64,000 bases of DNA. Origin: Candidatus Binatia bacterium (lineage in GTDB: Bacteria > Vulcanimicrobiota > Vulcanimicrobiia > Vulcanimicrobiales > Vulcanimicrobiaceae). Positions 1 through 64,000 of this stretch are shown piece by piece. The notes under the pieces are model-generated. The model had not been told where the DNA came from, made no database searches, and saw nothing but the letters and a program-made list of their open reading frames with translations. The stretch spans positions 630,501 to 694,500 of the forward strand of contig DATKHY010000003.1 of assembly GCA_035544215.1 (NCBI GenBank), written 5' to 3'. Numbering within the stretch: position 1 is the stretch's first letter; each line of letters opens with the position of its first letter. Position numbers and translations under genes: made by a program.

Positions 1-1621
<1,621 letters not shown>

Positions 1622-1932
1622 TACTCTCTTTCTTTGCGTTCGAATCTCTTAAGTAAAAAACCGTGAGGGCGCGGGCATTTCCGGGCACACCAAAAAGACG
1701 AAACACGGGCTCCGAAAAATGGAGGTGTCTCGCCCTGCTCTGTTCGGCGGCTTTCATGCGCCCCGGGGCATAGGCGACAAGTTTAGCACCCGTCGCCATG
1801 GGCGTCAAGAAACCTGCTTGGTGCCCGGTGGGCGGCTTCGGCAAGCTTCGCACTGGCTTGGCCGCCGGGCGGCCGGTGCGTAGGTCCCGCGCCGCTCTCC
1901 GTCGCAGGCATGGAAGGCTCGGAGGTGCCCTT
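1622..1932. promoter_or_regulatory. Divergent intergenic region upstream of rpoB and a lipoprotein gene
   Basis: A 311-base gap between two divergent genes. It must hold the rpoB promoter and leader and the promoter of the lipoprotein gene. A GGAGG sits about 8 bases before the ATG at 1933. I see no ribosomal protein gene, hairpin terminator or clear -10/-35 pair in it. Confidence 0.5.
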
Positions 1933-2922
1933 ATGTCAAGGAGCTGCGCCCTTATCCTGCTGGCCTTACTCGCCGGCTGCGCCGCGTCCACCCAGCCGCA
2001 GTTGCCGGCCGGCCAGGCGGCCCCCGGACGCCAAGCCCGGATGGACCCGGCGGAATGCGGCACGTCCCGCGTCTACGTGGCGTCCTACAACAACTCGGTG
2101 TACGTCTACGATCAGACCGATAACGCCGGGACCCCCTGCCGACAAATCACCGGCGTGACCAACCCGCAGGGCCTGTTCGTCGACAAGCATCACAACCTGT
2201 GGGTCGCGATAGCGGGGGACTGCAAGAAGCAGTTCTCGAGCGTGCTCGAGTTCGCGCCGGGTGGCACGACGCCGATCAAGACGCTGACGGACCCGGCCGG
2301 CTCGGCCTCCGACGTCGCGGTCGACGACGCGTCGGGCACGGCGTACGTGACCAACTTCTTCGACTACACGAAGGGCTGCGCGAGCGGAAAGAACGGCGCG
2401 GTCGAAGTCTACGCCGGAGGCAGCACGACGCCCACCGGTACGCTCACGGACCCGCACATGAACTACGCCTTCAACGACGCCGTCGACGATCGCGGGAACC
2501 TCTACGTCACGTATTTGGAGCTCAACGGCCCGACCGGTAAGGGCCGCATCGACGAGTGGCTCGGGGGAACCGGATCGCCGAGCGATCTCGGAATCACGCT
2601 CCAGGCGCCGGGAGGCATCGCGACGACGTCGACCGGCGCGCTGCTCGTGTGCGATCAGTCCGTCGCGTGCGGTGACTTCGCGCCCGGCTCGACGACGATG
2701 ACGAATCTCTTTGCGGCTCAGAATCCCGGAGCGTTCGGCATCGCGCTCGACAAGCGCGAGACGCACGCCTGGGCCGAGGATCCCGCGCTCACCGCAGGTC
2801 AGCTGCAGCGCTACAAGTATCCGGGGCCGGATTCGAAGCCGCTGCAACGGATCACCGTGCCGGGCGGCGGCTACGCCGGCGTCGCGGTGAGTCCGCCCGC
2901 CCCCGAGGGCAAACCGTACTAG
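1933..2922 (+). CDS. Lipoprotein with NHL-type beta-propeller repeats
   Basis: A 329-residue predicted lipoprotein. The start at 1933 is chosen because a GGAGG precedes it and it gives a signal peptide ending in a lipobox (LLAGCA, Cys near residue 17). The mature part has propeller-like repeats: SRVYVASYNNSVYVYDQ, then PQGLFVDKHHNLWVA, SDVAVDDASGTAYVTNFF and DAVDDRGNLYVTY, each a strand pair with a D..GNLYV-type turn. It is one of four related proteins in this window (2924-3781, 29107-30015, 62712-63689). Probably anchored in an envelope membrane. Function unknown; such folds usually bind proteins or glycans. Its stop lies one base from the stop of the convergent neighbour. Confidence 0.85.
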   Translation: MSRSCALILLALLAGCAASTQPQLPAGQAAPGRQARMDPAECGTSRVYVASYNNSVYVYDQTDNAGTPCRQITGVTNPQGLFVDKHHNLWVAIAGDCKKQFSSVLEFAPGGTTPIKTLTDPAGSASDVAVDDASGTAYVTNFFDYTKGCASGKNGAVEVYAGGSTTPTGTLTDPHMNYAFNDAVDDRGNLYVTYLELNGPTGKGRIDEWLGGTGSPSDLGITLQAPGGIATTSTGALLVCDQSVACGDFAPGSTTMTNLFAAQNPGAFGIALDKRETHAWAEDPALTAGQLQRYKYPGPDSKPLQRITVPGGGYAGVAVSPPAPEGKPY

Positions 2923-2923
2923 A

Positions 2924-3781
2924 TTACGGTGTAAAGCCGTTGCCGAAGAAGGCCGCAACGGGTCCGTACAGCGTGCCCGCTCCGATCCTCGCTAGGATGT
3001 CGCCGTTACGCATATCCATCTCGATGGCAAGCGGCGGACCCGTCGAGGAGTTTGCGATCGGCAGCCACACGGCGGTTCCGTAATTGTGCAGCGCGCAGAA
3101 CGAGTTCCAACCCGGCCCGTAGTTGGGGGGCAGGTCGAACTCGCCGCGCTGCTGGAAACGGGATTGCTCGAACTTCCGGATCGTGAACGGCCTCCCGAAC
3201 CAGGTGATCTCCACGAAACTCCCCGTGGTAGTAAAGCCGCAGTCCTCGCCGGCGCTGATGTCGTAGACCAGTCTACAGCTGTTCGTCGCGCCGACCTTAC
3301 ACGCGAACAATGAGTACGTGCCGAAGGGCGCCTCCACCGGCGCGTAGATAATTCCGTTGCGCACCGATATTCCCAATATCATCGGGCCAATTTGAGGTAG
3401 CCGATATACGGCTGCGACGCGAGTCGAGCCATATCGATACTGGTATACGTAGACACCCGATTTGGTTTCGTGCCCCACGTAGAGATTGTCGTCCACATCG
3501 ATCGCAAGGCTGAAACCAAGGTTGCCCGGCGTATATGTGGCGATCACGCTTGAGAGGTCGTGCGAAAGTTCTTTGACCTCGTCGGTTCCGTTACGCGCGG
3601 CATAAATCACGTAGACGTGTCCGCTGCTGTCGGTAACGACGTCGAAAACCTCCGCGCGGGCATTATACTCGGCGATCTTTTTGCCGTCGACGTCGAACGC
3701 AATGACGGCCTTCTGCAGGCGGTCGGCGACGTAGAGGTTCGTCGTCAGCATTGCGGCCGCGAAGCAGAGTGCCTCTTTCAC
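2924..3781 (-). CDS. NHL-type beta-propeller protein lacking a clear signal peptide
   Basis: A 285-residue propeller protein related to the lipoproteins at 1933 and 62712. Repeats such as TTNLYVADRLQKAVIAFDVDGKK, VFDVVTDSSGHVYVIY and SLAIDVDDNLYVG are visible. The only start close to the gene is GTG at 3781 (MKEALCFAAAMLTTN...), 20 bases after the dxs stop on the same strand, and it yields no convincing signal peptide or lipobox. Either the protein is cytoplasmic, or the 5' end was lost when it came to lie behind dxs. It may be co-transcribed with hpnG-dxs by position. Function unknown. Confidence 0.75.
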   Translation of the reverse strand: MKEALCFAAAMLTTNLYVADRLQKAVIAFDVDGKKIAEYNARAEVFDVVTDSSGHVYVIYAARNGTDEVKELSHDLSSVIATYTPGNLGFSLAIDVDDNLYVGHETKSGVYVYQYRYGSTRVAAVYRLPQIGPMILGISVRNGIIYAPVEAPFGTYSLFACKVGATNSCRLVYDISAGEDCGFTTTGSFVEITWFGRPFTIRKFEQSRFQQRGEFDLPPNYGPGWNSFCALHNYGTAVWLPIANSSTGPPLAIEMDMRNGDILARIGAGTLYGPVAAFFGNGFTP

Positions 3782-3801
3782 GACCGCGCGCGTCGCCTCG
3801 T

Positions 3802-5685
3802 TTAGACGCGCAAGCCGATCGAGGCTGCCGGCCCGATCTGCGCGATCCGCGCCGCGAGCGCATCGCCGGTCAGCCCGAAGAGCGCGCGCTGCTTGTCCTG
3901 CGAGTCGTGCTGGACCAGGACGTTCGAAACGCCGATGCGCTCCACGCTCAAGTCGAGTCCGCGGTCCGAGACGAACTCCGCGACTGCGGAGCCGAATCCG
4001 CCAGCCAGCGAGTGCTCTTCCAGCGTTATGATGTGGCGGTGGTCGCGCGCAAGCTCGAGCAGCAGCCCCTCGTCCAGCGGCTTCGCGAAGCGCGCATTCA
4101 CGATAGTAACGCCTTGTACGTTCGCGTCCAACGCCATGTCGAGGGTCGTTCCGTAGGCCAGGATCGCCACGTCGCGGCCACGCTGGAGCACCTCGGCCTT
4201 GCCGTGCACGATCGGCGCGGGCACGCGGTCGTGCCGTCCGTTGGTCGAGCCGCGCGGGTAGCGGATCCCCGCCGGCGAGTTGAGCGACAACGCGTGCTCG
4301 AGCATCGGCAGCAGCTCGGCCTCGGTGCTCGGCGCCATCAGCGTCATGTTCGGCAGCGTCCGCAGATAGGCGATATCATACAGTCCCATGTGCGTCGGGC
4401 CGTCGTCGCCGACGAAGCCGGCGCGGTCCATGCAGAAGACTACGGGCAGATTCTGAACGACGACGTCATGGACGACCTGATCGTAGGCGCGCTGGAGGAA
4501 GGTCGAATAGATCGCGCAGACCGGCTTGAGGCCGTTCGTCGCCAGGCCCGCCGCGAAGCAGACGGCGTGCGCCTCCGCGATGCCCACGTCGAAGTAGCGC
4601 TCCGGGAAGCGCTTTCCGAACTTCGCGAGACCCGTGCCGTCCGGCATCGCTGCCGTGATGCCGACCACGCGCGGGTCCTTCTCGGCGACCGCGATCATCG
4701 CGTCGCCGAACACGTCCTGGAACTTGGGCCGCGCGCCCGAGCTGCTCTTCTTCGCGCCGTTGCTCGGCTCGAACGCATTGGCGCCGATGCCATGGAACGT
4801 GCGCGAGTCGCGCTCGGCGGGCTCGTAACCTTTGCCTTTAACGGTGCGCACGTGCAAGAGCACCGGCCGGTCGATATCGATGGCGGTCTGCAGCGCGTCG
4901 AGCACGACGTCGTAGTTGTGACCGTCGATCGGCCCGATGTAGCGGAAGCCCAGCTCCTCGAAGATAACCGCGGTCTTCTCCGACGGGCCGATGAAGTGCA
5001 TCGCGCCGATCTCGGCTCCCTCGATCGCCTTCTTCGCGGCACCTCCGAGCGGGAGGCGCTTGAGCACCTCCTTGCCGGTGCGCCGCACGAAGTTCGCAAA
5101 CGGCTTGCTGCGCAGCACGGAAAGGTACGACGCGATCGAGCCGACGTTGGGCGCGATCGACATCTCGTTGTCGTTGAGAATCACCATGAACTGGCTACGG
5201 CGACCTCCGGCGTTGTTGAGCGCCTCGTAGGCGAGCCCGCCGGTCAGCGCGCCGTCGCCGATCACCGCGACCACGCGCTCGTCGCCGCCGACGAGATCCC
5301 GCGCGGTCGCCATGCCGAGCGCGGCCGCGACGGCCGTGCTCGCGTGCCCCGCTCCAAACGGATCGTACTGCGATTCGCTGCGCATCGCGAAGCCGGAGAG
5401 GCCGCCCCCCTTGCGGATTGTGCCGAAGCGCTCCCTGCGGCCCGTCAGAATCTTGTGGACGTACGTCTGGTGGCTGACGTCCCACACCAGCTTGTCGCTC
5501 GGCAGATTGAGGACGCGATGAAGGGCGAGCGTCAGCTCGACGACGCCCAAGTTGGGCGCGAGGTGACCGCCGTTAGCGGCGCACGTGCGCACGAGCAGGT
5601 CTCGAATCTCGCTCGCTAAGACGTCGATTTGGTCGCGCCGGAGGCGCTTGACGTCCGCGGGAGAGTTGATCCGCTCGATTACCAT
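3802..5685 (-). CDS. dxs: 1-deoxy-D-xylulose-5-phosphate synthase
   Basis: Makes 1-deoxy-D-xylulose 5-phosphate from pyruvate and glyceraldehyde 3-phosphate with thiamine diphosphate, the entry step of the MEP isoprenoid pathway. 627 residues, the usual length. Visible motifs: [16 protein letters not shown] and the active-site [10 protein letters not shown] near the N-terminus, the thiamine motif [23 protein letters not shown], the central VGIAEAHAV with its catalytic Glu, and [12 protein letters not shown]. The ATG at 5685 overlaps the hpnG stop by 7 bases (ATGGTAA), so the two genes are probably translationally coupled. This puts isoprenoid supply in one unit with hopanoid side-chain formation, about 10 kb from the main hopanoid operon. 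Confidence 0.97.
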
Positions 5686-6299
5686 TGGCGCGTTATACGC
5701 AGCCGCGAGCCGATGACCTGCGTCACCACGCGGGCCGCGAGTCGCGCCGCGCGCGGCGCCTCGCGCGCGAGCCACAGCGCTTGCGACCAGTTCGACGGTT
5801 TCAATATCGCTCGCATCGGATTTACCCAATCTGTGGATAACTCGTGCTGCGGCGTGTCGAGCACGACGCGTACGGCCGCCACCCGCGGAGCCTGGATCAG
5901 CCCGGTTTCCATGTCGACGCCCGCGTAGCCGCGAGCCGCCCACTCCAGGCGCGCCGCTCCGTTGACGATCGTCTCCGCCGTCAACAGCGAATCGAACACC
6001 GGCTCGACGCCAAGGCCGCGCGCGCTCGCTGCGAACGCGGCGACCAGCTTCGCGTCGCACTCGAACTCGCTGCCGTCCGGGCGGCGCACGCGGCGCGGTA
6101 CGAGCACGGTGCCCGTCGGCAGATCGCCGCGCAGGCCGCCCGCCACGCCGCAGACCACGACCGTGCCGCGCAGCGGCTCGCGCAGCTTCGACAGCGCGAT
6201 GCCCCCTTCGACCACCGCGGCGTTCGGCCGCTCGCGGCGCACCGCGTCGGCCTCGAGCGCCAAGGGCGCGACGATCGTAACCGATTCCATCGCGGACAT
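5679..6299 (-). CDS. hpnG: Hopanoid-associated phosphorylase HpnG (adenosylhopane nucleosidase)
   Basis: A 206-residue member of the purine-nucleoside phosphorylase/MTAN superfamily. HpnG removes adenine from adenosylhopane to give ribosylhopane precursors of extended hopanoids. Visible features: N-terminal strand VTIVAPLALEADAVRRE, VVCGVAGGLRGDLPTGTVLVP, and the conserved VDMETG with its catalytic-region Glu. Context supports the call: it overlaps dxs, and hpnH, shc and hpnA are nearby. Possible starts are 6335, 6299 and 6290; homologues begin close to the TIVAPLALEA strand, so 6299 or 6290 is preferred. The 6335 ATG would overlap the divergent ferritin start (CATG). Confidence 0.85.
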   Translation of the reverse strand: MSAMESVTIVAPLALEADAVRRERPNAAVVEGGIALSKLREPLRGTVVVCGVAGGLRGDLPTGTVLVPRRVRRPDGSEFECDAKLVAAFAASARGLGVEPVFDSLLTAETIVNGAARLEWAARGYAGVDMETGLIQAPRVAAVRVVLDTPQHELSTDWVNPMRAILKPSNWSQALWLAREAPRAARLAARVVTQVIGSRLRITRQW

Positions 6300-6333
6300 A
6301 GGGTTTCGTTCGTTCACGGTGTAGGGGTTTGCC

Positions 6334-6897
6334 ATGAGTACCACGAGCCAACCTTTCGTTTCCGACATCAAAGAACTGCGCCGCCGCGCCCAGGAGCAAA
6401 TGCAGCGCGGCGCCGTCACCGAGAATTACGGCGGCGACGTCCAGCAGACTATCGACTTGCTGCAGACCGCGCTGGCGACCGAGATCGTCTGCGTCTTGCG
6501 CTACACGATGCACAACATCGCGGCCGTCGGCATCGACAGCGAGAGCGTCAAGGAAGAGTTCGCCGAGCACGCGAGCGACGAGTACGACCACATGCAGAAG
6601 ATCGCGAACCGCATCAACCAGCTGGGCGGCACGCCGAATCTCAACCCTGAAGGCTTGCACACGCGCTCGGCCACCGAGTACGGTGACGCCCAGAAGCTGA
6701 TCGACATGATCAAGGAAAACCTCGTCGCAGAGCGCATCGCGGTAGAACACTATCGCGACCTGATCCGCTTCTTCGGCGAGAAAGACCCGACCACGCGCAT
6801 CATGCTCGAGGGCATCCTGGCGCAAGAGGAAGACCACGCCAACGACATGCACGACCTGCTCGTCGCGCACGAAGGGAAGCCGTTTCTGAAGAACTGA
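6334..6897 (+). CDS. Bacterioferritin-like ferritin
   Basis: A 187-residue four-helix ferritin-like protein, likely an iron-storage or iron-oxidising cage subunit in the cytoplasm. Diiron ligand pattern: Glu in helix A (LATEIVCVLRYT), ExxH in helix B (DEYDHMQK), Glu in helix C (LVAERIAVEHY) and ExxH in helix D (QEEDHAND). The methionine that binds haem in E. coli bacterioferritin (Glu-Met-Lys-His) is replaced by Tyr-Asp here, so haem binding in that mode is unlikely. Ribosome-binding site GTAGGGGTT precedes ATG 6334. It is divergent from hpnG. Confidence 0.88.
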   Translation: MSTTSQPFVSDIKELRRRAQEQMQRGAVTENYGGDVQQTIDLLQTALATEIVCVLRYTMHNIAAVGIDSESVKEEFAEHASDEYDHMQKIANRINQLGGTPNLNPEGLHTRSATEYGDAQKLIDMIKENLVAERIAVEHYRDLIRFFGEKDPTTRIMLEGILAQEEDHANDMHDLLVAHEGKPFLKN

Positions 6898-6928
6898 CGC
6901 CGTAGAGCGCCGGCCCAGCGGCACTGCG

Positions 6929-7211
6929 ATGCCACGGATGCTCGGCAAGCTTCCCCCGAAGCACGACCACCGGACGTTACTGTTCGAAGAATATCTCTCT
7001 CCCAAGCTTGCCACACCGCCGGCGCGAGATCGTGCCACCCTGGCGCGCAGTGGTGCAGTCGTATTACGCGATCACCGGCGGACGCGACGACGGCGCGTAT
7101 TGTCTGGACGTGCTCAAGCACTGGCGCGTCGCGGGCATCGGCGGCGATAGGATCGCGGCGTTCGCCCGGCGCGCCCTCGGGCGCGACCTCCAGCGGTTAG
7201 GCCACCGCTAG
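6929..7211 (+). pseudogene. Decayed remnant of a secreted/phage-like hypothetical protein family
   Basis: Two overlapping reading frames look like two ends of one protein family whose members start with a LGKLPPKHD..TL..YL motif and carry a later block with an aYsaiTG..DnG...LDVLkyWR..GIgG..I.AF pattern. Frame 2 from 6929 gives MLGKLPPKHDHRTLLFEEYL; frame 3 from about 7044 gives VVQSYYAITGGRDDGAY then LDVLKHWRVAGIGGDRIAAF. The middle of the protein is missing and the two parts are out of frame, so this reads as an internal deletion with a frameshift. I recall the family pattern from memory; no search was made. The rest of 6898-7254 holds only the GloVer gene's promoter and leader. Confidence 0.5.
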
Positions 7212-7254
7212 CGCCTGTACGATGATATACTGCGTGTCAAAGGAGGCTTTGCAC

Positions 7255-8505
7255 ATGGATAACATCACGCGCCACGTGCTCGGTATAGCGGCTGCAACGG
7301 TGTTGTTATCGGCGTGCAGCACGACCCTCAATGCGGCTCCCGGGGGATCCGGACCCGTTCCGAACGCGCTTTCGCCGCGCATACGGACCTTGTCGCAGTA
7401 TCACGTGCTCTACAACTTTCACGGCCCGGATGGCTCAGGTCCCATCGCGAGCTTAACCGCCGTCAACGGGACGCTGTATGGCACCACCAAAGAAGGCGGC
7501 ACGCACGGCTTGTCTCCGAAGAACGGCGTCGTCTTCAGCCTTACTACGGACGGCAAGGAACGCGTGCTGCACGACTTCCGCGTGATGGCACTAGACGGCA
7601 CCTACCCTATGGCGGGCCTGATCGAAGTAAACGGCACCCTCTACGGAACGACGGGACTCGGCAATCCGTACAACACGGGTACGGTCTACAGCATCACGAC
7701 GAGCGGTGAGGAACGGTTACTCTATAGCTTCGGCGAGTTCAGCCCCGCCGGTATGCAACCGTCGGCGAGCGTGACCAACCTCAACGGGATGCTATACGGC
7801 ACGACGAATTTTGGGGGCGATCGAGCCGCCGGAACGATCTTTAGCCTTAATGTGGACGGCACGGAGAAGATCGTTCACAGTTTCGGGCATCCCTTTCGCA
7901 GCGACGGTCAGATTCCGGGGTCGAGCTTAATCGCCGTCAACGGAACGCTCTACGGCACGACGTACGAAGGCGGCATCTACGATCGAGGCCACAACTGCGG
8001 GTCCACGCCGTGTCCCGGCGATGGAACCATCTTCAGCGTTACATCGGCCGGCAAGGTTCGCGTGCTGCATAGTTTCGGCAAGGGCTCCGATGGACTCTCC
8101 CCCGAGGCGGGCTTGATCGACGTCAAAGGCATGCTCTACGGTACGACCGCGCAAGGCGGGACGCACGGCTGCGGCACCGTCTTTAGCGTATCGGCGGCGG
8201 GTGCGGAGCGCGTGCTTCACAGCTTCGGCGCGAACTCGAGCGGCGGATGCCAACCGGCACCGGCCTTGATCGACGTCGGCGGCACCCTCTACGGAACGAC
8301 CGCCTACGGCGGCGCGTACAACCATCACGGCACGGTCTTCAGCATAACGACCGGCGGCGTAGAGCACGTTCTGCACAGCTTTGGCTCGGGAAGCGACGGG
8401 AAATATCCGGAGGCGGCTTTACTCGACCTGCATGGGACGCTTTACGGCACCACGGAAGCCGGCGGTACTGCGGGTCACGGCACGGTCTTTGCGATGACCC
8501 CGTAA
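7255..8505 (+). CDS. Lipoprotein with tandem GloVer repeats (TIGR03803 type)
   Basis: A 416-residue lipoprotein. The start at 7255 follows a strong AAAGGAGG, giving a signal peptide ending in LLSAC. The mature part is made of about eight repeats with the pattern VLHSFG..SDG..P..GLI.V.GTLYGTT..GG....GTVFS.T..G.E, the choice-of-anchor GloVer tandem repeat. The repeats probably form a beta-propeller or solenoid outside the membrane. No enzymatic motif is visible. A paralogue is at 59588-60856. Its role is unknown; this family is often present in many copies in soil bacteria. Confidence 0.9.
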   Translation: MDNITRHVLGIAAATVLLSACSTTLNAAPGGSGPVPNALSPRIRTLSQYHVLYNFHGPDGSGPIASLTAVNGTLYGTTKEGGTHGLSPKNGVVFSLTTDGKERVLHDFRVMALDGTYPMAGLIEVNGTLYGTTGLGNPYNTGTVYSITTSGEERLLYSFGEFSPAGMQPSASVTNLNGMLYGTTNFGGDRAAGTIFSLNVDGTEKIVHSFGHPFRSDGQIPGSSLIAVNGTLYGTTYEGGIYDRGHNCGSTPCPGDGTIFSVTSAGKVRVLHSFGKGSDGLSPEAGLIDVKGMLYGTTAQGGTHGCGTVFSVSAAGAERVLHSFGANSSGGCQPAPALIDVGGTLYGTTAYGGAYNHHGTVFSITTGGVEHVLHSFGSGSDGKYPEAALLDLHGTLYGTTEAGGTAGHGTVFAMTP

Positions 8506-8524
8506 CGTGAGATGCGCCGCCGCG

Positions 8525-11344
8525 TTAGCTGGGAGGCAGGGCGTTCAGCTTTTCACGCAGTGCCTGCGTCGACCCATGATCGGGTCCGAAGGCCTTCTCG
8601 TGGATCGCGAGGGCACGTGCGTACGCCGACTTTGCCTCTGCGAAGCGGCCCTGCGCCCCGTAGAGAGCCGCGAGGTCGCCTAGGATCGTCGCGACTTTGG
8701 GGTGATCCGGGCCGAGCGCTCCTTCTCGAATTGCCAACGCTCGCGTCACGAGCGGCTCAGCCTCTTCGTACCGCCCTTGGTCGCGGTAAACCAGCGCGAG
8801 ATCGTTCAGGGTACGCGAGACGTTGGGGTGGTCGCGGCCGAGTGTCTTCTCCCAAATGTCGAGCGCGCGTTTGTGCAGTCGTTCCGCTTCTTGGTAGCGG
8901 CCCTGCTTTTCGAACAAGACTGCAACGCCGTTCAGACCATACGCAACGTTGCGGTGGTCGGGGCCCAGCGTTTTCTCCCAAATCGTCAGCGCGCGCACTT
9001 GCAGCGGCTCCGCCTCTCCGTAGCGGCCGAGGTCGCGCAATACCGAGGCGAGGTTGTGCAAATTCAATGCAACGTAAGGGTGCTCTGGACCGAGAGCTTT
9101 TTCGCGAATGGCCACGGCGCGCGCATGCAACGGCTCCGCCTCCTCGTAACGCCCTTGGTCGCCGTACACTACCGCGAGGTTGCTGAGGCTATTCGCGACG
9201 TCGGGGTGGTCGGGGCCGAGGGCTTTCTCTCGAATCGCGAGGGCGCGTTTGTGCAGCTCCTCCGAGTCTCGGTAACGCCCCTGGTCCCAGTATACCGCTG
9301 CAAGACCATTTAGCGTATTCGCAACCTCGCAGTGATTCGTCCCAAGCGTCTGTTCCAAGATCGCCAGTGCGCGTGCGTGCAGCCGCTCGGCTTCGTCGTA
9401 GCGCCCTTGGTCCCAGTATACTCCCGCGAGGCCGTTCAGAGAATACGCGACCTCGGGGTGGGCAGGGCCGACAACCTTCTCTCGAATTGCCAGCGCGCGC
9501 GCGTGCAACGCTTCCGCCTCTTCGTAACGCGCTTGTCGCCAGCGCAGTGCCGCAAGGTTATTCAGCGCAATCACGGTTTCGGGGTGCTCCGAACCGCATG
9601 CGTTCTCAAACACCGCCAGCGCGAATTTCTCGAGCGCGTCGGGCGCGCTATAGTCGCCCCGTTCGCGAAGATACACTGCGCAGCGATCGGCGAGGCGGCC
9701 TGCGGAAATCGATTCCACATCATCTGGCAAGGCCTCGAGCGCGGCGCGCGCGTGGGGAAGAAGCCGCTCGCATCGCGGCCACGCCGCGAACTCGATATTG
9801 CCGAATTCGAGGTTAGGAAAGACCACTTCGGCTATCCCAACGGCGCACCGGTTCCATGCAGACTTGGCATCACCGATCAGGTCCCGCCCGACCAGCTGCA
9901 CGAGCCTGTGCATGCCGTAGGCCCGCGATGTTACCGCGAATGAGAGCAAGCACAGCTGATCGAGCGCGCCGAGCGCTTCGTCAACGCGCGTTGCGCTGAG
10001 AGCGCCGCGCAGGTCGAGCGCGGGCGCGGCGTCCGTGAGTACTGGGCGCAGCGCCTCCGGGTAGAGGTCAAGACTTTGCCGGAAGAGTTCGTCCGGGATC
10101 GTATCGGGCGCGAATCGCGCGGCGAAGCAAAACAGGGCCGCCGCCCCGGGTGCCTGTTGCTCGGCGCCGGCGACGGCCGTTTGAAACGTCGCGAAGACCG
10201 AACGAGGATACTCGGCGTGGCGCGGCGCGTTCGCCAGGTGCTGGGCGATATGGTCGAGATAGCGCTCGGGCGTTAGCATCCGCATCCCGCGCAGCGCCGC
10301 AGCGGCGTGCGAGAGCGCCAGCGGCAGCGCACCAAGCGCCTCGACGATCGCCTCGGCGTCCGATTCGCTCAGATCCACGCGGCCGGATTCGCCACGGAGG
10401 TACCCGATCGCCGCGTCCCGTGGCCAAACGTCGAGCGAAACGGCGCGAATATCGGAGCTCCACGCGGCCTTGCGCGACGTAACCAAAATGCGGGCGCCAC
10501 TGTGCGGCTGCCAGCTGCGCAGTAATCGCTCGTCTTCGAGATTGTCGAAGATCAGCAAGACCTGCTTGGCAAAGCAGCCCAACATCGAGCGCGTCACTTG
10601 CTGGGCGGCCGCGCGCCGATCGGCGAGCCGATCGAGCCCCCGCGTAAAGAGCGCTCCCAGCCGCAGCAGGCCTTCAATGACGCCGTCTTCTGTTTGCGCG
10701 TTCAGCCACCAGACGATCGAATACCGGTCGCGATTGCGCCAGGCGTACTCGCGCGCGATGGAGCTCTTACCTACGCCGCCCAAGCCGTACACGACGGCGA
10801 TGCTGTCTTCTCCGGTCAGCGCGGCGTCGAGCGCGTCGAGCTCTTCGTTCCGTCCGCTGAAGCCGGGCACCGGGCGGATCGCTTCGGGATCCACGATCGT
10901 TTCAGGAGCGCGCCAATATGGACCGCTCGCGGCCGTTTCGCGACGTTCCTCGCGAACCGCATCGAGGACGATCCCCCGAAGGAGCGCGGGATTGTCGCGG
11001 ATCGGGACGAGATCCCAATACGCGAGCCCGCTCAGCAGCCCGACCGGTTGGCACTCGACGACGCGCAGTAGGATTAGGCGCGAGGTCTTATTCAGGGGAT
11101 CACCGGCGAGGGCGTTCTGCCATTCGGCCTGGCAGTGATCGCTGCCCAGATACTCGGGCGAAAGAAGCGCAACGACCCGCGAGCCGCGGGCGAGCGCGGC
11201 GTGCATGCGCTCCATGAAATTCCGGTTGGCGAAATCCCACTGCTGCAGGGTGACGTCGTAACCCGACTCTTCTAAGATTCGGCCGATCTCCGCGGCGAAC
11301 GGCGCGTCCGCGCCGGCCCGGCTAATGAAGAGACTCTGCTCCAC
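8525..11344 (-). CDS. TIR / NB-ARC / tetratricopeptide STAND protein
   Basis: A 939-residue multidomain protein. Residues 1-125 form a TIR-like domain (SLFISRAGADAPFA, VVALLSPEYLGSDHCQAEW) with a candidate NADase glutamate at Glu74. Residues 155-450 form an NB-ARC ATPase with Walker A GLGGVGKSS (187-195), Walker B VLLIFDNL, the sensor-like ARILVTSR and GALPLALSHAA, then an MHRLVQ motif like the plant MHD. Eight TPRs of 42 residues fill about 590-922. Proteins of this design are signal-transduction STAND ATPases; several bacterial relatives act in anti-phage defence, where the TIR depletes NAD+. Here that is inference. No other known defence gene adjoins it. It lies 48 bases downstream of hpnA on the same strand. 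Confidence 0.9.
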   Translation of the reverse strand: MEQSLFISRAGADAPFAAEIGRILEESGYDVTLQQWDFANRNFMERMHAALARGSRVVALLSPEYLGSDHCQAEWQNALAGDPLNKTSRLILLRVVECQPVGLLSGLAYWDLVPIRDNPALLRGIVLDAVREERRETAASGPYWRAPETIVDPEAIRPVPGFSGRNEELDALDAALTGEDSIAVVYGLGGVGKSSIAREYAWRNRDRYSIVWWLNAQTEDGVIEGLLRLGALFTRGLDRLADRRAAAQQVTRSMLGCFAKQVLLIFDNLEDERLLRSWQPHSGARILVTSRKAAWSSDIRAVSLDVWPRDAAIGYLRGESGRVDLSESDAEAIVEALGALPLALSHAAAALRGMRMLTPERYLDHIAQHLANAPRHAEYPRSVFATFQTAVAGAEQQAPGAAALFCFAARFAPDTIPDELFRQSLDLYPEALRPVLTDAAPALDLRGALSATRVDEALGALDQLCLLSFAVTSRAYGMHRLVQLVGRDLIGDAKSAWNRCAVGIAEVVFPNLEFGNIEFAAWPRCERLLPHARAALEALPDDVESISAGRLADRCAVYLRERGDYSAPDALEKFALAVFENACGSEHPETVIALNNLAALRWRQARYEEAEALHARALAIREKVVGPAHPEVAYSLNGLAGVYWDQGRYDEAERLHARALAILEQTLGTNHCEVANTLNGLAAVYWDQGRYRDSEELHKRALAIREKALGPDHPDVANSLSNLAVVYGDQGRYEEAEPLHARAVAIREKALGPEHPYVALNLHNLASVLRDLGRYGEAEPLQVRALTIWEKTLGPDHRNVAYGLNGVAVLFEKQGRYQEAERLHKRALDIWEKTLGRDHPNVSRTLNDLALVYRDQGRYEEAEPLVTRALAIREGALGPDHPKVATILGDLAALYGAQGRFAEAKSAYARALAIHEKAFGPDHGSTQALREKLNALPPS
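8579..9586 (-). repeat. Eight tandem 126-bp units encoding TPRs
   Basis: The 3' part of the STAND gene is eight head-to-tail units of 126 bases (42 residues) with consensus HP.VA..LN.LA..Y.DQGRYEEAE.LH.RALAIREK.LGPD. The units are similar enough in protein and DNA to suggest recent expansion by recombination. Copy number may vary between strains. Confidence 0.85.
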
Positions 11345-11392
11345 GGCGGAGTTCTAGCGCGCAAAGGCAGGGTTTCCCCCCTTACTGCCGCG

Positions 11393-12373
11393 TCAGCGGC
11401 GCTCGACGTGGCCGTTCTCGCGATACCACGCGACGGCGCGGTCGATCGCGTCGCGCACCGGTGTCGGGACGTACCCGAGCTCGCGCCGCGCCTCGTCGGA
11501 ATCGGCGTACATTAGCTCGCGCGACATGCGCACGCCCTCCAGCGGAACGTTCGGAACCGCGCGCGGATTCACAAGACAGCGCAGTTCGTCGGCATAGCCC
11601 GCGGCGAGCGCGAGCGCATAAGGCGCGCGGCGGCGCGGCATCGGTTTGCCGGTGGCCTGCGCGAGCATCTCCCAGATTTCATCCAGGCTGAGGTTTTCGC
11701 CGCCTAAGACGTAACGCTCGCCGACGCGGCCCGACTGCAGCGCTGCGACGTGCGCGCGAGCGACGTCCTCGACCGCGACCAAATTCATTCCGCCGCTGAG
11801 CGGCGCTTTCGCGACAATGCGCCCGCGGAGAAAGTCGAGCACGAGCTTTCCGGTCGGGGTCGGCTTCCAATCTCCAGGGCCGATCGGCGCGGTCGGCAAC
11901 AACGCGACGACGGGCGCACGGCCGGCGAACGCCGCGCGCTCCTGCTCCAGCTTCGAGCGATGATACCCGCTATGCGCGTGACCGAGCGTCGCAGAGCTCG
12001 ACGTGAGCACGACCCGTTCTACGCCGCCAAGATGTGCCGCGAGCATGAGGCTCGCCGTTCCCTGCACGTTGACCGCGTGCAGCGCGCGGCGGTCGCGCGG
12101 CGCGAACGAGTACAGCGCGGCGCAGTGCACGAGGTAGCGGCATCCGTCGAGCGCATGCGCGAAGTCGCCGACGTTGCGCAGGTCGCCCTCCACCCACTCG
12201 GCGCCGCCGTCTGCCGCAGCCTGTCCTGAGCGAGCGGAGCGAGTCGAAGGGCCTCGTGCCAAGGCGCGCACGGCGTAGCCCGCCGCGAGGAGCTCGCGAA
12301 GGACGTGCGACCCCACGAAGCCGCTCGCTCCGGTGAGGAAGACGCGGTCGCCGCGAGAAAGGGAAGTCACCAT
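11393..12373 (-). CDS. hpnA: Hopanoid-associated sugar epimerase / NAD-dependent epimerase HpnA
   Basis: A 326-residue short-chain dehydrogenase of the extended epimerase class. Rossmann motif VFLTGASGFVGSHV at the N-terminus, SSSATLGH around the catalytic serine, and YHRSK (YxxxK). The later ALLPTAPIGPGDWKPTPTGKLVLDFL closely fits HpnA-type proteins, named for their place in hopanoid clusters; the exact reaction is unsettled. The ATG at 12373 is preferred because the Rossmann strand follows within ten residues. It overlaps the divergent start at 12372 within CATG. A dispersed repeat is read in frame inside it (12220-12251), adding residues after the VRALARG strand. Confidence 0.82.
   Translation of the reverse strand: MVTSLSRGDRVFLTGASGFVGSHVLRELLAAGYAVRALARGPSTRSARSGQAAADGGAEWVEGDLRNVGDFAHALDGCRYLVHCAALYSFAPRDRRALHAVNVQGTASLMLAAHLGGVERVVLTSSSATLGHAHSGYHRSKLEQERAAFAGRAPVVALLPTAPIGPGDWKPTPTGKLVLDFLRGRIVAKAPLSGGMNLVAVEDVARAHVAALQSGRVGERYVLGGENLSLDEIWEMLAQATGKPMPRRRAPYALALAAGYADELRCLVNPRAVPNVPLEGVRMSRELMYADSDEARRELGYVPTPVRDAIDRAVAWYRENGHVERR
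12220..12251. repeat. Dispersed palindromic repeat inside hpnA
   Basis: Contains CTGTCCTGAGCGAGCGGAG and GAGTCGAAGGG, the same element family as at 30047-30235. Within hpnA it is translated as part of PSTRSARSGQAAADGG, between the second strand of the Rossmann fold and the WVEGDLRN motif, where relatives normally have a short loop. The insertion keeps the frame. Confidence 0.7.
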
Positions 12374-12992
12374 GAAGCTCTCACGGATGGCAATTGCGGC
12401 AATCGGTGCCGTTTTCTTTTCGGCGTGCGGGGGCGGAGCCGGCACGTCTGCGGTCGCACCGCCTGCATCGGCGCCCTTCGACTCCGCTCAGGGTGACATG
12501 GCCGGGAGCATCGCTCCGGATGAAGTGTCGGCCGCGGCGTATTGCAGGAAGACCGGAGGCGAGATCGAGACGCGGCGCCCGGTCTACGGCAGCAACGGAT
12601 CCAAGCTGCTCTTTCTCGCCGGCAAGCGCGTTTTCTGTCAGTACACGAAGAAGTCGGACGGCTCGCGCATCCACATTCTGCTCAGCACGCTCTACACGAC
12701 GAAACCAACCCTGGCGGCGCTGGCGTACATCCTCAAGCCCCCGATGGGCTCGTGCAACGGCAATCCGGCGTCGTGCTACTGCTCGTTCCTCGGCGGCTCG
12801 GATCAGTTCGGCGGAACGAACGGCGCGGGGGGCGGCTGGTACAAGAAGAACGGCGTCGATCAAACGCTGGAGGCGTGCATCTTCCCCGACGAGTCGTCAA
12901 TCGACTCTTGGGGGCTTGCCTATCACTCGCACGGCATCATTCGCGGCATCAATCTCGACAAGGTGATGCGGTACAAGTATCCGGGCGGATGA
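12372..12992 (+). CDS. Small secreted lipoprotein of unknown function
   Basis: A 206-residue protein with a signal peptide and lipobox (AVFFSACGGG). RBS AAAGGGA precedes ATG 12372. The mature part contains several cysteines (YCRKTGG, RVFCQY, GSCNGNPASCYCSFLGG, EACIFPD), suggesting disulfides. Its C-terminus SIDSWGLAYHSHGIIRG is distinctive, but I cannot name the family. Residues after the lipobox (PFDSAQGDMAG) come from the dispersed repeat at 12474-12500. The stop overlaps the GNAT start by ATGA, so the two genes form an operon. Confidence 0.8.
   Translation: MKLSRMAIAAIGAVFFSACGGGAGTSAVAPPASAPFDSAQGDMAGSIAPDEVSAAAYCRKTGGEIETRRPVYGSNGSKLLFLAGKRVFCQYTKKSDGSRIHILLSTLYTTKPTLAALAYILKPPMGSCNGNPASCYCSFLGGSDQFGGTNGAGGGWYKKNGVDQTLEACIFPDESSIDSWGLAYHSHGIIRGINLDKVMRYKYPGG
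12474..12500. repeat. Dispersed repeat inside the lipoprotein gene
   Basis: CCCTTCGACTCCGCTCAGGG followed by TGACATG. It is translated as PFDSAQGDM just after the lipobox, in the flexible tether where an insertion is harmless. Same element family as at 12220, 16902, 17142, 19450 and 30047. Confidence 0.75.
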
Positions 12993-13579
12993 GCCTCGCC
13001 GACGGCTACCACGACATACCGCGCGGCAAGCTCGCGAACGTCCAGACGTTCCTCGAGATGCGCGCGAAACCCGAGCTGCGGCCGAGCCCGGACGGTCCGT
13101 GGCGGCTCGAGCGACTGCTGACGCCCGACCTGCCGCGCTACCGCGCCGCGGTCCATCGCGTGGGCGACGAGTATCTTTGGTGCTTGCGCCTCGCGATGCC
13201 GGATGACGAGCTCGAGCGCTTCCTGCTCGATCCGCGCGTGGAGGCGTATCTGTTGGTCACCGACGACGGCGACGAGGGCGTACTCGAGCTCGACTTCCGC
13301 GTCGATCGCGAGTGCGAGCTCAGCCTCTTCGGCGTGGCCGCCTCACTGATACGCACCGGCGCCGGCCGCGGGCTGATGAATCGCGCGATCGAGATCGCAT
13401 GGTCGCACCCCATCGAACGCTTCTGGCTGCACACCTGCACGCTCGACCACCCCAACGCGCTCGCGTTCTACCGGCGCTCCGGCTTCCAAGACTTCAAACG
13501 GGTAGTCGAGATCTACGACGATCCGCGAGTGCTTGGGATCACGCGCCAGGATGCAGCCCCGCACGTGCCGATCTTGTAG
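12989..13579 (+). CDS. GNAT-family N-acetyltransferase
   Basis: A 196-residue acetyltransferase. The GNAT core occupies the C-terminal part: GVLELDFRVDRECELSLFGV (strands), the acetyl-CoA loop IRTGAGRGLMNRAIE, and the final LHTCTLDHPNALAFYRRSGF motif. The substrate is unknown. ATG 12989 overlaps the preceding lipoprotein stop (ATGA). The 3' end lies three bases from the convergent coiled-coil gene. Confidence 0.9.
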   Translation: MSLADGYHDIPRGKLANVQTFLEMRAKPELRPSPDGPWRLERLLTPDLPRYRAAVHRVGDEYLWCLRLAMPDDELERFLLDPRVEAYLLVTDDGDEGVLELDFRVDRECELSLFGVAASLIRTGAGRGLMNRAIEIAWSHPIERFWLHTCTLDHPNALAFYRRSGFQDFKRVVEIYDDPRVLGITRQDAAPHVPIL

Positions 13580-13582
13580 ACG

Positions 13583-13852
13583 TTAGCGGCTCTCCACCGA
13601 TATCAAGAGCGCATCGAGTTTGTCGAAGCGCTGGTCGATCGCGTCGAAGCGCGCGAGGACCTTCACCTCAAAGCGATTGAAACTTCTCTCCGGGCTTTCG
13701 ATCCGACCCTCGACGGCACCGAAGCGGCGATCCACAGCGTCGAACCTCTGGTCCATCGTCGCTTCCAGTCGATTGAAGTTCTGCTCCGTGGCCCGATGGA
13801 GGGAGAGAACCGCCGCGAGGACTTCGTTGCCGTTGTTCATGCGCGCCATCAT
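13583..13852 (-). CDS. Small coiled-coil protein
   Basis: An 89-residue protein dominated by heptad-like repeats of the form ..RFDAVDRRFGAVEGRI and ARFDAIDQRFDKLDALL, a pattern like the short t-SNARE-like or phage-tail-fibre coiled coils common as small hypothetical proteins. Starts at 13852, 13849 or 13840 are possible. Likely forms a coiled-coil oligomer; role unknown. Confidence 0.6.
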   Translation of the reverse strand: MMARMNNGNEVLAAVLSLHRATEQNFNRLEATMDQRFDAVDRRFGAVEGRIESPERSFNRFEVKVLARFDAIDQRFDKLDALLISVESR

Positions 13853-13937
13853 ACGATACGCTTATGGCCCGAATATTACTGCCGGGAGCGGGCCGGCGCG
13901 GACAGGGAGGCGATTTCGGGCCAAGAACGGGTGCGAC

Positions 13938-14657
13938 ATGAAGCGTTTTCTTGCATTTAAGGTAGCCGTCGTGCCCATTGCGCTGCTCGCCGCGAGCCTC
14001 GCCGCGGCGCCCGGCTCGACGCGGTTCGTGTATCAGGACACGATCGCCACACCCAACGGCACGTCGCAGAACGTTGCGGCGTCGATCGTCGTCAAGGCGC
14101 AGGCTAACGGCGCCAAGATCACGATGACGGTGACCGGACAATCGCCCGTTACGGTGACGCTCATGCCTGGCCAACCGCCTCCGGCGCCGCAGGGCACGCC
14201 GAGTCCGCAGCGCGCCCAGGGCATGCTCATCCTGCAGCGTGTCGCGCTGATGTTTCAAATCCACCGCGCGTACCCGGTGAGGTCGCTCGTCGAAGTGAAG
14301 ATTCCCGTGCTCGCTCCCGGAGCCACGGCGGCCCTCGAGCTGCCCGCGCAACTCACGCAGTCCTCGCACGGCACGACGGCGCTGACCGCGATCGCGACTA
14401 CGTCTACGACGGCGACGATCGATCCGGAAAAGGCGAAGATCCACGGAATTCTACCCGCGCGCCGCGTGATGGAACGCGTCAAGAACGCGATGACACCGTC
14501 GCACGTCACGCTTCCCGACAAGATCACGGCGAGCGTCCATGCGACGATCGAGAGCGGCGCGATCAGCAAGGCGAGTGGTCAAGTCGTTCACGAGCTCAGC
14601 GCGAACGGCCAGACGACAACTCTGCGCGAAGCCTGGTCCCTCAAGCCTTCGCCCTAA
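13938..14657 (+). CDS. Secreted protein of unknown function
   Basis: A 239-residue protein with a cleavable-type signal peptide (MKRFLAFKVAVVPIALLAASLAAA). The mature part is rich in Thr, Val and Ala and looks all-beta (GSTRFVYQDTIATPNGT, NGAKITMTVTGQSPVTVTL), with a proline-rich loop PGQPPPAPQGTPSPQ. No family recognised. The start at 13938 is set by the signal peptide. It is flanked by unrelated genes and no operon partner is visible. Confidence 0.75.
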   Translation: MKRFLAFKVAVVPIALLAASLAAAPGSTRFVYQDTIATPNGTSQNVAASIVVKAQANGAKITMTVTGQSPVTVTLMPGQPPPAPQGTPSPQRAQGMLILQRVALMFQIHRAYPVRSLVEVKIPVLAPGATAALELPAQLTQSSHGTTALTAIATTSTTATIDPEKAKIHGILPARRVMERVKNAMTPSHVTLPDKITASVHATIESGAISKASGQVVHELSANGQTTTLREAWSLKPSP

Positions 14658-14855
14658 TCGCCGCCGGCGCCGCGAGACGCGCTGAGCGGATTTTGGCTGG
14701 CGGGCGCGGGAGTCACGGTCGCGGCCGCCGTAGCGGCACGTTTGTTATGATCGAGCAGCTGCCCAGTAACTTCCGAAACAACGCTAACGACAAATACGGC
14801 AAACTCCGTCGCGTCGACATCCCGGCCGAGGCGCGTGACAACGCGCCGTGGTTCA

Positions 14856-15005
14856 ATCTTGGACGTCGAGTCGGGCGATTCGGTGCGGCTCGGACCGCAC
14901 GAGGGATTCACGGTTCCGAAAAACGTACGGCATCGGCCGCGCTCGCCGCAGCGCTCGGTCGTGCTCATGGTGAAAAGGTCGGTATCGTTCCCGACCGGCG
15001 ACTAG
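14856..15005 (+). pseudogene. C-terminal remnant of a cupin-domain protein
   Basis: One frame ends with ILDVESGDSVRLGPHEGF, TVPKNVRHRP and VVLMVKRSVSFPTGD before TAG at 15003. This matches the second half of small cupins (GE..L.PGE.FVVP.GV.H.P.AP....VLLIE....NTGD). No cupin N-terminal half or start codon is present in frame; a stop lies upstream at about 14745. The remaining 14658-14855 sequence has no recognisable gene. Identification is by eye from the motif. Confidence 0.5.
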
Positions 15006-15008
15006 CAG

Positions 15009-15452
15009 CTAGCCGCCCGTGTAGCGCGCGAGTTCGAAAACCTCGTCGCGCCCGAAGCCGAGCCTTCGATAGAACTCCTCGAGGTGCGGCTCGCGGCGCG
15101 GCAGCTCCACCATGACGCTCACGGCGCTCGTCTCGCGCGCGTGATCGATGACGCGTTCGACCAGGCGGCGTCCCACGCCGCGCTTGCGCGCGTCTTCCTT
15201 CACGTAAAGGTCGCTCAAAAACCAGATCCGCCGGCAGTACCACGACGACCAGAGCGGATAGAGCTGAATGAAGCCGATGGTGTCCTCGTCGTCGCGCGCG
15301 ACGAAGACGACCGATTCGTCGCGTGCCAGCCGCTCTTCGAGGAAACGGCGGGACTCGTCGAGCCGGTTCCCTCCGGTGAAGAACGCGCGATACGCATCAA
15401 ATAGCGGCGCGATCGCGACGACGTCCGCTGCGGTCGCGCGGGCGATCGTCAC
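15009..15452 (-). CDS. GNAT-family N-acetyltransferase
   Basis: A 147-residue acetyltransferase. VTIARATAADVVAIAPLFDAY is a typical GNAT beginning, followed by FVARDDEDTIGFIQLYP, the acetyl-CoA binding segment LYVKEDARKRGVGRRLVE, and LEEFYRRLGFGRDEVF. Start taken as GTG 15452, which shares its base with the stop of the upstream membrane protein (TAGTG), indicating coupling. Substrate unknown; the length and pattern resemble amino-acid/amine acetyltransferases of the RimI-like group. Confidence 0.88.
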   Translation of the reverse strand: MTIARATAADVVAIAPLFDAYRAFFTGGNRLDESRRFLEERLARDESVVFVARDDEDTIGFIQLYPLWSSWYCRRIWFLSDLYVKEDARKRGVGRRLVERVIDHARETSAVSVMVELPRREPHLEEFYRRLGFGRDEVFELARYTGG

Positions 15453-15832
15453 TACCGGCCGATCGCGAAAAGCGCCATAGCGATCACCAGGATGAACGCC
15501 ACGATCCCGGAGGCGTGGATGGCGTGGGCGCGGTGGAAGCGCCGCATGCCGCCGTGCTGCGACACCACCCAGAGGTCGCCGATCGACACCGCGATGCCGA
15601 CGGCCGCGATGATCACGAGCAGCCCTAGGAGGTGCAGGTACGCGGTCGCGGCCAGTACGACGCCGATCGCAACGTCGCGAATGCCGGTCGCGCGAACGAA
15701 GCCCGCGGCTTCGTGGCCCTCGACCTGCACGCCGTACTCGCGCGCCAATGCGTGCGGGGAGACCAGCGCCCAAACGCCTATGAAGATCAGGACGATCGCG
15801 ATCGCCCATCCGAGATAGTAGACTGCGCTCAT
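15452..15832 (-). CDS. Small four-helix membrane protein (DUF4267-like)
   Basis: A 126-residue integral membrane protein with about four hydrophobic segments (YYLGWAIAIVLIFIGVWALV, VAIGVVLAATAYLHLLGLL, VIIAAVGIAVSIGDLWVV, GIVAFILVIAMALFAIG). The segment GFVRATGIRDVAIGV fits the small DUF4267/DoxX-like group. Function unknown. It overlaps the GNAT gene downstream, so the pair is probably co-transcribed. Confidence 0.75.
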   Translation of the reverse strand: MSAVYYLGWAIAIVLIFIGVWALVSPHALAREYGVQVEGHEAAGFVRATGIRDVAIGVVLAATAYLHLLGLLVIIAAVGIAVSIGDLWVVSQHGGMRRFHRAHAIHASGIVAFILVIAMALFAIGR

Positions 15833-15851
15833 GGACTACGGCAGTTCGGGA

Positions 15852-16859
15852 TCAGTTGCCGAAGGCGGCGCGGACCGATTCTTTAAAGGATCCAGTGGTG
15901 CGGATGACCGCGGTCGGTTCGTATCCGCAGTGTGCCATGCAATTTTCGCACGACTCGTGCTTGCCGCGGCCGTACTTCGACCAGTCCGTCTCCTCGAGCA
16001 GCTCCTTGTACGTGCGCGCGTAGCTCTCTTTGCTCATCAGGTAGCACGGGCGCTGCCAGCCGAAGACCGTGTAGCACGGGATGCCCCACGGCGTGCACTC
16101 AAAATCGGTCTTGCCCTCGAGGAAGTCGAGATACAGCGGGCTGTGATTGAGGCGCCACTTCTTGCGCTTGCCGCCGGCGAATGCCGTCTTGAAGATCTCG
16201 CGCGTCCGCTTGACGCCGAGGAAGTGCTCCTGGTCGGGTGCCTTCTCGTACGCGTACGCCGGCGAAATCTGCATCATGTCGACCTTCAGCTCGTCGTTGA
16301 GGTAGTCGAGCACCTCGCGGATCGAGTCGGGGCCGTCTTGCGTGAAGAACGTCGTGTTGGTGAACACGCGGAACCCGAGCGCCTTCGCTTCCTTGATCGC
16401 GTCGATGGCCTTGTCGAAGACGCCTTGGCGGCAGACCGACTGATCGTGCCGCTCTTGCATCCCATCCAGATGAATCATCCACACGAAGTAGACCGACGGC
16501 TTGAAGAGGTGGATCTTCTTCTTCAGCAGCAGAGCGTTGGTGCACAGGAATACGAATTTCTTGCGCTTGACGAGCTCCTCCACGATCTGCGGCATCTGCT
16601 CGTGCACGAGCGGCTCGCCACCGGCGATCGATACCATCGGGGCGCCGCACTCCTCCACCGCAGCGATGCACTCTTCGACGCTGAGCCTCTGGCGTAAAAT
16701 CTCGTCCGGGTGCTGAATCTTGCCGCAGCCGGCACACGCGAGGTTGCATTGCAGCAACGGCTCGAGCTCCAAGACGAGCGGATACTTCGTCTCGCCTTTG
16801 AGTTTCTTGCCGGCGACGTATTTCGCCACCGCGATCTTCTGCTGGAGGGGCATGCTCAT
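15852..16859 (-). CDS. hpnH: Adenosyl-hopene transferase HpnH (radical SAM)
   Basis: A 335-residue radical SAM enzyme that attaches a 5'-deoxyadenosyl group to hopene, starting extended (C35) hopanoids. The CxxxCxxC cluster motif is CNLACAGC, followed by GCGKIQHPDEILRQRLS, the glycine-rich SIAGGEPL, and VWMIHLDGMQERHD. C-terminal cysteines (ECTPWGIPCY, CENCMAHCGYEPT) are typical of HpnH. Length matches the family. Its ATG at 16859 overlaps the stop of the hpnE-shc gene (ATGA). It is the last gene of the hopanoid operon. Confidence 0.96.
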   Translation of the reverse strand: MSMPLQQKIAVAKYVAGKKLKGETKYPLVLELEPLLQCNLACAGCGKIQHPDEILRQRLSVEECIAAVEECGAPMVSIAGGEPLVHEQMPQIVEELVKRKKFVFLCTNALLLKKKIHLFKPSVYFVWMIHLDGMQERHDQSVCRQGVFDKAIDAIKEAKALGFRVFTNTTFFTQDGPDSIREVLDYLNDELKVDMMQISPAYAYEKAPDQEHFLGVKRTREIFKTAFAGGKRKKWRLNHSPLYLDFLEGKTDFECTPWGIPCYTVFGWQRPCYLMSKESYARTYKELLEETDWSKYGRGKHESCENCMAHCGYEPTAVIRTTGSFKESVRAAFGN

Positions 16860-19800
16860 TGAATTGCTTCCTTTAGTGCGAGGTGGCTTTGTCCCCCTTC
16901 GCCCTTCGACTCCGCGCCTGCGGCGCTTCGCTCAGGATGACATGGCTCAGGGTGACACAAACGCTCAGCCATTGCTAGGGCCATGGTCGGAAAGAGGTGA
17001 CGGTACAGATGGTAATTGATGTAAAAGTCGCCCGGGAAGCCAGTCCCGGTGCATTCCGGTTCGTCCCACGTTCCGTCGCGCCGCTGCCGTTCGCATAGGA
17101 AGGCAAGACCCCGCTGGACGGCCGGGTGGAGGCTGGCCTGAGCCCTTCGACTGCGCTTAGGACCCGCTCCGTCGAAGGGCGCTTGCCCGGCGATCTGCAG
17201 CGCGAGCACGGCCCAGGCCGTTTGCGACGGCGTGCTCCGTCCGATGCCGGCGAACGATTCGTCGACGTACGAGTGGCAGCTTTCGCCCCAGCCGCCGTCG
17301 GGGTTCTGCACCGCAAGCAACCACGCCGCCGCGCGATCGACCATGTCCTCACCCGTACCCAACGCGGCGAGGGCCGAAATCACACACCATGTGCCATAGA
17401 CGTGATTGACGCCCCAGCGCCCGTACCAGGAGCCCGACGGCCGCTGCGTCTTGCGCAGGTATTCCAGGCCGCGGATCACGTAGCGATCGTTCAGGCCGTA
17501 ACCGAGCGCTGCCAGCATCTCGAGCACGTGCGCCGTCACGTCTTCTGTCGGCGGGTCGATCATCGCGCCGAAGTCGGAGAACGGCATGCGATAGAGTAGC
17601 TCGCGCGTGTTGTCGCGATCGAACGCGGCCCACGCGCCGTTGCGCGAGTCCATCGCCAGCGTCCAGCGGCGCGCGCGCTCGCACGCGTCCGCGACGGCTC
17701 CGCGATCGCCGCCTTCGAGCAGCGCCAGCACGACGATCGTCGTGTCGTCGATGTCGGGATACGCGTCGTTGTCGAACTCGAACGCCCAGCCGTTCCCGCC
17801 CGTCTCCGTACACTTCATGCGCCAGTCGCCGGGCGCGTCGTCCGGGATCTGCTCGCGCAGCATCCAGCTCACTGCTCGGCGCATCGCCGGATGCGACGCG
17901 TCCAGCCCCGCAAGCGCGAGCGCGCGCACGGCCCACGCCGTGTCCCACACCGGCGACATGCAGGCTTGAAAACGCCAGCCCTCGGCGTCGTCGATAATGA
18001 AGCGGCGCATCCCATCGATGCCCTTGCGCATCACCGGATGGTCGAGCGAATAACCCATCACGTTGAGCGCGATGAGGGAATACACCCACGGCGGCTGGAT
18101 GCCGCCCCAGCTTCCATCAGCCTCTTGCCGCTCGATCACCCATTTTGCTACGCGCTCCTGCGCTTGCTCGCGCCGCGGCTGGCGGGGCAGCTTCTCGTAC
18201 AACTTCTGCAGCCGTTCGACGTACATCAGCCAGTGACGCCGCCCCGTCACGCGCGCCGCATCCGCTTGAGTGCCGGGAGCGAAGATCTCACTGACGTCTA
18301 GCCCGAGCTCGCGCACCGGCCGTTTCGACACGACGATCGTCAGCGGCGCCACCGTGCCACGCGCCCAGCACGCGAAGTCGTACAGATTGAACGGCATCCA
18401 CAAGGGGAAGTCCACGATCTCGGGCGGCAGCGACGGCACGCCCGACCATGGGTATGCGCCGAACAGCGCCAGCCAGATCTTCGTGAAGACGCGCGCGTTG
18501 ATGGCGCCGCCCCCGCGCTGGATCACGTTGCGTGCCTTGCGCATCGGCTCGCTGCCCGCATCGACGCCGAGTACCTTCAGCGCCACGTAGGCCTCGATCG
18601 TCGTGCTCAAGTCTGCCGGGCCGTCATAGTACAGCGCCCACGATCCGTCCTCGCGCTGGTTGCGCAGGATGTGCGCGATCGCTCCCGAGCGCAAATCGTC
18701 GAGCGGCAAACCTAAGAACCGGCAGAGCAGCATGTGTTCCGCAGTCATCGTCACGTTCGTCTCCAGCTCGCCCGACCACCAGCCTTCGGTCGACTGCGTC
18801 TGCAGCAGCCACTCTACGGCGCGCTTCAAGGCGGGTTGGGTCGCGGGAGAACGAAGTTTTGAAGACGACATCCCGTCGTGCCCGAAAAAGTTGGAGCTCT
18901 CGCTTGGAGAACCCCAGCCATCCCGTGCAAGCAGCTCGTCTGCTGCGGCGGTGCCGCTGCGGACGGCCGATTCCATCGTGTCGGGCCAGCCGGTGTCGGT
19001 CCACGAGCCGGCGATCGCGATCGCCGGGTGAGCCGTCTTGTTTGACGTGCGACGAGCGCCGATGCGCGGCAGCCAGGTCGCTTCGGGGTTACGCGTCACC
19101 GCGCTGCGAACGAGCTTCGCCTGCGCGAGCGCGGGAACGAACGCCTGCGCCTCGGCCCACGCGAAGGCCTCGAGCTCCGCGGTCGTGACGCGCAGGTAGC
19201 CCTCCGCTGCGCTGAAGCTGCAACAGCAATAACCCGGCGCTTTTTCGAAGATCCACTGCAGCGGCGAGTCGAGCGCCGCCGCGAAATCGAAACCGATGCT
19301 GCCCGCGTCGTGCCAAAGATGCACGTCAATGATCGGATACGGATCGTAGTCGTCGAGGCCCGCGATCCCGTAACGCTCCGGCTCGCCCAGCAGGTTGTGC
19401 ACCTGGCGCGGGGGCACAGCGAGAACGACGGCATCGAATTCTATTCGGTCGCCCTTCGAGAGGGTCAGGGTGACACCGTTTGTCGCAGGCCCTACAGACG
19501 TCACCGACGTCGAAAGGTGCACCGCCTCGAGGCGCTGCGCCGCGGCGTGCGCGAGGTGCGCGAGCGGCACCGTTGAGAATCCGAAGCGCGCCCCCGACGC
19601 GTCACGCAAGAATGCCGTCCTCAGCACGAACAGCGCGTCGTCCGCGCTCACCTTGTCGAACGACGCGTTGAGCGCCGGAATGAAGAACGGGTCCCAGAAC
19701 GCGCGGCGTTCGCCTGTGCCTTGTTTGTTGCGCTGGAGCCAGCTTTCGAAGGACTCAGAATGACGGTGCGGGTCACGCCCGCACGCCACTAGGGCGCGGC

Positions 19801-20185
19801 CAATGCGCAGCTTTTCCTGCGCCGTGAGGTGCGGGTAGGTCGCGAAGGACGGCAGCAGATGAAGCGGCGCCGGTAAGGGCGCCGCGCGCAGGTGTCCGGT
19901 TTTGCCGTCGCGCGATAGGATGCGCGCGTCGAAGCGCTCCTGCAATCGCAGCTTGTCCTCCATTCCGACGGACCGCGCGAAGCGCATGAACTCGGTGCAG
20001 CACGCCAAGAAGACGTGCTGCCCGTTGTCGACCTCCACGCCGTCGATCTCGAAGGACGTGGCGCGTCCTCCGAGCAGCCGGCTGCGTTCGAACAGCTCGA
20101 CGTGCGCGCCGGCGTCCTTCAAGCGCAGCGCCGCCGCAAGGCCGGCGAGCCCGGCTCCGACGACCGCTACGCGCTCGAGAGCCAC
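16856..20185 (-). CDS. Fused hydroxysqualene oxidoreductase HpnE and squalene-hopene cyclase
   Basis: One uninterrupted frame of 1109 codons. Residues 1-415 are HpnE: FAD motif VAVVGAGLAGLAAALRL (GxGxxG at 10-15), LLGGRATSFEIDG, and a C-terminal TAHPAIAIAGSWTDTGWPDTMESAV; it converts hydroxysqualene to squalene. Residues 439-1109 are squalene-hopene cyclase: QW-type repeats (QTQSTEGWWSGELETN, RNQREDGSWALYYDG, RQEADGSWGGIQPP, KTQRPSGSWYGRWGVNHVYG) and the DxDD acid DIDD at 811-814, local position 373, matching Asp374-377 of the Alicyclobacillus enzyme. I read the joint base by base (18841-18960) and found no stop. GTG 20185 overlaps hpnD by 19 bases. Internal ATG 18871 has no good ribosome-binding site. 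Dispersed repeats are read in frame near 19450, 17142 and at the C-terminal tail. Confidence 0.93.
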   Translation of the reverse strand: MALERVAVVGAGLAGLAAALRLKDAGAHVELFERSRLLGGRATSFEIDGVEVDNGQHVFLACCTEFMRFARSVGMEDKLRLQERFDARILSRDGKTGHLRAAPLPAPLHLLPSFATYPHLTAQEKLRIGRALVACGRDPHRHSESFESWLQRNKQGTGERRAFWDPFFIPALNASFDKVSADDALFVLRTAFLRDASGARFGFSTVPLAHLAHAAAQRLEAVHLSTSVTSVGPATNGVTLTLSKGDRIEFDAVVLAVPPRQVHNLLGEPERYGIAGLDDYDPYPIIDVHLWHDAGSIGFDFAAALDSPLQWIFEKAPGYCCCSFSAAEGYLRVTTAELEAFAWAEAQAFVPALAQAKLVRSAVTRNPEATWLPRIGARRTSNKTAHPAIAIAGSWTDTGWPDTMESAVRSGTAAADELLARDGWGSPSESSNFFGHDGMSSSKLRSPATQPALKRAVEWLLQTQSTEGWWSGELETNVTMTAEHMLLCRFLGLPLDDLRSGAIAHILRNQREDGSWALYYDGPADLSTTIEAYVALKVLGVDAGSEPMRKARNVIQRGGGAINARVFTKIWLALFGAYPWSGVPSLPPEIVDFPLWMPFNLYDFACWARGTVAPLTIVVSKRPVRELGLDVSEIFAPGTQADAARVTGRRHWLMYVERLQKLYEKLPRQPRREQAQERVAKWVIERQEADGSWGGIQPPWVYSLIALNVMGYSLDHPVMRKGIDGMRRFIIDDAEGWRFQACMSPVWDTAWAVRALALAGLDASHPAMRRAVSWMLREQIPDDAPGDWRMKCTETGGNGWAFEFDNDAYPDIDDTTIVVLALLEGGDRGAVADACERARRWTLAMDSRNGAWAAFDRDNTRELLYRMPFSDFGAMIDPPTEDVTAHVLEMLAALGYGLNDRYVIRGLEYLRKTQRPSGSWYGRWGVNHVYGTWCVISALAALGTGEDMVDRAAAWLLAVQNPDGGWGESCHSYVDESFAGIGRSTPSQTAWAVLALQIAGQAPFDGAGPKRSRRAQASLHPAVQRGLAFLCERQRRDGTWDEPECTGTGFPGDFYINYHLYRHLFPTMALAMAERLCHPEPCHPERSAAGAESKGEGGQSHLALKEAIQ
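16902..16956. repeat. Dispersed repeat forming the C-terminal tail of the Shc part
   Basis: Contains GCCCTTCGACTCCGCGCCTG, then TTCGCTCAGGATGACATGG and CTCAGGGTGACACAAA. Translated as CHPEPCHPERSAAGAESKG after the normal end of the cyclase (LFPTMALAMAERL). The tail adds about 30 residues that homologues lack. Confidence 0.75.
17142..17180. repeat. Dispersed repeat inside the Shc part
   Basis: GCCCTTCGACTGCGCTTAGG followed by ACCCGCTCCGTCGAAGGGC, an inverted-repeat copy (CCCTTCGAC ... GTCGAAGGG). Translated as APFDGAGPKRSRRAQ between two cyclase repeats, a surface-loop position. Frame is kept. Confidence 0.75.
19450..19476. repeat. Dispersed repeat inside the HpnE part
   Basis: CGCCCTTCGAGAGGGTCAGG then GTGACACC, a short diverged copy. 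Translated as VTLTLSKGDRIEF. It lies in a beta-hairpin region of the flavoprotein and keeps the frame. Weaker match than the other copies. Confidence 0.55.
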
Positions 20186-21060
20186 GACCGCACTACGACT
20201 CGCAATTTCTCCGTCTTGGAGAGCGCGGCACGCGCCCGCAGCGGAAGCCCGGGATCGCGCTCGATCTTCTTGAGGAGCTCCTCGTAGATGCCCGCCATCG
20301 TCGCGACGCACGCCGACGGCCGGCGCGGAATGTGCCGCAGCACCTCGTAGCCCGTAGCAAAATAGCGCCGCGCGCGGGCGACGTGGTGCGCGACGAGGTC
20401 GGGCCAGCCCGGAAGAATCTCGTCCTCTGCCAGCGCGGCTTCGGGGATGCCGAAACGCGCGAGCTCGTCCTGCGGCAGATAGACGCGTTTCATGTCGACC
20501 GCGTCTTCGCGCACGTCGCGCAAGATGTTGGTGAGCTGAAGCGCGAGGCCGAGATCGTCGGCGCGCTCGAGCGCGACCGGATCGTCGAAGCCGAATATCC
20601 GCACGCACATGCGTCCCACTACGGAGGCGACCAAGTTGCAGTACGCGCGCAACTCGTCGAACGTCTCGTAGCGTAAGCGGCTGAAATCCATCTCGACGCC
20701 GTCGACGAGCATCTGCAGCTCGGCCTCCGGAATCGCATAGCGGTCGACCGCCTCGGAGAGGACCCGCAGGATCGGATCGTCGCCGAAGTCGCGCCGCACG
20801 CAGCGCGAGATCCGCTCGCGATGCACTGCGAGGCGAGCCGGGAGGTTCTCGATGCCGACCGAGTCGGCTTCGTCGTCCACCTGCCGCGCGAAGTTGTAGA
20901 GGGCGTAGATGGCCATGCGCTCGTGATGACCGAGCGAGATGAAACCCCAATAGAAGTTTCCGGCCTCTCGCCTGGCCATGTCGCGGTTGAAGCGTTCCGC
21001 GCGATGCCGGTCCGAACTCGGCATGGCCCTGGCGAGCAGGGCGCGTTGCAGGTTGATCAT
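20167..21060 (-). CDS. hpnD: Presqualene diphosphate synthase HpnD
   Basis: A 297-residue head-to-head prenyl synthase that joins two farnesyl diphosphates into presqualene diphosphate. Both aspartate-rich motifs are intact: RQVDDEADSV (DDxxD) and ILRDVREDAVDMKRVYLP (DxxxD). GNFYWGFISLGHHERMAIYALYNFAR is the usual N-terminal signature. The start at 21060 abuts the hpnC stop (TAGATG), and the 3' end overlaps hpnE. HpnC, HpnD and HpnE together make squalene without a classical squalene synthase. Confidence 0.94.
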   Translation of the reverse strand: MINLQRALLARAMPSSDRHRAERFNRDMARREAGNFYWGFISLGHHERMAIYALYNFARQVDDEADSVGIENLPARLAVHRERISRCVRRDFGDDPILRVLSEAVDRYAIPEAELQMLVDGVEMDFSRLRYETFDELRAYCNLVASVVGRMCVRIFGFDDPVALERADDLGLALQLTNILRDVREDAVDMKRVYLPQDELARFGIPEAALAEDEILPGWPDLVAHHVARARRYFATGYEVLRHIPRRPSACVATMAGIYEELLKKIERDPGLPLRARAALSKTEKLRVVVRSWLSSA

Positions 21061-21888
21061 CTAAGCGAGCCGGCGTGGAGCAAGAGTCTGTAATGCGGCG
21101 CGCAGCACAAGAGATACCTTCGTGGAGGTCGAGACGCTCGGCCGCTCATGCTCGGTTTTATACCCCATCGCCTCGATGGCGTCGCAGATCGCCAATCCGC
21201 CCATCCTATATAAGGCGAGCTGCAGGCGCAGCGCTCGGGGGACCCGGTCCTCGAGGGCCACGCCGGAGGCCAGCAGCGCGCGAGCCCGCCCGACCATCGC
21301 GCGCGCAGCCCCCGAGGTCCCGCCCGCGGCGACATCGCTTTCGACTAGGTAGCGCCGGCCGATCGCGTCGTCGCGGCTAACGTCCTGAGCGTGGTTGGCC
21401 AGCTGCAGCCCGATGCATACGTCGTCGGAGAGCCGCTCGGCCTCGGCGTCGCGCACGCCGAAGACGCTCAACACCATGCGTCCCACCGGCGCCGCCGAGA
21501 GGCGGCAGTAACCGATGAGGTCGTCCCACGTCGGATAGCGTTTGACGAACTGGTCCTGCACGTTGGCCGCGATCAGGTCGAAAAACGGCTGCGCGGGCAT
21601 TGCGTGCCGCTCGATCGTATCCGCGAGCGCGAACAGCACCGGATGCACCGGCTGCGTAGCGGCGATGAGCGCCTCGAGCTCTTCGCGCCAGCGCGCCAAG
21701 CGCGGCAGCGCGCTGTTGCCTTGGCTCTCGTCGCCGAGATCGTCGGTCGTGCGACAGAACGCGTAGATGCGCGCCAGGTCGCGGCGCGTGCGCGCGTCCA
21801 CGAAGCGCGACGCCACGCTGAAGTTCTCGTAATGCCGGCGCGTCAGCGTACGGCAGTAGAGATCGGCGGCTTCGAGGTTGAGCGTCAC
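21061..21888 (-). CDS. hpnC: Hydroxysqualene synthase HpnC
   Basis: A 275-residue squalene/phytoene-synthase family protein that hydrolyses presqualene diphosphate to hydroxysqualene. First aspartate motif RTTDDLGDES (DDxxDE), second LANHAQDVSRDDAIGRRYL, with RHYENFSVASRFV at the N-terminus. Start is GTG 21888, overlapping the fni stop by GTGA. It is separate from HpnD by the shorter, more diverged helices and its position before hpnD. Confidence 0.93.
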   Translation of the reverse strand: MTLNLEAADLYCRTLTRRHYENFSVASRFVDARTRRDLARIYAFCRTTDDLGDESQGNSALPRLARWREELEALIAATQPVHPVLFALADTIERHAMPAQPFFDLIAANVQDQFVKRYPTWDDLIGYCRLSAAPVGRMVLSVFGVRDAEAERLSDDVCIGLQLANHAQDVSRDDAIGRRYLVESDVAAGGTSGAARAMVGRARALLASGVALEDRVPRALRLQLALYRMGGLAICDAIEAMGYKTEHERPSVSTSTKVSLVLRAALQTLAPRRLA

Positions 21889-22928
21889 GGCACGGCTCGC
21901 AGTGGCAAGGCGCGCAATTCCGTCAGAGTGCGCGCTCCTACGCAGAACATCGTGATGCGCAGCGTCTCGATCAGCTCGTGCGCGAGCGAGTCGGCTTCGT
22001 CGAGCCCGCGATCCGCCGCGCGCAGAAACGGCCCGGCGATGCCCGCGAGGTCGGCGCCGAGAGCGACGGCTTTCGCGACGTCGAGGCCCGTCCGAATTCC
22101 GCCGCTCGCAAAGAGCGGCTCCGACGGCGCGACGCGCCGCGCTTCGATCAGGCACCGCGCGGTAGGGATTCCCCAGCCGGCGAACGCACCGGCGACGCGC
22201 GCGCGCCACGGCTCGGCGATGCGATGGCGCTCGACCTCACTCCACGACGTTCCCCCCGCGCCCGCGAGATCCACCGCCGCGACGCCGGCGTCGAACAGCC
22301 GGCGCACGTCGTTCGCCGCAATGCCCCATCCGACTTCCTTGACCACGATCGGAAACTCCGCTTCGGCGCACAGGCCGGCGATGCGGCGCAGGAGGCCGCC
22401 AAAGCACGTGTCGCCCTCAGGCTGCAACGCCTCCTGCAGCGGATTGAGGTGCAGCACCAGGGCGTCGGCGTTCAACGACGCGACGAGACGCCGGCACTGC
22501 TCGACCGCATAGCCCTTGTTTAGCTGCACGGCCCCGAGGTTTGCGAACAGCAAAACGTCGGGCGCCGACGGGCGGACGTCGAACGTCGCGAGCGACTCGG
22601 GCGACTCGATCAGTGCGCGCCCCGAGCCGAGCCCCATCGCGAGCCCGCGGCGCTGCGCGACAATCGCGAGCGTCTCGTTGATTGCGCGCGCAGCGGACGT
22701 GCCGCCCGTCATGCACGAGACGAGCAGCGGCGCCGCCAGCCGCCGCCCGAACACCTCGCAGGACGGATCGACCTCGTCGAAGTCGATCTCCGGCAGCGCG
22801 CGATGCTCGAATGTAAACGCGTCGAAGCCGCTGACGACGCCTTTGGCGGCGACATCGCGCTCGATGTTGATTCGCAGGTGCTCCGCCTTACGCGAAGGCG
22901 TCGCGTCGTCAGGCCGCGCGCTGGGCAA
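21885..22928 (-). CDS. fni: Type 2 isopentenyl-diphosphate delta-isomerase (FMN-dependent)
   Basis: A ~347-residue FMN/NADPH-dependent isomerase that interconverts IPP and DMAPP. Features: SRKAEHLRINIERDV at the N-terminus, LLVSCMTGGT, GLGSGRALIE, NLGAVQLNKGY, LHLNPLQEALQPEGDT, VVKEVGWGI, GAGGTSWSEVE, and FASGGIRTGLDVAKAVALGADLAG. No ATG is available close to the conserved N-terminus; TTG 22928, which overlaps the preceding gene by 20 bases and has GAGGAAG upstream, is the best start. It supplies the allylic unit for farnesyl diphosphate in the same operon as the squalene enzymes. Confidence 0.93.
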   Translation of the reverse strand: MPSARPDDATPSRKAEHLRINIERDVAAKGVVSGFDAFTFEHRALPEIDFDEVDPSCEVFGRRLAAPLLVSCMTGGTSAARAINETLAIVAQRRGLAMGLGSGRALIESPESLATFDVRPSAPDVLLFANLGAVQLNKGYAVEQCRRLVASLNADALVLHLNPLQEALQPEGDTCFGGLLRRIAGLCAEAEFPIVVKEVGWGIAANDVRRLFDAGVAAVDLAGAGGTSWSEVERHRIAEPWRARVAGAFAGWGIPTARCLIEARRVAPSEPLFASGGIRTGLDVAKAVALGADLAGIAGPFLRAADRGLDEADSLAHELIETLRITMFCVGARTLTELRALPLRAVP

Positions 22929-23610
22929 CGTAGACGGCAACTTCCTCGAAGGCCCGCAGGTGCTCCGGCGCGGTGTGATCGCGCAGCGCCGCGATGGCCC
23001 GCCTTCCAAATTTTTCCGCAAGCGCCGCATCGCCGGCAGCTGCGGACTTTCCGATCAAGCCGCCGGCGCGCGCGAACGTTTGCGCGATGCGCTCGTCCGC
23101 ACCGCCTACGACCGCCCCGGCATGCAGCGCCGCTCCCGTGAGCACGCCGTGCGCCGCGACGCCGTCATCCGGCAGCTCGATCGCCTCGAGCACGGCCTCG
23201 CCGACGAGGCGGGCAGCCTGCAGGCGACGCTGCGGGTGCCGCACGTCGCTGGCCAAAGTGCGAAACGCGAGCGCGAAGAGCGCGTCACCGGCGTTGAGGC
23301 TTTGCCCAAGGCCCCAGCGCGCAACGGTTGGGGCCGTTTTATCGGAAAGCTCGGCGTGGAGCAGCATGAAGCGATCGAACAAGGCGAAGGCCGCCGCCAC
23401 GGGCAGCGCGTCGGCGACGTCGGAGTCGTTTGCGGCACACGCCCACAGCACGAGCGACGGCCGCACCGGGTCGCGCGCGGCGTGCAGGGGCAGCCGCTCG
23501 GCGATGATTCGCCCGGCCACGGCTTCGAACGAAAAGTCGAGGCCACGGAGGTACCGTGCGACGTTTGCGCGATGTTCGTCCAAGGGAAGCGCGCCGGGAG
23601 ACGAGGCCAT
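22909..23610 (-). CDS. Degenerate polyprenyl-synthase-like protein
   Basis: A 233-residue protein with the all-alpha fold signature of trans-prenyl synthases but without their catalytic aspartates. Where active enzymes have LIHDD..D....RRG.PT, this has FMLLHAELSDKTAPTVARWG, followed by the conserved SLNAGDALFALAFRTLA. The second DDxxD segment (FQ..DD..D) is absent; the region reads ARAGGLIGKSAAAGDAALAE. The protein is shorter than the usual 300-330 residues. It heads the hopanoid operon and overlaps fni. It may be a regulatory or small subunit of a heteromeric prenyl synthase encoded elsewhere, or a relic; it is unlikely to act alone. Confidence 0.75.
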   Translation of the reverse strand: MASSPGALPLDEHRANVARYLRGLDFSFEAVAGRIIAERLPLHAARDPVRPSLVLWACAANDSDVADALPVAAAFALFDRFMLLHAELSDKTAPTVARWGLGQSLNAGDALFALAFRTLASDVRHPQRRLQAARLVGEAVLEAIELPDDGVAAHGVLTGAALHAGAVVGGADERIAQTFARAGGLIGKSAAAGDAALAEKFGRRAIAALRDHTAPEHLRAFEEVAVYVAQRAA

Positions 23611-23673
23611 TGCGGGCTCTTTGACCGCACCCCAAACGGTTGCCTTCCTGTCGCGAACGTAGGAGATTTGACG

Positions 23674-24540
23674 GTGCAGATCGGGTCCAACGAACACAAA
23701 GAGCTCTTTTGCGGCTCGTTCATCGAGTCGCACAAGGCGTACGATCCGCAGGACTGGCCCTGGCCCGAGCTCGACGGCACGTCGCTCGCACGCTTGCGCG
23801 CGATCCCGATTTGGACGCTGGCCCTCGAGGTCGAGATCGGCGCGGGCGTGATGCTGGCGGGCTTTTCCAAGACCGAAACCGATCCGCTGGTTCGCCAGGC
23901 GCTCGAGCTGCAAGGTTACGAGGAAGACCGCCACGGCCGCATCCTGCAATGCTTGATCGATCGCTACGGCCTGAAAGTGCAGCCAAACGTGCCGCACCAG
24001 GATCCGACGCGCGGGGCCTTCATCGACTTCGGTTACAACGAATGCGTCGACTCGTTCGCAGGCTTCGGGATCTTCCGCCTCGCTCGAGACGCGCGCATCC
24101 TCCCGGAGGCGCTCACCGCGCTGTTCGTTCGAGTGCTCGTCGAAGAGGCACGCCACATCGTCTTCTTCGTCAACTGGGTCGCGTGGGATCGTTACCGCCG
24201 CGGCCTGCGCGGGCCGGTGATGCAGGCGTTCCCGGCCCTGGCGAGCTACGGCAGCGCGATCGTGCGCCGCATCAAGGGCGGCGCGGAGATGCAAGGCGGC
24301 GGCGAGCAGGAGAACACGCTCGATCTGTTTGGCGACGTGCTGAAAAGTCTCACGCCGGCGAGCTTCGTGCGCGCGTGCGTCGAGGAGAACGATCGCTACA
24401 TGGCGGCGTTCGATCCGCGCCTGCTGCGGCCGCGCGTCATCCCCGCGCTCGGGAAGTTCGCGCTCGCGGTGCTCGAGACGATCGAGCGGATTCGCGCTGC
24501 GTTTCGGCGGCCGGAGCGGCGCTCTACGCCGTCGGGGTAG
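23674..24540 (+). CDS. Diiron ferritin-like protein of unknown function
   Basis: A 288-residue helical protein. Two ExxH motifs are clear: GYEEDRHGRIL and LVEEARHIVFFVNW, plus an upstream Glu in LEVEIGAGVML, a carboxylate-bridged diiron pattern. GTG 23674 is the start, 7 bases after AGGAGA. It is divergent from the hopanoid operon with only 63 bases between them. Ferritin-like diiron proteins include oxygenases, aldehyde-deformylating enzymes and lipid-modifying enzymes; I cannot assign one. The 3' end overlaps the convergent STAS gene by 17 bases. Confidence 0.8.
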   Translation: MQIGSNEHKELFCGSFIESHKAYDPQDWPWPELDGTSLARLRAIPIWTLALEVEIGAGVMLAGFSKTETDPLVRQALELQGYEEDRHGRILQCLIDRYGLKVQPNVPHQDPTRGAFIDFGYNECVDSFAGFGIFRLARDARILPEALTALFVRVLVEEARHIVFFVNWVAWDRYRRGLRGPVMQAFPALASYGSAIVRRIKGGAEMQGGGEQENTLDLFGDVLKSLTPASFVRACVEENDRYMAAFDPRLLRPRVIPALGKFALAVLETIERIRAAFRRPERRSTPSG

Positions 24541-24886
24541 GGAGATGCTCGCGCAAGTACTCGGCTCGCTGCGCTGAAACGCCGAACAGCGCGTCGAGGC
24601 TCGTCAGCTCGAGCAGCCGCCGCATGTTGCTATCGCCAACCAGCGCCTCGAGACGGCGGCCGCAGCCGGTGAGCCGTTTGTAAAGCATAATCAACTCGGC
24701 CAGGGCCGTCGAATCGAAGAAGCCCGCTCCCCGCAGGTCTACCAAGACGTCCCGGTCCGCCCCGAGCGCGACGAGGGCTTCGTGCAGCCGGTCGCGATTG
24801 GAGACGTCCCACTCGCCCAGCAGCGTCACGACGCGCAGGCCTTCGAAGTCAGACAACACGATATCCCGATCCGCATCGCCGTGCAT
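24524..24886 (-). CDS. STAS-domain protein (anti-sigma-factor antagonist type)
   Basis: A 120-residue single STAS domain. VVTLLGEWDVSNRDRLHEAL is the first strand-helix, and VLVDLRGAGFFDSTALAELI carries the conserved phospho-acceptor serine (DST). Proteins like this bind anti-sigma kinases and are regulated by phosphorylation. The partner kinase is not in the window. Possibly involved in stress or envelope regulation. Confidence 0.88.
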   Translation of the reverse strand: MHGDADRDIVLSDFEGLRVVTLLGEWDVSNRDRLHEALVALGADRDVLVDLRGAGFFDSTALAELIMLYKRLTGCGRRLEALVGDSNMRRLLELTSLDALFGVSAQRAEYLREHLPTPTA

Positions 24887-24916
24887 CGTCGTAAATGTAC
24901 CCGCGCGGAGTCAGGC

Positions 24917-27529
24917 CTAAAATTTGAAGTAGATAAACGTCGGCGAGATCCCGGGCCACGTAAACAGCATGAGCGCCAGCAGCAGGCCCGCCAGCGAGGC
25001 GACCCGCGCGAACGGGCGCAGCTGCGGCCAGGCCGGCTCGAACTTCCAGCGGTCGAGGAGCAGACGCAGCGCGCCGAAGGCGATGATACCCGCCGCCAGA
25101 ACCGCTTGCCAACCGCTCAACAGCGTCGCGCCGCCTCCGCCCGCGAACAGCTGCCGATACACCGCGAGGGCCGCGTCGAAGCTCTGCGCGCGAAAGAGCA
25201 CCCACGCGAGCGTGACGAGCGTAAACGTGACCGCGACGCGCACGAGCAACGCGGCCCCCCGCGGCCGCGTGCGCTCGTGGCCGATGCCGACGAGGCGCTC
25301 GAAACACAGCATCGCGCCGTGGAAGCCGCCCCACGCAACGAACGTCCATTGCGCGCCGTGCCAGAGGCCGCCGAGGAGCATCGTCAGCATCAGGTTGCGC
25401 AGCGTGGCCGGCGTGCCGTAGCGACTGCCTCCCAGCGGAATATAGAGGTAGTCGCGCAGCCACGTCGACAGCGTGATGTGCCAGCGGTGCCAGAAGTCCG
25501 TGATGCTGGTTGCCAGATACGGCATGTTGAAGTTCTCCGGGAAGACGAAGCCGAGCAGGCGCGCACAGCCGATCGCGATGTCGCTGTAGCCGGAAAAATC
25601 GAAATAGATTTGCATGCCGAACGCGAACATCGCGCTCCACGCGGCCGGCGCTCCCGGGTGAGCGGCGATCGCGTCGAAGTAGCCGTTGGCCACCGACGCG
25701 AATTGATCCGCAACGGCCATCTTCTTCACCAAGCCGAAACCCGCGCGCGCCAAACCGTAACTGATGTCGTCCGGCCCCGGCGGACGCCATGCGAAGAACT
25801 CGCCGAAGAACAAGCCCGCCCGCACGATCGGCCCCGCCAGCAACTGCGGGAAAAACGCGAGATACAGCGCGTAGTCCAGCGGCTTGCGCACGGCAGCAAT
25901 CTTCCCGCGGTAGACGTCCACCAGGTACGAGATGCTCTGAAACGTGTGAAAGCTGATGCCGATCGGGACGAACAGGTTGACGAGCCACGGATTCTGGTGC
26001 ATGCCGATGAGCGTCGCGACCGTGCTGCTCGCGAAGTTCGTGTACTTGAAGCTTCCGAGGAACGCGAGGTTCGCGGCGACGCCGAGCGCGAGCAGCAGGC
26101 GCGCGTTGCGCCCCCTGTCGCGCGCGCGCTCGAGCGCGATCCCGATCGCGAAGTCGCTGGCCGTTAGGATCCACAGGAACAGGACGTACCACGCGTTCCA
26201 GCGCGCGTAGAAATAGTAGCTCGCGACCAGAATGACGTACCAGCGCGCTCGCCGCGGGACCACGTAGAACAGCGCCGCCACGATCGCGAAGAATAGCCAA
26301 AACTCGTAGGACGTAAACGGCAGCGGGATCCCGATGCCGACGGCCGCAGCGAGCCACGACGGTGAGTGATGCGCGTGCGGCGGATCGGGGCTTGGTGCGG
26401 CGGGCGCCGTTTCGGCGGATGGCGTTGCTTTCGCGGCCGGTCTAGGTGGATCGGCCACGGAGCGCGCGACGTCGCCGCCGAGCAGTCGGCTGAACCGCAG
26501 GCTCCCCGCGGCGTTGAGGTGGTCCTCGTCCGCGAACAGCGCCGGCCGCTCCAGCGCGAGGTATTTGTCCGCGGGAAGCAGACGCGCATCGTATTCGCGC
26601 GCGATTTCGGCGAGCGAGCCGCTCGGCCGCTGCGAGCCGGAGCGGTGTACCGGCCGCGTCGGGATCCGCACGAAGATCGTCGGCACGCCCGCCGCCGCGT
26701 AGCGCGCAACGATCGGAGCGATCCATCGCTCGCGATAGACCGCGTAGGAGGGACTCGGCTTGGGCGCCTGCAGGACTTGCGTCGCGATCGCGGCGCGCTC
26801 GTCGGCCGACGCGTCGGGCGGATAAAGGATGGAGCCCGTCGCGAAGTTGACGGCCAGGCCGTCGAGATTCTCGCGGCGCGGATGCGCGGCGAGCGGGTCG
26901 TACGTCGTTTGCCCGCGGGCTTGCTCGATGGCGCGCAGACGCGCGAGCGGATCGGCCGCAAACGCTTGGAAGTCGTCGCGCAGCTCCGGTCCGCGCAAGA
27001 AGAGATCGATGCCGTGCTCGACGCGCTCGCGCGGATCCGAGAACGAGCCGGCCAGCTTGGGAAGGTCGCTCAGCCGCGTCTGAAAGACAACGTAGCGCAG
27101 GTCCATCGGGCGATCGTCGCCGTCGAGGCTGCCGATCGCGCTATCGTCGTCGGCATACGTATCCACGGCGATGACTATCGCGCGATAGCGGCTCGGGCCC
27201 GGATCGACGGCGCGCAAGAAGAACGGCCAGCAGCGCGGCGTGGTGCCCGGGACTCCGCCGTTGAGAAAGCGCAGCCCACCGCCGGCCGCGGTCGCGGCTG
27301 CCGGATCGAGCCCGGAATAGACGCGCGAATCGCCGAGGACCAGCACGTCGCGGCGCGGCTCGCTGCGAAACGCCTGGAACTGCGCGATGGCCGCTTCGAA
27401 TGCGCCCGTGCTGGACGACGGATCCAGCAAGCGCCGATATGAATCGGCGCGAAACGCGAGCACGTCGATTAGCGCAAAGATCGCCAGCGCGGCGGGCAAA
27501 AGCAAGCGTCGCAAGTGAGTGAGGCCCAA
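24917..27529 (-). CDS. SGNH-hydrolase-like / MBOAT O-acyltransferase fusion
   Basis: An 870-residue fusion. Residues 1-370: a single N-terminal membrane segment and an SGNH-type domain, with block I VLVLGDSRVYSG and block V DEDHLNAAGSLRF (Asp-x-x-His), like AlgJ/AlgX-type partners. Residues 370-410: a Pro/Ala linker. Residues 410-870: an AlgI-type MBOAT, with KYTNF, PIGISFHTFQSISYLVDVYRG, FPQLLAGPIVR, FWHRWHITLSTWLRDYLYIPLGG and the catalytic His in LLGGLWHGAQW. Normally two genes cooperate to O-acetylate exported glycans; here they are covalently joined. The predicted start is TTG 27529, with no clear ribosome-binding site. The glycan target is unknown. Confidence 0.9.
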   Translation of the reverse strand: MGLTHLRRLLLPAALAIFALIDVLAFRADSYRRLLDPSSSTGAFEAAIAQFQAFRSEPRRDVLVLGDSRVYSGLDPAAATAAGGGLRFLNGGVPGTTPRCWPFFLRAVDPGPSRYRAIVIAVDTYADDDSAIGSLDGDDRPMDLRYVVFQTRLSDLPKLAGSFSDPRERVEHGIDLFLRGPELRDDFQAFAADPLARLRAIEQARGQTTYDPLAAHPRRENLDGLAVNFATGSILYPPDASADERAAIATQVLQAPKPSPSYAVYRERWIAPIVARYAAAGVPTIFVRIPTRPVHRSGSQRPSGSLAEIAREYDARLLPADKYLALERPALFADEDHLNAAGSLRFSRLLGGDVARSVADPPRPAAKATPSAETAPAAPSPDPPHAHHSPSWLAAAVGIGIPLPFTSYEFWLFFAIVAALFYVVPRRARWYVILVASYYFYARWNAWYVLFLWILTASDFAIGIALERARDRGRNARLLLALGVAANLAFLGSFKYTNFASSTVATLIGMHQNPWLVNLFVPIGISFHTFQSISYLVDVYRGKIAAVRKPLDYALYLAFFPQLLAGPIVRAGLFFGEFFAWRPPGPDDISYGLARAGFGLVKKMAVADQFASVANGYFDAIAAHPGAPAAWSAMFAFGMQIYFDFSGYSDIAIGCARLLGFVFPENFNMPYLATSITDFWHRWHITLSTWLRDYLYIPLGGSRYGTPATLRNLMLTMLLGGLWHGAQWTFVAWGGFHGAMLCFERLVGIGHERTRPRGAALLVRVAVTFTLVTLAWVLFRAQSFDAALAVYRQLFAGGGGATLLSGWQAVLAAGIIAFGALRLLLDRWKFEPAWPQLRPFARVASLAGLLLALMLFTWPGISPTFIYFKF

Positions 27530-27588
27530 GCTGTTCGCAGGCGAGTACGGGCAGTCCTATCCGCGCGCTTTCGCAACCGTTTCCACGG

Positions 27589-29106
27589 ATGCCGCCGTCA
27601 ACGAATAGGATGCGCGCTGCCGCCATTTCGCAACACGACTCCACGCCCGTGGCGCTCATCACCATTACGGTGATGCTCGGCCTGATCATGGCGATCATCG
27701 ACTCGACGATCGTTAACGTCGCGATCTCCACGATCGGCGGCAACCTGGGCGCCACTGTGGACGAGGTTGCATGGGTCGCGACCGGCTACATCCTCGCCAA
27801 CGTCGTCGTGATGCCGCTCAACGGGTGGCTGACCGCGCTGTTGGGGCGCAAGACGTTTTACGCGCTGTCGCTCGCGCTGTTCACGGTAGCGTCGTTCTTC
27901 TGCGGCACGGCGCGCTCCATCTGGGTGCTTGTCTTCTACCGCGTGATCCAGGGGCTCGGCGGCGGTGCGCTGCAGCCGACGGCGCAGGCGATCCTCTTCG
28001 AGACCTTCCCCGCGGAGCGGCGCGGCGCCGCGATGGCGATCTTCGGCATGGGCGCGATGGTCGGGCCCGCGATCGGCCCTGCGCTCGGCGGATGGATCGT
28101 GGACAACGCGAGCTGGCCGCTGATCTTCTACATTAACATCCCGATCGGCATCGTCGCGTTCTTGATGACGCTGGCGTTCATCCCCAACCCACACTACATC
28201 GCGAAACCGAAGGGCGGCATCGATTGGGTCGGACTCGGACTGCTGACGGCCGGGCTCGCCTCGCTGCAGTTCGTGCTCGAGCAGGGCGAACGCGACGACT
28301 GGTTCCAGTCGCAGACGATTATCCTCTTCACGGTGATCGCCGTCGTCGCGCTGATCGTCTTCGTGCTCAAGACCTTGCGCGACAAACATCCGCTGGTCAA
28401 CCTGCGGGTCTTCAAGTTCCGATCTTTCTCGGTCGGCTCGTTCCTGGGCATCATCATGGGATTCGGGCTCTTCGGCACGGCGTTGATCTTGCCGCTGTTC
28501 TTTCAGACGATCCTCGGCATGACCGCGTTCGACACGGGCATGGCGCTAGCGCCGGGAGCGATCGCGACCGCGATCTCCATGCTGATCATCGGGCGGATCC
28601 TCAACCGCGTCGACGGACGGTGGTCGATCGTCTTCGGGACCCTGCTCTTCGCTTGGTCCACGTGGCTGCTCGGCGGACTGACGGTGCAGGCCGGCTATTG
28701 GGACGTTTTCTGGCCGCGCGTCGTGCAGGGGTTCGCGCTCGGCTTTATGTTCGTACCGCTCACGACGATCGCGCTCAGCGACGTGCCGGTGCCGGAGCTC
28801 GCGAACGCCACCGGAGTCTTTACGCTGCTGCGCCAGCTTGGGGGGAGCCTCGGCATCGCGATCCTCACCACCATGTTGACGCACGAGACGGCGATCGCGT
28901 GGAACGTGCTCGCGTCGGGGGTCACGCAGACGCACGGATACCCAACGACGCTGCTGACGCAGCTGGTCGCGCAGCAGTCGGCGATGATCGCCTACAACTA
29001 TCTCTTCCGTTGGACGGCGATCGTGTTCGTGCTCTCCACGCCGCTGATCTTCTTGGTCCACCGCCAGCGCCCGAGCGCGCAGCTCGCGGCGGCCGGCGCC
29101 GAGTAA
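27589..29106 (+). CDS. DHA2-family multidrug efflux transporter (EmrB/QacA type)
   Basis: A 505-residue, 14-helix major-facilitator protein. Motif A is GWLTALLGRKTFYALSLALF, motif C-like GPAIGPALGGWIVDNASWPLIFYINIPIG, and the DSTIVNVAI motif in helix 1 with its acidic residue is typical of DHA2 exporters. Substrate not predictable; it could export drugs or lipids. Start 27589 (alternative 27610). No adjacent membrane-fusion protein or regulator. Confidence 0.93.
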   Translation: MPPSTNRMRAAAISQHDSTPVALITITVMLGLIMAIIDSTIVNVAISTIGGNLGATVDEVAWVATGYILANVVVMPLNGWLTALLGRKTFYALSLALFTVASFFCGTARSIWVLVFYRVIQGLGGGALQPTAQAILFETFPAERRGAAMAIFGMGAMVGPAIGPALGGWIVDNASWPLIFYINIPIGIVAFLMTLAFIPNPHYIAKPKGGIDWVGLGLLTAGLASLQFVLEQGERDDWFQSQTIILFTVIAVVALIVFVLKTLRDKHPLVNLRVFKFRSFSVGSFLGIIMGFGLFGTALILPLFFQTILGMTAFDTGMALAPGAIATAISMLIIGRILNRVDGRWSIVFGTLLFAWSTWLLGGLTVQAGYWDVFWPRVVQGFALGFMFVPLTTIALSDVPVPELANATGVFTLLRQLGGSLGIAILTTMLTHETAIAWNVLASGVTQTHGYPTTLLTQLVAQQSAMIAYNYLFRWTAIVFVLSTPLIFLVHRQRPSAQLAAAGAE

Positions 29107-30015
29107 TTAGCGCCGCGATCCGACGCTGACCGTTACTCCGAATGCGTAGTAGGCGTTGGTGATCAGTTTGGAGTCGAGGCCACCCTTCGGATACGGGTAG
29201 AACGCGACTTCCGTGCCCGACGCAACAATCAGCGTCGAGCCCAAAATCCAAAAGCCGGTACCGACGCCGGGGCCGTCGAGCACCGTTCTGCCGATGCGTT
29301 TGTGTAGCGCATAGCGGCTCAGGTCGTACGGACTCTGCGGAATCGCTAAGCGTTTGCCGTCCCAGGCGATGCCGAAATCCGCGTACCCGAACGGGACGAG
29401 CCTGTACTGGCTGAGCGTGGAAGCGCCCTTGCGCAACTTGAACAACTTGCTCGCGTAAATGCCGGTTTTCGCCGCCGCGAAAAGGTTGCCGACGCCGTCG
29501 TAGCTGCAGTCGAACGGCGTCGCTCCCGTGGCGTAATAGTACTCGGGCGACCCTTGAGCGCCGGCATAGATCGCCACGCGCTGGCTGAAGTAGTTTGAGG
29601 CGACCGCGAGATTGCCCGTCGTGGGATCCACGGAGCAGTTCAACGGCGGATCGCTATCGCTCAGCTGCGCGATCGGCGTCGTGCCGCCGTGCGAGTACTC
29701 GACCATCGCTCCCGGGCTAAACGAACCCGCCGTGTCGTCAGCGATCCACACGTTGCCGGCCGCGTCAGAGCAAATGCCGTACGGGTTGGTAAAGCCGGTC
29801 AGCGTGCCTACCTGATTGCCGGCTGGATACGTGTAGACGTCCACGCTGCGGCTGGGAGGCCTGGTAACATACAGAAGATCGCCGCTCTTCGCCGCGAGCT
29901 GCATCCACGAGCCGCGACCTTGCGGCAATGCGCCGGGCGCGGCAGTCGGTGATCCCGCGCAGGCAGTCAGGAACGCCGCTGCCGCGCAGGCCGCGTAGAG
30001 TCCTGAGAGCTTCAT
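29107..30015 (-). CDS. Lipoprotein with NHL-type beta-propeller repeats
   Basis: A 302-residue lipoprotein. Start 30015 gives MKLSGLYAACAAAAFLTACAG, a signal peptide with lipobox. Repeats: LLYVTRPPSRSVDVYTYPAG, NPYGICSDAAGNVWIADD, NCSVDPTTGNLAVAS, DCSYDGVGNLFAA. The pattern GTTPIAQL...D.NCSVDP.TGNLAV is shared closely with the protein at 62712-63689 and loosely with that at 1933-2922. Role unknown; exported to the envelope. Its promoter region contains the dispersed repeats at 30047-30235. Confidence 0.88.
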   Translation of the reverse strand: MKLSGLYAACAAAAFLTACAGSPTAAPGALPQGRGSWMQLAAKSGDLLYVTRPPSRSVDVYTYPAGNQVGTLTGFTNPYGICSDAAGNVWIADDTAGSFSPGAMVEYSHGGTTPIAQLSDSDPPLNCSVDPTTGNLAVASNYFSQRVAIYAGAQGSPEYYYATGATPFDCSYDGVGNLFAAAKTGIYASKLFKLRKGASTLSQYRLVPFGYADFGIAWDGKRLAIPQSPYDLSRYALHKRIGRTVLDGPGVGTGFWILGSTLIVASGTEVAFYPYPKGGLDSKLITNAYYAFGVTVSVGSRR

Positions 30016-30046
30016 GGCCCTCACGTTCCAGCGGTTCCTCTCCGTC

Positions 30047-30235
30047 ACCCTTCGAGATTTCCGTTTCCAGGGTTGCCTCTTAGTCATCCTTCGACGAGCT
30101 CAGGATGACACTGCACGCCCGTCCTTCGACTTCGCTCGCTGCGCTCGCTCCGCTCAGGATGACATCGTCACCTGCGTCCTTCGACGGAGCCTGTCCTGAG
30201 CGAGCGTAGCGAGTCGAAGGGCTCAGGATGACACA
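30047..30235. repeat. Cluster of dispersed palindromic repeats
   Basis: At least three tandem copies of an element with ends CCTTCGAC...GCTCAGGATGACA, such as CCTTCGACGAGCTCAGGATG, TCCTTCGACTTCGCTCGCTG with CTCCGCTCAGGATGACATCG, and TCCTTCGACGGAGCCTGTCC with GAGTCGAAGGGCTCAGG. The last is a near-perfect inverted repeat able to form a hairpin. It fills the gap between a lipoprotein start and a TadE stop; no gene lies here. Confidence 0.85.
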
Positions 30236-30241
30236 AGGAGG

Positions 30242-30661
30242 CTAGTTCGAGATTACCATTTCCGAGGTGCTGGACATCGTCATAGCGGCGGTCGGCAGGA
30301 ACGGCAGCATGAACCTGAACGGATATTGCACCGTCACTTCGGCAACGCATCCCGGAGCGTTCCCGCAAGCGGTGAAATTCAAGCTCGCACTGATCTTAGA
30401 CGGATTCGTGGCGCCTTCCGACAGGCTCTGTACGTACGTCTGGACGTCGGTCGAGGATGCCGGGCAGTGATCCAGCAGCGTGCACTTCGAGCCGCGCACG
30501 ATCGCCCAGCGCGCGCCCTCGCGCGCCGCGTTGGCTACGAACGAGTACGTGTAGAGCGCTCGTCCGAAATCGATGATCCCGAACATTATCGTGAGGAGCA
30601 CCGCCATCACGACGGCCGTTTCCGCCAAGGTGCTCCCGCGCTCGCGGTTGCGCGGCTTCAC
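30242..30661 (-). CDS. tadE: TadE-like pseudopilin (second set)
   Basis: A 139-residue minor pilin of the Tad system. The N-terminal RNRERGSTLAETAVVMAVLLTIMFGIIDFGRALYTY is a prepilin-type hydrophobic helix with the TadE pattern (G[ST].hE.A hydrophobic, then D.GR..Y.Y). It is followed by NAAREGARWAIVRGSKC and two Cys-containing loops. A close paralogue lies at 34364-34810. ATG 30661 overlaps the next gene's stop by four bases. Confidence 0.88.
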   Translation of the reverse strand: MKPRNRERGSTLAETAVVMAVLLTIMFGIIDFGRALYTYSFVANAAREGARWAIVRGSKCTLLDHCPASSTDVQTYVQSLSEGATNPSKISASLNFTACGNAPGCVAEVTVQYPFRFMLPFLPTAAMTMSSTSEMVISN

Positions 30662-31107
30662 TGGTAGATCACCCGCATCATCGCGCTGCCGCTAACCGGG
30701 ATGTGTGTCGGGATGCCCGGGTAGCTGAGCAGGGAGCTGAACGTGCCCGTCACTTGGACTTTTACGTAGTACACGTTGCCTGACGCAGGGACGGATCCGG
30801 TCGCGCACTGAGTCGGCGTGGCGCCGTTCTGCGAGCACAATTCCCATGCTTGGGCCGTCAGACTCGAGAGTCCCATCGCGTCCTGCATCGCCGCACCCGA
30901 CATGCCCGCGGTGTCGTAAGCCTGTTGCGGGCCCTGCGCCCCGTACTGTACGCCGGCGCGCGCCGCGTTTGCCGCGACGATCGCGTAGTATGCATAGCGG
31001 CCGACTTCGATGCCGCCGAGCAGCAGGAACATAAGTACGGGCAGTACGAGCGCCAATTCGATCAGGCTCGTCCCCGATTCGGATCGAAGGAGGTTGAGCT
31101 TTCTCAT
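30658..31107 (-). CDS. TadE/TadF-like pseudopilin (second set)
   Basis: A 149-residue protein with the N-terminal SGTSLIELALVLPVLMFLLLGGIEVGRYAYYAIVAANAARAG, typical TadE/TadF. Paralogue at 34807-35274. It overlaps both the TadG-like gene upstream (31104) and the TadE-like gene downstream. The stretch IPTHIPVSGSAMMRVIYQ at the C-terminus matches the sister copy (IPNSFPITATAIMPV). Confidence 0.88.
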   Translation of the reverse strand: MRKLNLLRSESGTSLIELALVLPVLMFLLLGGIEVGRYAYYAIVAANAARAGVQYGAQGPQQAYDTAGMSGAAMQDAMGLSSLTAQAWELCSQNGATPTQCATGSVPASGNVYYVKVQVTGTFSSLLSYPGIPTHIPVSGSAMMRVIYQ

Positions 31108-32288
31108 TGTGACAGCACCACCGTCTTGATCAGGGACGCGTTGGTCGGCGGCGCACCGAAGTCTTCACCCGTGCTGCCGTTGAAGTTCGCGTAGTTTGCG
31201 ACGATCACGGTGTACAGCCCGTATGCGCCGTTGTAGTTGATCTGCGCCGACGGCGCGTAGAGCATGCCGCTGACGTTGGTCGAGCTAGCGTTGAAGTTGA
31301 CCGTATTGCTATTGCCCGACACTTGATAGAACGTGACGCCGGAGTAAGGTCCCGTCGTCTGCGGCGCTAGTGTCAGCGCGCTGACCTTGTTGAAGTTGGT
31401 CGACGCGCCGGCCGGGATGTAGATCGTCACGCCTGCGCTTCCATTGATGGAGGCCCCGCTAAAGTTCGAGCCGCCGGCGAACACATACGTCCCGGTCTGC
31501 ATGGTGATGTTCTGTCCGTGCACGTTGAGGCTGTTGTAACAGCCCGGCGTCAGGATGCCGTTACCGGCGTACGATCCGACACAAGGCGACATCGAGGGCG
31601 GGCTCGATGTGAGTGCGGCACAGCCCGCGATCTCCGGACACGGGTCGGCTACCGGAGCAATCGGCGCCGGCGTCGCGCCGGTGAACGTGCCGCCGTTGTT
31701 GCTCCCGCTGTAGCTCACCTCGCCGATCGCGCCGGCGCTGACGTTCGCGCCGTTGAAGTTCGCGGAACCATTCAGGAAGATGCTGCACTTCGACGCCTGA
31801 ACGTTCGCGCCGTTGAAGTTCGTGTTCTGGCCGATTCCCAGCATGTAGATGCAGCCGGGGCCGTCGGCGACCACGGCGGCCGTCGCTTGCGTCGACTCGG
31901 CCATTGTCTTCCAGCCGAACACCTTCGTTAAGAACGTCGCGACCTTGCTGCTATTGATCGTCGCATTGACGGCACAATTATTGCTCGCGAACGGACCGCT
32001 CGAGGGCGGATTGCTGGCGGTGACCGTCACGCCGTTGCTGCCGTCGGTGAATCCGTTATTGGTTGCATCGTTCTTCGCCGCCGTTATCGCGGCCGATTGG
32101 TTCGGACAGCCCGAGAAGATCAGCTGCTGGGCTCCCCCGAGGGCGGCCGCATCCGCGGCGGATTGCTGTTCGCGCTGGTGGTAGCGCCAGTAGCCGACGT
32201 CGACCGCCATACCCCCGAAGCCCATCAGGGCCGCGAGACAGATGGCGATCAACGGCAGTACCTGGCCGGACTCTCCCTTGTGCCTCAT
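31104..32288 (-). CDS. TadG-like protein with NFNGAN repeats (second set)
   Basis: A 394-residue protein. The N-terminus GQVLPLIAICLAALMGFGGMAVDVGYWRYHQREQQSAADAAALGGA is the TadG anchor helix followed by the QQ.AADAAALGG motif. The rest is a secreted Asn/Gly/Ser-rich region with recurrent NFNGANV, SANFNGANV and TNFNGA units, then TGTYVFAGGSNFSG and MLYAPSAQINYNGAYG. This resembles a right-handed beta-solenoid. Start 32288 follows AAGGAGAGC. A paralogue of the same design is at 35271-36461. Likely an adhesive or scaffold part of the Tad machine. Confidence 0.85.
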   Translation of the reverse strand: MRHKGESGQVLPLIAICLAALMGFGGMAVDVGYWRYHQREQQSAADAAALGGAQQLIFSGCPNQSAAITAAKNDATNNGFTDGSNGVTVTASNPPSSGPFASNNCAVNATINSSKVATFLTKVFGWKTMAESTQATAAVVADGPGCIYMLGIGQNTNFNGANVQASKCSIFLNGSANFNGANVSAGAIGEVSYSGSNNGGTFTGATPAPIAPVADPCPEIAGCAALTSSPPSMSPCVGSYAGNGILTPGCYNSLNVHGQNITMQTGTYVFAGGSNFSGASINGSAGVTIYIPAGASTNFNKVSALTLAPQTTGPYSGVTFYQVSGNSNTVNFNASSTNVSGMLYAPSAQINYNGAYGLYTVIVANYANFNGSTGEDFGAPPTNASLIKTVVLSQ

Positions 32289-32401
32289 CAAGATAGCTCT
32301 CCTTATTTCAGGCTGGACAAGAGACGGAACGGCCGCGCCTATAAGCACGACCGCATACCGAGGGCCCTCTTGAGCCCCCAGGGGATTATGCCACCGAACC
32401 C

Positions 32402-32415
32402 GTTGACGCGTCAAC
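32402..32415. promoter_or_regulatory. 14-bp perfect palindrome upstream of the TadG-like operon and first Flp pilins
   Basis: GTTGACGCGTCAAC is a perfect palindrome in the intergenic region 32289-32532, between the divergent TadG-like gene and first Flp pilin. A version with one mismatch occurs at 37904-37917 upstream of the secretin. A shared operator for a dimeric regulator is a fair inference. Confidence 0.5.
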
Positions 32416-32532
32416 AAAATTTAACGGTTTAGGCAGGGAGAGACCGGCGGAAGCCAAAATGGTGGCCTTTCAAGCCGCCGTTTTAACGAGCGGTCGCTTG
32501 CTTTGTTTGCAAAACGCTAGGAAGGAGCTAGG

Positions 32533-32694
32533 ATGCTTACCACGCTCACGACGATGCTTCGCGACGACGAAGGCGCTACGATGGTCGAGTACGGTCTGAT
32601 GGTTGCGCTTGTCGCGCTGGTCGCCCTTACGGCGGTCAAGCTGCTGGGATCAAACCTCAGCACGCTCTTCAACACCGTCGCCACCACGATCTAA
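32533..32694 (+). CDS. flp: Flp-type major pilin
   Basis: A 53-residue Flp pilin precursor. MLTTLTTMLRDDEGATMVEYGL has the Flp cleavage pattern: a short leader, Gly-Ala, then TMVEYGL with Glu and Tyr at mature +5/+6-like positions, followed by a hydrophobic helix (MVALVALVALTAVKLLG) and a NLSTLFNTV tail. Ribosome-binding sequence GGAAGGAGCTAGG precedes the ATG. Followed 62 bases later by a near copy. Confidence 0.9.
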   Translation: MLTTLTTMLRDDEGATMVEYGLMVALVALVALTAVKLLGSNLSTLFNTVATTI

Positions 32695-32756
32695 GGGAAA
32701 CCACCGGTACCGGCGGGACGGTGCGACCCTGCTCTGCCGTTTAGGAAGGAGCTAGG

Positions 32757-32918
32757 ATGCTCACGTTGTTCAGGAAGAGGCTTCGCGACGAAAGCGGAGC
32801 TACGATGGTCGAATACGGCTTGATGATCGCGCTGGTCGCTCTGGTCGCGCTTGCGGCGGTGACGCTGCTTGGCTCGAACCTCAGCTCGATCTTCAACACC
32901 GTCGCTACATCGATCTAA
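32757..32918 (+). CDS. flp: Flp-type major pilin
   Basis: A 53-residue Flp pilin, close paralogue of the preceding one: RLRDESGATMVEYGLM, helix IALVALVALAAVTLLG, tail SNLSSIFNTVATSI. It has the same leader-length and the same GGAAGGAGCTAGG ribosome-binding site as the first pilin. Two further Flp genes occur at 38786 and 39034. Confidence 0.9.
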   Translation: MLTLFRKRLRDESGATMVEYGLMIALVALVALAAVTLLGSNLSSIFNTVATSI

Positions 32919-32958
32919 AGGCGTTGCGGTACGAACGGGGCCGGAGCCAGGGCCGGCC

Positions 32959-34350
32959 CTAAGGCGTTACCGTTACCGGTTGGACGACGCTTTCCTGACC
33001 GAATCCGTCGGTGAAGCCGGCGACCACGGTGTAGCGGGTCGGAATGGCTACGGCGGGCGCCTGAAGGGTGATGACGTCCGCCTCCGCACCCAAGGTTAGC
33101 CCGGTCACCTCGCGTGACTGGGAGTCCATCAGCGAAATCCGCATCCCGTCTCTCGGCGAGATGATGCGCACGCGGATTGTGCCGCCGCTCTTCACCGTCG
33201 GGGTCAGTAGCTCGAAGGTTCCATTTTCGTTGGCACTCGCGCTGCTCGCGCCGGCCCCGGTTTCGTCGTCGCCGGCGATCGCCGTGCCGGCGTTTGCATC
33301 GGCGCGCGCCGCGGGCGCGGCCACCGCGAGCCCGGCCATAGATTGTGCGATCGAGCGGCCGCGATTCACATGCACCAGGACGCGCATCTCGCGCAGTGTC
33401 GGTACCGCCGGCACGACGAGCTGCGTCTGGCCGCCGTGCGAGAAGGGCTCTTGCGCCCAGATCGTGCCGTCCGCGCCGAGCAGGCGCACGTAGCCGCCGT
33501 CGCCGGCGGCAGCGTACGCGACGTCGATCCTCTGTCCCGGCTTGGCGACCGCCGGCGTCACGGTGACGTCTTGGATCTGCGCGGAGCCGGGGCCGTGCGC
33601 CGCGAGCGTGTTGAGCACGCGCGTCTCCTTGGCGCTACCGAGCGGGCCCGCCATAACCATTTGCAGCGTGTACGCGCCGGCATCGTTCGACGCCGGTATC
33701 GCGACGCGCAGCGTCCCGGAGTGGTCGGGCAGGTCGGCGCCCTGGAGCCGGCGGCCGTCGGGAGCGGTGACGCTGTACGACAGGCGGCCCGCGCCGGACG
33801 CGTCGTAGTCGGCGCTCACGGTCGTTCCGGCCAGCGTTTCGGGCGGCACCGCGAAGGCGGCGATCCGCGGCAGCGCCGAGCGTAGCGCCGCCGCCGCACC
33901 GAGCGCGACCATGCCCGTCATGAGACATGCCGCGGCCAGTCGCGCGTACGTGACGCGCGGCTGCGAGCGCGGAGGCACGGCGGCCTCCACGATGCAGTGC
34001 ACGCCGTCTCCCGCCACTTCGGCGAGCGCGCGATCGAACGAGGGGAAGTCTTTCGGCCAGACCGGGATCTGCGTTGAGCTCGTCGACAGCGGCTCGACTT
34101 CGAACGCGACGGGATACGCGAGCATCGCGTCGCCTTCGCGCGACACGATCCAGGTGCGGCAGATTAGCGCCGCCATCGTCCGGTTGACGACGTGCAGCGC
34201 GTAGATCGCCACGCCGCGGCGCCGATCGAAGCTCTCGAGCGCGAAGAACGCCGAGACGCTGCCGGCCAGCGTTTGGAGCGCCATGCCGGAGCCGAAGCGC
34301 GCCAGCGCGCCGGAACGGGCCGGCGCGTGCAGCGCGAGCGCCGTGCTCAA
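32959..34350 (-). CDS. Membrane-anchored extracytoplasmic protein in the Tad locus
   Basis: A 463-residue protein. Residues 1-130 look globular without an obvious signal peptide; a single hydrophobic segment (ARLAAACLMTGMVALGAAAAL) lies at about 140-160; the rest is beta-rich with Ig-like traits (AGTTVSADYDASGAGRLSYSVTAPDGRR and TVKSGGTIRVRIISPRDGMRISLMD). The topology would leave the N-terminal domain inside and the beta domains outside. It is the last gene of the TadE-TadE-TadG-secretin operon. I do not recognise the family. Confidence 0.75.
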   Translation of the reverse strand: MSTALALHAPARSGALARFGSGMALQTLAGSVSAFFALESFDRRRGVAIYALHVVNRTMAALICRTWIVSREGDAMLAYPVAFEVEPLSTSSTQIPVWPKDFPSFDRALAEVAGDGVHCIVEAAVPPRSQPRVTYARLAAACLMTGMVALGAAAALRSALPRIAAFAVPPETLAGTTVSADYDASGAGRLSYSVTAPDGRRLQGADLPDHSGTLRVAIPASNDAGAYTLQMVMAGPLGSAKETRVLNTLAAHGPGSAQIQDVTVTPAVAKPGQRIDVAYAAAGDGGYVRLLGADGTIWAQEPFSHGGQTQLVVPAVPTLREMRVLVHVNRGRSIAQSMAGLAVAAPAARADANAGTAIAGDDETGAGASSASANENGTFELLTPTVKSGGTIRVRIISPRDGMRISLMDSQSREVTGLTLGAEADVITLQAPAVAIPTRYTVVAGFTDGFGQESVVQPVTVTP

Positions 34351-34363
34351 GCCGCGCCGATTC

Positions 34364-34810
34364 TCACTGCGAGATCACCATTTGCGACGTGCTCGACATC
34401 CTGATCTGCATATTCGGGCCGGGCATGTACGGCAGCATGAATTTGAACGGGTACCAGACCGTTACTTGAACCGTGCAACCCGGCGAATTGGTCGAAGCGG
34501 CGCCCGCAGGACACGTGGGCCATTGCGCACTTGCGCCAATGTTGCTCGCGGTGGTCGCGCCCTCGGAAAGACTCTGTACGTAGGTCTGGACGTCCGATGA
34601 GCTGGCGTTGCAGTGATCGAGCTGCGTACACTGCGCGCCGCGCACGATCGCCCAGCGCGCACCCTCGCGCGCCAGCTGGGCGACGAACGCGTAGGTGTAC
34701 ATGGCCCGACCGAAGTCGATGACGGCGAAGATCAGCGCGAGGACCACGCCCATGACGATCGCGGTCTCGGGCAGGCTCGCGCCGCGCTCGCGGTTCCGCA
34801 CGCTTTTCAT
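34364..34810 (-). CDS. tadE: TadE-like pseudopilin (first set)
   Basis: A 148-residue minor pilin. RERGASLPETAIVMGVVLALIFAVIDFGRAMYTYAFVAQLAREGARWAIVRGAQC is nearly colinear with the second-set copy at 30242. Start 34810 overlaps the upstream gene's stop (ATGA). The C-terminal RMSSTSQMVISQ parallels TMSSTSEMVISN in the paralogue. Cysteines in AQCTQLDHC and PTCPAG suggest disulfide stabilisation outside the cell. Confidence 0.9.
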   Translation of the reverse strand: MKSVRNRERGASLPETAIVMGVVLALIFAVIDFGRAMYTYAFVAQLAREGARWAIVRGAQCTQLDHCNASSSDVQTYVQSLSEGATTASNIGASAQWPTCPAGAASTNSPGCTVQVTVWYPFKFMLPYMPGPNMQIRMSSTSQMVISQ

Positions 34811-35274
34811 TGGCTGCTCACCGGCATGATCGCCGTCGCCGTGATCGGGAAGGAGTTCGGAATGCCCGGATAGTTCAGCAGCGAGGTGAACGAGCCCGAT
34901 ACCTTGACCTGCACGTAATAGACCAAGTTGGCCGGGACGGCGTTCGCCGTGTTCTGCGGGCAGGTCGAGGCCTGTCCTGCGATCGTGCACAGGATGCTCG
35001 AATGCTCGGTAAAGCCCGCGAGGTTCTGCGCGTCCGCCAGCGCCGCGCTGCGCGTGCCGGACCCGTTGAGGTTCGCATCTGCCGCGGTCTGCGTGCTTTG
35101 CGACGCGTACTGGACGCCGGCGCGCGCGGCGTGCGAGGCCACGATCGAGAGATACATGTACCGGCCGACTTCGATTATGCCGATGACGAGGAATACGAGC
35201 ACCGGCGCGAGCAGCGCGAACTCTATCGCGCTCGTGCCTGATTTGTCTTTGATGCCTTTGTATGATTTCATCAT
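34807..35274 (-). CDS. TadE/TadF-like pseudopilin (first set)
   Basis: A 155-residue pseudopilin. KSGTSAIEFALLAPVLVFLVIGIIEVGRYMYLSIVASHAARAGVQYASQ is a TadE/F-type N-terminal helix. The C-terminal YYVQVKVSGSFTSLLNYPGIP matches the paralogue at 30658 (YYVKVQVTGTFSSLLSYPGIP). Overlaps the TadG-like gene on its 5' side and TadE on its 3' side. Confidence 0.9.
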   Translation of the reverse strand: MMKSYKGIKDKSGTSAIEFALLAPVLVFLVIGIIEVGRYMYLSIVASHAARAGVQYASQSTQTAADANLNGSGTRSAALADAQNLAGFTEHSSILCTIAGQASTCPQNTANAVPANLVYYVQVKVSGSFTSLLNYPGIPNSFPITATAIMPVSSQ

Positions 35275-36461
35275 TGGGCTACCACTGCTTGTTTGATGAG
35301 CGATTGTCCGGGCGGGGGCGTCGCGAGGTCGAGCGCGTTGCCGCCGTTGAAGTTGGCCGCGCCGAAGACCAAGACTAGATACTTGCCCTGCGCGCCGTTC
35401 CAGTTCGCGGACGTCGCGCCGGGCGCGTAGATCAACCCGCTGTAATTACCGACATCGCCGTTGAAGTTTGGGCTTCCGGTGTTGCTCGGCACCTGATAGT
35501 AGAGCACGCCCTGATTGCCGCCGGTGGTCGGCGGCGTCATCGTCGCGGCAGCGACGCCGTTGAAGTTCGGCGGCGTGCCGCTAGCCGTCACGTAAAGCGT
35601 TACACCGTTGCCCGTGATGTTCGCGCCGTTGAAGTTGCTGCCGCCGGTCAAGACGTACGTGCCGCTCAGGGTGACCGTCGCCCCGTTGAGGTTCAGGTTG
35701 CTGTAGCAGCCGGAGGGCAGCGTGCCGTTAAAGCCGTTGCCGCTGAAGCCGGTACAGTTGCTCGTCGAGGGCGGGTTGGCGGTGAGATACGCGCAGCCCG
35801 AGATCTCCTGGCAGGGATCCGCCACGGGCAGCATCGGCGCCGGCACGCCCTCCGTGAACGTCGCGCCGTTGGTGTTGGGCGCCTGGCCCGCGTAGCCGAT
35901 GCTGTAAACGTGCATGTTCGCGCCGTTGAAGTTGGCCGTGTCGTTGATGAGCATGCCGCACTGCGACGCGTTGACGTTCGCGCCGTTGAAGTTTTGGTCG
36001 ATGGTCGTGCTCAAGAGGAAGATGCACCCGTTGCCCGTCGACGTCACCTCCGCGACCGCGAGCGTCGATTCTTCCATGCCGTTCGCATAGCCGAACAGCT
36101 TTGAGAAAAACGTCGCGTTGTGCTTGGAGTCGATGGTCACCGAGACGGAACAAGGATTGTTGGCGAAGGGGCCGCTCAGCGGCGGATTATTCGGCGTGAC
36201 CGTGATATTGCCGCCGTTAGGGTAGCCGTTATTGGCCGCGTTGGCCAACGCGGCGGTGGTGGCCGCGGTCGTGTTCGGGCAGCCGGCGCGCAGCAGCGCC
36301 TCCGCCCCGCCCGCGGCGGCAGCGTCGGTCGCAGTCTGTTGCGTCTGCTGGCGGTATTCGAGATAGCCGACGTCGACGCCGATGCCCGCGAATCCCATGA
36401 GGACCGCGAGCGCGACGGCGATCAGGGGCAGCACTTGCCCCCTTTCGTGGTTTGTATTCAT
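35271..36461 (-). CDS. TadG-like protein with NFNGAN repeats (first set)
   Basis: A 396-residue protein of the same design as 31104-32288. N-terminal anchor GQVLPLIAVALAVLMGFAGIGVDVGYLEYRQQTQQTATDAAAAGGAEALL; then NFNGANV, TANFNGANM, SNLNLNGATVTLSGTYVLTGG, SNFNGANIT, PPNFNGV, PNFNGD and AANFNGGN units over a long Asn/Gly-rich stretch. Conserved ADPCQEISGCAYL matches ADPCPEIAGCAAL of the sister gene. It overlaps the secretin stop by four bases. Likely exported and associated with the pilus or secretin. Confidence 0.87.
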   Translation of the reverse strand: MNTNHERGQVLPLIAVALAVLMGFAGIGVDVGYLEYRQQTQQTATDAAAAGGAEALLRAGCPNTTAATTAALANAANNGYPNGGNITVTPNNPPLSGPFANNPCSVSVTIDSKHNATFFSKLFGYANGMEESTLAVAEVTSTGNGCIFLLSTTIDQNFNGANVNASQCGMLINDTANFNGANMHVYSIGYAGQAPNTNGATFTEGVPAPMLPVADPCQEISGCAYLTANPPSTSNCTGFSGNGFNGTLPSGCYSNLNLNGATVTLSGTYVLTGGSNFNGANITGNGVTLYVTASGTPPNFNGVAAATMTPPTTGGNQGVLYYQVPSNTGSPNFNGDVGNYSGLIYAPGATSANWNGAQGKYLVLVFGAANFNGGNALDLATPPPGQSLIKQAVVAQ

Positions 36462-37876
36462 CGCGTTACAATCTCCGGCGTCATCACAAAGACGACGTCA
36501 CTCTGTTGGTTTTGATAGCTGGTGGATGTAAAGAGTTTGCCGAGGATCGGGATCGAGGAGAGCAGCGGGATCTTCGAGATGGTCTTCATCTCGAGGCGAT
36601 TGACGAGCCCGCCGAGGATGATGCTCTCGCCCGGCCGCGTGATGACGTCGGTCGAGAGCTTGCTGACGATCAGCGCGGGGATGGTGAAGCCCGAGACGAC
36701 AACCGCGTTGGCGTAGTCGAGCCGCGAGACTTCCGGCGCGATCATCGCGTGCACCGAGCCGTTGCCGAGCACTTCGGGTGTCACGTTGAGCTGCACGCCG
36801 TACGGCTGATACTGCACGTTCACCGCGCCGAGGCCGGTCGACGTGACCACCGGGATCTCGCCGCCGACCAGGAACGTCGCCTTCTGTCCCGGGCTGGTGA
36901 CGAGGTTCGGGCTCGACAGCACCTTCACGTGCCCCTCTTGCATCAAGAGGTTGAGCGTCGGGGCCAGCGTGATCGTGCGAAAGAACGGCTGGATGGTGAA
37001 ACCAAGCCCGGAGCCGGGCGCCGACGGGGACTCCACCACTGGGAAAGACGGCTGCGTTAGGTTATAGCCGCCGGTCGGGGTGAAGGTCGCCGACTGCAGC
37101 GAGATGCCGAGGTTCGACTGCGCCGTCTTGTCGACTTCGAGCACGTAGACCTTGATGTCGATCTGGCTGTTGCTCATCGCGTTGATGCGGTCGATGAGCT
37201 GCCCGTTGCTGGCGAGATACGGGCCGGCGAGGCCCCGCGCGCGATCGAGGATCGCCTGAGCCGTGACGGCGTCGGTCGCGTTGCCGCTGACGATGACGTT
37301 GCCCTTACCGTCGGGATCCACGCGGATGTCGCTCGCGCCGGCGATGTTGGCGATGGCGTGCTGCAGGTTGCCGAGGTTCTGCGAGACGGTTACGGCGTTG
37401 ACGAGCACGGCGCCCTGCGCCTTCAGCACCGGGTCGAAGCGGCTGAGGATGTCGCTGATCTGCTGGAACTGCGCGCCGTCGCTCACGGTGCCGCGCACGA
37501 CAATCGAGTGATCGAAGCTCACGACCTGCACGGTTGGCGACGATATCGCGCTGCGCAGCATTTGCGCCAGGTCGTCGAGCTCTTGCGCGGTGACGGTCAC
37601 CTCGTAGGCCACGCGGCGTCCGCCGGCCCAGATGATGATCGTCGTGTGGCCGGGGGCCTTGCCGTTGATGACGACCTGTGACGTGCCGACCGGCACGGCG
37701 CCGGCGATGCGGCCGTCGCCGACCGCTACGCGCGTCAATCCTTCGGCCTTTAAAAGGATGGAATGCCCCGACTGGATCGACACCAGGGTTACCTGGTCGG
37801 CGCACACCGGCAGAGCATATGCAACGATGCCGGCCGCCATAACAAATGAAAGAGAGCGACGAATAATGCAGTTCAT
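36458..37876 (-). CDS. Tad pilus outer-membrane secretin (RcpA/CpaC)
   Basis: A 472-residue secretin with a signal peptide (MNCIIRRSLSFVMAAGIVAYALPVCA). An N-terminal pilus-assembly domain (LKAEGLTRVAVGDGRIAGA, INGKAPGHTTIIIWAGG) is followed by BON-like segments and the secretin core: VEVDK-type region IDIKVYVLEVDKTAQSNLGI, LLMQEGHVKVLSSPNLVTSPGQKATFLVGGEIPV, and DVITRPGESIILGGLVNRLEMKTISKIPLLSSIPILGKLF. It forms the channel through which the Flp pilus leaves. It is first in its operon and divergent from 38025, with the palindrome in between. Confidence 0.93.
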   Translation of the reverse strand: MNCIIRRSLSFVMAAGIVAYALPVCADQVTLVSIQSGHSILLKAEGLTRVAVGDGRIAGAVPVGTSQVVINGKAPGHTTIIIWAGGRRVAYEVTVTAQELDDLAQMLRSAISSPTVQVVSFDHSIVVRGTVSDGAQFQQISDILSRFDPVLKAQGAVLVNAVTVSQNLGNLQHAIANIAGASDIRVDPDGKGNVIVSGNATDAVTAQAILDRARGLAGPYLASNGQLIDRINAMSNSQIDIKVYVLEVDKTAQSNLGISLQSATFTPTGGYNLTQPSFPVVESPSAPGSGLGFTIQPFFRTITLAPTLNLLMQEGHVKVLSSPNLVTSPGQKATFLVGGEIPVVTSTGLGAVNVQYQPYGVQLNVTPEVLGNGSVHAMIAPEVSRLDYANAVVVSGFTIPALIVSKLSTDVITRPGESIILGGLVNRLEMKTISKIPLLSSIPILGKLFTSTSYQNQQSDVVFVMTPEIVTR

Positions 37877-37903
37877 CAGAAAGCATTATACCAGGATTTT
37901 GAC

Positions 37904-37917
37904 GTTAACGCGTCAAC
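37904..37917. promoter_or_regulatory. Palindrome upstream of the secretin operon
   Basis: GTTAACGCGTCAAC, one mismatch from the perfect palindrome GTTGACGCGTCAAC at 32402-32415. It lies 28 bases before the secretin ATG in the divergent region 37877-38024. Placement near two Tad operons supports a common operator. Confidence 0.5.
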
Positions 37918-38024
37918 GTGGTAAAAACGTTGAGTTAGAATTCCGCCGATCGACGGCCCCCGAGCTTTACAGCGGGGCTCGCCGATGGCATGATACACCG
38001 CACCAGGAGCAAGGAGGTTTTCCA

Positions 38025-38774
38025 TTGCGGCCTTTTCAACAGGTGGTTCTCCTTGCGCTCTCTATGCTGGCCTCGACTTCTAATGTCGCGGCTGCATCAG
38101 CGCAAGGCGTCCCGCTCGCGACCGTAGCCCAGAACGCGCACTTAGAGTACGCGTGGCTCGCGGTTTCGCGTGCCGTACAACTGAGCGGCCCCGGAATCGT
38201 GCTGGTGATTCGCCCTGGCGATAACCTGTACGAGGTGGACGATCGTGTCGAGGTAACGGCGGTTGCACCGCGCTATACCAACAACGACATCTACGTTTCA
38301 GCCAAGCTTGCCAATCACATCCTCCAACTCGCACGGCAAGCCGAACGACTCGTTAGCGCACAGGAAGCAGAAGCGACAATCGAGTCCAACCGGCTGAACG
38401 AAGAGATACAACAAGCAGGCGCGGCGCCGATGCGCGGCACGATCGTCCTTAACGTGACTCAGCTGCAAGGGGCGGAAGCGCTCCTCGTTACAGGGACGGC
38501 GCCTCCAGGCGCACCCGTGATGATCACGTTGCTCGCTACGCTCTCCTCCGAAATCCCGAACGTATTGCTCAGCCGTCACGATCTGACGGTCGGGTCGGAT
38601 GGAAGATTTCAAGCCATAGTGCCGATAGCACCCGACTACGTGCGCGACTCATTCATCAACGTACTGGCGACATCGTTGCCGGGCGTCGCGTCGGCCAAGT
38701 CACAGCTCCTGATTCACTCGGCAAACGCCGGGATCCAAGTCCCGGTGGATGTTTACCCCGGCGGAATCTGGTAA
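38025..38774 (+). CDS. Secreted Tad-locus protein of unknown function
   Basis: A 249-residue protein with a signal peptide (LRPFQQVVLLALSMLASTSNVAAASA). The start is TTG 38025, seven bases after AAGGAGG; no ATG fits. The mature part contains ISR-like helical region ANHILQLARQAERLVSAQEAEATIESNRLNEEIQ (coiled coil) and a beta domain MRGTIVLNVTQLQGAEALLVTGTAPPGAPVMITLLATLS that resembles a carboxypeptidase-regulatory or Ig-like fold. It precedes two Flp pilins on the same strand, so a role in pilus assembly is inferred. Confidence 0.7.
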   Translation: MRPFQQVVLLALSMLASTSNVAAASAQGVPLATVAQNAHLEYAWLAVSRAVQLSGPGIVLVIRPGDNLYEVDDRVEVTAVAPRYTNNDIYVSAKLANHILQLARQAERLVSAQEAEATIESNRLNEEIQQAGAAPMRGTIVLNVTQLQGAEALLVTGTAPPGAPVMITLLATLSSEIPNVLLSRHDLTVGSDGRFQAIVPIAPDYVRDSFINVLATSLPGVASAKSQLLIHSANAGIQVPVDVYPGGIW

Positions 38775-38785
38775 TGGGAGACCCA

Positions 38786-38947
38786 ATGCTTAACCGCTTC
38801 ATCTCGATGGTTCGCGACGAAGAAGGCGCGACGATGGTCGAGTACGGGCTGCTCGTAGCGTTGATTGCTCTGGTCGCGTTGGGTGCCATCACAACCCTCG
38901 GCACCAACCTCAGCTCGCTATTCAACTCTGCGGCAACCTCGATCTAG
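38786..38947 (+). CDS. flp: Flp-type major pilin
   Basis: A 53-residue Flp pilin: MLNRFISMVRDEEGATMVEYGL, helix LVALIALVALGAITTLG, tail TNLSSLFNSAATSI. ATG 38786 follows GGGAGACCCA. It differs from the 32.5-kb pilins mainly in the helix (LLVALIALVALGA versus LMVALVALVALTA), so the two pairs are distinct subgroups. Confidence 0.9.
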   Translation: MLNRFISMVRDEEGATMVEYGLLVALIALVALGAITTLGTNLSSLFNSAATSI

Positions 38948-38986
38948 ACCCGAAACCGACAATGTAAACCCAACCCAACCCAACAC

Positions 38987-39007
38987 CGTCTGTCTTTTAG
39001 ACAGACG
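38987..39007 (+). other. Short hairpin between Flp pilin genes
   Basis: CGTCTGTC-TTTTA-GACAGACG, an eight-base perfect stem with a five-base loop. It lies between two Flp genes and has no U-rich tail, so a stabilising or attenuating mRNA hairpin is more likely than a terminator. Confidence 0.5.
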
Positions 39008-39033
39008 ACATCACACCACAGCAAGGAGACACA

Positions 39034-39195
39034 ATGCTAGCCACCCTCAAATCGATGATTCGCGACGACGAAGGCGCGACGATGGTCGAATACGGCCTTC
39101 TCGTGGCACTCATCGCTCTGGTTGCTCTGGGCGCCGTCACGACGCTCGGCAAGAACCTGAGCTCGCTCTTCAACAGCGTCGCTACCACGATCTAA
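39034..39195 (+). CDS. flp: Flp-type major pilin
   Basis: A 53-residue Flp pilin: MLATLKSMIRDDEGATMVEYGL, helix LVALIALVALGAVTTLG, tail KNLSSLFNSVATTI. AAGGAGACACA precedes ATG 39034. Followed by a long hairpin and then the prepilin peptidase that should cut its leader. Confidence 0.9.
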   Translation: MLATLKSMIRDDEGATMVEYGLLVALIALVALGAVTTLGKNLSSLFNSVATTI

Positions 39196-39210
39196 GAAAA
39201 ACCAAACGCA

Positions 39211-39262
39211 GGGTTGCGGGGCGCGGCCTCTCCCTCGAGCTCGGCCGCGCCTCTCGCAATCC
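39211..39262 (+). other. Long imperfect hairpin between the last Flp pilin and the prepilin peptidase
   Basis: Inner stem GGCGCGGCC / GGCCGCGCC is perfect (nine bases, 14-base loop), and GGGTTGCGGG pairs with CTCGCAATCC to lengthen it. No U-tract follows. In pilin operons such a stem usually protects the pilin mRNA and lowers read-through into the assembly genes. Eight bases remain before the next ATG (39270). Confidence 0.55.
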
Positions 39263-39269
39263 AACTCTT

Positions 39270-39779
39270 ATGTCCGTCGCAATCTGGTTAACACTCGCGG
39301 GCTGTTGCGCCGCCGCCCTTTGCGACGTGCGCAGCCGGCGCATCCCCAACTGGCTCACCGGCTCGATCGCGCTGGCGGCCGTCGTCGTTAACGCGTTCGG
39401 CGGCTGGAAGTCCCTCGCCGTCGCGCTGGGCATCATGGCCGGCATGACCCTCCTCGGCACCCTCGTGTACTCCCGGGGCGGGATCGGCGGCGGCGACATC
39501 AAGCTCGCCATCGCCGGCTCGGGCCTGCTCAGCTACCCGCTTTTCGTTCCCTTTCTGCTTTACACGGCGATCGCCGGGGGCGCCCTGGCGGTGCTCTACC
39601 TCGTCCTGCGGCCGGGCTCGCGGCCGTCGCTCTCGCGGACGGTCATGCTTGCCGCCGGCGGCGTGCAGGGCATCTCGGCCAAGCGCGAAACTCTGCCATA
39701 CGCCCTTGCTTTTGCAATCGGCGCGATTTTGGTCGCTCTCTCGCAGAGTGTCGCTCCATTTTTAAGGATCAACCTGTGA
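39270..39779 (+). CDS. Prepilin peptidase (TadV/CpaA)
   Basis: A 169-residue aspartyl prepilin peptidase (A24). The two catalytic aspartates are visible in LCDVRSRRIPNWLTG and GGGDIKLAIA. Six hydrophobic segments fit the family. It is expected to cleave the Flp and TadE-type leaders. GTGA overlap with the following cpaB gene at 39776. A second A24 enzyme occurs at 44409. Confidence 0.92.
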   Translation: MSVAIWLTLAGCCAAALCDVRSRRIPNWLTGSIALAAVVVNAFGGWKSLAVALGIMAGMTLLGTLVYSRGGIGGGDIKLAIAGSGLLSYPLFVPFLLYTAIAGGALAVLYLVLRPGSRPSLSRTVMLAAGGVQGISAKRETLPYALAFAIGAILVALSQSVAPFLRINL

Positions 39780-40639
39780 ACGTCAAACGCACGACCCTTC
39801 TGATCGCCAGCATCCTGGCCGTAGGCACGGGCTGGCTGACCCTCACGTATCTCTCCTCGCTGCGCCCGCCCTCGGGCGAGGAGCGCGCAGTGCTGATCGC
39901 GGCCCAAGACATCGCCCCGCGCGTGCGCATCACAGAGGCCATGCTCTCCAAGCAGATGCGGCCGGCGAGCGCCGTCGAGCCGGGAGCGATCTCTGACCCG
40001 AGCCAGGCCGTCGGCTCGCTGGCGCTGATCACGATTCCGGCCGGAACCCAGCTGACGGCGACGGAGGTCGGCACGAACGTCGCCTTCGCGCTGCCGGTGC
40101 GGCTCCAGCCCGGCATGCGCGCGGTGAGCATCCCGGTCGACCGCGTCAAGGACGTGTCCGGGTTGATCCAGCCCGGCGACCGGGTGGACGTAATCGCCAT
40201 CCCGCCACAGAAGTCGGGAGGGCCGCCGCCTAAGGCCGTCACGATCTTCCGCGCGATCCGGGTCCTCTCGGTCGGCAGCACGCTCGAGAACCCGTCGGCG
40301 ACTCCCTCGCCGGCGGAGCAAGACGCGGGCACCGTTACGCTCGAGGTCACGCCCGGACAGGCCGATATGCTCGCATGGGCGGACGCCAACTCGACGCTAC
40401 GGCTCGCGCTGCGCTCGCCGCGTGAGGCTCCGCACACCGAGCCGGTCGAAGAGCTCACGCTGGCCGGCGCCGGAATGGGCCCCGGCCCCGAGCCGATCCC
40501 GTCCCTCGGCCCGCCGGCCCCCGTCCCGGCGCCGCCGATGACGGGTCCCGCCCAGGGGCCCGCGGCCCCGCGGCTGTCGACCCCGGTCGAGCTGATCATC
40601 GGCGATCAGATCGTCGACCCCGGCACGCCGAACAAATAA
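39776..40639 (+). CDS. cpaB: Flp pilus assembly protein CpaB/RcpC
   Basis: A 287-residue protein with an N-terminal membrane segment (TTLLIASILAVGTGWLTLTYL). A SAF domain follows (AVLIAAQDIAPRVRITEAMLSKQ...GSLALITIPAGTQLTATEV), then LQPGMRAVSIPVDRVKDVSGLIQPGDRVDVIAI, the CpaB hallmark. The C-terminus is Pro/Gly rich. Start is GTG 39776. It probably lies in the periplasm and helps the secretin. Confidence 0.92.
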   Translation: MNVKRTTLLIASILAVGTGWLTLTYLSSLRPPSGEERAVLIAAQDIAPRVRITEAMLSKQMRPASAVEPGAISDPSQAVGSLALITIPAGTQLTATEVGTNVAFALPVRLQPGMRAVSIPVDRVKDVSGLIQPGDRVDVIAIPPQKSGGPPPKAVTIFRAIRVLSVGSTLENPSATPSPAEQDAGTVTLEVTPGQADMLAWADANSTLRLALRSPREAPHTEPVEELTLAGAGMGPGPEPIPSLGPPAPVPAPPMTGPAQGPAAPRLSTPVELIIGDQIVDPGTPNK

Positions 40640-40640
40640 C

Positions 40641-42692
40641 ATGACGGCGCAGCCGCTCTTCCTCTTCGTCGGCGCCAAGGGCGGCGTCGGCACGACCACG
40701 CTGTGCTGCGAGCTCGCCAAGGCGATGCGCGACAAGGGCGTCGCGATCGTCGACGCCGACCTCACCGGGCGCCGCAGCGTCGGCCTGCTCTGCGAGGCGC
40801 TGCGTAGCCTCGACGCCGCGCGCGGAACGTCCGCGATCTCGCGGATACGCGGTGAGGGCATGACGGTCGTCGAGCTGGCGCACCGTTACGACGCGGCCTA
40901 CACGCTCGATCCCAGCGCCGTCGAAATCTGCGCGGAAGACCTGACTGGCTTCGGTGCCGTGCTCGTCGACGCGCCGCAACCGTTCGCGGGGGCCGTGCGT
41001 CCGTTCGTCACGCGCGCGACGCGCATTTTCGTCGTGCTGGAGCCGACGCTTCTCGGGATCGCCGGCGCGCAGACGCTCGTCGCGGATCTCCTGCGCTTCG
41101 GCATTCCGGAGCAGCGTATCGCGCTGATCTGTAACGCGCGGACAGAGGCCGCCTCCGTCTCGCGCGGCGAGATCGAGCGCAGCCTTGGAGCGAAGGTCGT
41201 CGCCGAGATCCCGCCCGCGAACCAGCGGAGCTACGCCAAGAGCCTCGCCGGCTTGCAGCGTTACATCCAGTCCGCGCCGGCTGAAGACGTGCTCACGGGG
41301 CTGCAGCCCTCGGCCGCCGGCCCACTCGGAGAGACCCGTGTGCCCCTCGAGCGAACCGCGGCGCCCATTCGTCCGAACGGCCACTCCGCGATCACCCTCG
41401 ACCCGAAGCGCGAAGCGTTCAAACAACAGGTCCACCAGACGCTGCTGCGCCAGCTCGACTTGCAATCCGCGGCCGTGGTCCATACCGACGCCGCGAAGCT
41501 CGCCGAGCTGCGCGCCAAGGTCGAAGACATCACCGCGAGCTTGTCGTCGAACTTTCAGGGCTCCGCGGAAGAGCTCGCGACCCTGCGCCAGGAGATCGTC
41601 GACGAGGCGCTCGGCCTCGGCCCGCTCGAAGACCTGATGAAGGATCCGAGCGTCACCGAAATCATGGTCAACGGGCCGGACACGATCTACGTGGAGCGTC
41701 ACGGCAAGATCGAGCGCAGCGCTAAGCGGTTCACCGACGAGCGCCAGCTGCGCTTGGTGATCGAGCGCATCATCGCGCCGCTCGGCCGGCGCATCGACGA
41801 ATCCTCGCCTATGGTCGACGCGCGCCTTGCGGACGGCTCGCGCGTCAACGCGATCATCGAGCCCGTCGCGATCGACGGCACGACGGTGACGGTCCGCCGC
41901 TTCGGCAAGCACCGCCTCACGACCGACGACCTCATCGAGATCGGCGCGGTGCCGCGCGTTGTCATGGATTTTCTCCGCGCCGCGGTGCAATCGCGCCTGA
42001 ACTGCGTCGTCAGCGGCGGCACCGGCTCGGGCAAGACGACGTTCCTCAACGTCTTGTCATCGTTCTTGCCGGAGCGGGAGCGCATCGTGACGATCGAAGA
42101 CGCGGCCGAGCTTCTGCTCAACCAGCCGCACGTCGTGCGCCTCGAGTCCCGGCCGCCGAACGTCGAGGGGACCGGAGAGATCCGTATCCGCGACCTCTTC
42201 CGCAACGCGCTGCGCATGCGTCCCGACCGCATCCTGATCGGCGAGTGCCGCGGCGCCGAGGCGCTCGACATGCTGCAGGCTATGAACACTGGCCACGACG
42301 GATCGCTCACGACAATCCACGCCAATAGCCAGCGCGACGCCCTATCGCGCATCGAGACGATGGTGCTGATGGCGGGCTTCGATCTGCCCGTGCGCGCGAT
42401 CCGCGAACAGATCGCGAGCGCGCTCGACCTCGTCGTCCACACCGCGCGAATGCGCGATGGCTCGCGCAAGGTCATCGGCGTCAGCGAGATCGTGGGCATG
42501 GAAGGCGACGTCGTCACGATGCAAGAGATCGTGCGCTTCGCGCAGCACGGCGTGGACAAGGAGAACCGCGTCTTGGGCGAGTTCTGCTACACCGGCGTCC
42601 AGCCATCGTGCCTGAAGCGGTTCGTCGAGTACGGCATCGAGTACGACGCGCGCGCGCTGAACGGACTCTCGGCGCTTCCGTCGCTATGGTAA
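40641..42692 (+). CDS. Fused TadZ (ParA/MinD-like) and TadA secretion ATPase
   Basis: A 683-residue fusion. Residues 1-240 are a MinD/ParA-like TadZ: deviant Walker A KGGVGTTTL at 14-22, VAIVDADLTGR, and AVLVDAPQPF. Residues 260-683 are TadA, a VirB11-type hexameric ATPase: LGLGPLEDLMKDPSVTEIMVNGPD, Walker A SGGTGSGKTTFLNVLSSF, Asp box TIEDAAELLL, Walker B RPDRILIGECRGAEALDMLQAMNTGHDGSLTTIHAN. TadZ sets pilus position and TadA powers assembly; they are usually separate genes. The stop overlaps tadB by seven bases. Confidence 0.95.
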   Translation: MTAQPLFLFVGAKGGVGTTTLCCELAKAMRDKGVAIVDADLTGRRSVGLLCEALRSLDAARGTSAISRIRGEGMTVVELAHRYDAAYTLDPSAVEICAEDLTGFGAVLVDAPQPFAGAVRPFVTRATRIFVVLEPTLLGIAGAQTLVADLLRFGIPEQRIALICNARTEAASVSRGEIERSLGAKVVAEIPPANQRSYAKSLAGLQRYIQSAPAEDVLTGLQPSAAGPLGETRVPLERTAAPIRPNGHSAITLDPKREAFKQQVHQTLLRQLDLQSAAVVHTDAAKLAELRAKVEDITASLSSNFQGSAEELATLRQEIVDEALGLGPLEDLMKDPSVTEIMVNGPDTIYVERHGKIERSAKRFTDERQLRLVIERIIAPLGRRIDESSPMVDARLADGSRVNAIIEPVAIDGTTVTVRRFGKHRLTTDDLIEIGAVPRVVMDFLRAAVQSRLNCVVSGGTGSGKTTFLNVLSSFLPERERIVTIEDAAELLLNQPHVVRLESRPPNVEGTGEIRIRDLFRNALRMRPDRILIGECRGAEALDMLQAMNTGHDGSLTTIHANSQRDALSRIETMVLMAGFDLPVRAIREQIASALDLVVHTARMRDGSRKVIGVSEIVGMEGDVVTMQEIVRFAQHGVDKENRVLGEFCYTGVQPSCLKRFVEYGIEYDARALNGLSALPSLW

Positions 42693-43549
42693 CCGCACTC
42701 GTCCCGATCGCCGTCTTTGCCGGCGTTTCGGCGACGGTCTTCATCGGCTTCCTCTCCGTGTGGGGCGCGCTCAACAAGCGCGCCACCGACCGCGTTCACA
42801 GTTTCTCGGATCAGCTCGACCGCGCCGGCATCAATATGGGCTCGCAGGAGATCGTGCTGAGCACGGTCGCGGGCATCGCGATCGTCTGGATCGCTATCCT
42901 CTTCTTCTTCCACCCGAAGTTCCTCGTGGCGATGCTCGCGCTGCCGGTCATCGCGGCGACGGCGTGGCTCGGCTTCTCCACCTACGTGCGCTTTAGGATG
43001 GCCAGGCGGCTCGCGGCGTTCATCACGCAGCTCGAGCCCGCCACCCGGCTGATGGCCGGCGGCCTGCGCGTCGGACTCGGCGTGCGCCAGGCGCTCTCGA
43101 TCGTCACCGACGAGCTGCCCGATCCCGCTCGGCACGAGTTTCGCCGGGTCATCGGCCTAACCAACATCGGCGCGAGCGTCTACGACGCGCTGGACGACCT
43201 CGCGGCGCGCATGCCGAGCCATGAGTCGCTCATGATGTCACGTGTCTTCCGCGTGCAGTCCGAGACCGGCGGCGACTTGGCGCGCATTCTCGATCAGCTC
43301 GCCGAAACGATCAAAGACCGGCGCCAGATCATGCGCAAGTGCTCGGCGCTCACCGCGGAGGGGCGCATGAGCGCTTGGGTGCTCATGGCGATTCCGCTCT
43401 GCCTCGGAATCTTCATCGTGACGACGCAGCCGCAGATGGGCGATGCCCTCCTGTACACGTTCATCGGCCACGTCGTTCTGCTGATCGTACTCGGACTCGA
43501 GGTCGCCGCCGCCGTTGTGCTCAAGGGCCTGCTGAGGATCGACGCCTGA
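42686..43549 (+). CDS. tadB: Tad pilus inner-membrane protein TadB
   Basis: A 287-residue GspF-like membrane protein. T2SSF signature in residues 110-240: ITQLEPATRLMAGGLRVGLGVRQALSIVTDELPDPARHEFRRV, RMPSHESLMMSRVFRVQSETGGDLARILDQLAETIKDR. Hydrophobic segments near both ends. With TadC it forms the platform that TadA drives. ATG 42686 overlaps the TadZ-TadA stop; its own stop overlaps tadC by one base (TGATG). Confidence 0.93.
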   Translation: MVTALVPIAVFAGVSATVFIGFLSVWGALNKRATDRVHSFSDQLDRAGINMGSQEIVLSTVAGIAIVWIAILFFFHPKFLVAMLALPVIAATAWLGFSTYVRFRMARRLAAFITQLEPATRLMAGGLRVGLGVRQALSIVTDELPDPARHEFRRVIGLTNIGASVYDALDDLAARMPSHESLMMSRVFRVQSETGGDLARILDQLAETIKDRRQIMRKCSALTAEGRMSAWVLMAIPLCLGIFIVTTQPQMGDALLYTFIGHVVLLIVLGLEVAAAVVLKGLLRIDA

Positions 43550-44412
43550 TGTTCGCTGCGTTCAGCTACGTCATCTCTTTGCTCGCTGCCATGTCGGCGT
43601 TCTTCTTCGCACTGTCGCTCCTGCCGTCGAAGAGCCTGCTCTCCGAGCAGCTCGAGGAGCTGAAGCTGCGCGATCCGTTCAAGCGCGACGAGAAGCGCCT
43701 CCCCGTGCTCGAGCGGATGTTCGACACCGAGCGGCGCATCGCGCTCGCCCACAAGCTCGTCGAGGCCGGCTGGTACACGACGACGCCGGCGAAGTTCTTG
43801 CTGCGCGTCGTTGCCGGAACGCTCGCCGGTGCGTTCATCAGCCTGCTGGCGCTGCGCTTCTTCGACCTGAGCTCGAGCTGGACGCTGCCGCTCTTGCTAC
43901 TGCTGGCGTTCGTCGGCGGCTACTCGCCGTTCTTCATGCTCAATCAGGCATGCGACAAGCGCAAGTCCGCGATTCAAAAGGCGCTCCCCGAGTTTCTGGA
44001 CATGGTCTCGTCCACGGTGACCGCAGGCCTCGCGCTGAACTCGGCGCTCGCCTACGCGGTCGACGCGGTGACGGGACCGCTGAGCGAAGAGATCCATGAG
44101 GCCCTCTCGGAGATTCGCCTCGGGCGCGCGCGCGCCGACGCCTTGAAGGCCGTGGGCGAGCGGACGAACCACCCGGCCCTGCGGAACGCGCTGCGGGTGA
44201 TGACGCAAGCGGAACGGCTGGGCGCCAACATCGCCAAGATGCTCAACGACCTCGCCGACGACGCACGTCACCAGCGCCTGATGCTGGTCGAGGAAATGGC
44301 CGCGAAGCTCCCGGTGAAGATGGTATTCCCGATGGTGTTCTTCATGATTCCGGCCATCGTCACGATCATCTTTGGAGCGGTCGCCGCCAACTACTTCGCC
44401 GGAAAGCCGTGA
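43549..44412 (+). CDS. tadC: Tad pilus inner-membrane protein TadC
   Basis: A 287-residue GspF-like membrane protein. QKALPEFLDMVSSTVTAGLALNSALAYAVDAVTGPLSEEIHEALSEIRLGRARADALKAVGERTNHPALRNALRVMTQAERLGANIAKMLNDLADDARHQR is typical TadC; an N-terminal and several C-terminal helices flank it. Start ATG 43549 overlaps tadB stop. GTGA overlap with the downstream A24 gene. Confidence 0.93.
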   Translation: MFAAFSYVISLLAAMSAFFFALSLLPSKSLLSEQLEELKLRDPFKRDEKRLPVLERMFDTERRIALAHKLVEAGWYTTTPAKFLLRVVAGTLAGAFISLLALRFFDLSSSWTLPLLLLLAFVGGYSPFFMLNQACDKRKSAIQKALPEFLDMVSSTVTAGLALNSALAYAVDAVTGPLSEEIHEALSEIRLGRARADALKAVGERTNHPALRNALRVMTQAERLGANIAKMLNDLADDARHQRLMLVEEMAAKLPVKMVFPMVFFMIPAIVTIIFGAVAANYFAGKP

Positions 44413-45017
44413 TTGGGATCGCGCTTGCGGCCGTCTTCTTCGGCTGCATCGCTTTCATCGCAACATACCTGAGCCGCGCGGTGTGCGCGGGTGTCTCGCC
44501 CGCCCCGGACGGCCCCGCGCCCGGAACGCCGCCGTACGCGATCCTCGTCGCAGCCGCGGCGCTGATCGGTGGGTCGCTGGTCGCGCTCGCCGCGACGCCG
44601 CTGCAGATCGGCATCGCCGCGATCGTCGTCTTCGCGCTCGTCGCGTGCTGGTGCAGCGACACGATCTGCGGCATGGTCCCCGACGTATTCACGCTGGCGC
44701 CCCTTGCGGCGCTGCTCCTGTTCGCGGTCGCGCAGCGGGAGTGGGAGCTCGTCGCGTCGGCCGTCATCGTGTTCGTGCCCTTCGCGGGCGCCGCGGTGTT
44801 CTCGCGCGGCAACGGCATGGGCTGGGGCGATGCGAAGCTCGTCGCGATCGTCGGCGCCGCGCTCGGCGCGCCGCTCGCGGTGTTCGCGCTCGCGGTCGCG
44901 TGCGTCGCCGCGGTCGTCGGCCACCGGCTCGCTAGGAGCGGCCGCGGCCCGATCGCGTTCGCGCCGTACATCGCGGCCGCGACGGGGATCGCCCTGCCGC
45001 TCGGCTTCCTGCGGTGA
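44409..45017 (+). CDS. Second A24-type prepilin peptidase
   Basis: A 202-residue membrane protein with A24 signatures: CSDTICGMVPDVFTLAPL carries the first Asp region and GNGMGWGDAKLVAIVGAALG the GxGD motif. About six to seven hydrophobic segments. The sequence resembles TadV/PilD-type enzymes without the methyltransferase domain. GTG 44409 overlaps the tadC stop. It may serve a different leader subset from the enzyme at 39270. Confidence 0.85.
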   Translation: MIGIALAAVFFGCIAFIATYLSRAVCAGVSPAPDGPAPGTPPYAILVAAAALIGGSLVALAATPLQIGIAAIVVFALVACWCSDTICGMVPDVFTLAPLAALLLFAVAQREWELVASAVIVFVPFAGAAVFSRGNGMGWGDAKLVAIVGAALGAPLAVFALAVACVAAVVGHRLARSGRGPIAFAPYIAAATGIALPLGFLR

Positions 45018-46399
45018 GCGCGGTACGGCTCGCGCTCTGCTTCTGGGGCGGAATGTTCGTCGCGCTGGATCCGTTCCGCGCCCTGGATAACGGCGATCTC
45101 TACTGGCAGCGCTGGCTCGGCGAGTACGCGTTCGCGTGGCACCGGCTGCCGACCGCCCTCGGAAACGAGACGTTCACCGCAGCCGGAGCGCCGTACGTGC
45201 CGCAGGAGTGGTTCATCAGCTTCGTCGTCGCGGCCGCCATGCGCTATCACCTGCTCGTCCCGCTCGCCATGCTGATCGCCGTCGTTCCGATAGCGATTCT
45301 CGTCTCAGTGTATTTTCGGTCGCGCGAACGCGCGAGTCCCGAGGCGATCGGTGCGGTGTTGCTCTTCGCCGGCGTCGCGCTCGTGGCGTCGTTCGGCATT
45401 CGCGCGCAGGTGCTCGGATGGGGCTGCTTCGCGGCGTTTCTCGTTGCGCTCGATCGCCGCGATCGATGGGCCTATGTTGCCGTTCCGATCGTCGCGATTT
45501 GGGCCAACCTCCACGCGAGTGTACTGCTCGCGCCGGCGTACTTAGCGTTGCGACTCGCCGGCAGGGTGATCGGCGACGGCCCTCTCGCTGCTGCTAAGAG
45601 CCGCGACGTGGCGATCCTCGCGCTGACCCTGCCGGCGATCCTGTGCACACCGCTGGGCTGGCACCTGCCGGTCTACGCGGCCAGCCTCGCGCTCAGCCCG
45701 ATTCGTCACTACATCCAGGAATGGCAACCGGTCGGGTGGCGCGACGGAGAGTTTCTCTTCGGAGGGCTGCCGCTCGCGCTGCTCGTGGCGGCCGGGGCCT
45801 TGCGAACGTCTAGGCGTGACTGGCGCGAGATTGTGCCCGTTGCGGCCCTCTTCGTAGCGATGCTATCGGCGGTGCGCAACGTTCCTCTCTTCGCGATCGC
45901 CGCGGCGCCTTTGGCTTCCCAAGGCGTCGACGCGCTGTTCCCGTCGTTCGCGCGGACCGTCGGCCGCCGCGTCGCGGAAATGGAGCGCTTCGCCTTGATT
46001 TCCATCGGCGTCGCAATCGCCGTCTCTACGCTGCTCCTGGCGCAGCTCCAACGAGTAACGCCGCCGCGCACCCCTTTTGCGGCGATTTCGTCGCTGGGGA
46101 CGGCAGCCCAGCCTAGCCGGCTGCTGTGCGAAAATTTCAACGCGTGCAGTGCCGCGCTAGATTATCCGCAGGTAAAGGTCTTCATGGACGGTCGGGCAGA
46201 TCCTTACCCACTCGACATTTGGAAGTCTTATATCTCGATTATCAGAGTCGAGCCTCTATGGCGACGATCACTCGACCGTTATCGCGTTAGCGCAGTGCTC
46301 GCTACGCGGGGGAGCCGCCTTGCGACGGCAATCGCCAAGCAGCCGGGATGGAAGCGTTCTTTCCAGGATCGCGCTTTCGTCGTATTCCGCGATGAGTGA
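45014..46399 (+). CDS. Polytopic membrane protein, glycosyltransferase-like
   Basis: A 461-residue protein with roughly nine to ten hydrophobic segments and a soluble C-terminal domain. Features seen: DNGDLYWQRWLGEYAFAWHRLP in the first loop with acidic residues, APYVPQEWFISF, and the C-terminal NFNACSAALDYPQVKVFMDGRADPYPLDIWK, which occurs in polytopic glycosyltransferase-like proteins of soil bacteria. No family name is sure. GTG start 45014 overlaps the preceding gene; overlaps the next by eight bases. Confidence 0.7.
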   Translation: MSAVRLALCFWGGMFVALDPFRALDNGDLYWQRWLGEYAFAWHRLPTALGNETFTAAGAPYVPQEWFISFVVAAAMRYHLLVPLAMLIAVVPIAILVSVYFRSRERASPEAIGAVLLFAGVALVASFGIRAQVLGWGCFAAFLVALDRRDRWAYVAVPIVAIWANLHASVLLAPAYLALRLAGRVIGDGPLAAAKSRDVAILALTLPAILCTPLGWHLPVYAASLALSPIRHYIQEWQPVGWRDGEFLFGGLPLALLVAAGALRTSRRDWREIVPVAALFVAMLSAVRNVPLFAIAAAPLASQGVDALFPSFARTVGRRVAEMERFALISIGVAIAVSTLLLAQLQRVTPPRTPFAAISSLGTAAQPSRLLCENFNACSAALDYPQVKVFMDGRADPYPLDIWKSYISIIRVEPLWRRSLDRYRVSAVLATRGSRLATAIAKQPGWKRSFQDRAFVVFRDE

Positions 46400-48806
46400 T
46401 GCCCGACGCGCCAACGTCGCCGCGGCCGTCGTGATCCTGCTGGCCGGCGGCCTCAGCACGGTCTGGGCCTTCCTCGTGCCGATCTTCCAGGCACCGGATG
46501 AACCCGCGCACTTCGACTATGCGATCTCGATCTACAGCGCGGGGCGGTTGATCTCGTGGGCGGACGGCACGCCGGATTGGATCGTTAGCCCGTACACCAA
46601 GTACCTAATGCGCGCTTCCGATTTCGACCGCATAGTCTGGCACTCGTCGATGCGCGTCCCGGCCGGGTACGGCGGCTCAGCATATTTCGCGCGCGTGGCG
46701 GCCCGCACGCCAGCGGTGCAAGCCGCTGCTGCGCAGGATGGCAGGATCAATTACATCGCGCGGTACTACCCATTTGGATTCTACGCGCTAGAAGCGCTCT
46801 GGATGCGCACGGTCGCCCTGTTCGGCGGCTCGCTCGTCACGATGTTCTTTGCCGCGAGGCTTCTGTGCGTGTTCCTGTTGATGGCGGGGCTGTATTTCAA
46901 CTATCGCACGGCCATCAATCTAAACCTGCCGAGCTGGACCAGCGTCGCGCTCGTTGCCGCGGTTGGCTTCTTCCCGCTGACGAGCCTCGTGTCGTCATAC
47001 GTGCAGCCGGACAATCTCGCCTACACGCTCGTGTCGGCGGCGCTCTTCTTCGCAACCGAGCTCAACCGCCGCGGGCTGCAGCCGCCGGTGGTGGCCGCGC
47101 TGGGGCTGTCGCTCGGCCTGCTCGCGATCACGAAGTACCAGTTCTTTCTGAGCGCCGCCGCCCCGATCACGTTCCTTTTTAGCATGAACCTTATAAAGAA
47201 TGGCGGACCGACAACGCGGCGACTCGGCATGCTGACGGCGTTCGCTGCGCCAACGGCGATGCTGTTGGCGGTGCAGTACTTCGTTGTCGAACGGCCGGGG
47301 GTCGCGCTGCCAGGTGCCATCCACTCGGACATGAATCTCAACTACTTCCGGGGCGAGCTTGCGATGGGGTTCCTCCCGACGATCGGCTACGCTACTGGCA
47401 CGACCGTCGCGTCTTTCGCGGACTGTTTCGTCTCGGGCCCCTGCGCCGCTACCTTTTGGCAGACCGTCGGTTGGGTCGACACGCCGATCGTCATTCTGAG
47501 CCCGACTGCCGAGATCTGGATTCGCGGGGCGATCAGCTTGGCGACGGTCGCGGCCTTCTGCCTCATCGCGTACTTCGCCACGCGCAACGCGCTGCGTCTG
47601 TTCCGGGTCGCAGCGCATCGCCGTGTTGGCGCCGCGCTGCGCGTCGCGTCCGCCGACCCGGTGTTCAACAGCTACGCGTGCTTTATCGCCGTCATGATCG
47701 CGCTGTATGTCCTGACCGACAACGCTTTCGGCGTCGAGGGACGGCAGTGGTATCCATACGTCTTCCCAGCGTTCTTGTGCTTCGTGCTGTACGCGCCGCG
47801 CGCGCTCTCCAAGCGATACCAAACGAGCAGCGCGGTTCTGGCCGGCGCGTTGCTCGTGTACGTGTTAGCAGCGTCCGGATATGCGCTGGCCGACGTGCGG
47901 GCGCGCTATTACGGCCCCGGCCAACGCGGATACGTCGCGGCAGATCCCGCGCCCGCTCAGGTTCTACCGCGCAACGCCGGAACACTCGCAGCGATTGTGT
48001 CCGCTGCGTACCACGTCAACTCACGCGCACTTCCCGCCAGCTTCCCCCACGGCTCTCCCCTGCTCGTTGCAGGCGTGGCGATTTTACCGGAGGCTCGCGC
48101 AGCTGCTCCCAGCGTTGCGGTCGTCGTCGATTCTCGCAACGCCGTCCCGGTGCTCTCGGGCCAATACCTCTTCTCGGCTGCCGAGGCGCTGCACAGCATA
48201 CCCGACGGATATAGCGCATTTTATGCGACGATCGGAACCCGACGTTTGAACGAAGGGGCGCACACCGTGTCCGCGTACGCGCGGCACCTGCGGGACGGCC
48301 GCTACGATCGCATTGCACCCACTCGGCTCTTCTTCCTGACGGAGGCCGACGGCCGCTTCTCGCCGGAGTTCTTGCAAACACTCGCGGGCGCGCCCTCGGT
48401 CCCGGGCCAGGTGGAGACGGCGGGCACGTGCAGAGGTTTCTTTTCCGTCGCGGGCGGTGTTCGCGCCCTCGACGCCGGCGGAGTCGCTCTGTTCGCCGGC
48501 ATGATCGGCGAGTCGCGGCTCGATCCGTACCGTGGGGTGTGGCTGCTCGTCGACGGGCGTCCGTATCCAGGGCGCTTCGACGAACGCGCACGCGGGTTCA
48601 CGGCGACGGTCCCCACGGCCGACCTGGCGCTCGGGCCACATCGCGCAACCGCCTACGCGATCACCGATCGGCCCGGCCATCCGGTGGAAATCGCTCAAAG
48701 CGCGACGTTCTCGATCGTCCCCGGTCGCGGCGCGGGCGAGTATCTCGCCCATCCTCCGCCGGCCTGCAGCGATCCCCTCAACCAACTCGTAGGATTGAAC
48801 GCATGA
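46392..48806 (+). CDS. DUF2142-type polytopic membrane protein
   Basis: An 804-residue protein with an N-terminal multi-helix part (residues 1-550) and a soluble C-terminal domain (about 570-804). PIFQAPDEPAHFDYAISIYSAGRLI fits the DUF2142 signature (PDE..H), often part of the GT-C superfamily near polysaccharide genes. The C-terminal part is beta-rich (ATPSVAVVVDSRNAVP, VWLLVDGRPYPGRFDERA). Could transfer or sense a sugar-lipid. ATG 46392; the stop overlaps the next gene's ATG (ATGA). Confidence 0.75.
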   Translation: MSDARRANVAAAVVILLAGGLSTVWAFLVPIFQAPDEPAHFDYAISIYSAGRLISWADGTPDWIVSPYTKYLMRASDFDRIVWHSSMRVPAGYGGSAYFARVAARTPAVQAAAAQDGRINYIARYYPFGFYALEALWMRTVALFGGSLVTMFFAARLLCVFLLMAGLYFNYRTAINLNLPSWTSVALVAAVGFFPLTSLVSSYVQPDNLAYTLVSAALFFATELNRRGLQPPVVAALGLSLGLLAITKYQFFLSAAAPITFLFSMNLIKNGGPTTRRLGMLTAFAAPTAMLLAVQYFVVERPGVALPGAIHSDMNLNYFRGELAMGFLPTIGYATGTTVASFADCFVSGPCAATFWQTVGWVDTPIVILSPTAEIWIRGAISLATVAAFCLIAYFATRNALRLFRVAAHRRVGAALRVASADPVFNSYACFIAVMIALYVLTDNAFGVEGRQWYPYVFPAFLCFVLYAPRALSKRYQTSSAVLAGALLVYVLAASGYALADVRARYYGPGQRGYVAADPAPAQVLPRNAGTLAAIVSAAYHVNSRALPASFPHGSPLLVAGVAILPEARAAAPSVAVVVDSRNAVPVLSGQYLFSAAEALHSIPDGYSAFYATIGTRRLNEGAHTVSAYARHLRDGRYDRIAPTRLFFLTEADGRFSPEFLQTLAGAPSVPGQVETAGTCRGFFSVAGGVRALDAGGVALFAGMIGESRLDPYRGVWLLVDGRPYPGRFDERARGFTATVPTADLALGPHRATAYAITDRPGHPVEIAQSATFSIVPGRGAGEYLAHPPPACSDPLNQLVGLNA

Positions 48807-49372
48807 AACGCCCAGGCTTCCTCTATGCACTGGCCGGCGCGGCGCTCGCGGGAATGTCGCCCGCGGCACTGCGCGCGGCCGTACCGAGCGCCGCCGAGCG
48901 CGTGCTGTGGCTGCGGCGTGCCGGATCACCCGACGACGTCGTCGCGCCGTTTTGCGTCGACGGCCGGACCGTCTACGAGCCCGGGTACCGGATGATTTGC
49001 TGGCTGATGCGCGACCGTCAGGTCTCGGCCGCTCAGGGCTACGTGCGGTTCGACATCGTCGAGATCGAGGCGCTCTGGGAGGTGCAGCAGACGCTGGAGC
49101 TTCACGGGATCCGCCGGCCGCTCGTGATCACGAGCGGTTACCGCACCTGGCAGACTAACGCGGCGACCGAGGGTGCCGCCCGCAACAGCCAGCACATGTA
49201 CGCCAAAGCAGTCGACATGCACGTGGACGGCGTCTCGATGCGGGACCTCTTCGATGCCTGCTGGTCGCGCGAGGTGTCCGGCGGGATCGGCTACTACGAC
49301 GACCACGTGCACCTCGATTCCGGCTCGCGCCGGTGGTGGGTGGGCGACCTTGCCGTACCGGTATTTTCCTAG
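48803..49372 (+). CDS. M15A/DUF882-type peptidoglycan peptidase
   Basis: A 189-residue protein with an N-terminal signal or Tat-like region (MKRPGFLYALAGAALAGMSP). The zinc-ligand pattern of D-Ala-D-Ala carboxypeptidase-like enzymes is visible: ITSGYRTWQTN, SQHMYAKAVDMH (HxxxxxxD) and YDDHVHLDSGSRRWW (HxH). Probably cleaves peptidoglycan cross-links. ATGA overlap with the preceding gene puts it in the same operon. Confidence 0.9.
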   Translation: MKRPGFLYALAGAALAGMSPAALRAAVPSAAERVLWLRRAGSPDDVVAPFCVDGRTVYEPGYRMICWLMRDRQVSAAQGYVRFDIVEIEALWEVQQTLELHGIRRPLVITSGYRTWQTNAATEGAARNSQHMYAKAVDMHVDGVSMRDLFDACWSREVSGGIGYYDDHVHLDSGSRRWWVGDLAVPVFS

Positions 49373-49398
49373 ACCGCCCGCGGGATGCGCATCTTTTT

Positions 49399-49432
49399 GC
49401 TCCATGCCGGGTACAAGCCGGCATCATGGAGC
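49399..49432 (+). other. Hairpin covering the start codon of a small gene
   Basis: GCTCCATGCCGG and CCGGCATCATGGAGC form a 12-base stem with a three-base bulge and a seven-base loop. The ATG of the 64-codon gene (49426) lies in its 3' arm. No U-tract follows, so this is not a classic terminator. Occlusion of the start is inferred. Confidence 0.5.
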
Positions 49433-49620
49433 AACTGGTCAGACCGACGAAACGCGTAGGCAAGCGGTTCGCGTGGGGCGCCGGGGTCTATTTGGCGCTC
49501 AACTTCGTGTTGCTGGTCGTGGAGGCGCAATGGCACGTCCTCGCCCGGCTGACGGTCTGGGACATCTCAGAGCTCAAGACACTGACCGCGATGCTCGCTC
49601 AACTCGCAGCGCACCACTAA
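49426..49620 (+). CDS. Small single-helix membrane protein
   Basis: A 64-residue open frame: a basic N-terminus (RPTKRVGKRFAWGAG), one hydrophobic helix (VYLALNFVLLVVEAQWHVLARL), and a hydrophilic end. No homologue is recognised. Its start lies in the hairpin at 49399-49432 and lacks a clear ribosome-binding site, and it overlaps the next gene by 91 bases. Moderate confidence that it is real. Confidence 0.4.
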   Translation: MEQLVRPTKRVGKRFAWGAGVYLALNFVLLVVEAQWHVLARLTVWDISELKTLTAMLAQLAAHH

Positions 49621-50789
49621 GCCTACCGATCCGGGTTTCCCGCGACCGCGTCTTTCTCTATGGCGGCGCGCTTCTCTTGATCGGCCTGTGGCAACTTGTC
49701 TGCAATACGCTTTTAGGCCACCCGAACTTCGCGGACTGGTCGTGCTTTTGGGCCGGCGGTGCGACGGCAGGCACGCGCGCGCTGCTCGATCCGAATCTGC
49801 ACGCGGCGCTCGCTCAAGCTCACGGCATCCGACCGGCCATCTGGGCGTACCTGCCGGCGTTCGCGTGGCTCTTCGTACCCGCGGCGCACTTCTCACTGTT
49901 CGCGACCTACGTTGCGAACGCAATTGCGATGCTAGGGATCGCGGCATACGCGGGCATCGTGTTGGCCGATTCGTTCGAAATGCCGCGCTGGTTCGGCGTC
50001 ATCGCGGTGCTCGCGTGGGCGCCTGTGAAGATCGCGGCGGTCGGCGGCCAGAACACTCCGATCGCGCTGCTGCTGATCGCACTGGCGATCGCCTTTGCCA
50101 AAGCGGAGCGCCCCGCACCGCTCGGCGCGTGCGTTGGGCTGTTGCTCTACAAGCCGACGATCGCGCTGCCATTCATCGTACTGCTGATGGCGCGGCGTGA
50201 ATGGCGCGCACTGGCCGTCGTGGCGGCCTGCGGTGCCGCATGGTACTTCGCCAGTGTTGCCGCCGCCGGCGGGAACTGGCTCTGGATGCGTCCTTACCTG
50301 AGCGCGCTTCACTGGTATTTTCCGCTCGACTTTCGCGCCAACGCCGCCAACGTCGTAAGCCTTCCGGGAATCCTGATGCGCTTCGGGATGCCGGCGGCCG
50401 TCGCGCTCGGCATCGCGGTCGCGCTGTTCGTAGCAGCGCTCCCACGCCTTGCGCGAATCGACACCGTCGCCGCGCTCAGCGTAACATCCGCGCTGGCGGT
50501 CGCGCTTAGCCCGCACGCCTGGCAATACGAACCCGTGATCATGCTGCCGGCAATCTTTTACGCGATGCTCGTTCTTTCCGACCCACTGAAGACCTGGCTC
50601 GTCGCTGTCAGTTATGTCGTTGCGGTCGTCTCAATCTTCGCCATCCCGGGACTATCGTGGAATCTGCTTGTGATCGTAGTTATCGGCCTGACGGTCGTTT
50701 TACTTTGGAATGTTACGCGAAGGCGTACTTCCACCGACGCGACAGCGCAGCATGGATTCGGAAAACGGGCCGCGTTCGAGCCGCGATAG
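49530..50789 (+). CDS. GT87 (DUF2029)-type glycosyltransferase membrane protein
   Basis: A 419-residue polytopic protein. FADWSCFWAGGATAGTRALLDP fits the GT87 first-loop pattern, and GIRPAIWAYLPAFAWLFVPAA, GGQNTPIALLLIALAIAF and LYKPTIALPFIVLLMARREW are GT87-like. The start at 49530 has GTGGAGGCGCA before it, but no start within 100 bases of the first helix other than this one was found, so the first ~45 residues are uncertain. The 3' end overlaps the convergent GT2 gene by 77 bases. Uses probably a polyprenyl-phosphate sugar. Confidence 0.8.
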   Translation: MARPRPADGLGHLRAQDTDRDARSTRSAPLSLPIRVSRDRVFLYGGALLLIGLWQLVCNTLLGHPNFADWSCFWAGGATAGTRALLDPNLHAALAQAHGIRPAIWAYLPAFAWLFVPAAHFSLFATYVANAIAMLGIAAYAGIVLADSFEMPRWFGVIAVLAWAPVKIAAVGGQNTPIALLLIALAIAFAKAERPAPLGACVGLLLYKPTIALPFIVLLMARREWRALAVVAACGAAWYFASVAAAGGNWLWMRPYLSALHWYFPLDFRANAANVVSLPGILMRFGMPAAVALGIAVALFVAALPRLARIDTVAALSVTSALAVALSPHAWQYEPVIMLPAIFYAMLVLSDPLKTWLVAVSYVVAVVSIFAIPGLSWNLLVIVVIGLTVVLLWNVTRRRTSTDATAQHGFGKRAAFEPR

Positions 50790-51570
50790 CTACGCGTCGC
50801 CATCCTTGCTCCGAAGCGGCCTTGCCGATCTCGCGAAATAGCTCCAGTTCCTCTGCAAACCGGTCGCCTGTGGTCGCCAGTTGCGCTGTCGCCTGAGCCC
50901 AATGCCGCCGGTAGCGATAAGCCTTGCGGTTCGTTCCGACAATAAGCCCGCCGTCGAATAGCACCCCAAGGTTAAAGCGGAGATCTAATACGAAACGGTG
51001 ACGTTCCGAAAACCGCCGGCCTCGCACGACAGACCGACGGTACATCACGGTCGGACACATGATGAAATTGCCAATAATGAGACGCTCGATCGACGCCGCC
51101 CCGCTTAAGACTATGGGTTCGCCTTTTGCCCGAATCAAATCTTTGGTTCGGTCCGGCAAGGAAAAGCAAGGCCTACCGGCTGCATCGACGACCGTCGCAC
51201 CGCAAAAGTATAGAGCCGCGCTTGAGTGATCCCGCGCCAGGTTGACCATCGTAGAAAGGTAGTCCGGCTCAAGTTCATCGTCCGCGTGCAACAAAGAAAA
51301 CAGCTCGCCGTCGATGGCCTCCATGCACGCGTTCCACGCCGCACCGATGCCATGCCGTCCGTCGTTGCGCCGATACGCTATGCGTGAATCGTTCCAACCG
51401 CCTACGAGCTCCGCCAGATTTGGACTGCCTCCCGGAGTGTCATCCAAAACGAGCGCATTCCAGCCCAAAAAATCTTGGCTCCTAAGGCTCTCCCACGCCG
51501 AGCAAAGATACTGCATTGAGCCCCCGGCAAACGGAATGGCTACGGTAACACGGGGGAAGCCGCTAGCCAC
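50713..51570 (-). CDS. Glycosyltransferase family 2
   Basis: A 285-residue GT-A fold enzyme. RVTVAIPFAGGSMQYLCSAWESLRSQDF is the N-terminal nucleotide-binding region, NALVLDDTPGG the first acidic motif, GIGAAWNACMEAIDGELFSLLHADDELEPDYL the DxD metal site (HADDE). Likely extends a surface polysaccharide. It overlaps the upstream methyltransferase gene by eight bases. Confidence 0.92.
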   Translation of the reverse strand: MASGFPRVTVAIPFAGGSMQYLCSAWESLRSQDFLGWNALVLDDTPGGSPNLAELVGGWNDSRIAYRRNDGRHGIGAAWNACMEAIDGELFSLLHADDELEPDYLSTMVNLARDHSSAALYFCGATVVDAAGRPCFSLPDRTKDLIRAKGEPIVLSGAASIERLIIGNFIMCPTVMYRRSVVRGRRFSERHRFVLDLRFNLGVLFDGGLIVGTNRKAYRYRRHWAQATAQLATTGDRFAEELELFREIGKAASEQGWRRVAIAARTRPVFRIHAALSRRWKYAFA

Positions 51571-52237
51571 TCTGACTCACCGGTCGCAGAACCAGGCAAT
51601 AATTCGGCGGATCGAGCCCTCGCAGCGCGGTGTCCGTGATCGTACACTTGCCCTCGAACGCTTCGCTGAGGTGGAGCTTCAGCGAATCCGGCGAGACCAG
51701 CCGCACGTTCTTATCGCCGCTGACGTAGCGGTCGGCAAACCAACCCATCACGCTGCGCACGTGCCCCGGAGCTACGTCTTTTATTACGAGTGTGGCCACG
51801 TGATTGGCGCGCACGAACACGGAAAGGTCCCGGAAAAATAACGCGCGATCGTGCTCTGGGACGTGATGCACGACGTCCATTACGAGTACCGCGTCGGGCC
51901 GGGGACCACTGTAGTCACGTAACGCGGTCTGAGGAAATCGCGAGACCTGAGCCTCGTAGCGGGTCTCGATCGCCCCGCCTACAGAGGAGGCTACGTCCAA
52001 CATCGCGATCTCCAGGTCGGGCCGTTCGGTCAGCAGGTGATTCAGTGGAGCGCCGTCGCCGCCACCAACGTCTAATACCAGCGCACCATGTGGCAGCGCC
52101 TCGCTCAGAACCGACGCGACCGCGTCAAGGTCGACGAAAACCGCTCGGTAATACCGCGCAAATGAATGAAACTTTTTGCCGAGGAGCGCACGAGCGAGGG
52201 CGCCGAGACTTTTCCGCTTCGTTTCGCCTACGAGCAA
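51563..52237 (-). CDS. SAM-dependent class I methyltransferase
   Basis: A 224-residue methyltransferase. Motif I ALVLDVGGGDGAPLN, motif II LEIAMLDVASSV, motif IV PDAVLVMDVVHHVPEHDRALFFRDL are in order. Residues 1-45 form a helical N-terminal part. Adjacent to a GT2 and a second methyltransferase, so a role in glycan or lipid methylation is inferred. Substrate unknown. Confidence 0.87.
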   Translation of the reverse strand: MLVGETKRKSLGALARALLGKKFHSFARYYRAVFVDLDAVASVLSEALPHGALVLDVGGGDGAPLNHLLTERPDLEIAMLDVASSVGGAIETRYEAQVSRFPQTALRDYSGPRPDAVLVMDVVHHVPEHDRALFFRDLSVFVRANHVATLVIKDVAPGHVRSVMGWFADRYVSGDKNVRLVSPDSLKLHLSEAFEGKCTITDTALRGLDPPNYCLVLRPVSQSG

Positions 52238-52995
52238 ATGGCGACCAGTCCCTCGGGCTCAGATCGTGCCGGGGGCGTAGCCGGGAAAAAGCCGGCTTTG
52301 CGGTCGAATGGCGACCGCAACGCCTTTCGCGTCTGATGCATTCGCACGGCCAGCATCGGCGATGCTCGTGCAACCGCCGCTAAGAAAGCACAGTATTGCT
52401 GTGACCAGGGCATTTGTCCGAGCATCGTAACGTTACCAAACGACAACGCAAGCTTTTGCCGGAGTTCCGCTCCGGTGTACTCTCGAACGTGGTAGGGGTT
52501 GTACGGTCGCGCGCTGATTTCGGTGCCGGGGTTCGTAACGGTTCGGTTCGGGGTGGAACAAAGGAAAACGCCCCCCGGTTTGAGCGCGCGCCGCATCTCC
52601 CTGGCGTATTGGGCGTCGTCGTTGACGTGCTCGATGCTTTCGAATGAGACGATGACGTCGAAGCTCGCGTCCGGCACCTCAAGGCTGAGCAGGTCGCCGC
52701 GCCTAAAACGAATGCCGGGATCGCGATAGAGGCTCTCCGCTTCGTTGATGCTCTCTTCTGATAGATCGACTCCCTCCACGTAGTCCGCGCCCGCGCGGCG
52801 CAATAAGGATGTGCCGTAGCCGGTGCCGCAGGCGCCGTCCAGAACACGGCAGCCTCGAACCATGCTCGCGGCCCATTCGTATCGCGTTTCGTGACCATAT
52901 CGAATCCACGTTGGATACCAACGCCCCGGATAAAAGCGATGCCCCGTCTCAACCACGTTGGACACCGCTAACGGCGCTGAGTGTGAAGCAGCCAT
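52228..52995 (-). CDS. SAM-dependent class I methyltransferase
   Basis: A 255-residue methyltransferase. GHRFYPGRWYPTWIRYGHETRYEWAASMVRG precedes motif I RVLDGACGTGYGTSLL; later VEGVDLSEESI, RFRRGDLLSLEVPDASFDVIVSFESIEHVND and LKPGGVFLCSTPN. A methyltransferase-11/UbiE-like architecture common in glycan clusters. Overlaps the next methyltransferase by ten bases. Confidence 0.9.
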   Translation of the reverse strand: MAASHSAPLAVSNVVETGHRFYPGRWYPTWIRYGHETRYEWAASMVRGCRVLDGACGTGYGTSLLRRAGADYVEGVDLSEESINEAESLYRDPGIRFRRGDLLSLEVPDASFDVIVSFESIEHVNDDAQYAREMRRALKPGGVFLCSTPNRTVTNPGTEISARPYNPYHVREYTGAELRQKLALSFGNVTMLGQMPWSQQYCAFLAAVARASPMLAVRMHQTRKALRSPFDRKAGFFPATPPARSEPEGLVAICS

Positions 52996-53168
52996 CTAAA
53001 ATAGTATAGCACAGTAGCTGGTAGCGTGGTGCGTTAATTTTGGGCTCAGTCTGACTAACACATCTACATAAATTGACCAGACCTTGGACGGCCTCGACGA
53101 CGGTGAATCGCGTTTCGGCAGGCTCCTCAAGCGTTAATAGCTAACGAAGGTTCCAAGGAAAATCGGCC
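52996..53168. promoter_or_regulatory. Divergent intergenic region
   Basis: A 173-base AT-richer gap between the methyltransferase operon and the DUF2304 gene. AAAATAGTATAGCACAG just upstream of the methyltransferase start looks like a -10 region. The rest shows no gene. Confidence 0.4.
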
Positions 53169-53531
53169 ATGGTATCGGTCATAATCGCCACCCTCGTGAT
53201 CATCGCGCTGTACGTCGGGACGAAGCGGCTTTCAGGTCTTGAAACCCTCGCCGTTGTCGCTATTGCCGTGGCCGGCATCGTACTTGCGATTTTCCCGGTG
53301 CTCTCGCAGCGCGTCGCCAATTCCTTGCACGTCGGCCGCGGCACGGACCTCGTGTTCTATTTCGCGGTCCTCGCGGGTTTGTTCGTCGCATCGAATTTCT
53401 ACTTTCGCTTCAAGCGCCACGAGGAGGCTCTGATCGCGCTGGCTCGTCAGAACGCGATCGAGCGCGCGCAGGAGCCGCAGCCCGTGTCGGCGCCGGATTC
53501 AGGAGCGGAGGGCGATCGAGCGGTAGAGTAG
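53169..53531 (+). CDS. DUF2304 small membrane protein
   Basis: A 120-residue protein with three hydrophobic segments (VSVIIATLVIIALYVG, LETLAVVAIAVAGIVLAIFPVL, GTDLVFYFAVLAGLFVASNFYF) and a charged C-terminus (RFKRHEEALIALARQNAIERAQ). The RVANSLHVGRGTDLVFY segment is the DUF2304 signature. DUF2304 genes are commonly beside dolichyl-phosphate-mannose synthase-like GT2 genes, as here, and may anchor or assist that enzyme. The 3' end overlaps the convergent GT2 gene by 33 bases. Confidence 0.88.
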   Translation: MVSVIIATLVIIALYVGTKRLSGLETLAVVAIAVAGIVLAIFPVLSQRVANSLHVGRGTDLVFYFAVLAGLFVASNFYFRFKRHEEALIALARQNAIERAQEPQPVSAPDSGAEGDRAVE

Positions 53532-54182
53532 ATCCAGAAGGATCTTGATCGAGTCGAAACCCGACTGGCCCTTCTTGCGCGAATAGGCCGTGTAGCGGAC
53601 CTCCACCGGAACCTCGACGAAACGCAGGCGCGACGCTCCCAACTTCTGCAGAATCTCCGAGGCGTGCGCCATCCCCGCCTGTTCGATTCGAATCGCCTGC
53701 GCGGCGCGCCGCGTAAACAGCCGCAGCCCGTTGTGCGTGTCCGTCACCGGGACGCGCGCGTGCAGATGCGTGAAGGCGAGCGCGGCTCGAAGCAGCAGCC
53801 GGCGCAACGGCGGCACGTGACACTCCTTACCGAGAAATCGCGAGCCTAACGCGACGTCCGCTCCACTCTGCTGGAGCGCTTCGAGCAGGTCGGTCACGGA
53901 TCGCGGCGCGTGCTGTCCGTCGGCATCGAACGTGCAGACGTATTCCGCTCCCTGCACCAGGGCGTACGTAATTCCGGTTTGGAGCGCTGCCCCTTGTCCG
54001 AGGTTGACCAGGTGGTGCAGCACGTGCGCGCCGGCCGCCAGCGCCAGGGCGCCGGTGTCGTCTCGAGAGCCGTCGTCGACGACACAAATTTGCTCGTAGC
54101 CCTCGGCGCGCAACGACGCGACCACGGTGACGATTGTCGCTGTTTCCTTGTAGGCCGGCACGACGACCCACACGTTAGCCAT
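53499..54182 (-). CDS. Dolichyl-phosphate-mannose synthase-like GT2
   Basis: A 227-residue soluble GT2 enzyme. VWVVVPAYKETATIVTVVASL, CVVDDGSRDDTGALA, HHLVNLGQGAALQTGITYA, CTFDADGQHAPRSV (DxD) and TDTHNGLRLFTRRAAQ are DPM1/GtrB-like motifs. It probably makes polyprenyl-phosphate-sugar for the GT-C enzymes (GT87) nearby. Starts one base pair after the GT87 tandem gene's stop. Confidence 0.92.
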   Translation of the reverse strand: MANVWVVVPAYKETATIVTVVASLRAEGYEQICVVDDGSRDDTGALALAAGAHVLHHLVNLGQGAALQTGITYALVQGAEYVCTFDADGQHAPRSVTDLLEALQQSGADVALGSRFLGKECHVPPLRRLLLRAALAFTHLHARVPVTDTHNGLRLFTRRAAQAIRIEQAGMAHASEILQKLGASRLRFVEVPVEVRYTAYSRKKGQSGFDSIKILLDLLYRSIALRS

Positions 54183-56972
54183 CTAAGCGGTTTCCGGCGT
54201 CAGACTGAACACCGGCCTCCGTGAGAGCGCGAGCGCCGACAGCGCGAGGGCGATCAGTCCGATCCAGGTCGGCGCGCGCAGCAGCCACATCGCCGGCCGG
54301 TTCGTCACGTTGCCGAGCACGAACTGACGCCAGCTCGCCTCCGCGAGGTGTGGATCGATCGGGGGAAAGGCTTGCGCGTGTGCCGCCGCGTGCACAGGCA
54401 CCTGCGCGATCGCGAAGAGCCCGATGATCATGACGAAAGCCGCGAGCGCCGCCGCGAGTGTAACCGTCCGCTCCTGCCAGAGCGCGTACGCGAGGTACGC
54501 GACCGGGAAGATCGGGGCTAGGAACAAGGCGGCGGAGGTGGCCATCATCCACGGCACCGCGAGCAGCAGCAGCGCGACGAACAGCCACGCTCGCCGCTCC
54601 GGCGCGAACGAATACGCGAGCAGGCACGCGGGAACGGCCGCCGCGATCGCCTCCGTGTGCACGAACGTGCCGCCGATTAGCGCGAACGCCGGCGGCACGA
54701 GCGCCGCGAAGGCCGCGTTATCGTAGCGGCGCGTCAGCCGTATAGCGACGAAGACGCCCAAGGCCGTCATCGCGACGTACGAGAGGCTGCCGGCCAGCGC
54801 GGCCGAGGCATCGGAGACGCCCAGCGCCGCCAGTACCGTGGACAGGCTGTACTGGTTGTCGCGCGAGACCTCCGCGAGCGCGTGCGCTGGGAGCACCGCC
54901 GTTACATATGCGATGGTTTGCGTCAGGCCACCGCTCCAGACAGACAGCGCCGCAAGCGCCAGTGCGGCGGTGCACAGCGAAATGCGGATCACCGGATACG
55001 CGATGAAGAGCCCGAGCGCCGCCGGCAGCGCGATCTGCGGCTCGACCGACGCCACTGCGATCGCGAGCGCCGCCCAACCGAACCGGCCGCGCGCGGCGCA
55101 CAGCGCGGCCACGACGATCGCCGCGACCGCCAGCGGCATGACGTTGCCCGACGAGAACGACGTCAGGCCGAGCGATAGCGCCAGCGCGGCCCATGCGACC
55201 AGTATCGGCTGGCGCGCGACGCGCGAGAGCGCGTAGGCTGCGACGCCGATCGCCGCAGCGAGCAGCATCCACCAGATCGTCGCGGCGGTCCCGAACGAGA
55301 ACAGCGTCAGCGGAGAGAAGAACGCCAGCGCATACGGCGGATAGGGCGCCGGCACCGTCACCTTCGCCGGCGTCCGATAATACGGAGCGGGCGTGCTACG
55401 CTCGCAGTCGTGCAGCGGCTGCACGTAGTACGGGCTGAATCCCTCGCGCTGCGCGAGCGCCGCGCAGTAGTACGCGCGAAAATCGACCATGAGCCAGCCG
55501 CTCGAGCGGTCGGCGTAGGTTTGCCCGGCGATCGGCAGCAGCGTGCCACAGGCGGCGATCAAAAGTGCGAGCGCGTGACTCGTGCGCAGGCGCGGCACGC
55601 CGGCCGCGGTCGTGGCCAGGACGAGCAACAGCGCGAGGCCGGCCCACGTCGGGATCCGAACCGCCCAGGCTGCGAAGCCTCCCGTCGAGCTCTTCTGCGC
55701 GAACGCGCTCCACGACGCTTCCGGCAAACGCGGGTCAATCACCGGTGCGACCGCGTGCGCGACGGCGTGCGACGCCGCCATTGCGTGCAGGGACTCCACG
55801 CCGAACAGCAGCACCGCCGCGGCGATCGCCGCGAGCAGCGTCGCGACCAGATTACCGGGCCAATAGCGCCACGCGAGATACGCGATCGGGAACAGCGGCG
55901 CGAGCAGCAGCGCGGGCGAATCGAACCAGCCCCACGGCACGGCGAGGACGAGCAGCGCGATCACCGCGAGCGTGCGCCTTTCGCGGGGCGCGTATGCGAC
56001 GAGCAGCGCTCCGGCCGGCAACGCCACCGCGATCTGGGTGACGTGGATGAACGTGCCCCCGAAGACGGCGAACGCCGGCGGGATCGCGACGACGAACGCG
56101 TCGTTGCGCGTCCGCCGCGCGAGCAGCCCCGCCACGACGGTGCCGGCGACGAGCATCGCGACGTACCAGAGCGATCCCGCGCGCAGCGCCGCCGCGGCCG
56201 ACACGCCCGCCGATGCGAGGACCGCACTCAAGCTGTACTGCGTGTCGCGCGTAATCTCGGAGAGCGCGTGGGCCGGCAACACGCCGGTGAAATATTCGAC
56301 ATTCCCCGTGACGCCGATGGCGGCGAACGAAACTAGTGCGAGCGCCCCCAGGACGAGCGCCAGCGCCACGCGCGATGTTGGCCGCCAGACCGCCAGGGCG
56401 ATGCAGGCGGGCAGGCCGAGATGCGGCTCGATCATCGCGGCGGCGGCGAACAGCGCTGCCGCGCGCAACCGCCCCTGCCACGCGGAGTATGCCGAGAGAC
56501 AGATCGCGGCGACCGCCAGCGGCACGACTTCACCGAACGGCAGCGACAGCATGCACAGCGAGAGCGCGAACACGCCGAGGCCGACACCCAGCTCCATGCG
56601 GGCGAGCTCCGCGACGGCCACGATGCTCATGACGCACGCGAGCAAAAGCAGCGCCCCCCATAGCGAGGCGGCGACCCAGAACGGCAAAAACGCAAGCGGC
56701 ATCAGCGCCGCGATGGCATAGCCGGGGAGCGGCGCCGGGATCGTGACGCCGGGATTCTTCGCGAAGAAGTCCTTCGGGCCGATCGCGGTCTCGCACGTGC
56801 GCAGCGGCTCGGTGTGATACGGATCGCCGCCGTGCGACGCGACCCGCGCCGCGCAATAGAACGCACGGAAGTCGCCCATCAAAAAGCCGCTGCGCGTCAC
56901 GACGCCGGCGTGAACTCCCAGCGCGGTCAGCGCCGCCAGGACGATGGCCGCGTTGACCCAGAGCTTGCGCAC
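54183..56972 (-). CDS. Tandemly duplicated GT87 (DUF2029) membrane protein
   Basis: A 929-residue polytopic protein made of two homologous GT87-like halves (about 1-460 and 470-929). Paired motifs: SGFLMGDFRAFYCAARVAS with SGWLMVDFRAYYCAALAQR; PGYAIAALMPLAFLPFWVA with PPYALAFFSPLTLFSFGTA; VLPAHALSEITRDTQYSLSA with VLPAHALAEVSRDNQYSLST; FGGTFIHVTQIAVALPAG with IGGTFVHTEAIAAAVPAC. Each half carries a D(F)RA acidic motif. About 20 hydrophobic segments. Likely two active sites or a pseudo-dimer that glycosylates at the outer face. Confidence 0.87.
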   Translation of the reverse strand: MRKLWVNAAIVLAALTALGVHAGVVTRSGFLMGDFRAFYCAARVASHGGDPYHTEPLRTCETAIGPKDFFAKNPGVTIPAPLPGYAIAALMPLAFLPFWVAASLWGALLLLACVMSIVAVAELARMELGVGLGVFALSLCMLSLPFGEVVPLAVAAICLSAYSAWQGRLRAAALFAAAAMIEPHLGLPACIALAVWRPTSRVALALVLGALALVSFAAIGVTGNVEYFTGVLPAHALSEITRDTQYSLSAVLASAGVSAAAALRAGSLWYVAMLVAGTVVAGLLARRTRNDAFVVAIPPAFAVFGGTFIHVTQIAVALPAGALLVAYAPRERRTLAVIALLVLAVPWGWFDSPALLLAPLFPIAYLAWRYWPGNLVATLLAAIAAAVLLFGVESLHAMAASHAVAHAVAPVIDPRLPEASWSAFAQKSSTGGFAAWAVRIPTWAGLALLLVLATTAAGVPRLRTSHALALLIAACGTLLPIAGQTYADRSSGWLMVDFRAYYCAALAQREGFSPYYVQPLHDCERSTPAPYYRTPAKVTVPAPYPPYALAFFSPLTLFSFGTAATIWWMLLAAAIGVAAYALSRVARQPILVAWAALALSLGLTSFSSGNVMPLAVAAIVVAALCAARGRFGWAALAIAVASVEPQIALPAALGLFIAYPVIRISLCTAALALAALSVWSGGLTQTIAYVTAVLPAHALAEVSRDNQYSLSTVLAALGVSDASAALAGSLSYVAMTALGVFVAIRLTRRYDNAAFAALVPPAFALIGGTFVHTEAIAAAVPACLLAYSFAPERRAWLFVALLLLAVPWMMATSAALFLAPIFPVAYLAYALWQERTVTLAAALAAFVMIIGLFAIAQVPVHAAAHAQAFPPIDPHLAEASWRQFVLGNVTNRPAMWLLRAPTWIGLIALALSALALSRRPVFSLTPETA

Positions 56973-56978
56973 CGCGCT

Positions 56979-58460
56979 TTAAGACCCGGAAGCGAGACGC
57001 AGGTCGGGTTCGGAGGCCGCTGCCTGATCGTCGATCGTGCTGACGATCTCGGCGATTCGTTCCAGCACCGTTACGTGCCGCTGTTTGAGGATGGCATCGA
57101 GCGTCGCAACCCAGGGTTCGTGCGCGTCGCCGATCAGCAGGTCGCCGCGATAGACCCGCGCGGCGCTGCGGTAGTGGGCGTAGGCGGCGCGCAGCTCGCC
57201 GCGCTCGTACTGCGCGTCGGCATCGTCGACGTGCGACACGAAGCGATTGACGTCGACGATGACGTTGTCGAGGTCGATCGACAAGTCTTCGCCCGCGCGG
57301 AAGTACGCCTCCACCTGCTTGAATCCGACGATGTGCGCGATCGCCTTGCGAATGTTGGAGCAGACCGTGCGCAGGCTCTGCGCGACGAGATGGCGCTCCG
57401 CTCCCGGCCAGAAGACCTGGCCGAGCTCCGCGCGCGAGACCGTGCCGCCGGGCTGCAGTGCGACGTACTTGAAGATCTGCCGGTCGCGCCGGCGCACCCA
57501 CTCGATCGGCTGGCGGTCGATCTCGGCCAAGAACCACCCGAAGAGCCGCACCTGCATCGGATGTGCGGGCTGCGCGCGGCGGCCGTAGCGGTCGTAGAGA
57601 CGGCTGCGCGACAGCGCGCGCAGCGGACGATATCCGTCCGCGGTGTGAATGACGAAGAGCCCCTGCTCTTCGAGCGCCTGCATCTGTTGACGGTCGTCTA
57701 AATACGAGCCGCTCATCAGCTTGAGGACGAGGTCCGCATCGCGCTCGGACACGTGCGTCAGCGACGCCGCGACGAATTCGTTGAAGAGGTGCCCGTGGCG
57801 CGTGCGCCAGTTATCGAAGGCCTGGGCCAGCGTCGAACTGTCTTCGGCCGCCTTGCGCAGCGCGCCGCTGACGACCTGTGGCCATCCGTCGGTGGCCTCG
57901 AGCATGCGCAGCACGTCGGGGTGCGTGAACGGCACGCCGCACGTCTCGGCGACGTGGCGAATTCCGGCCGCGTCGAACGCGAGCCGCTCGGCGTCGCAGA
58001 GCGATGCCGTTCCGGCCGAGACCAGACGCCCGACCTGGAACGGCGCGCGGGCGCGGCACGCGATCAGCAGGCCGACGTCATCCGGCAGGTCTTCGATGAG
58101 ACGCAGCACCGCGGCGACGCCACCCTCGTCGGGCTGATGCTCGCAGTCCAGCGCGAGCTCCATCGGGGCCCGGGCCGCGAGCGCCTTGACGACCTCCTCG
58201 TGCGAGGCGAACTCGCCCTCGGCGTCGAGGGCGTGGGCGATCGCGGCCCAGATCTGCTCGGCCGTGCAATTCGCGGCGAGGATGCAGTAGAATCCGTTGG
58301 GTGCGGAGTGGCGCAGATAGCCAACGAGCGCCATGGTTTTGCCGAAGCCGGGAGGAGCGACCAAAAAGCGAACAGGGACGCCTCTAAAGCGTCCTAGCCA
58401 GTCCTCTAGATGCGGCCGCCGGACTATCGACGGACCTAGCCGCGGCATCCCTGAGATCAT
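56979..58460 (-). CDS. ATPase-coupled BTAD transcriptional regulator
   Basis: A 493-residue regulator. Walker A VAPPGFGKTMALV (35-42), Walker B-like MELALDCEHQ, then a STAND-like helical region to residue ~310 (EATDGWPQVVSGALRKAAED). A winged-helix-like segment follows (MQVRLFGWFLAEIDRQPIEWVRRRDRQIFKYVALQPGGTVSRAELGQVFWPG) and a BTAD domain at 390-470 (VDVNRFVSHVDDADAQYERGELRAAYAHYRSAARVYRGDLL). This is the SARP/MalT-like activator design. It lies six bases upstream of the GT87 tandem gene, so it probably controls that operon. Confidence 0.87.
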   Translation of the reverse strand: MISGMPRLGPSIVRRPHLEDWLGRFRGVPVRFLVAPPGFGKTMALVGYLRHSAPNGFYCILAANCTAEQIWAAIAHALDAEGEFASHEEVVKALAARAPMELALDCEHQPDEGGVAAVLRLIEDLPDDVGLLIACRARAPFQVGRLVSAGTASLCDAERLAFDAAGIRHVAETCGVPFTHPDVLRMLEATDGWPQVVSGALRKAAEDSSTLAQAFDNWRTRHGHLFNEFVAASLTHVSERDADLVLKLMSGSYLDDRQQMQALEEQGLFVIHTADGYRPLRALSRSRLYDRYGRRAQPAHPMQVRLFGWFLAEIDRQPIEWVRRRDRQIFKYVALQPGGTVSRAELGQVFWPGAERHLVAQSLRTVCSNIRKAIAHIVGFKQVEAYFRAGEDLSIDLDNVIVDVNRFVSHVDDADAQYERGELRAAYAHYRSAARVYRGDLLIGDAHEPWVATLDAILKQRHVTVLERIAEIVSTIDDQAAASEPDLRLASGS

Positions 58461-58672
58461 GACTCCCTAGGGGCGGTCACTAAGCTGCCCCTCTTCTAAC
58501 CGAGTATACCAATTTTTTAACATATTGCCAACCGCCTGACCGCGAAAACTCCGAACCTTCTTTCGGCGTCCGCGCACAAGCGCAATCATAAAACCGTGGT
58601 AAACTCCGGTTTTGGCATCGAAATGTTCGGCGCTTGGGTCGGCGGGCGGCGTGAACGGCGGCTCAGCGTTAA
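58461..58672. promoter_or_regulatory. Intergenic region with promoter-like AT-rich tract
   Basis: 212 bases between the BTAD regulator and a GT2 gene, both on the minus strand. TATACC and AATTTTTTAACATATT around 58503-58525 could hold the BTAD promoter. No gene is visible. Confidence 0.4.
58590..58613 (-). terminator. Possible intrinsic terminator after the GT2 gene
   Basis: AAAACCG and CGGTTTT form a seven-base stem with a ten-base loop. On the minus strand it reads AAAACCGGAG...CGGTTTTATG, a stem ending in four U. It sits 60 bases after the GT2 stop. Weak stem and short U-tract. Confidence 0.35.
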
Positions 58673-59551
58673 TTATCGAGCCGTCAGGGCGCGAGCCAGG
58701 GGGTCCAGCGCCCGTGAGCGCCAGCGCAGCTCGTAGTTCAGCTTCCGCGCGAGGTTGCGGATTTTCGTCGGGACGGGGTGCCGTGCGACGATCGCTTCGG
58801 TGAGCTGGTGATCTGCGAAGAGCCGCTCGCGCAGCCGTTCGACCGTCTGCCGCGCCGCCGTAGGATGCCTTCCTTTAAATCGCAGCAACCGCGGATAGAC
58901 CGGCGCGTAGTAGCGCCCGACGTCGAAGCCATCGAGCTCATCCTCGCGCAGCACGTTGCCGGGCGCACCGAGTGCGGAATACTGCCGGGCCTTCTCGGCA
59001 TGCCGGCGCGGCTGCAGCGTGTGGCCGTAGTGCGCGTAGACGTAGGGCAGCGCCACTCTTCTTCCGGCGTGGCCGCTCAGCTGCTCGTGCACGGCGCCCT
59101 CCCAGCGCAGCTCCGGCGCGAAGCGGAAGAACATCATCCGCCGCTCGATCGACGTGTAGTAGTCGAACGACCCAAAGAAATGCCACGTGTAGCCGTCCAC
59201 GAAGTCGAATGCGCCGGGCACGCGATCGATGTGAGCGGCGACGCGCGCGATGCGCTCGCCGTGAACCTCGTCCGCATCCACGAACGCGACCCAGTCGCCC
59301 GCGTCGTGCTGCGCGTGCAGCCGCAGGCAAACGTTGCGCGCGTCGGCGAAGCCTGAGAACTCCGTGCGCTCGACGACAAGCCTCTGCTCGCGCCCGAAGC
59401 GACTCGCCGCGAGCGTCGCCGCGTGCGGCGAGGGATCCGGCGCGTTATCGTTGACGATCAGCAGGTTTGCGCTGGACGAGATCGAGTCCAACATCGGCTC
59501 GAGGAACGGCTCCTCGCGCGGGCCCAAGATCAGATGCGCGGCGATCGGCAC
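58673..59551 (-). CDS. Glycosyltransferase family 2
   Basis: A 292-residue GT2 enzyme. Start is GTG 59551. Motifs: SSANLLIVNDNAPDPSP (first acidic), ERTEFSGFADARNVCLRLHAQHDAGDWVAFVDADEVHGERIA (DxD: DADE), and WHFFGSFDYYTSIERRMMFFRFAPELRWEGAVHEQLSG, typical of SunS-like or glycan-core family-2 enzymes that contain WEG..HE. Preceded by a GloVer lipoprotein on the same strand with a 36-base gap. Substrate unknown. Confidence 0.88.
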   Translation of the reverse strand: MPIAAHLILGPREEPFLEPMLDSISSSANLLIVNDNAPDPSPHAATLAASRFGREQRLVVERTEFSGFADARNVCLRLHAQHDAGDWVAFVDADEVHGERIARVAAHIDRVPGAFDFVDGYTWHFFGSFDYYTSIERRMMFFRFAPELRWEGAVHEQLSGHAGRRVALPYVYAHYGHTLQPRRHAEKARQYSALGAPGNVLREDELDGFDVGRYYAPVYPRLLRFKGRHPTAARQTVERLRERLFADHQLTEAIVARHPVPTKIRNLARKLNYELRWRSRALDPLARALTAR

Positions 59552-59587
59552 GCCGGATGATTCGAGTGCCGCGGCGCGGTTTCCGTT

Positions 59588-60856
59588 CTACGGCGGGATT
59601 CTAAAGACGCTGCCTTTTCTGTGTTTCCCGCCATCATTCGTTGTGCCGTAGAGCGAACCGTTGAGATCGGCGAGGCCTGCATTGGGCAACCCGCCCCTTG
59701 CGAAACGATGCAGGACAGTCTCGTCGCCCGAGAGCGTCATCTTAAATATGATGCCGCATCCGCTGCCCGAGGACGACCTGCATCCCGAGCCGCCACCGTG
59801 ATTCGTAGTGCCGTAGAGCTCGCCGTTGACGTAGATGAGTCCCCCGTTCGGAGACGCGCCGTCCTGGCCGCCCTGAAAATTATAAAGTACGCGCTCCTTA
59901 CCGGCAGTCGTGAGGCTGAATGCGGTACCCACGAAACCCGAACCGTTCACTTGCGTCGTGCCGTAGAGCACTCCGTGCACCACGGTAAGCCCGCCGTTGG
60001 GACGTCCGCCATCCGACTTGTCGCCTTTGAACCGATACAGAACCTTCTCCTGACCGGCCGGCGTGATGGAGAATACGGTACCGCAGCAGGTCCCGCCGTT
60101 GCTGGTTACGCCGTAGAGCAGGCCTTTATACGTGGTGAGGTTTCCTTGCGGGTATGCTCCGTCCGGACCGCTGGCCGCGCCTTTGAAGTCATAGAGCACG
60201 CGCTCCTTGCCGGAGGTGCTGACGGAAAATACGATGCCGCATCCGTGATAGTACTGGATATCTTGACATCGCCCGCGGCCTCCATACGCCGTCGCTCCGT
60301 AAAGCGTTCCATTTAGAAGGGTGAGGCCGCCCGCGGGCCACGCGCCGTCTTTGCCGGCGTTAAATCTGTGTAGCACGGTCTCGGTTCCGAATCCGGACAC
60401 TTTGAAGACAGTCCCGCAACCGACGAGAAACCGGCTGGGCGACCCGCTGAGATAACATAAAGAGGCGCCGCCAAAGACGGTGGTTCCATAGTAGTCGTTG
60501 GCGACGGCTGTCACGCCGTAATCGGGGCTGTTGCCATCGTACGGTAGGCCTTTGAAACCGTAGAGCACCCGTTCCGCACCCGACGTGGTAACCTTGAAAA
60601 CCGTTCCCCAGATGCCCGGTCCACCTTGGTCGGTTGTGCTAAACAGTGCGCCCTTATTGACGATCAGGCCGGCTGACGGAAAGAGACCCGTGGGGTAATC
60701 GGGGCCAAAGCTATAGATGGTCCTAAATCCGGACGTGCTCGCGGTACCCGGTACGCCCTCCGGCGTCACCGGCGGCAAGGGCGACTTCGCGCATGCGGCC
60801 AGCAACGCGACAACGGCGCCGATGATTAATCGCTTGGCGCTAGAACGCGAAACCAT
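59588..60856 (-). CDS. Lipoprotein with tandem GloVer repeats
   Basis: A 422-residue paralogue of the gene at 7255. Start 60856 follows AAGGAGGG and gives a signal peptide ending in LLAACAK. Repeats with pattern ERVLY.FKG...DG..P.GGLT...G.LYGTT..GG....GTVF..T..G are visible, seven to eight copies. Some repeats carry Cys pairs (GGRGRCQDIQYYHGCG, TCCGTVF, GCRSSSGSGCG), unlike the first paralogue, suggesting disulfide-bonded blade loops. Role unknown. Confidence 0.88.
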   Translation of the reverse strand: MVSRSSAKRLIIGAVVALLAACAKSPLPPVTPEGVPGTASTSGFRTIYSFGPDYPTGLFPSAGLIVNKGALFSTTDQGGPGIWGTVFKVTTSGAERVLYGFKGLPYDGNSPDYGVTAVANDYYGTTVFGGASLCYLSGSPSRFLVGCGTVFKVSGFGTETVLHRFNAGKDGAWPAGGLTLLNGTLYGATAYGGRGRCQDIQYYHGCGIVFSVSTSGKERVLYDFKGAASGPDGAYPQGNLTTYKGLLYGVTSNGGTCCGTVFSITPAGQEKVLYRFKGDKSDGGRPNGGLTVVHGVLYGTTQVNGSGFVGTAFSLTTAGKERVLYNFQGGQDGASPNGGLIYVNGELYGTTNHGGGSGCRSSSGSGCGIIFKMTLSGDETVLHRFARGGLPNAGLADLNGSLYGTTNDGGKHRKGSVFRIPP

Positions 60857-60935
60857 GGCACCCTCCTTACGTCGCAGCACAGGTGCTCTTGCAACGGTCA
60901 TTCAAAGCTTAACATGCGCGGCGCGATCGGGGAAG

Positions 60936-61559
60936 TCAAACGCCCCAGCCGATCCAATCGGCGATGTCACTCGCGTACCGTTCCCAAGCCTTTGCGCTCG
61001 CGTCGACCATTCGATACGGCAGGCGGCTCTGTTGGATCGCGCCGATACGCGCCGACTGCGCCTGCCGGAGGGTGTCGAGCGCTTCTTCTTCGGATCCGTG
61101 GCGCAGAACGAGGTCTTGCCAATCCGCTCCATCGTATTCGGCTCGATAGAGCGAACGCGCGGCGAGTCGATCGCCGGGCAGCGTCAGGACTGCGACTTTG
61201 CATTTGAGAGCCGCGCACCGCGCGTCGATGTCGCGATACCATTTCCACTCGCTTCCGAGCGCCAGTTGCGAGAAATGGAAGCGTTCCAGAAGGTGGCGAT
61301 ACGAACCGTCAGCCGTCTCGATCCGGTCGAGGATCGCTGCCATCCGATCGCGCGCCTGACCTGACGCGGAGTCCGGATCCGCGGAGAATCCAGTTACGAA
61401 ATCGTCAAAGGTGGCTTCCTCATCGACGAGCTCAAAGGACGCAAGTTTTTGCAACGCTTTGATCGTAGAAGTCTTACCTGCGCCGGTTACGCCTTCGAGA
61501 ATGAGAACGCTTATGCAATGCCTCCTCTGAACTGAGCGCTCAGAAGGCGTTGACCCCAT
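60936..61559 (-). CDS. P-loop kinase-like ATPase
   Basis: A protein with Walker A LEGVTGAGKTSTIKAL, then a DE..F.DF..GF stretch and RDRMAAILDRIETADGSYRHLLERFHFSQLALGSEWKWYRDIDARCAALKCKVAVLTL, and LAARSLYRAEYDGADWQDLVLRHG. The order resembles deoxynucleoside/monophosphate kinases. The ATG at 61559 lies inside the upstream gene and has no ribosome-binding site; GAGGAGG at 61521-61526 instead points to an ATA codon at 61514, exactly where conserved sequence (SVLILEG) begins. Frame and end are sure; the start is not. Substrate unknown. Confidence 0.75.
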   Translation of the reverse strand: MGSTPSERSVQRRHCISVLILEGVTGAGKTSTIKALQKLASFELVDEEATFDDFVTGFSADPDSASGQARDRMAAILDRIETADGSYRHLLERFHFSQLALGSEWKWYRDIDARCAALKCKVAVLTLPGDRLAARSLYRAEYDGADWQDLVLRHGSEEEALDTLRQAQSARIGAIQQSRLPYRMVDASAKAWERYASDIADWIGWGV

Positions 61560-62715
61560 TGGGCGTGCCCCAGCCGGCTGGTCCCGAGTAGTTTCCGAAC
61601 TGCTGAGTGCCGGCCTCACAGAGGTACTCGCCCTTGCACGAGCCGTCTTCGCCGCTGCTGATGTAGTTGAGGCCCTTGCCCTTCGTCACCCAAAAGTGCT
61701 TCGCGGCATCTTGTTTGCTCGCGTTTCCCGCGAGAGCGAATACCGCGGCGATGAGCGGCGTGGAAACGGCTGGACCGCCCGCGGTCATCCAGCCGTTGAA
61801 ATCGTAGCTGTCGTATTCGGCGACGTCCCAAGCCAGGGCCGAGACGTCGGCGTCGGTCCGATAGTTGCAGTCGGGATCCTTCTGCCATGCGGGCTTCTGA
61901 ATGCCCGACGAACCGCCGTTCGACGAGCATCCGCCGCCGCTGCCGTCCCAGACCTGTTCGACGTACTTCGAACCCCGCTTGAAGAGCACTGTGCCGCCGA
62001 CCGAGACGACGCTGCCGAACGCTTCGGGGAGCCCGTTGTCGTTGTAGCCGAGATTCCCGGCACCGGCCACGTAGACGACACCTGGGGCGTCGAACGTCGA
62101 CTGATTGAAGCACGTCAGCGAGCCGTAGCATTGCCAGTCGGTGCTGACGATGTGCGCGCCGAGCGCAACGGCTTCGGCCACCGCGATGCCGAGGTCGCTA
62201 GCGTATTGCGAGTTCGCCTCGATCAGATAGATCGTGCACTTCGGGCAGGCGGCGGCGACCATCTGCACGCCGACGTCGGTGTCGGCGCCCCATGCCGGGC
62301 TGCCCTGCGGATAGCCGCTCTGCTGGCCACGCTGATTGTACTTGCGGAACGTTGACGTTCCGAGATGGAACTGCTTGCGGTACGTAGCCAGATCGCTCGC
62401 GACGTTTGGATTATCGAAGGACTGAACGATCGCCACGATCTGGCCCTTGCCTTTGGTCGACGAGGGCAGATGGTAGCGCGCCTGGATGGTCGCGGGTCCC
62501 CATCCGGCCACGCTTGCGCTGATCCCGCTCCGCGATTGAATCAACAGCGAGCACGCGGGCTGCCCAACGACTTGGGGACAGGCCCGCACCGCGCCGTGAG
62601 TCTGCATGGCCGATTGCACGGGGCCTACCGGCAGGGTGAAAGAGCTGCGCGAATTGCATGCCGCGAGCGCCACGGCTACGAAGAGTGGTGCTGTCACTTT
62701 GAAACCGGCGTTCAT
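61540..62715 (-). CDS. Sedolisin-like (S53) pseudopeptidase lipoprotein
   Basis: A 391-residue lipoprotein (signal peptide with LFVAVALAAC). The fold follows S53 sedolisins: IQARYHLPSSTKGKGQIVAIVQSFDNPNVASDLATYRKQF, WGADTDVGVQMVAAACPKCTIYLIEAN, GVVYVAGAGNLGYND, SVVSVGGTVL, and DFNGWMTAGGPAVSTPLIAAVFALAG. In active enzymes the second region reads E..LD and the last GTS(A/V)S.P. Here the catalytic positions appear to be Asp, Gly and Ala, so catalysis should be lost. Possibly a binding protein. It overlaps the propeller gene (ATGA) and continues to the P-loop gene. Confidence 0.8.
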   Translation of the reverse strand: MNAGFKVTAPLFVAVALAACNSRSSFTLPVGPVQSAMQTHGAVRACPQVVGQPACSLLIQSRSGISASVAGWGPATIQARYHLPSSTKGKGQIVAIVQSFDNPNVASDLATYRKQFHLGTSTFRKYNQRGQQSGYPQGSPAWGADTDVGVQMVAAACPKCTIYLIEANSQYASDLGIAVAEAVALGAHIVSTDWQCYGSLTCFNQSTFDAPGVVYVAGAGNLGYNDNGLPEAFGSVVSVGGTVLFKRGSKYVEQVWDGSGGGCSSNGGSSGIQKPAWQKDPDCNYRTDADVSALAWDVAEYDSYDFNGWMTAGGPAVSTPLIAAVFALAGNASKQDAAKHFWVTKGKGLNYISSGEDGSCKGEYLCEAGTQQFGNYSGPAGWGTPNGVNAF

Positions 62716-63689
62716 AGGCTCTTCCTCCCTGGGCTTAAGGCGACCCCGCTTGGGTAGTAACTCCCGGGGTAAATCTTCGTGGGCGATCCGCCCGCGGGAT
62801 ATTTCCAGACGGCAATCGTGCCGCCGTTGCCGATATCCAATGCGATGACCCTCGTCGGTCTGCCCTTTGGATCAAATGCAAACGCATACTGATAGGTCGG
62901 ATCCGGAAGGCCGAAGAGTCCCGTTTCGCCCACAAAGCTCGCATGCGAACCCGTGACTTTTACCTGCCAGATTGTGTTATAGCCTTGATCGCCGAACGTG
63001 ATGTATTTACCGTTCCACTCAACGCCCCCGGCGATGCCCCCGTTTAACACGAAGTTCGTGAAAGTGTTCTTCCCTTTAGGAAGCTCGGCGAACTGGAAGA
63101 GGCCTAGGGGCTGAGTGCCGACGACAAACAAATTGCTATGGTCGTCGTATCCGACAAAACCATAACACTTTAGTCCCGGATCCGTGTAAATCTTCGGCGT
63201 TCCCTTTGCACGCTTGAAGATCACGAAGTCGCCGCCGGGAGCATTGGCACACTGCGTGTTGACATTGACTACCGCTAGGTCTCCCGTGTTAGGGTCGACG
63301 GAACAGCCCTCAGGGAAGTAGCCTCCCCCGTCCGTCAACGTTCGAATCGGGCTGGTGCCGCCGTGGGCGTACTCGAGAATCTTCTGCTGCCCACTTATGA
63401 TGTCATCGGTGACCCAGATGTCCCCGGCTTTGTCCACGCACTCGCCCTGCGGGCTGCCGGTTACCGTCAGCGTTCCCACCAGCTTGGCCGCCGGATACGA
63501 ATAGACGTAAACCTTGCCGGCGAACGTGGACGCGTACACAAGGTCGGAACTCTTCGCCCCGAGCAGCATCCACGACGGGCCAACGTTTGACCGCTCCACT
63601 GCTGACGGGAGTACCGGCGACTGTAACGCGCCGGGATTGCCGCAGCCGCCTAGCACGGCAACGAGCGCGAGGGCGAAACGCTTATCCAT
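62712..63689 (-). CDS. Lipoprotein with NHL-type beta-propeller repeats
   Basis: A 325-residue lipoprotein. The start at 63689 follows GGAGG and gives a signal peptide with lipobox VLGGCG. Repeats: DLVYASTFAGKVYVYSYPAAKLVGTL, PQGECVDKAGDIWVTDD, EGCSVDPNTGDLAVVN, YGFVGYDDHSNLFVVG, with GGTSPIRTLTDGG as in the 29107 and 1933 genes. Propeller-type envelope protein of unknown role. First gene of a three-gene set with the sedolisin-like and P-loop genes. Confidence 0.88.
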   Translation of the reverse strand: MDKRFALALVAVLGGCGNPGALQSPVLPSAVERSNVGPSWMLLGAKSSDLVYASTFAGKVYVYSYPAAKLVGTLTVTGSPQGECVDKAGDIWVTDDIISGQQKILEYAHGGTSPIRTLTDGGGYFPEGCSVDPNTGDLAVVNVNTQCANAPGGDFVIFKRAKGTPKIYTDPGLKCYGFVGYDDHSNLFVVGTQPLGLFQFAELPKGKNTFTNFVLNGGIAGGVEWNGKYITFGDQGYNTIWQVKVTGSHASFVGETGLFGLPDPTYQYAFAFDPKGRPTRVIALDIGNGGTIAVWKYPAGGSPTKIYPGSYYPSGVALSPGRKSL

Positions 63690-63778
63690 TCTTACATCCT
63701 CCGGGAGCGGGCTCTGCGGGACAAGACCTCGATGCGAAAAAATAGCATTCTTGCAAAAAAAGCCGTTCCCCAATAAGC

Positions 63779-64000
63779 CTACGCGGTTATGAGGTGAGCG
63801 ACCTCGGCGGCCTTACGGAGGAAGCGCGACTCCCCCGTGACCTGGCCGGCGGCGCAATAGGCGTCGCGAAGTATTGGGGCCGAGCGAAGGCCTTCGGCGG
63901 ACGGAAGCGCCGACTCGATGAGGGCACGGGCGTCGCGATGTCGCTCGAGGGCATGGGCTGAGGCAGCCGCAATGATTTTGTTCCGTACCGTAAGCGTTGC
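63779..64000 (-). CDS. 3' end of an unidentified gene
   Basis: An open frame entering from the right edge and ending at TAG 63779-63781. The 73 visible residues are helical (KIIAAASAHALERHRDARALIESALPSAEGLRSAPILRDAYCAAGQVTGESRFLRKAAEVAHLIT) and resemble a tetratricopeptide or ARM-type repeat end, as in large LuxR/AfsR-type regulators. The identity is not known. Confidence 0.5.
   Translation of the reverse strand, partial: ATLTVRNKIIAAASAHALERHRDARALIESALPSAEGLRSAPILRDAYCAAGQVTGESRFLRKAAEVAHLITA

Follow-up and report, generated by a model that had tools for sequence, protein, structure and literature searches.

Proteins in which a TIR domain is joined to an AP-ATPase and a TPR array are already known from bacteria, where they have been described in the VMAP/FxSxx conflict systems (PMC7159879). 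Several other STAND proteins share parts of this plan. Plant TIR-NLRs have a TIR domain, an NB-ARC domain with an MHD-like motif and C-terminal repeats, the last being LRRs. Nephrocystin-3 (NPHP3), with its DUF4062-NACHT domains, and the bacterial DUF4062 proteins (Swarozyc) unite a NADase-type front end, a STAND NTPase and TPRs of the kinesin-light-chain (KLC)/NPHP3 type, and DUF4062 itself has been described as an antiphage NADase resembling TIRs (PMC13174449). The antiphage Avs and bNACHT STANDs likewise follow a plan of effector, NTPase and repeat sensor, and a STAND with a TPR sensor has been solved (PDB 6mfv). Among two-component systems, Thoeris TIRs (ThsB) signal to SLOG effectors (ThsA).

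The gene considered here lies in a 64,000-nucleotide stretch of DNA (the window), which belongs to a genome of 3.23 Mb that is 97% complete and whose relatives are labelled Candidatus Eremiobacterota. It is a single unbroken open frame (Table 1) and places its product among the bacterial TIR-NB-ARC-TPR proteins (AP-ATPase STANDs), having a TIR with the Glu, the NB-ARC motifs and a C-terminal TPR array. The Pfam matches are TIR_2 (residues 6-113, E 3e-22), AAA_16/NB-ARC (residues 163-357, E 1e-5 to 3e-5) and TPR_12/TPR_10/TPR_NPHP3 (residues ~581-922, E 1e-88 to 1e-123). The NB-ARC motif set is complete, comprising the P-loop GLGGVGKSS, Walker B LLIFDN, sensor LVTSR, a GLPL-like ALPLAL and YGMHRLVQ. 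E74 is located in SPEYLGSDHCQAEW of the window protein, where TIR NADases have their catalytic Glu, and the alignment shows it and all NB-ARC motifs to be conserved across intact TIR-bearing copies. As judged from these features, the protein combines an intact TIR, in which the predicted catalytic Glu is kept, with an equally intact nucleotide-binding switch that has an MHD-like motif, and with a superhelix of KLC-type TPRs. The order of TIR, NB-ARC with an MHR/MHD-like motif and TPRs proposed in an earlier note on this DNA is thus borne out by Pfam and motifs.

Table 1. Positions in the window of the STAND gene, its parts and its flanks.
Feature	Position	Strand	Basis or remark
Bacterioferritin-like gene (bfr), left flank of insertion	6334..6897	(+)	synteny
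Probable lineage-specific insertion between bfr and hpnA	6898..11392	(.)	short frames, repeat gene 7222-8505 and STAND gene; synteny of relatives
STAND gene, 939 aa TIR-NB-ARC-TPR, GTG start	8525..11344	(-)	open frame, Pfam, paralogue alignment
Eight 42-aa kinesin-light-chain-type TPRs, residues 581-916	8597..9604	(-)	Pfam, repeat alignment, model
ARC2/winged-helix region, residues 361-490	9875..10264	(-)	alignment
MHR (MHD-like motif, HRLVQ), residues 478-480	9905..9913	(-)	xHRLVQ kept in nearly all relatives
NB-ARC/AP-ATPase domain, residues 160-360	10265..10867	(-)	NB-ARC and AAA_16 matches; family profile matches AfsR STAND
P-loop GLGGVGKSS with K193	10760..10786	(-)	sequence; kept in all full-length relatives
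TIR domain, residues 1-140	10925..11344	(-)	TIR_2 match, TIR fold in model
E74, predicted catalytic Glu of TIR	11123..11125	(-)	invariant in the family's intact TIRs, including Prosthecochloris and Methylobacterium relatives
hpnA, right flank	11393..12445	(-)	upstream of STAND gene, same strand, 48 bp gap

AlphaFold models the TPRs with a pLDDT of ~90 and the TIR domain with 72.6 (pTM 0.72); the NB-ARC model is too poor for interpretation. The best structural matches of the TIR model are the TIRs of BtTir, TcpB, PdTIR, SARM1, AbTir and SPARTA (Z 8.6-10.4), of which BtTir, AbTir, SARM1 and SPARTA are NADases. Because unrelated Rossmann folds score up to Z 9.2 against the same model, these matches on their own support a TIR fold rather than prove it. 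The domain could instead be a mere scaffold that recruits other TIR proteins and has no NADase activity, since the best solved sequence match of its profile is a scaffold TIR, that of MyD88, if only at an E-value of 0.02. This appears improbable, however: MyD88 has no Glu at the aligned position, neither E74 nor the residues around it vary among intact copies, and the TIR is the most conserved part of the protein.

With the VMAP/FxSxx proteins the window protein shares its domain order and its NB-ARC-TPR family, scoring 400.7 bits against the NCBIfam model FxsT (NF040586; curated cut-off, 300 bits). Taken at its name, this model would make it the FxsT of a FxSxx-COOH peptide-processing system, which can hardly be credited. 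The model also matches trypsin-, cyclase- and SEFIR-fused proteins, and the genome holds neither an FxsB radical SAM protein nor an HExxH peptide-modification protein above cut-off. The window gene is solitary: genes for FxsB, an HExxH protein or other members of a ternary system were not found beside it. A search for FxsA precursors, with 0 matches in the genome, was equally silent in control genomes and so is uninformative. The FxSxx name should therefore not be carried over to this gene, FxsB and the HExxH protein not having been found.

The layout of effector, switch and repeat sensor, said in the earlier note to mirror plant TIR-NLRs, does recur here, but KLC-type TPRs stand in place of the LRR sensor, and the protein is bacterial and without known EDS1-type partners. 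The nearest eukaryotic layout is that of nephrocystin-3 rather than of a plant NLR, according to domain descriptions (PMC13174449) and to the match of the window TPRs to PF24885, a family named after nephrocystin-3 TPRs. It differs in its front end, a TIR_2 and not a DUF4062, and in its NTPase, that of NPHP3 being NACHT-type (PMC13174449). From Avs and bNACHT it is set apart by an NTPase that is NB-ARC rather than NACHT or Avs; PADLOC (PADLOC-DB 2.0.0, 2023) gives no Avs or bNACHT match, nor one to any specific defence-system model, but a generic TPR model only. PDB 6mfv is found by Foldseek and has the same TPR-sensor STAND plan, although the whole-chain match is weak (rmsd 20.4 A) and the comparison excludes the effector end. 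PADLOC matches to pVip among the window proteins were set aside, since they most likely represent the hopanoid cluster's radical-SAM proteins.

The eight TPRs keep a strict 42-aa register, and their kinesin-light-chain/nephrocystin-3 type is supported by both sequence and model. They had been described as near-identical: the count of eight is correct, but pairwise identity is 45-69% in protein and 63-71% in DNA. Work on fungal NLRs draws the line for high internal conservation at 85% (PMC4986451), and repeats more than 85% identical, as in the HET-E type, are not seen here. A near-identical, fast-recombining array was accordingly rejected. The suggestion that the copy number of such repeats varies is weakened rather than lost, as repeat number does range from 5 to 13 among relatives while internal identity is moderate. 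Since all eight repeats find their nearest match within the window protein itself, an older re-amplification is possible. Compared with the paralogues, no positive selection is seen in the TPRs, and dN/dS of ~0.14-0.27 in all parts of the protein indicates purifying selection, although dS close to or over 1 makes these values rough. Relatives are most like the window protein in the TIR (69-79% identity), less so in the NB-ARC (50-69%) and least in the TPRs (47-53%), a gradient that suggests a constant effector and a divergent sensor.

Although the gene stands alone locally, as the note had it, the same genome contains three further full TIR-NB-ARC-TPR genes, 58-62% identical to the window protein, and an NB-ARC-TPR gene with a trypsin-like front end lies 9 kb past the window end (L005; G000:C3:703312-705357). 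The genome has eight TIR_2 matches in total, of which one belongs to a different STAND family whose ATPase is AfsR-like. Across the phylum, 13 of 148 genomes match at E<1e-30, a patchy distribution, and copies in G016 and G020 appear decayed or split. Plasmids from Chlorobiota, Alphaproteobacteria and Actinomycetota also carry related TIR-NB-ARC-TPR genes; none was found on phage or viral contigs. A claim of uniqueness cannot be upheld given four copies in one genome, plasmid-borne relatives in other phyla and a published TIR-AP-ATPase-TPR group (PMC7159879). Invariant presence in every core genome, which would have counted against the earlier proposal, is not seen: matches at this threshold come from those 13 genomes, and the gene is absent beside hpnA in 12/12 relatives. 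The window gene is accessory, as expected of a conflict gene. Because TIR-AP-ATPase-TPR proteins have been published (PMC7159879), the FxsT model covers the core and plasmid relatives are known, the layout is not new; the gene adds a solitary member from an unstudied phylum, and its value rests in its family. One paralogue (L004; L061:8849-11536(-)) lacks 11-12 TIR residues around QQWDFANRNFMER and keeps the Glu; all other intact TIRs of the family keep this segment, and the copy concerned is the one that adjoins the SLOG-SLATT gene discussed below. Elsewhere in the genome (L109:1470-9472; G000:C7, ~538-547 kb), a small stand-alone TIR gene lies near DNA methyltransferase-like and MazG-like genes in a region that looks like a defence island.

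The 12 relatives are those with a syntenic hopanoid/dxs locus. In eight of them bfr and hpnA lie at most ~40 bp apart, and in three bfr is missing there. In the closest relative, G005 (hpnA 79-82% identical), the gap between the two genes is occupied by a short ORF together with a gene for a DUF6036 nucleotidyltransferase (L063:3155-3972, G005:C12), perhaps a toxin-antitoxin pair. Given the absence in all 12, the near contact of bfr and hpnA in eight and the other genes in G005, the window gene and the repeat gene beside it are probably a lineage-specific insertion of ~4.5 kb at a variable site in an otherwise conserved cluster. The L004 paralogue is also absent from the matching place in G005. 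Base composition gives no sign of foreign origin (GC 65.0% in the STAND gene vs 65.3% in the window), no tRNA lies within the window and no convincing repeats flank the insertion ends. The paralogues, too, sit closely behind other genes, 92 bp after rpoC or 4-14 bp after others, and because the window gene follows hpnA on the same strand at a similarly short distance, all may depend on the promoters of these neighbours for transcription. In the gap to hpnA a promoter scan, uninformative for this phylum, detected neither a sigma-70-like site nor a terminator. The adjoining gene at 7222-8505(+) encodes a secreted-looking protein of 'LYGTT..GG' repeats; an association with the STAND gene was rejected, this 'YGTT' family having 50-159 matches per genome. 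Short overlapping frames after bfr (6929-7208(+)), without a Pfam match, may be one small broken gene.

The NB-ARC-TPR core bears several front ends, namely TIR, class III cyclase, XRE HTH, SARP-like, trypsin-like and SEFIR, and a tree of the NB-ARC domains places cyclase and HTH cores among those with a TIR, at support values of 0.89-0.91 and with the deep nodes weak. Conversely, G102 has the same TIR (~70% identical) fused to a different, AfsR-type STAND core. On plasmid pVL1_5 of Methylobacterium indicum (L116:2472-8799), a DUF4062-NB-ARC-TPR and a TIR-NB-ARC-TPR gene lie on either side of a SLATT gene; the two agree at 99.6% in NB-ARC DNA and at 76% in the TPRs, which points to a recent exchange or recombination of the switch region. 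This exchange of DUF4062 and TIR on one core also links the window family to the DUF4062 proteins. A further relative, on the Prosthecochloris plasmid pPAES01 (L115), has a diversity-generating retroelement (Avd and reverse transcriptase) at a distance of ~5 kb. In one little-studied phylum the same switch bears six or more front ends, one TIR is joined to two different switches and empty insertion sites can be named. Because such exchanges and empty sites are known in one phylum, domain swaps could directly test whether the TIR or the switch decides the outcome.

Taken together, the window protein is somewhat more probably than otherwise an NLR-like STAND/AP-ATPase switch, triggered by a protein or peptide, with a predicted NAD+-cleaving TIR and most likely directed against phage or mobile elements. 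In the resting state, ADP and the TPR arm would together keep the protein closed. Binding of a trigger protein or peptide in the TPR groove would allow the NB-ARC to swap ADP for ATP and then to oligomerise, and the clustered TIRs would switch on NAD+ cleavage. Either NAD+ would be depleted, so that the cell stops growing or dies, or an ADPR-type signal would reach a second effector. By a slight balance, defence is favoured as the likeliest use, because the pattern is accessory, multi-copy and effector-swapping. This reading is supported by the integrity of domains and motifs, the retention of E74, a TIR model resembling NADase TIRs and purifying selection, to which are added the identity gradient, the patchy distribution (13/148), the absence at the hpnA site (12/12), the effector swaps and the plasmid relatives. 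Against it count the purely generic PADLOC hit, the lack of positive selection in the TPRs, the poor NB-ARC model and the sister cores with cyclase, HTH and SARP front ends, which suggest that the same switch serves ordinary signalling in sister proteins. Within the window, no convincing defence island is seen, the gene sitting behind a housekeeping gene.

Because the same core bears cyclase and DNA-binding front ends, a physiological role is a serious rival. The protein would then be a signalling STAND of stress or development, responding to a peptide or protein from within the cell and using its TIR products to tune metabolism, like the AfsR- and cyclase-type STANDs. The AfsR match of the NB-ARC profile and the location of the genes behind hpnA and rpoC agree with this. 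Such a role is nevertheless unlikely: most relatives lack the gene and its place is not fixed, decaying copies are present, and known bacterial TIR front ends are mostly immune.

If the defence switch acts through a second effector, a candidate is encoded elsewhere in the genome. A gene at L061:11488-13110(-) (G000:C4:21490-23109), overlapping the L004 paralogue, encodes a protein with a SLOG domain and, behind it, four predicted membrane helices (SLATT-like); its homologues match DUF4231/SLATT_3 and, more weakly, YAcAr-SLOG. As in Thoeris, a TIR enzyme is coupled to a SLOG protein at some related loci, but the partner there is SLOG-4TM (SLATT) and not SIR2-SLOG or Macro. The window gene itself has no such neighbour and no adjacent ThsA, being flanked by hpnA and the repeat gene. 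Thirteen of 41 related genomes carry SLOG-SLATT, with a TIR gene within ~3 kb in 10 (0.05 expected by chance); with syntenic cases merged, six of nine lie near a TIR (p ~3e-13). These TIR partners differ, being TIR-STAND, SEFIR-STAND, a TIR that we read from its sequence as CHASE2-like, and a TIR with nSTAND1-WD40. Outside the 41 genomes, another SLOG-SLATT adjoins the G102 TIR-STAND, and because the same TIR there sits on a different core, the partner travels with the TIR.

The window TIR could accordingly make a diffusible ADPR-type signal that opens the SLOG-SLATT effector at C4, one executor being common to several TIR-STANDs. This is a tentative proposal, to be given a little more weight than a physiological role. 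Besides the linkage to TIR genes, it draws on the overlap with L004, on the G102 case and on the SLATT gene between the two Methylobacterium STANDs, and all five of the 41 genomes with a TIR- or SEFIR-STAND have SLOG-SLATT (Fisher p 0.0017, uncorrected for kinship). Linkage of SLATT with TIR, read as an ADPR-gated membrane effector, is also a published prediction (PMC9503650). Most TIR-STANDs of the family, however, lack a SLOG-SLATT neighbour, as the window gene does; G005 has SLOG-SLATT at the site that matches the L004 pair, without the STAND, and L004 itself, the paralogue adjoining SLOG-SLATT in the genome of the window, is the one with the shortened TIR. A fuller scheme, in which several TIR-STAND sensors with their own TPR arms and different upstream genes send one NAD-derived signal to a single SLOG-SLATT executor, and front ends and partners are exchanged by recombination, is decidedly less likely still. 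If true, the shared executor would be a bacterial counterpart and model of sensor-helper NLR networks. In relatives of the same class (L094-L097), SLOG-SLATT, TIR and nSTAND1-WD40 genes form a conserved cluster, joined in some by a patatin gene.
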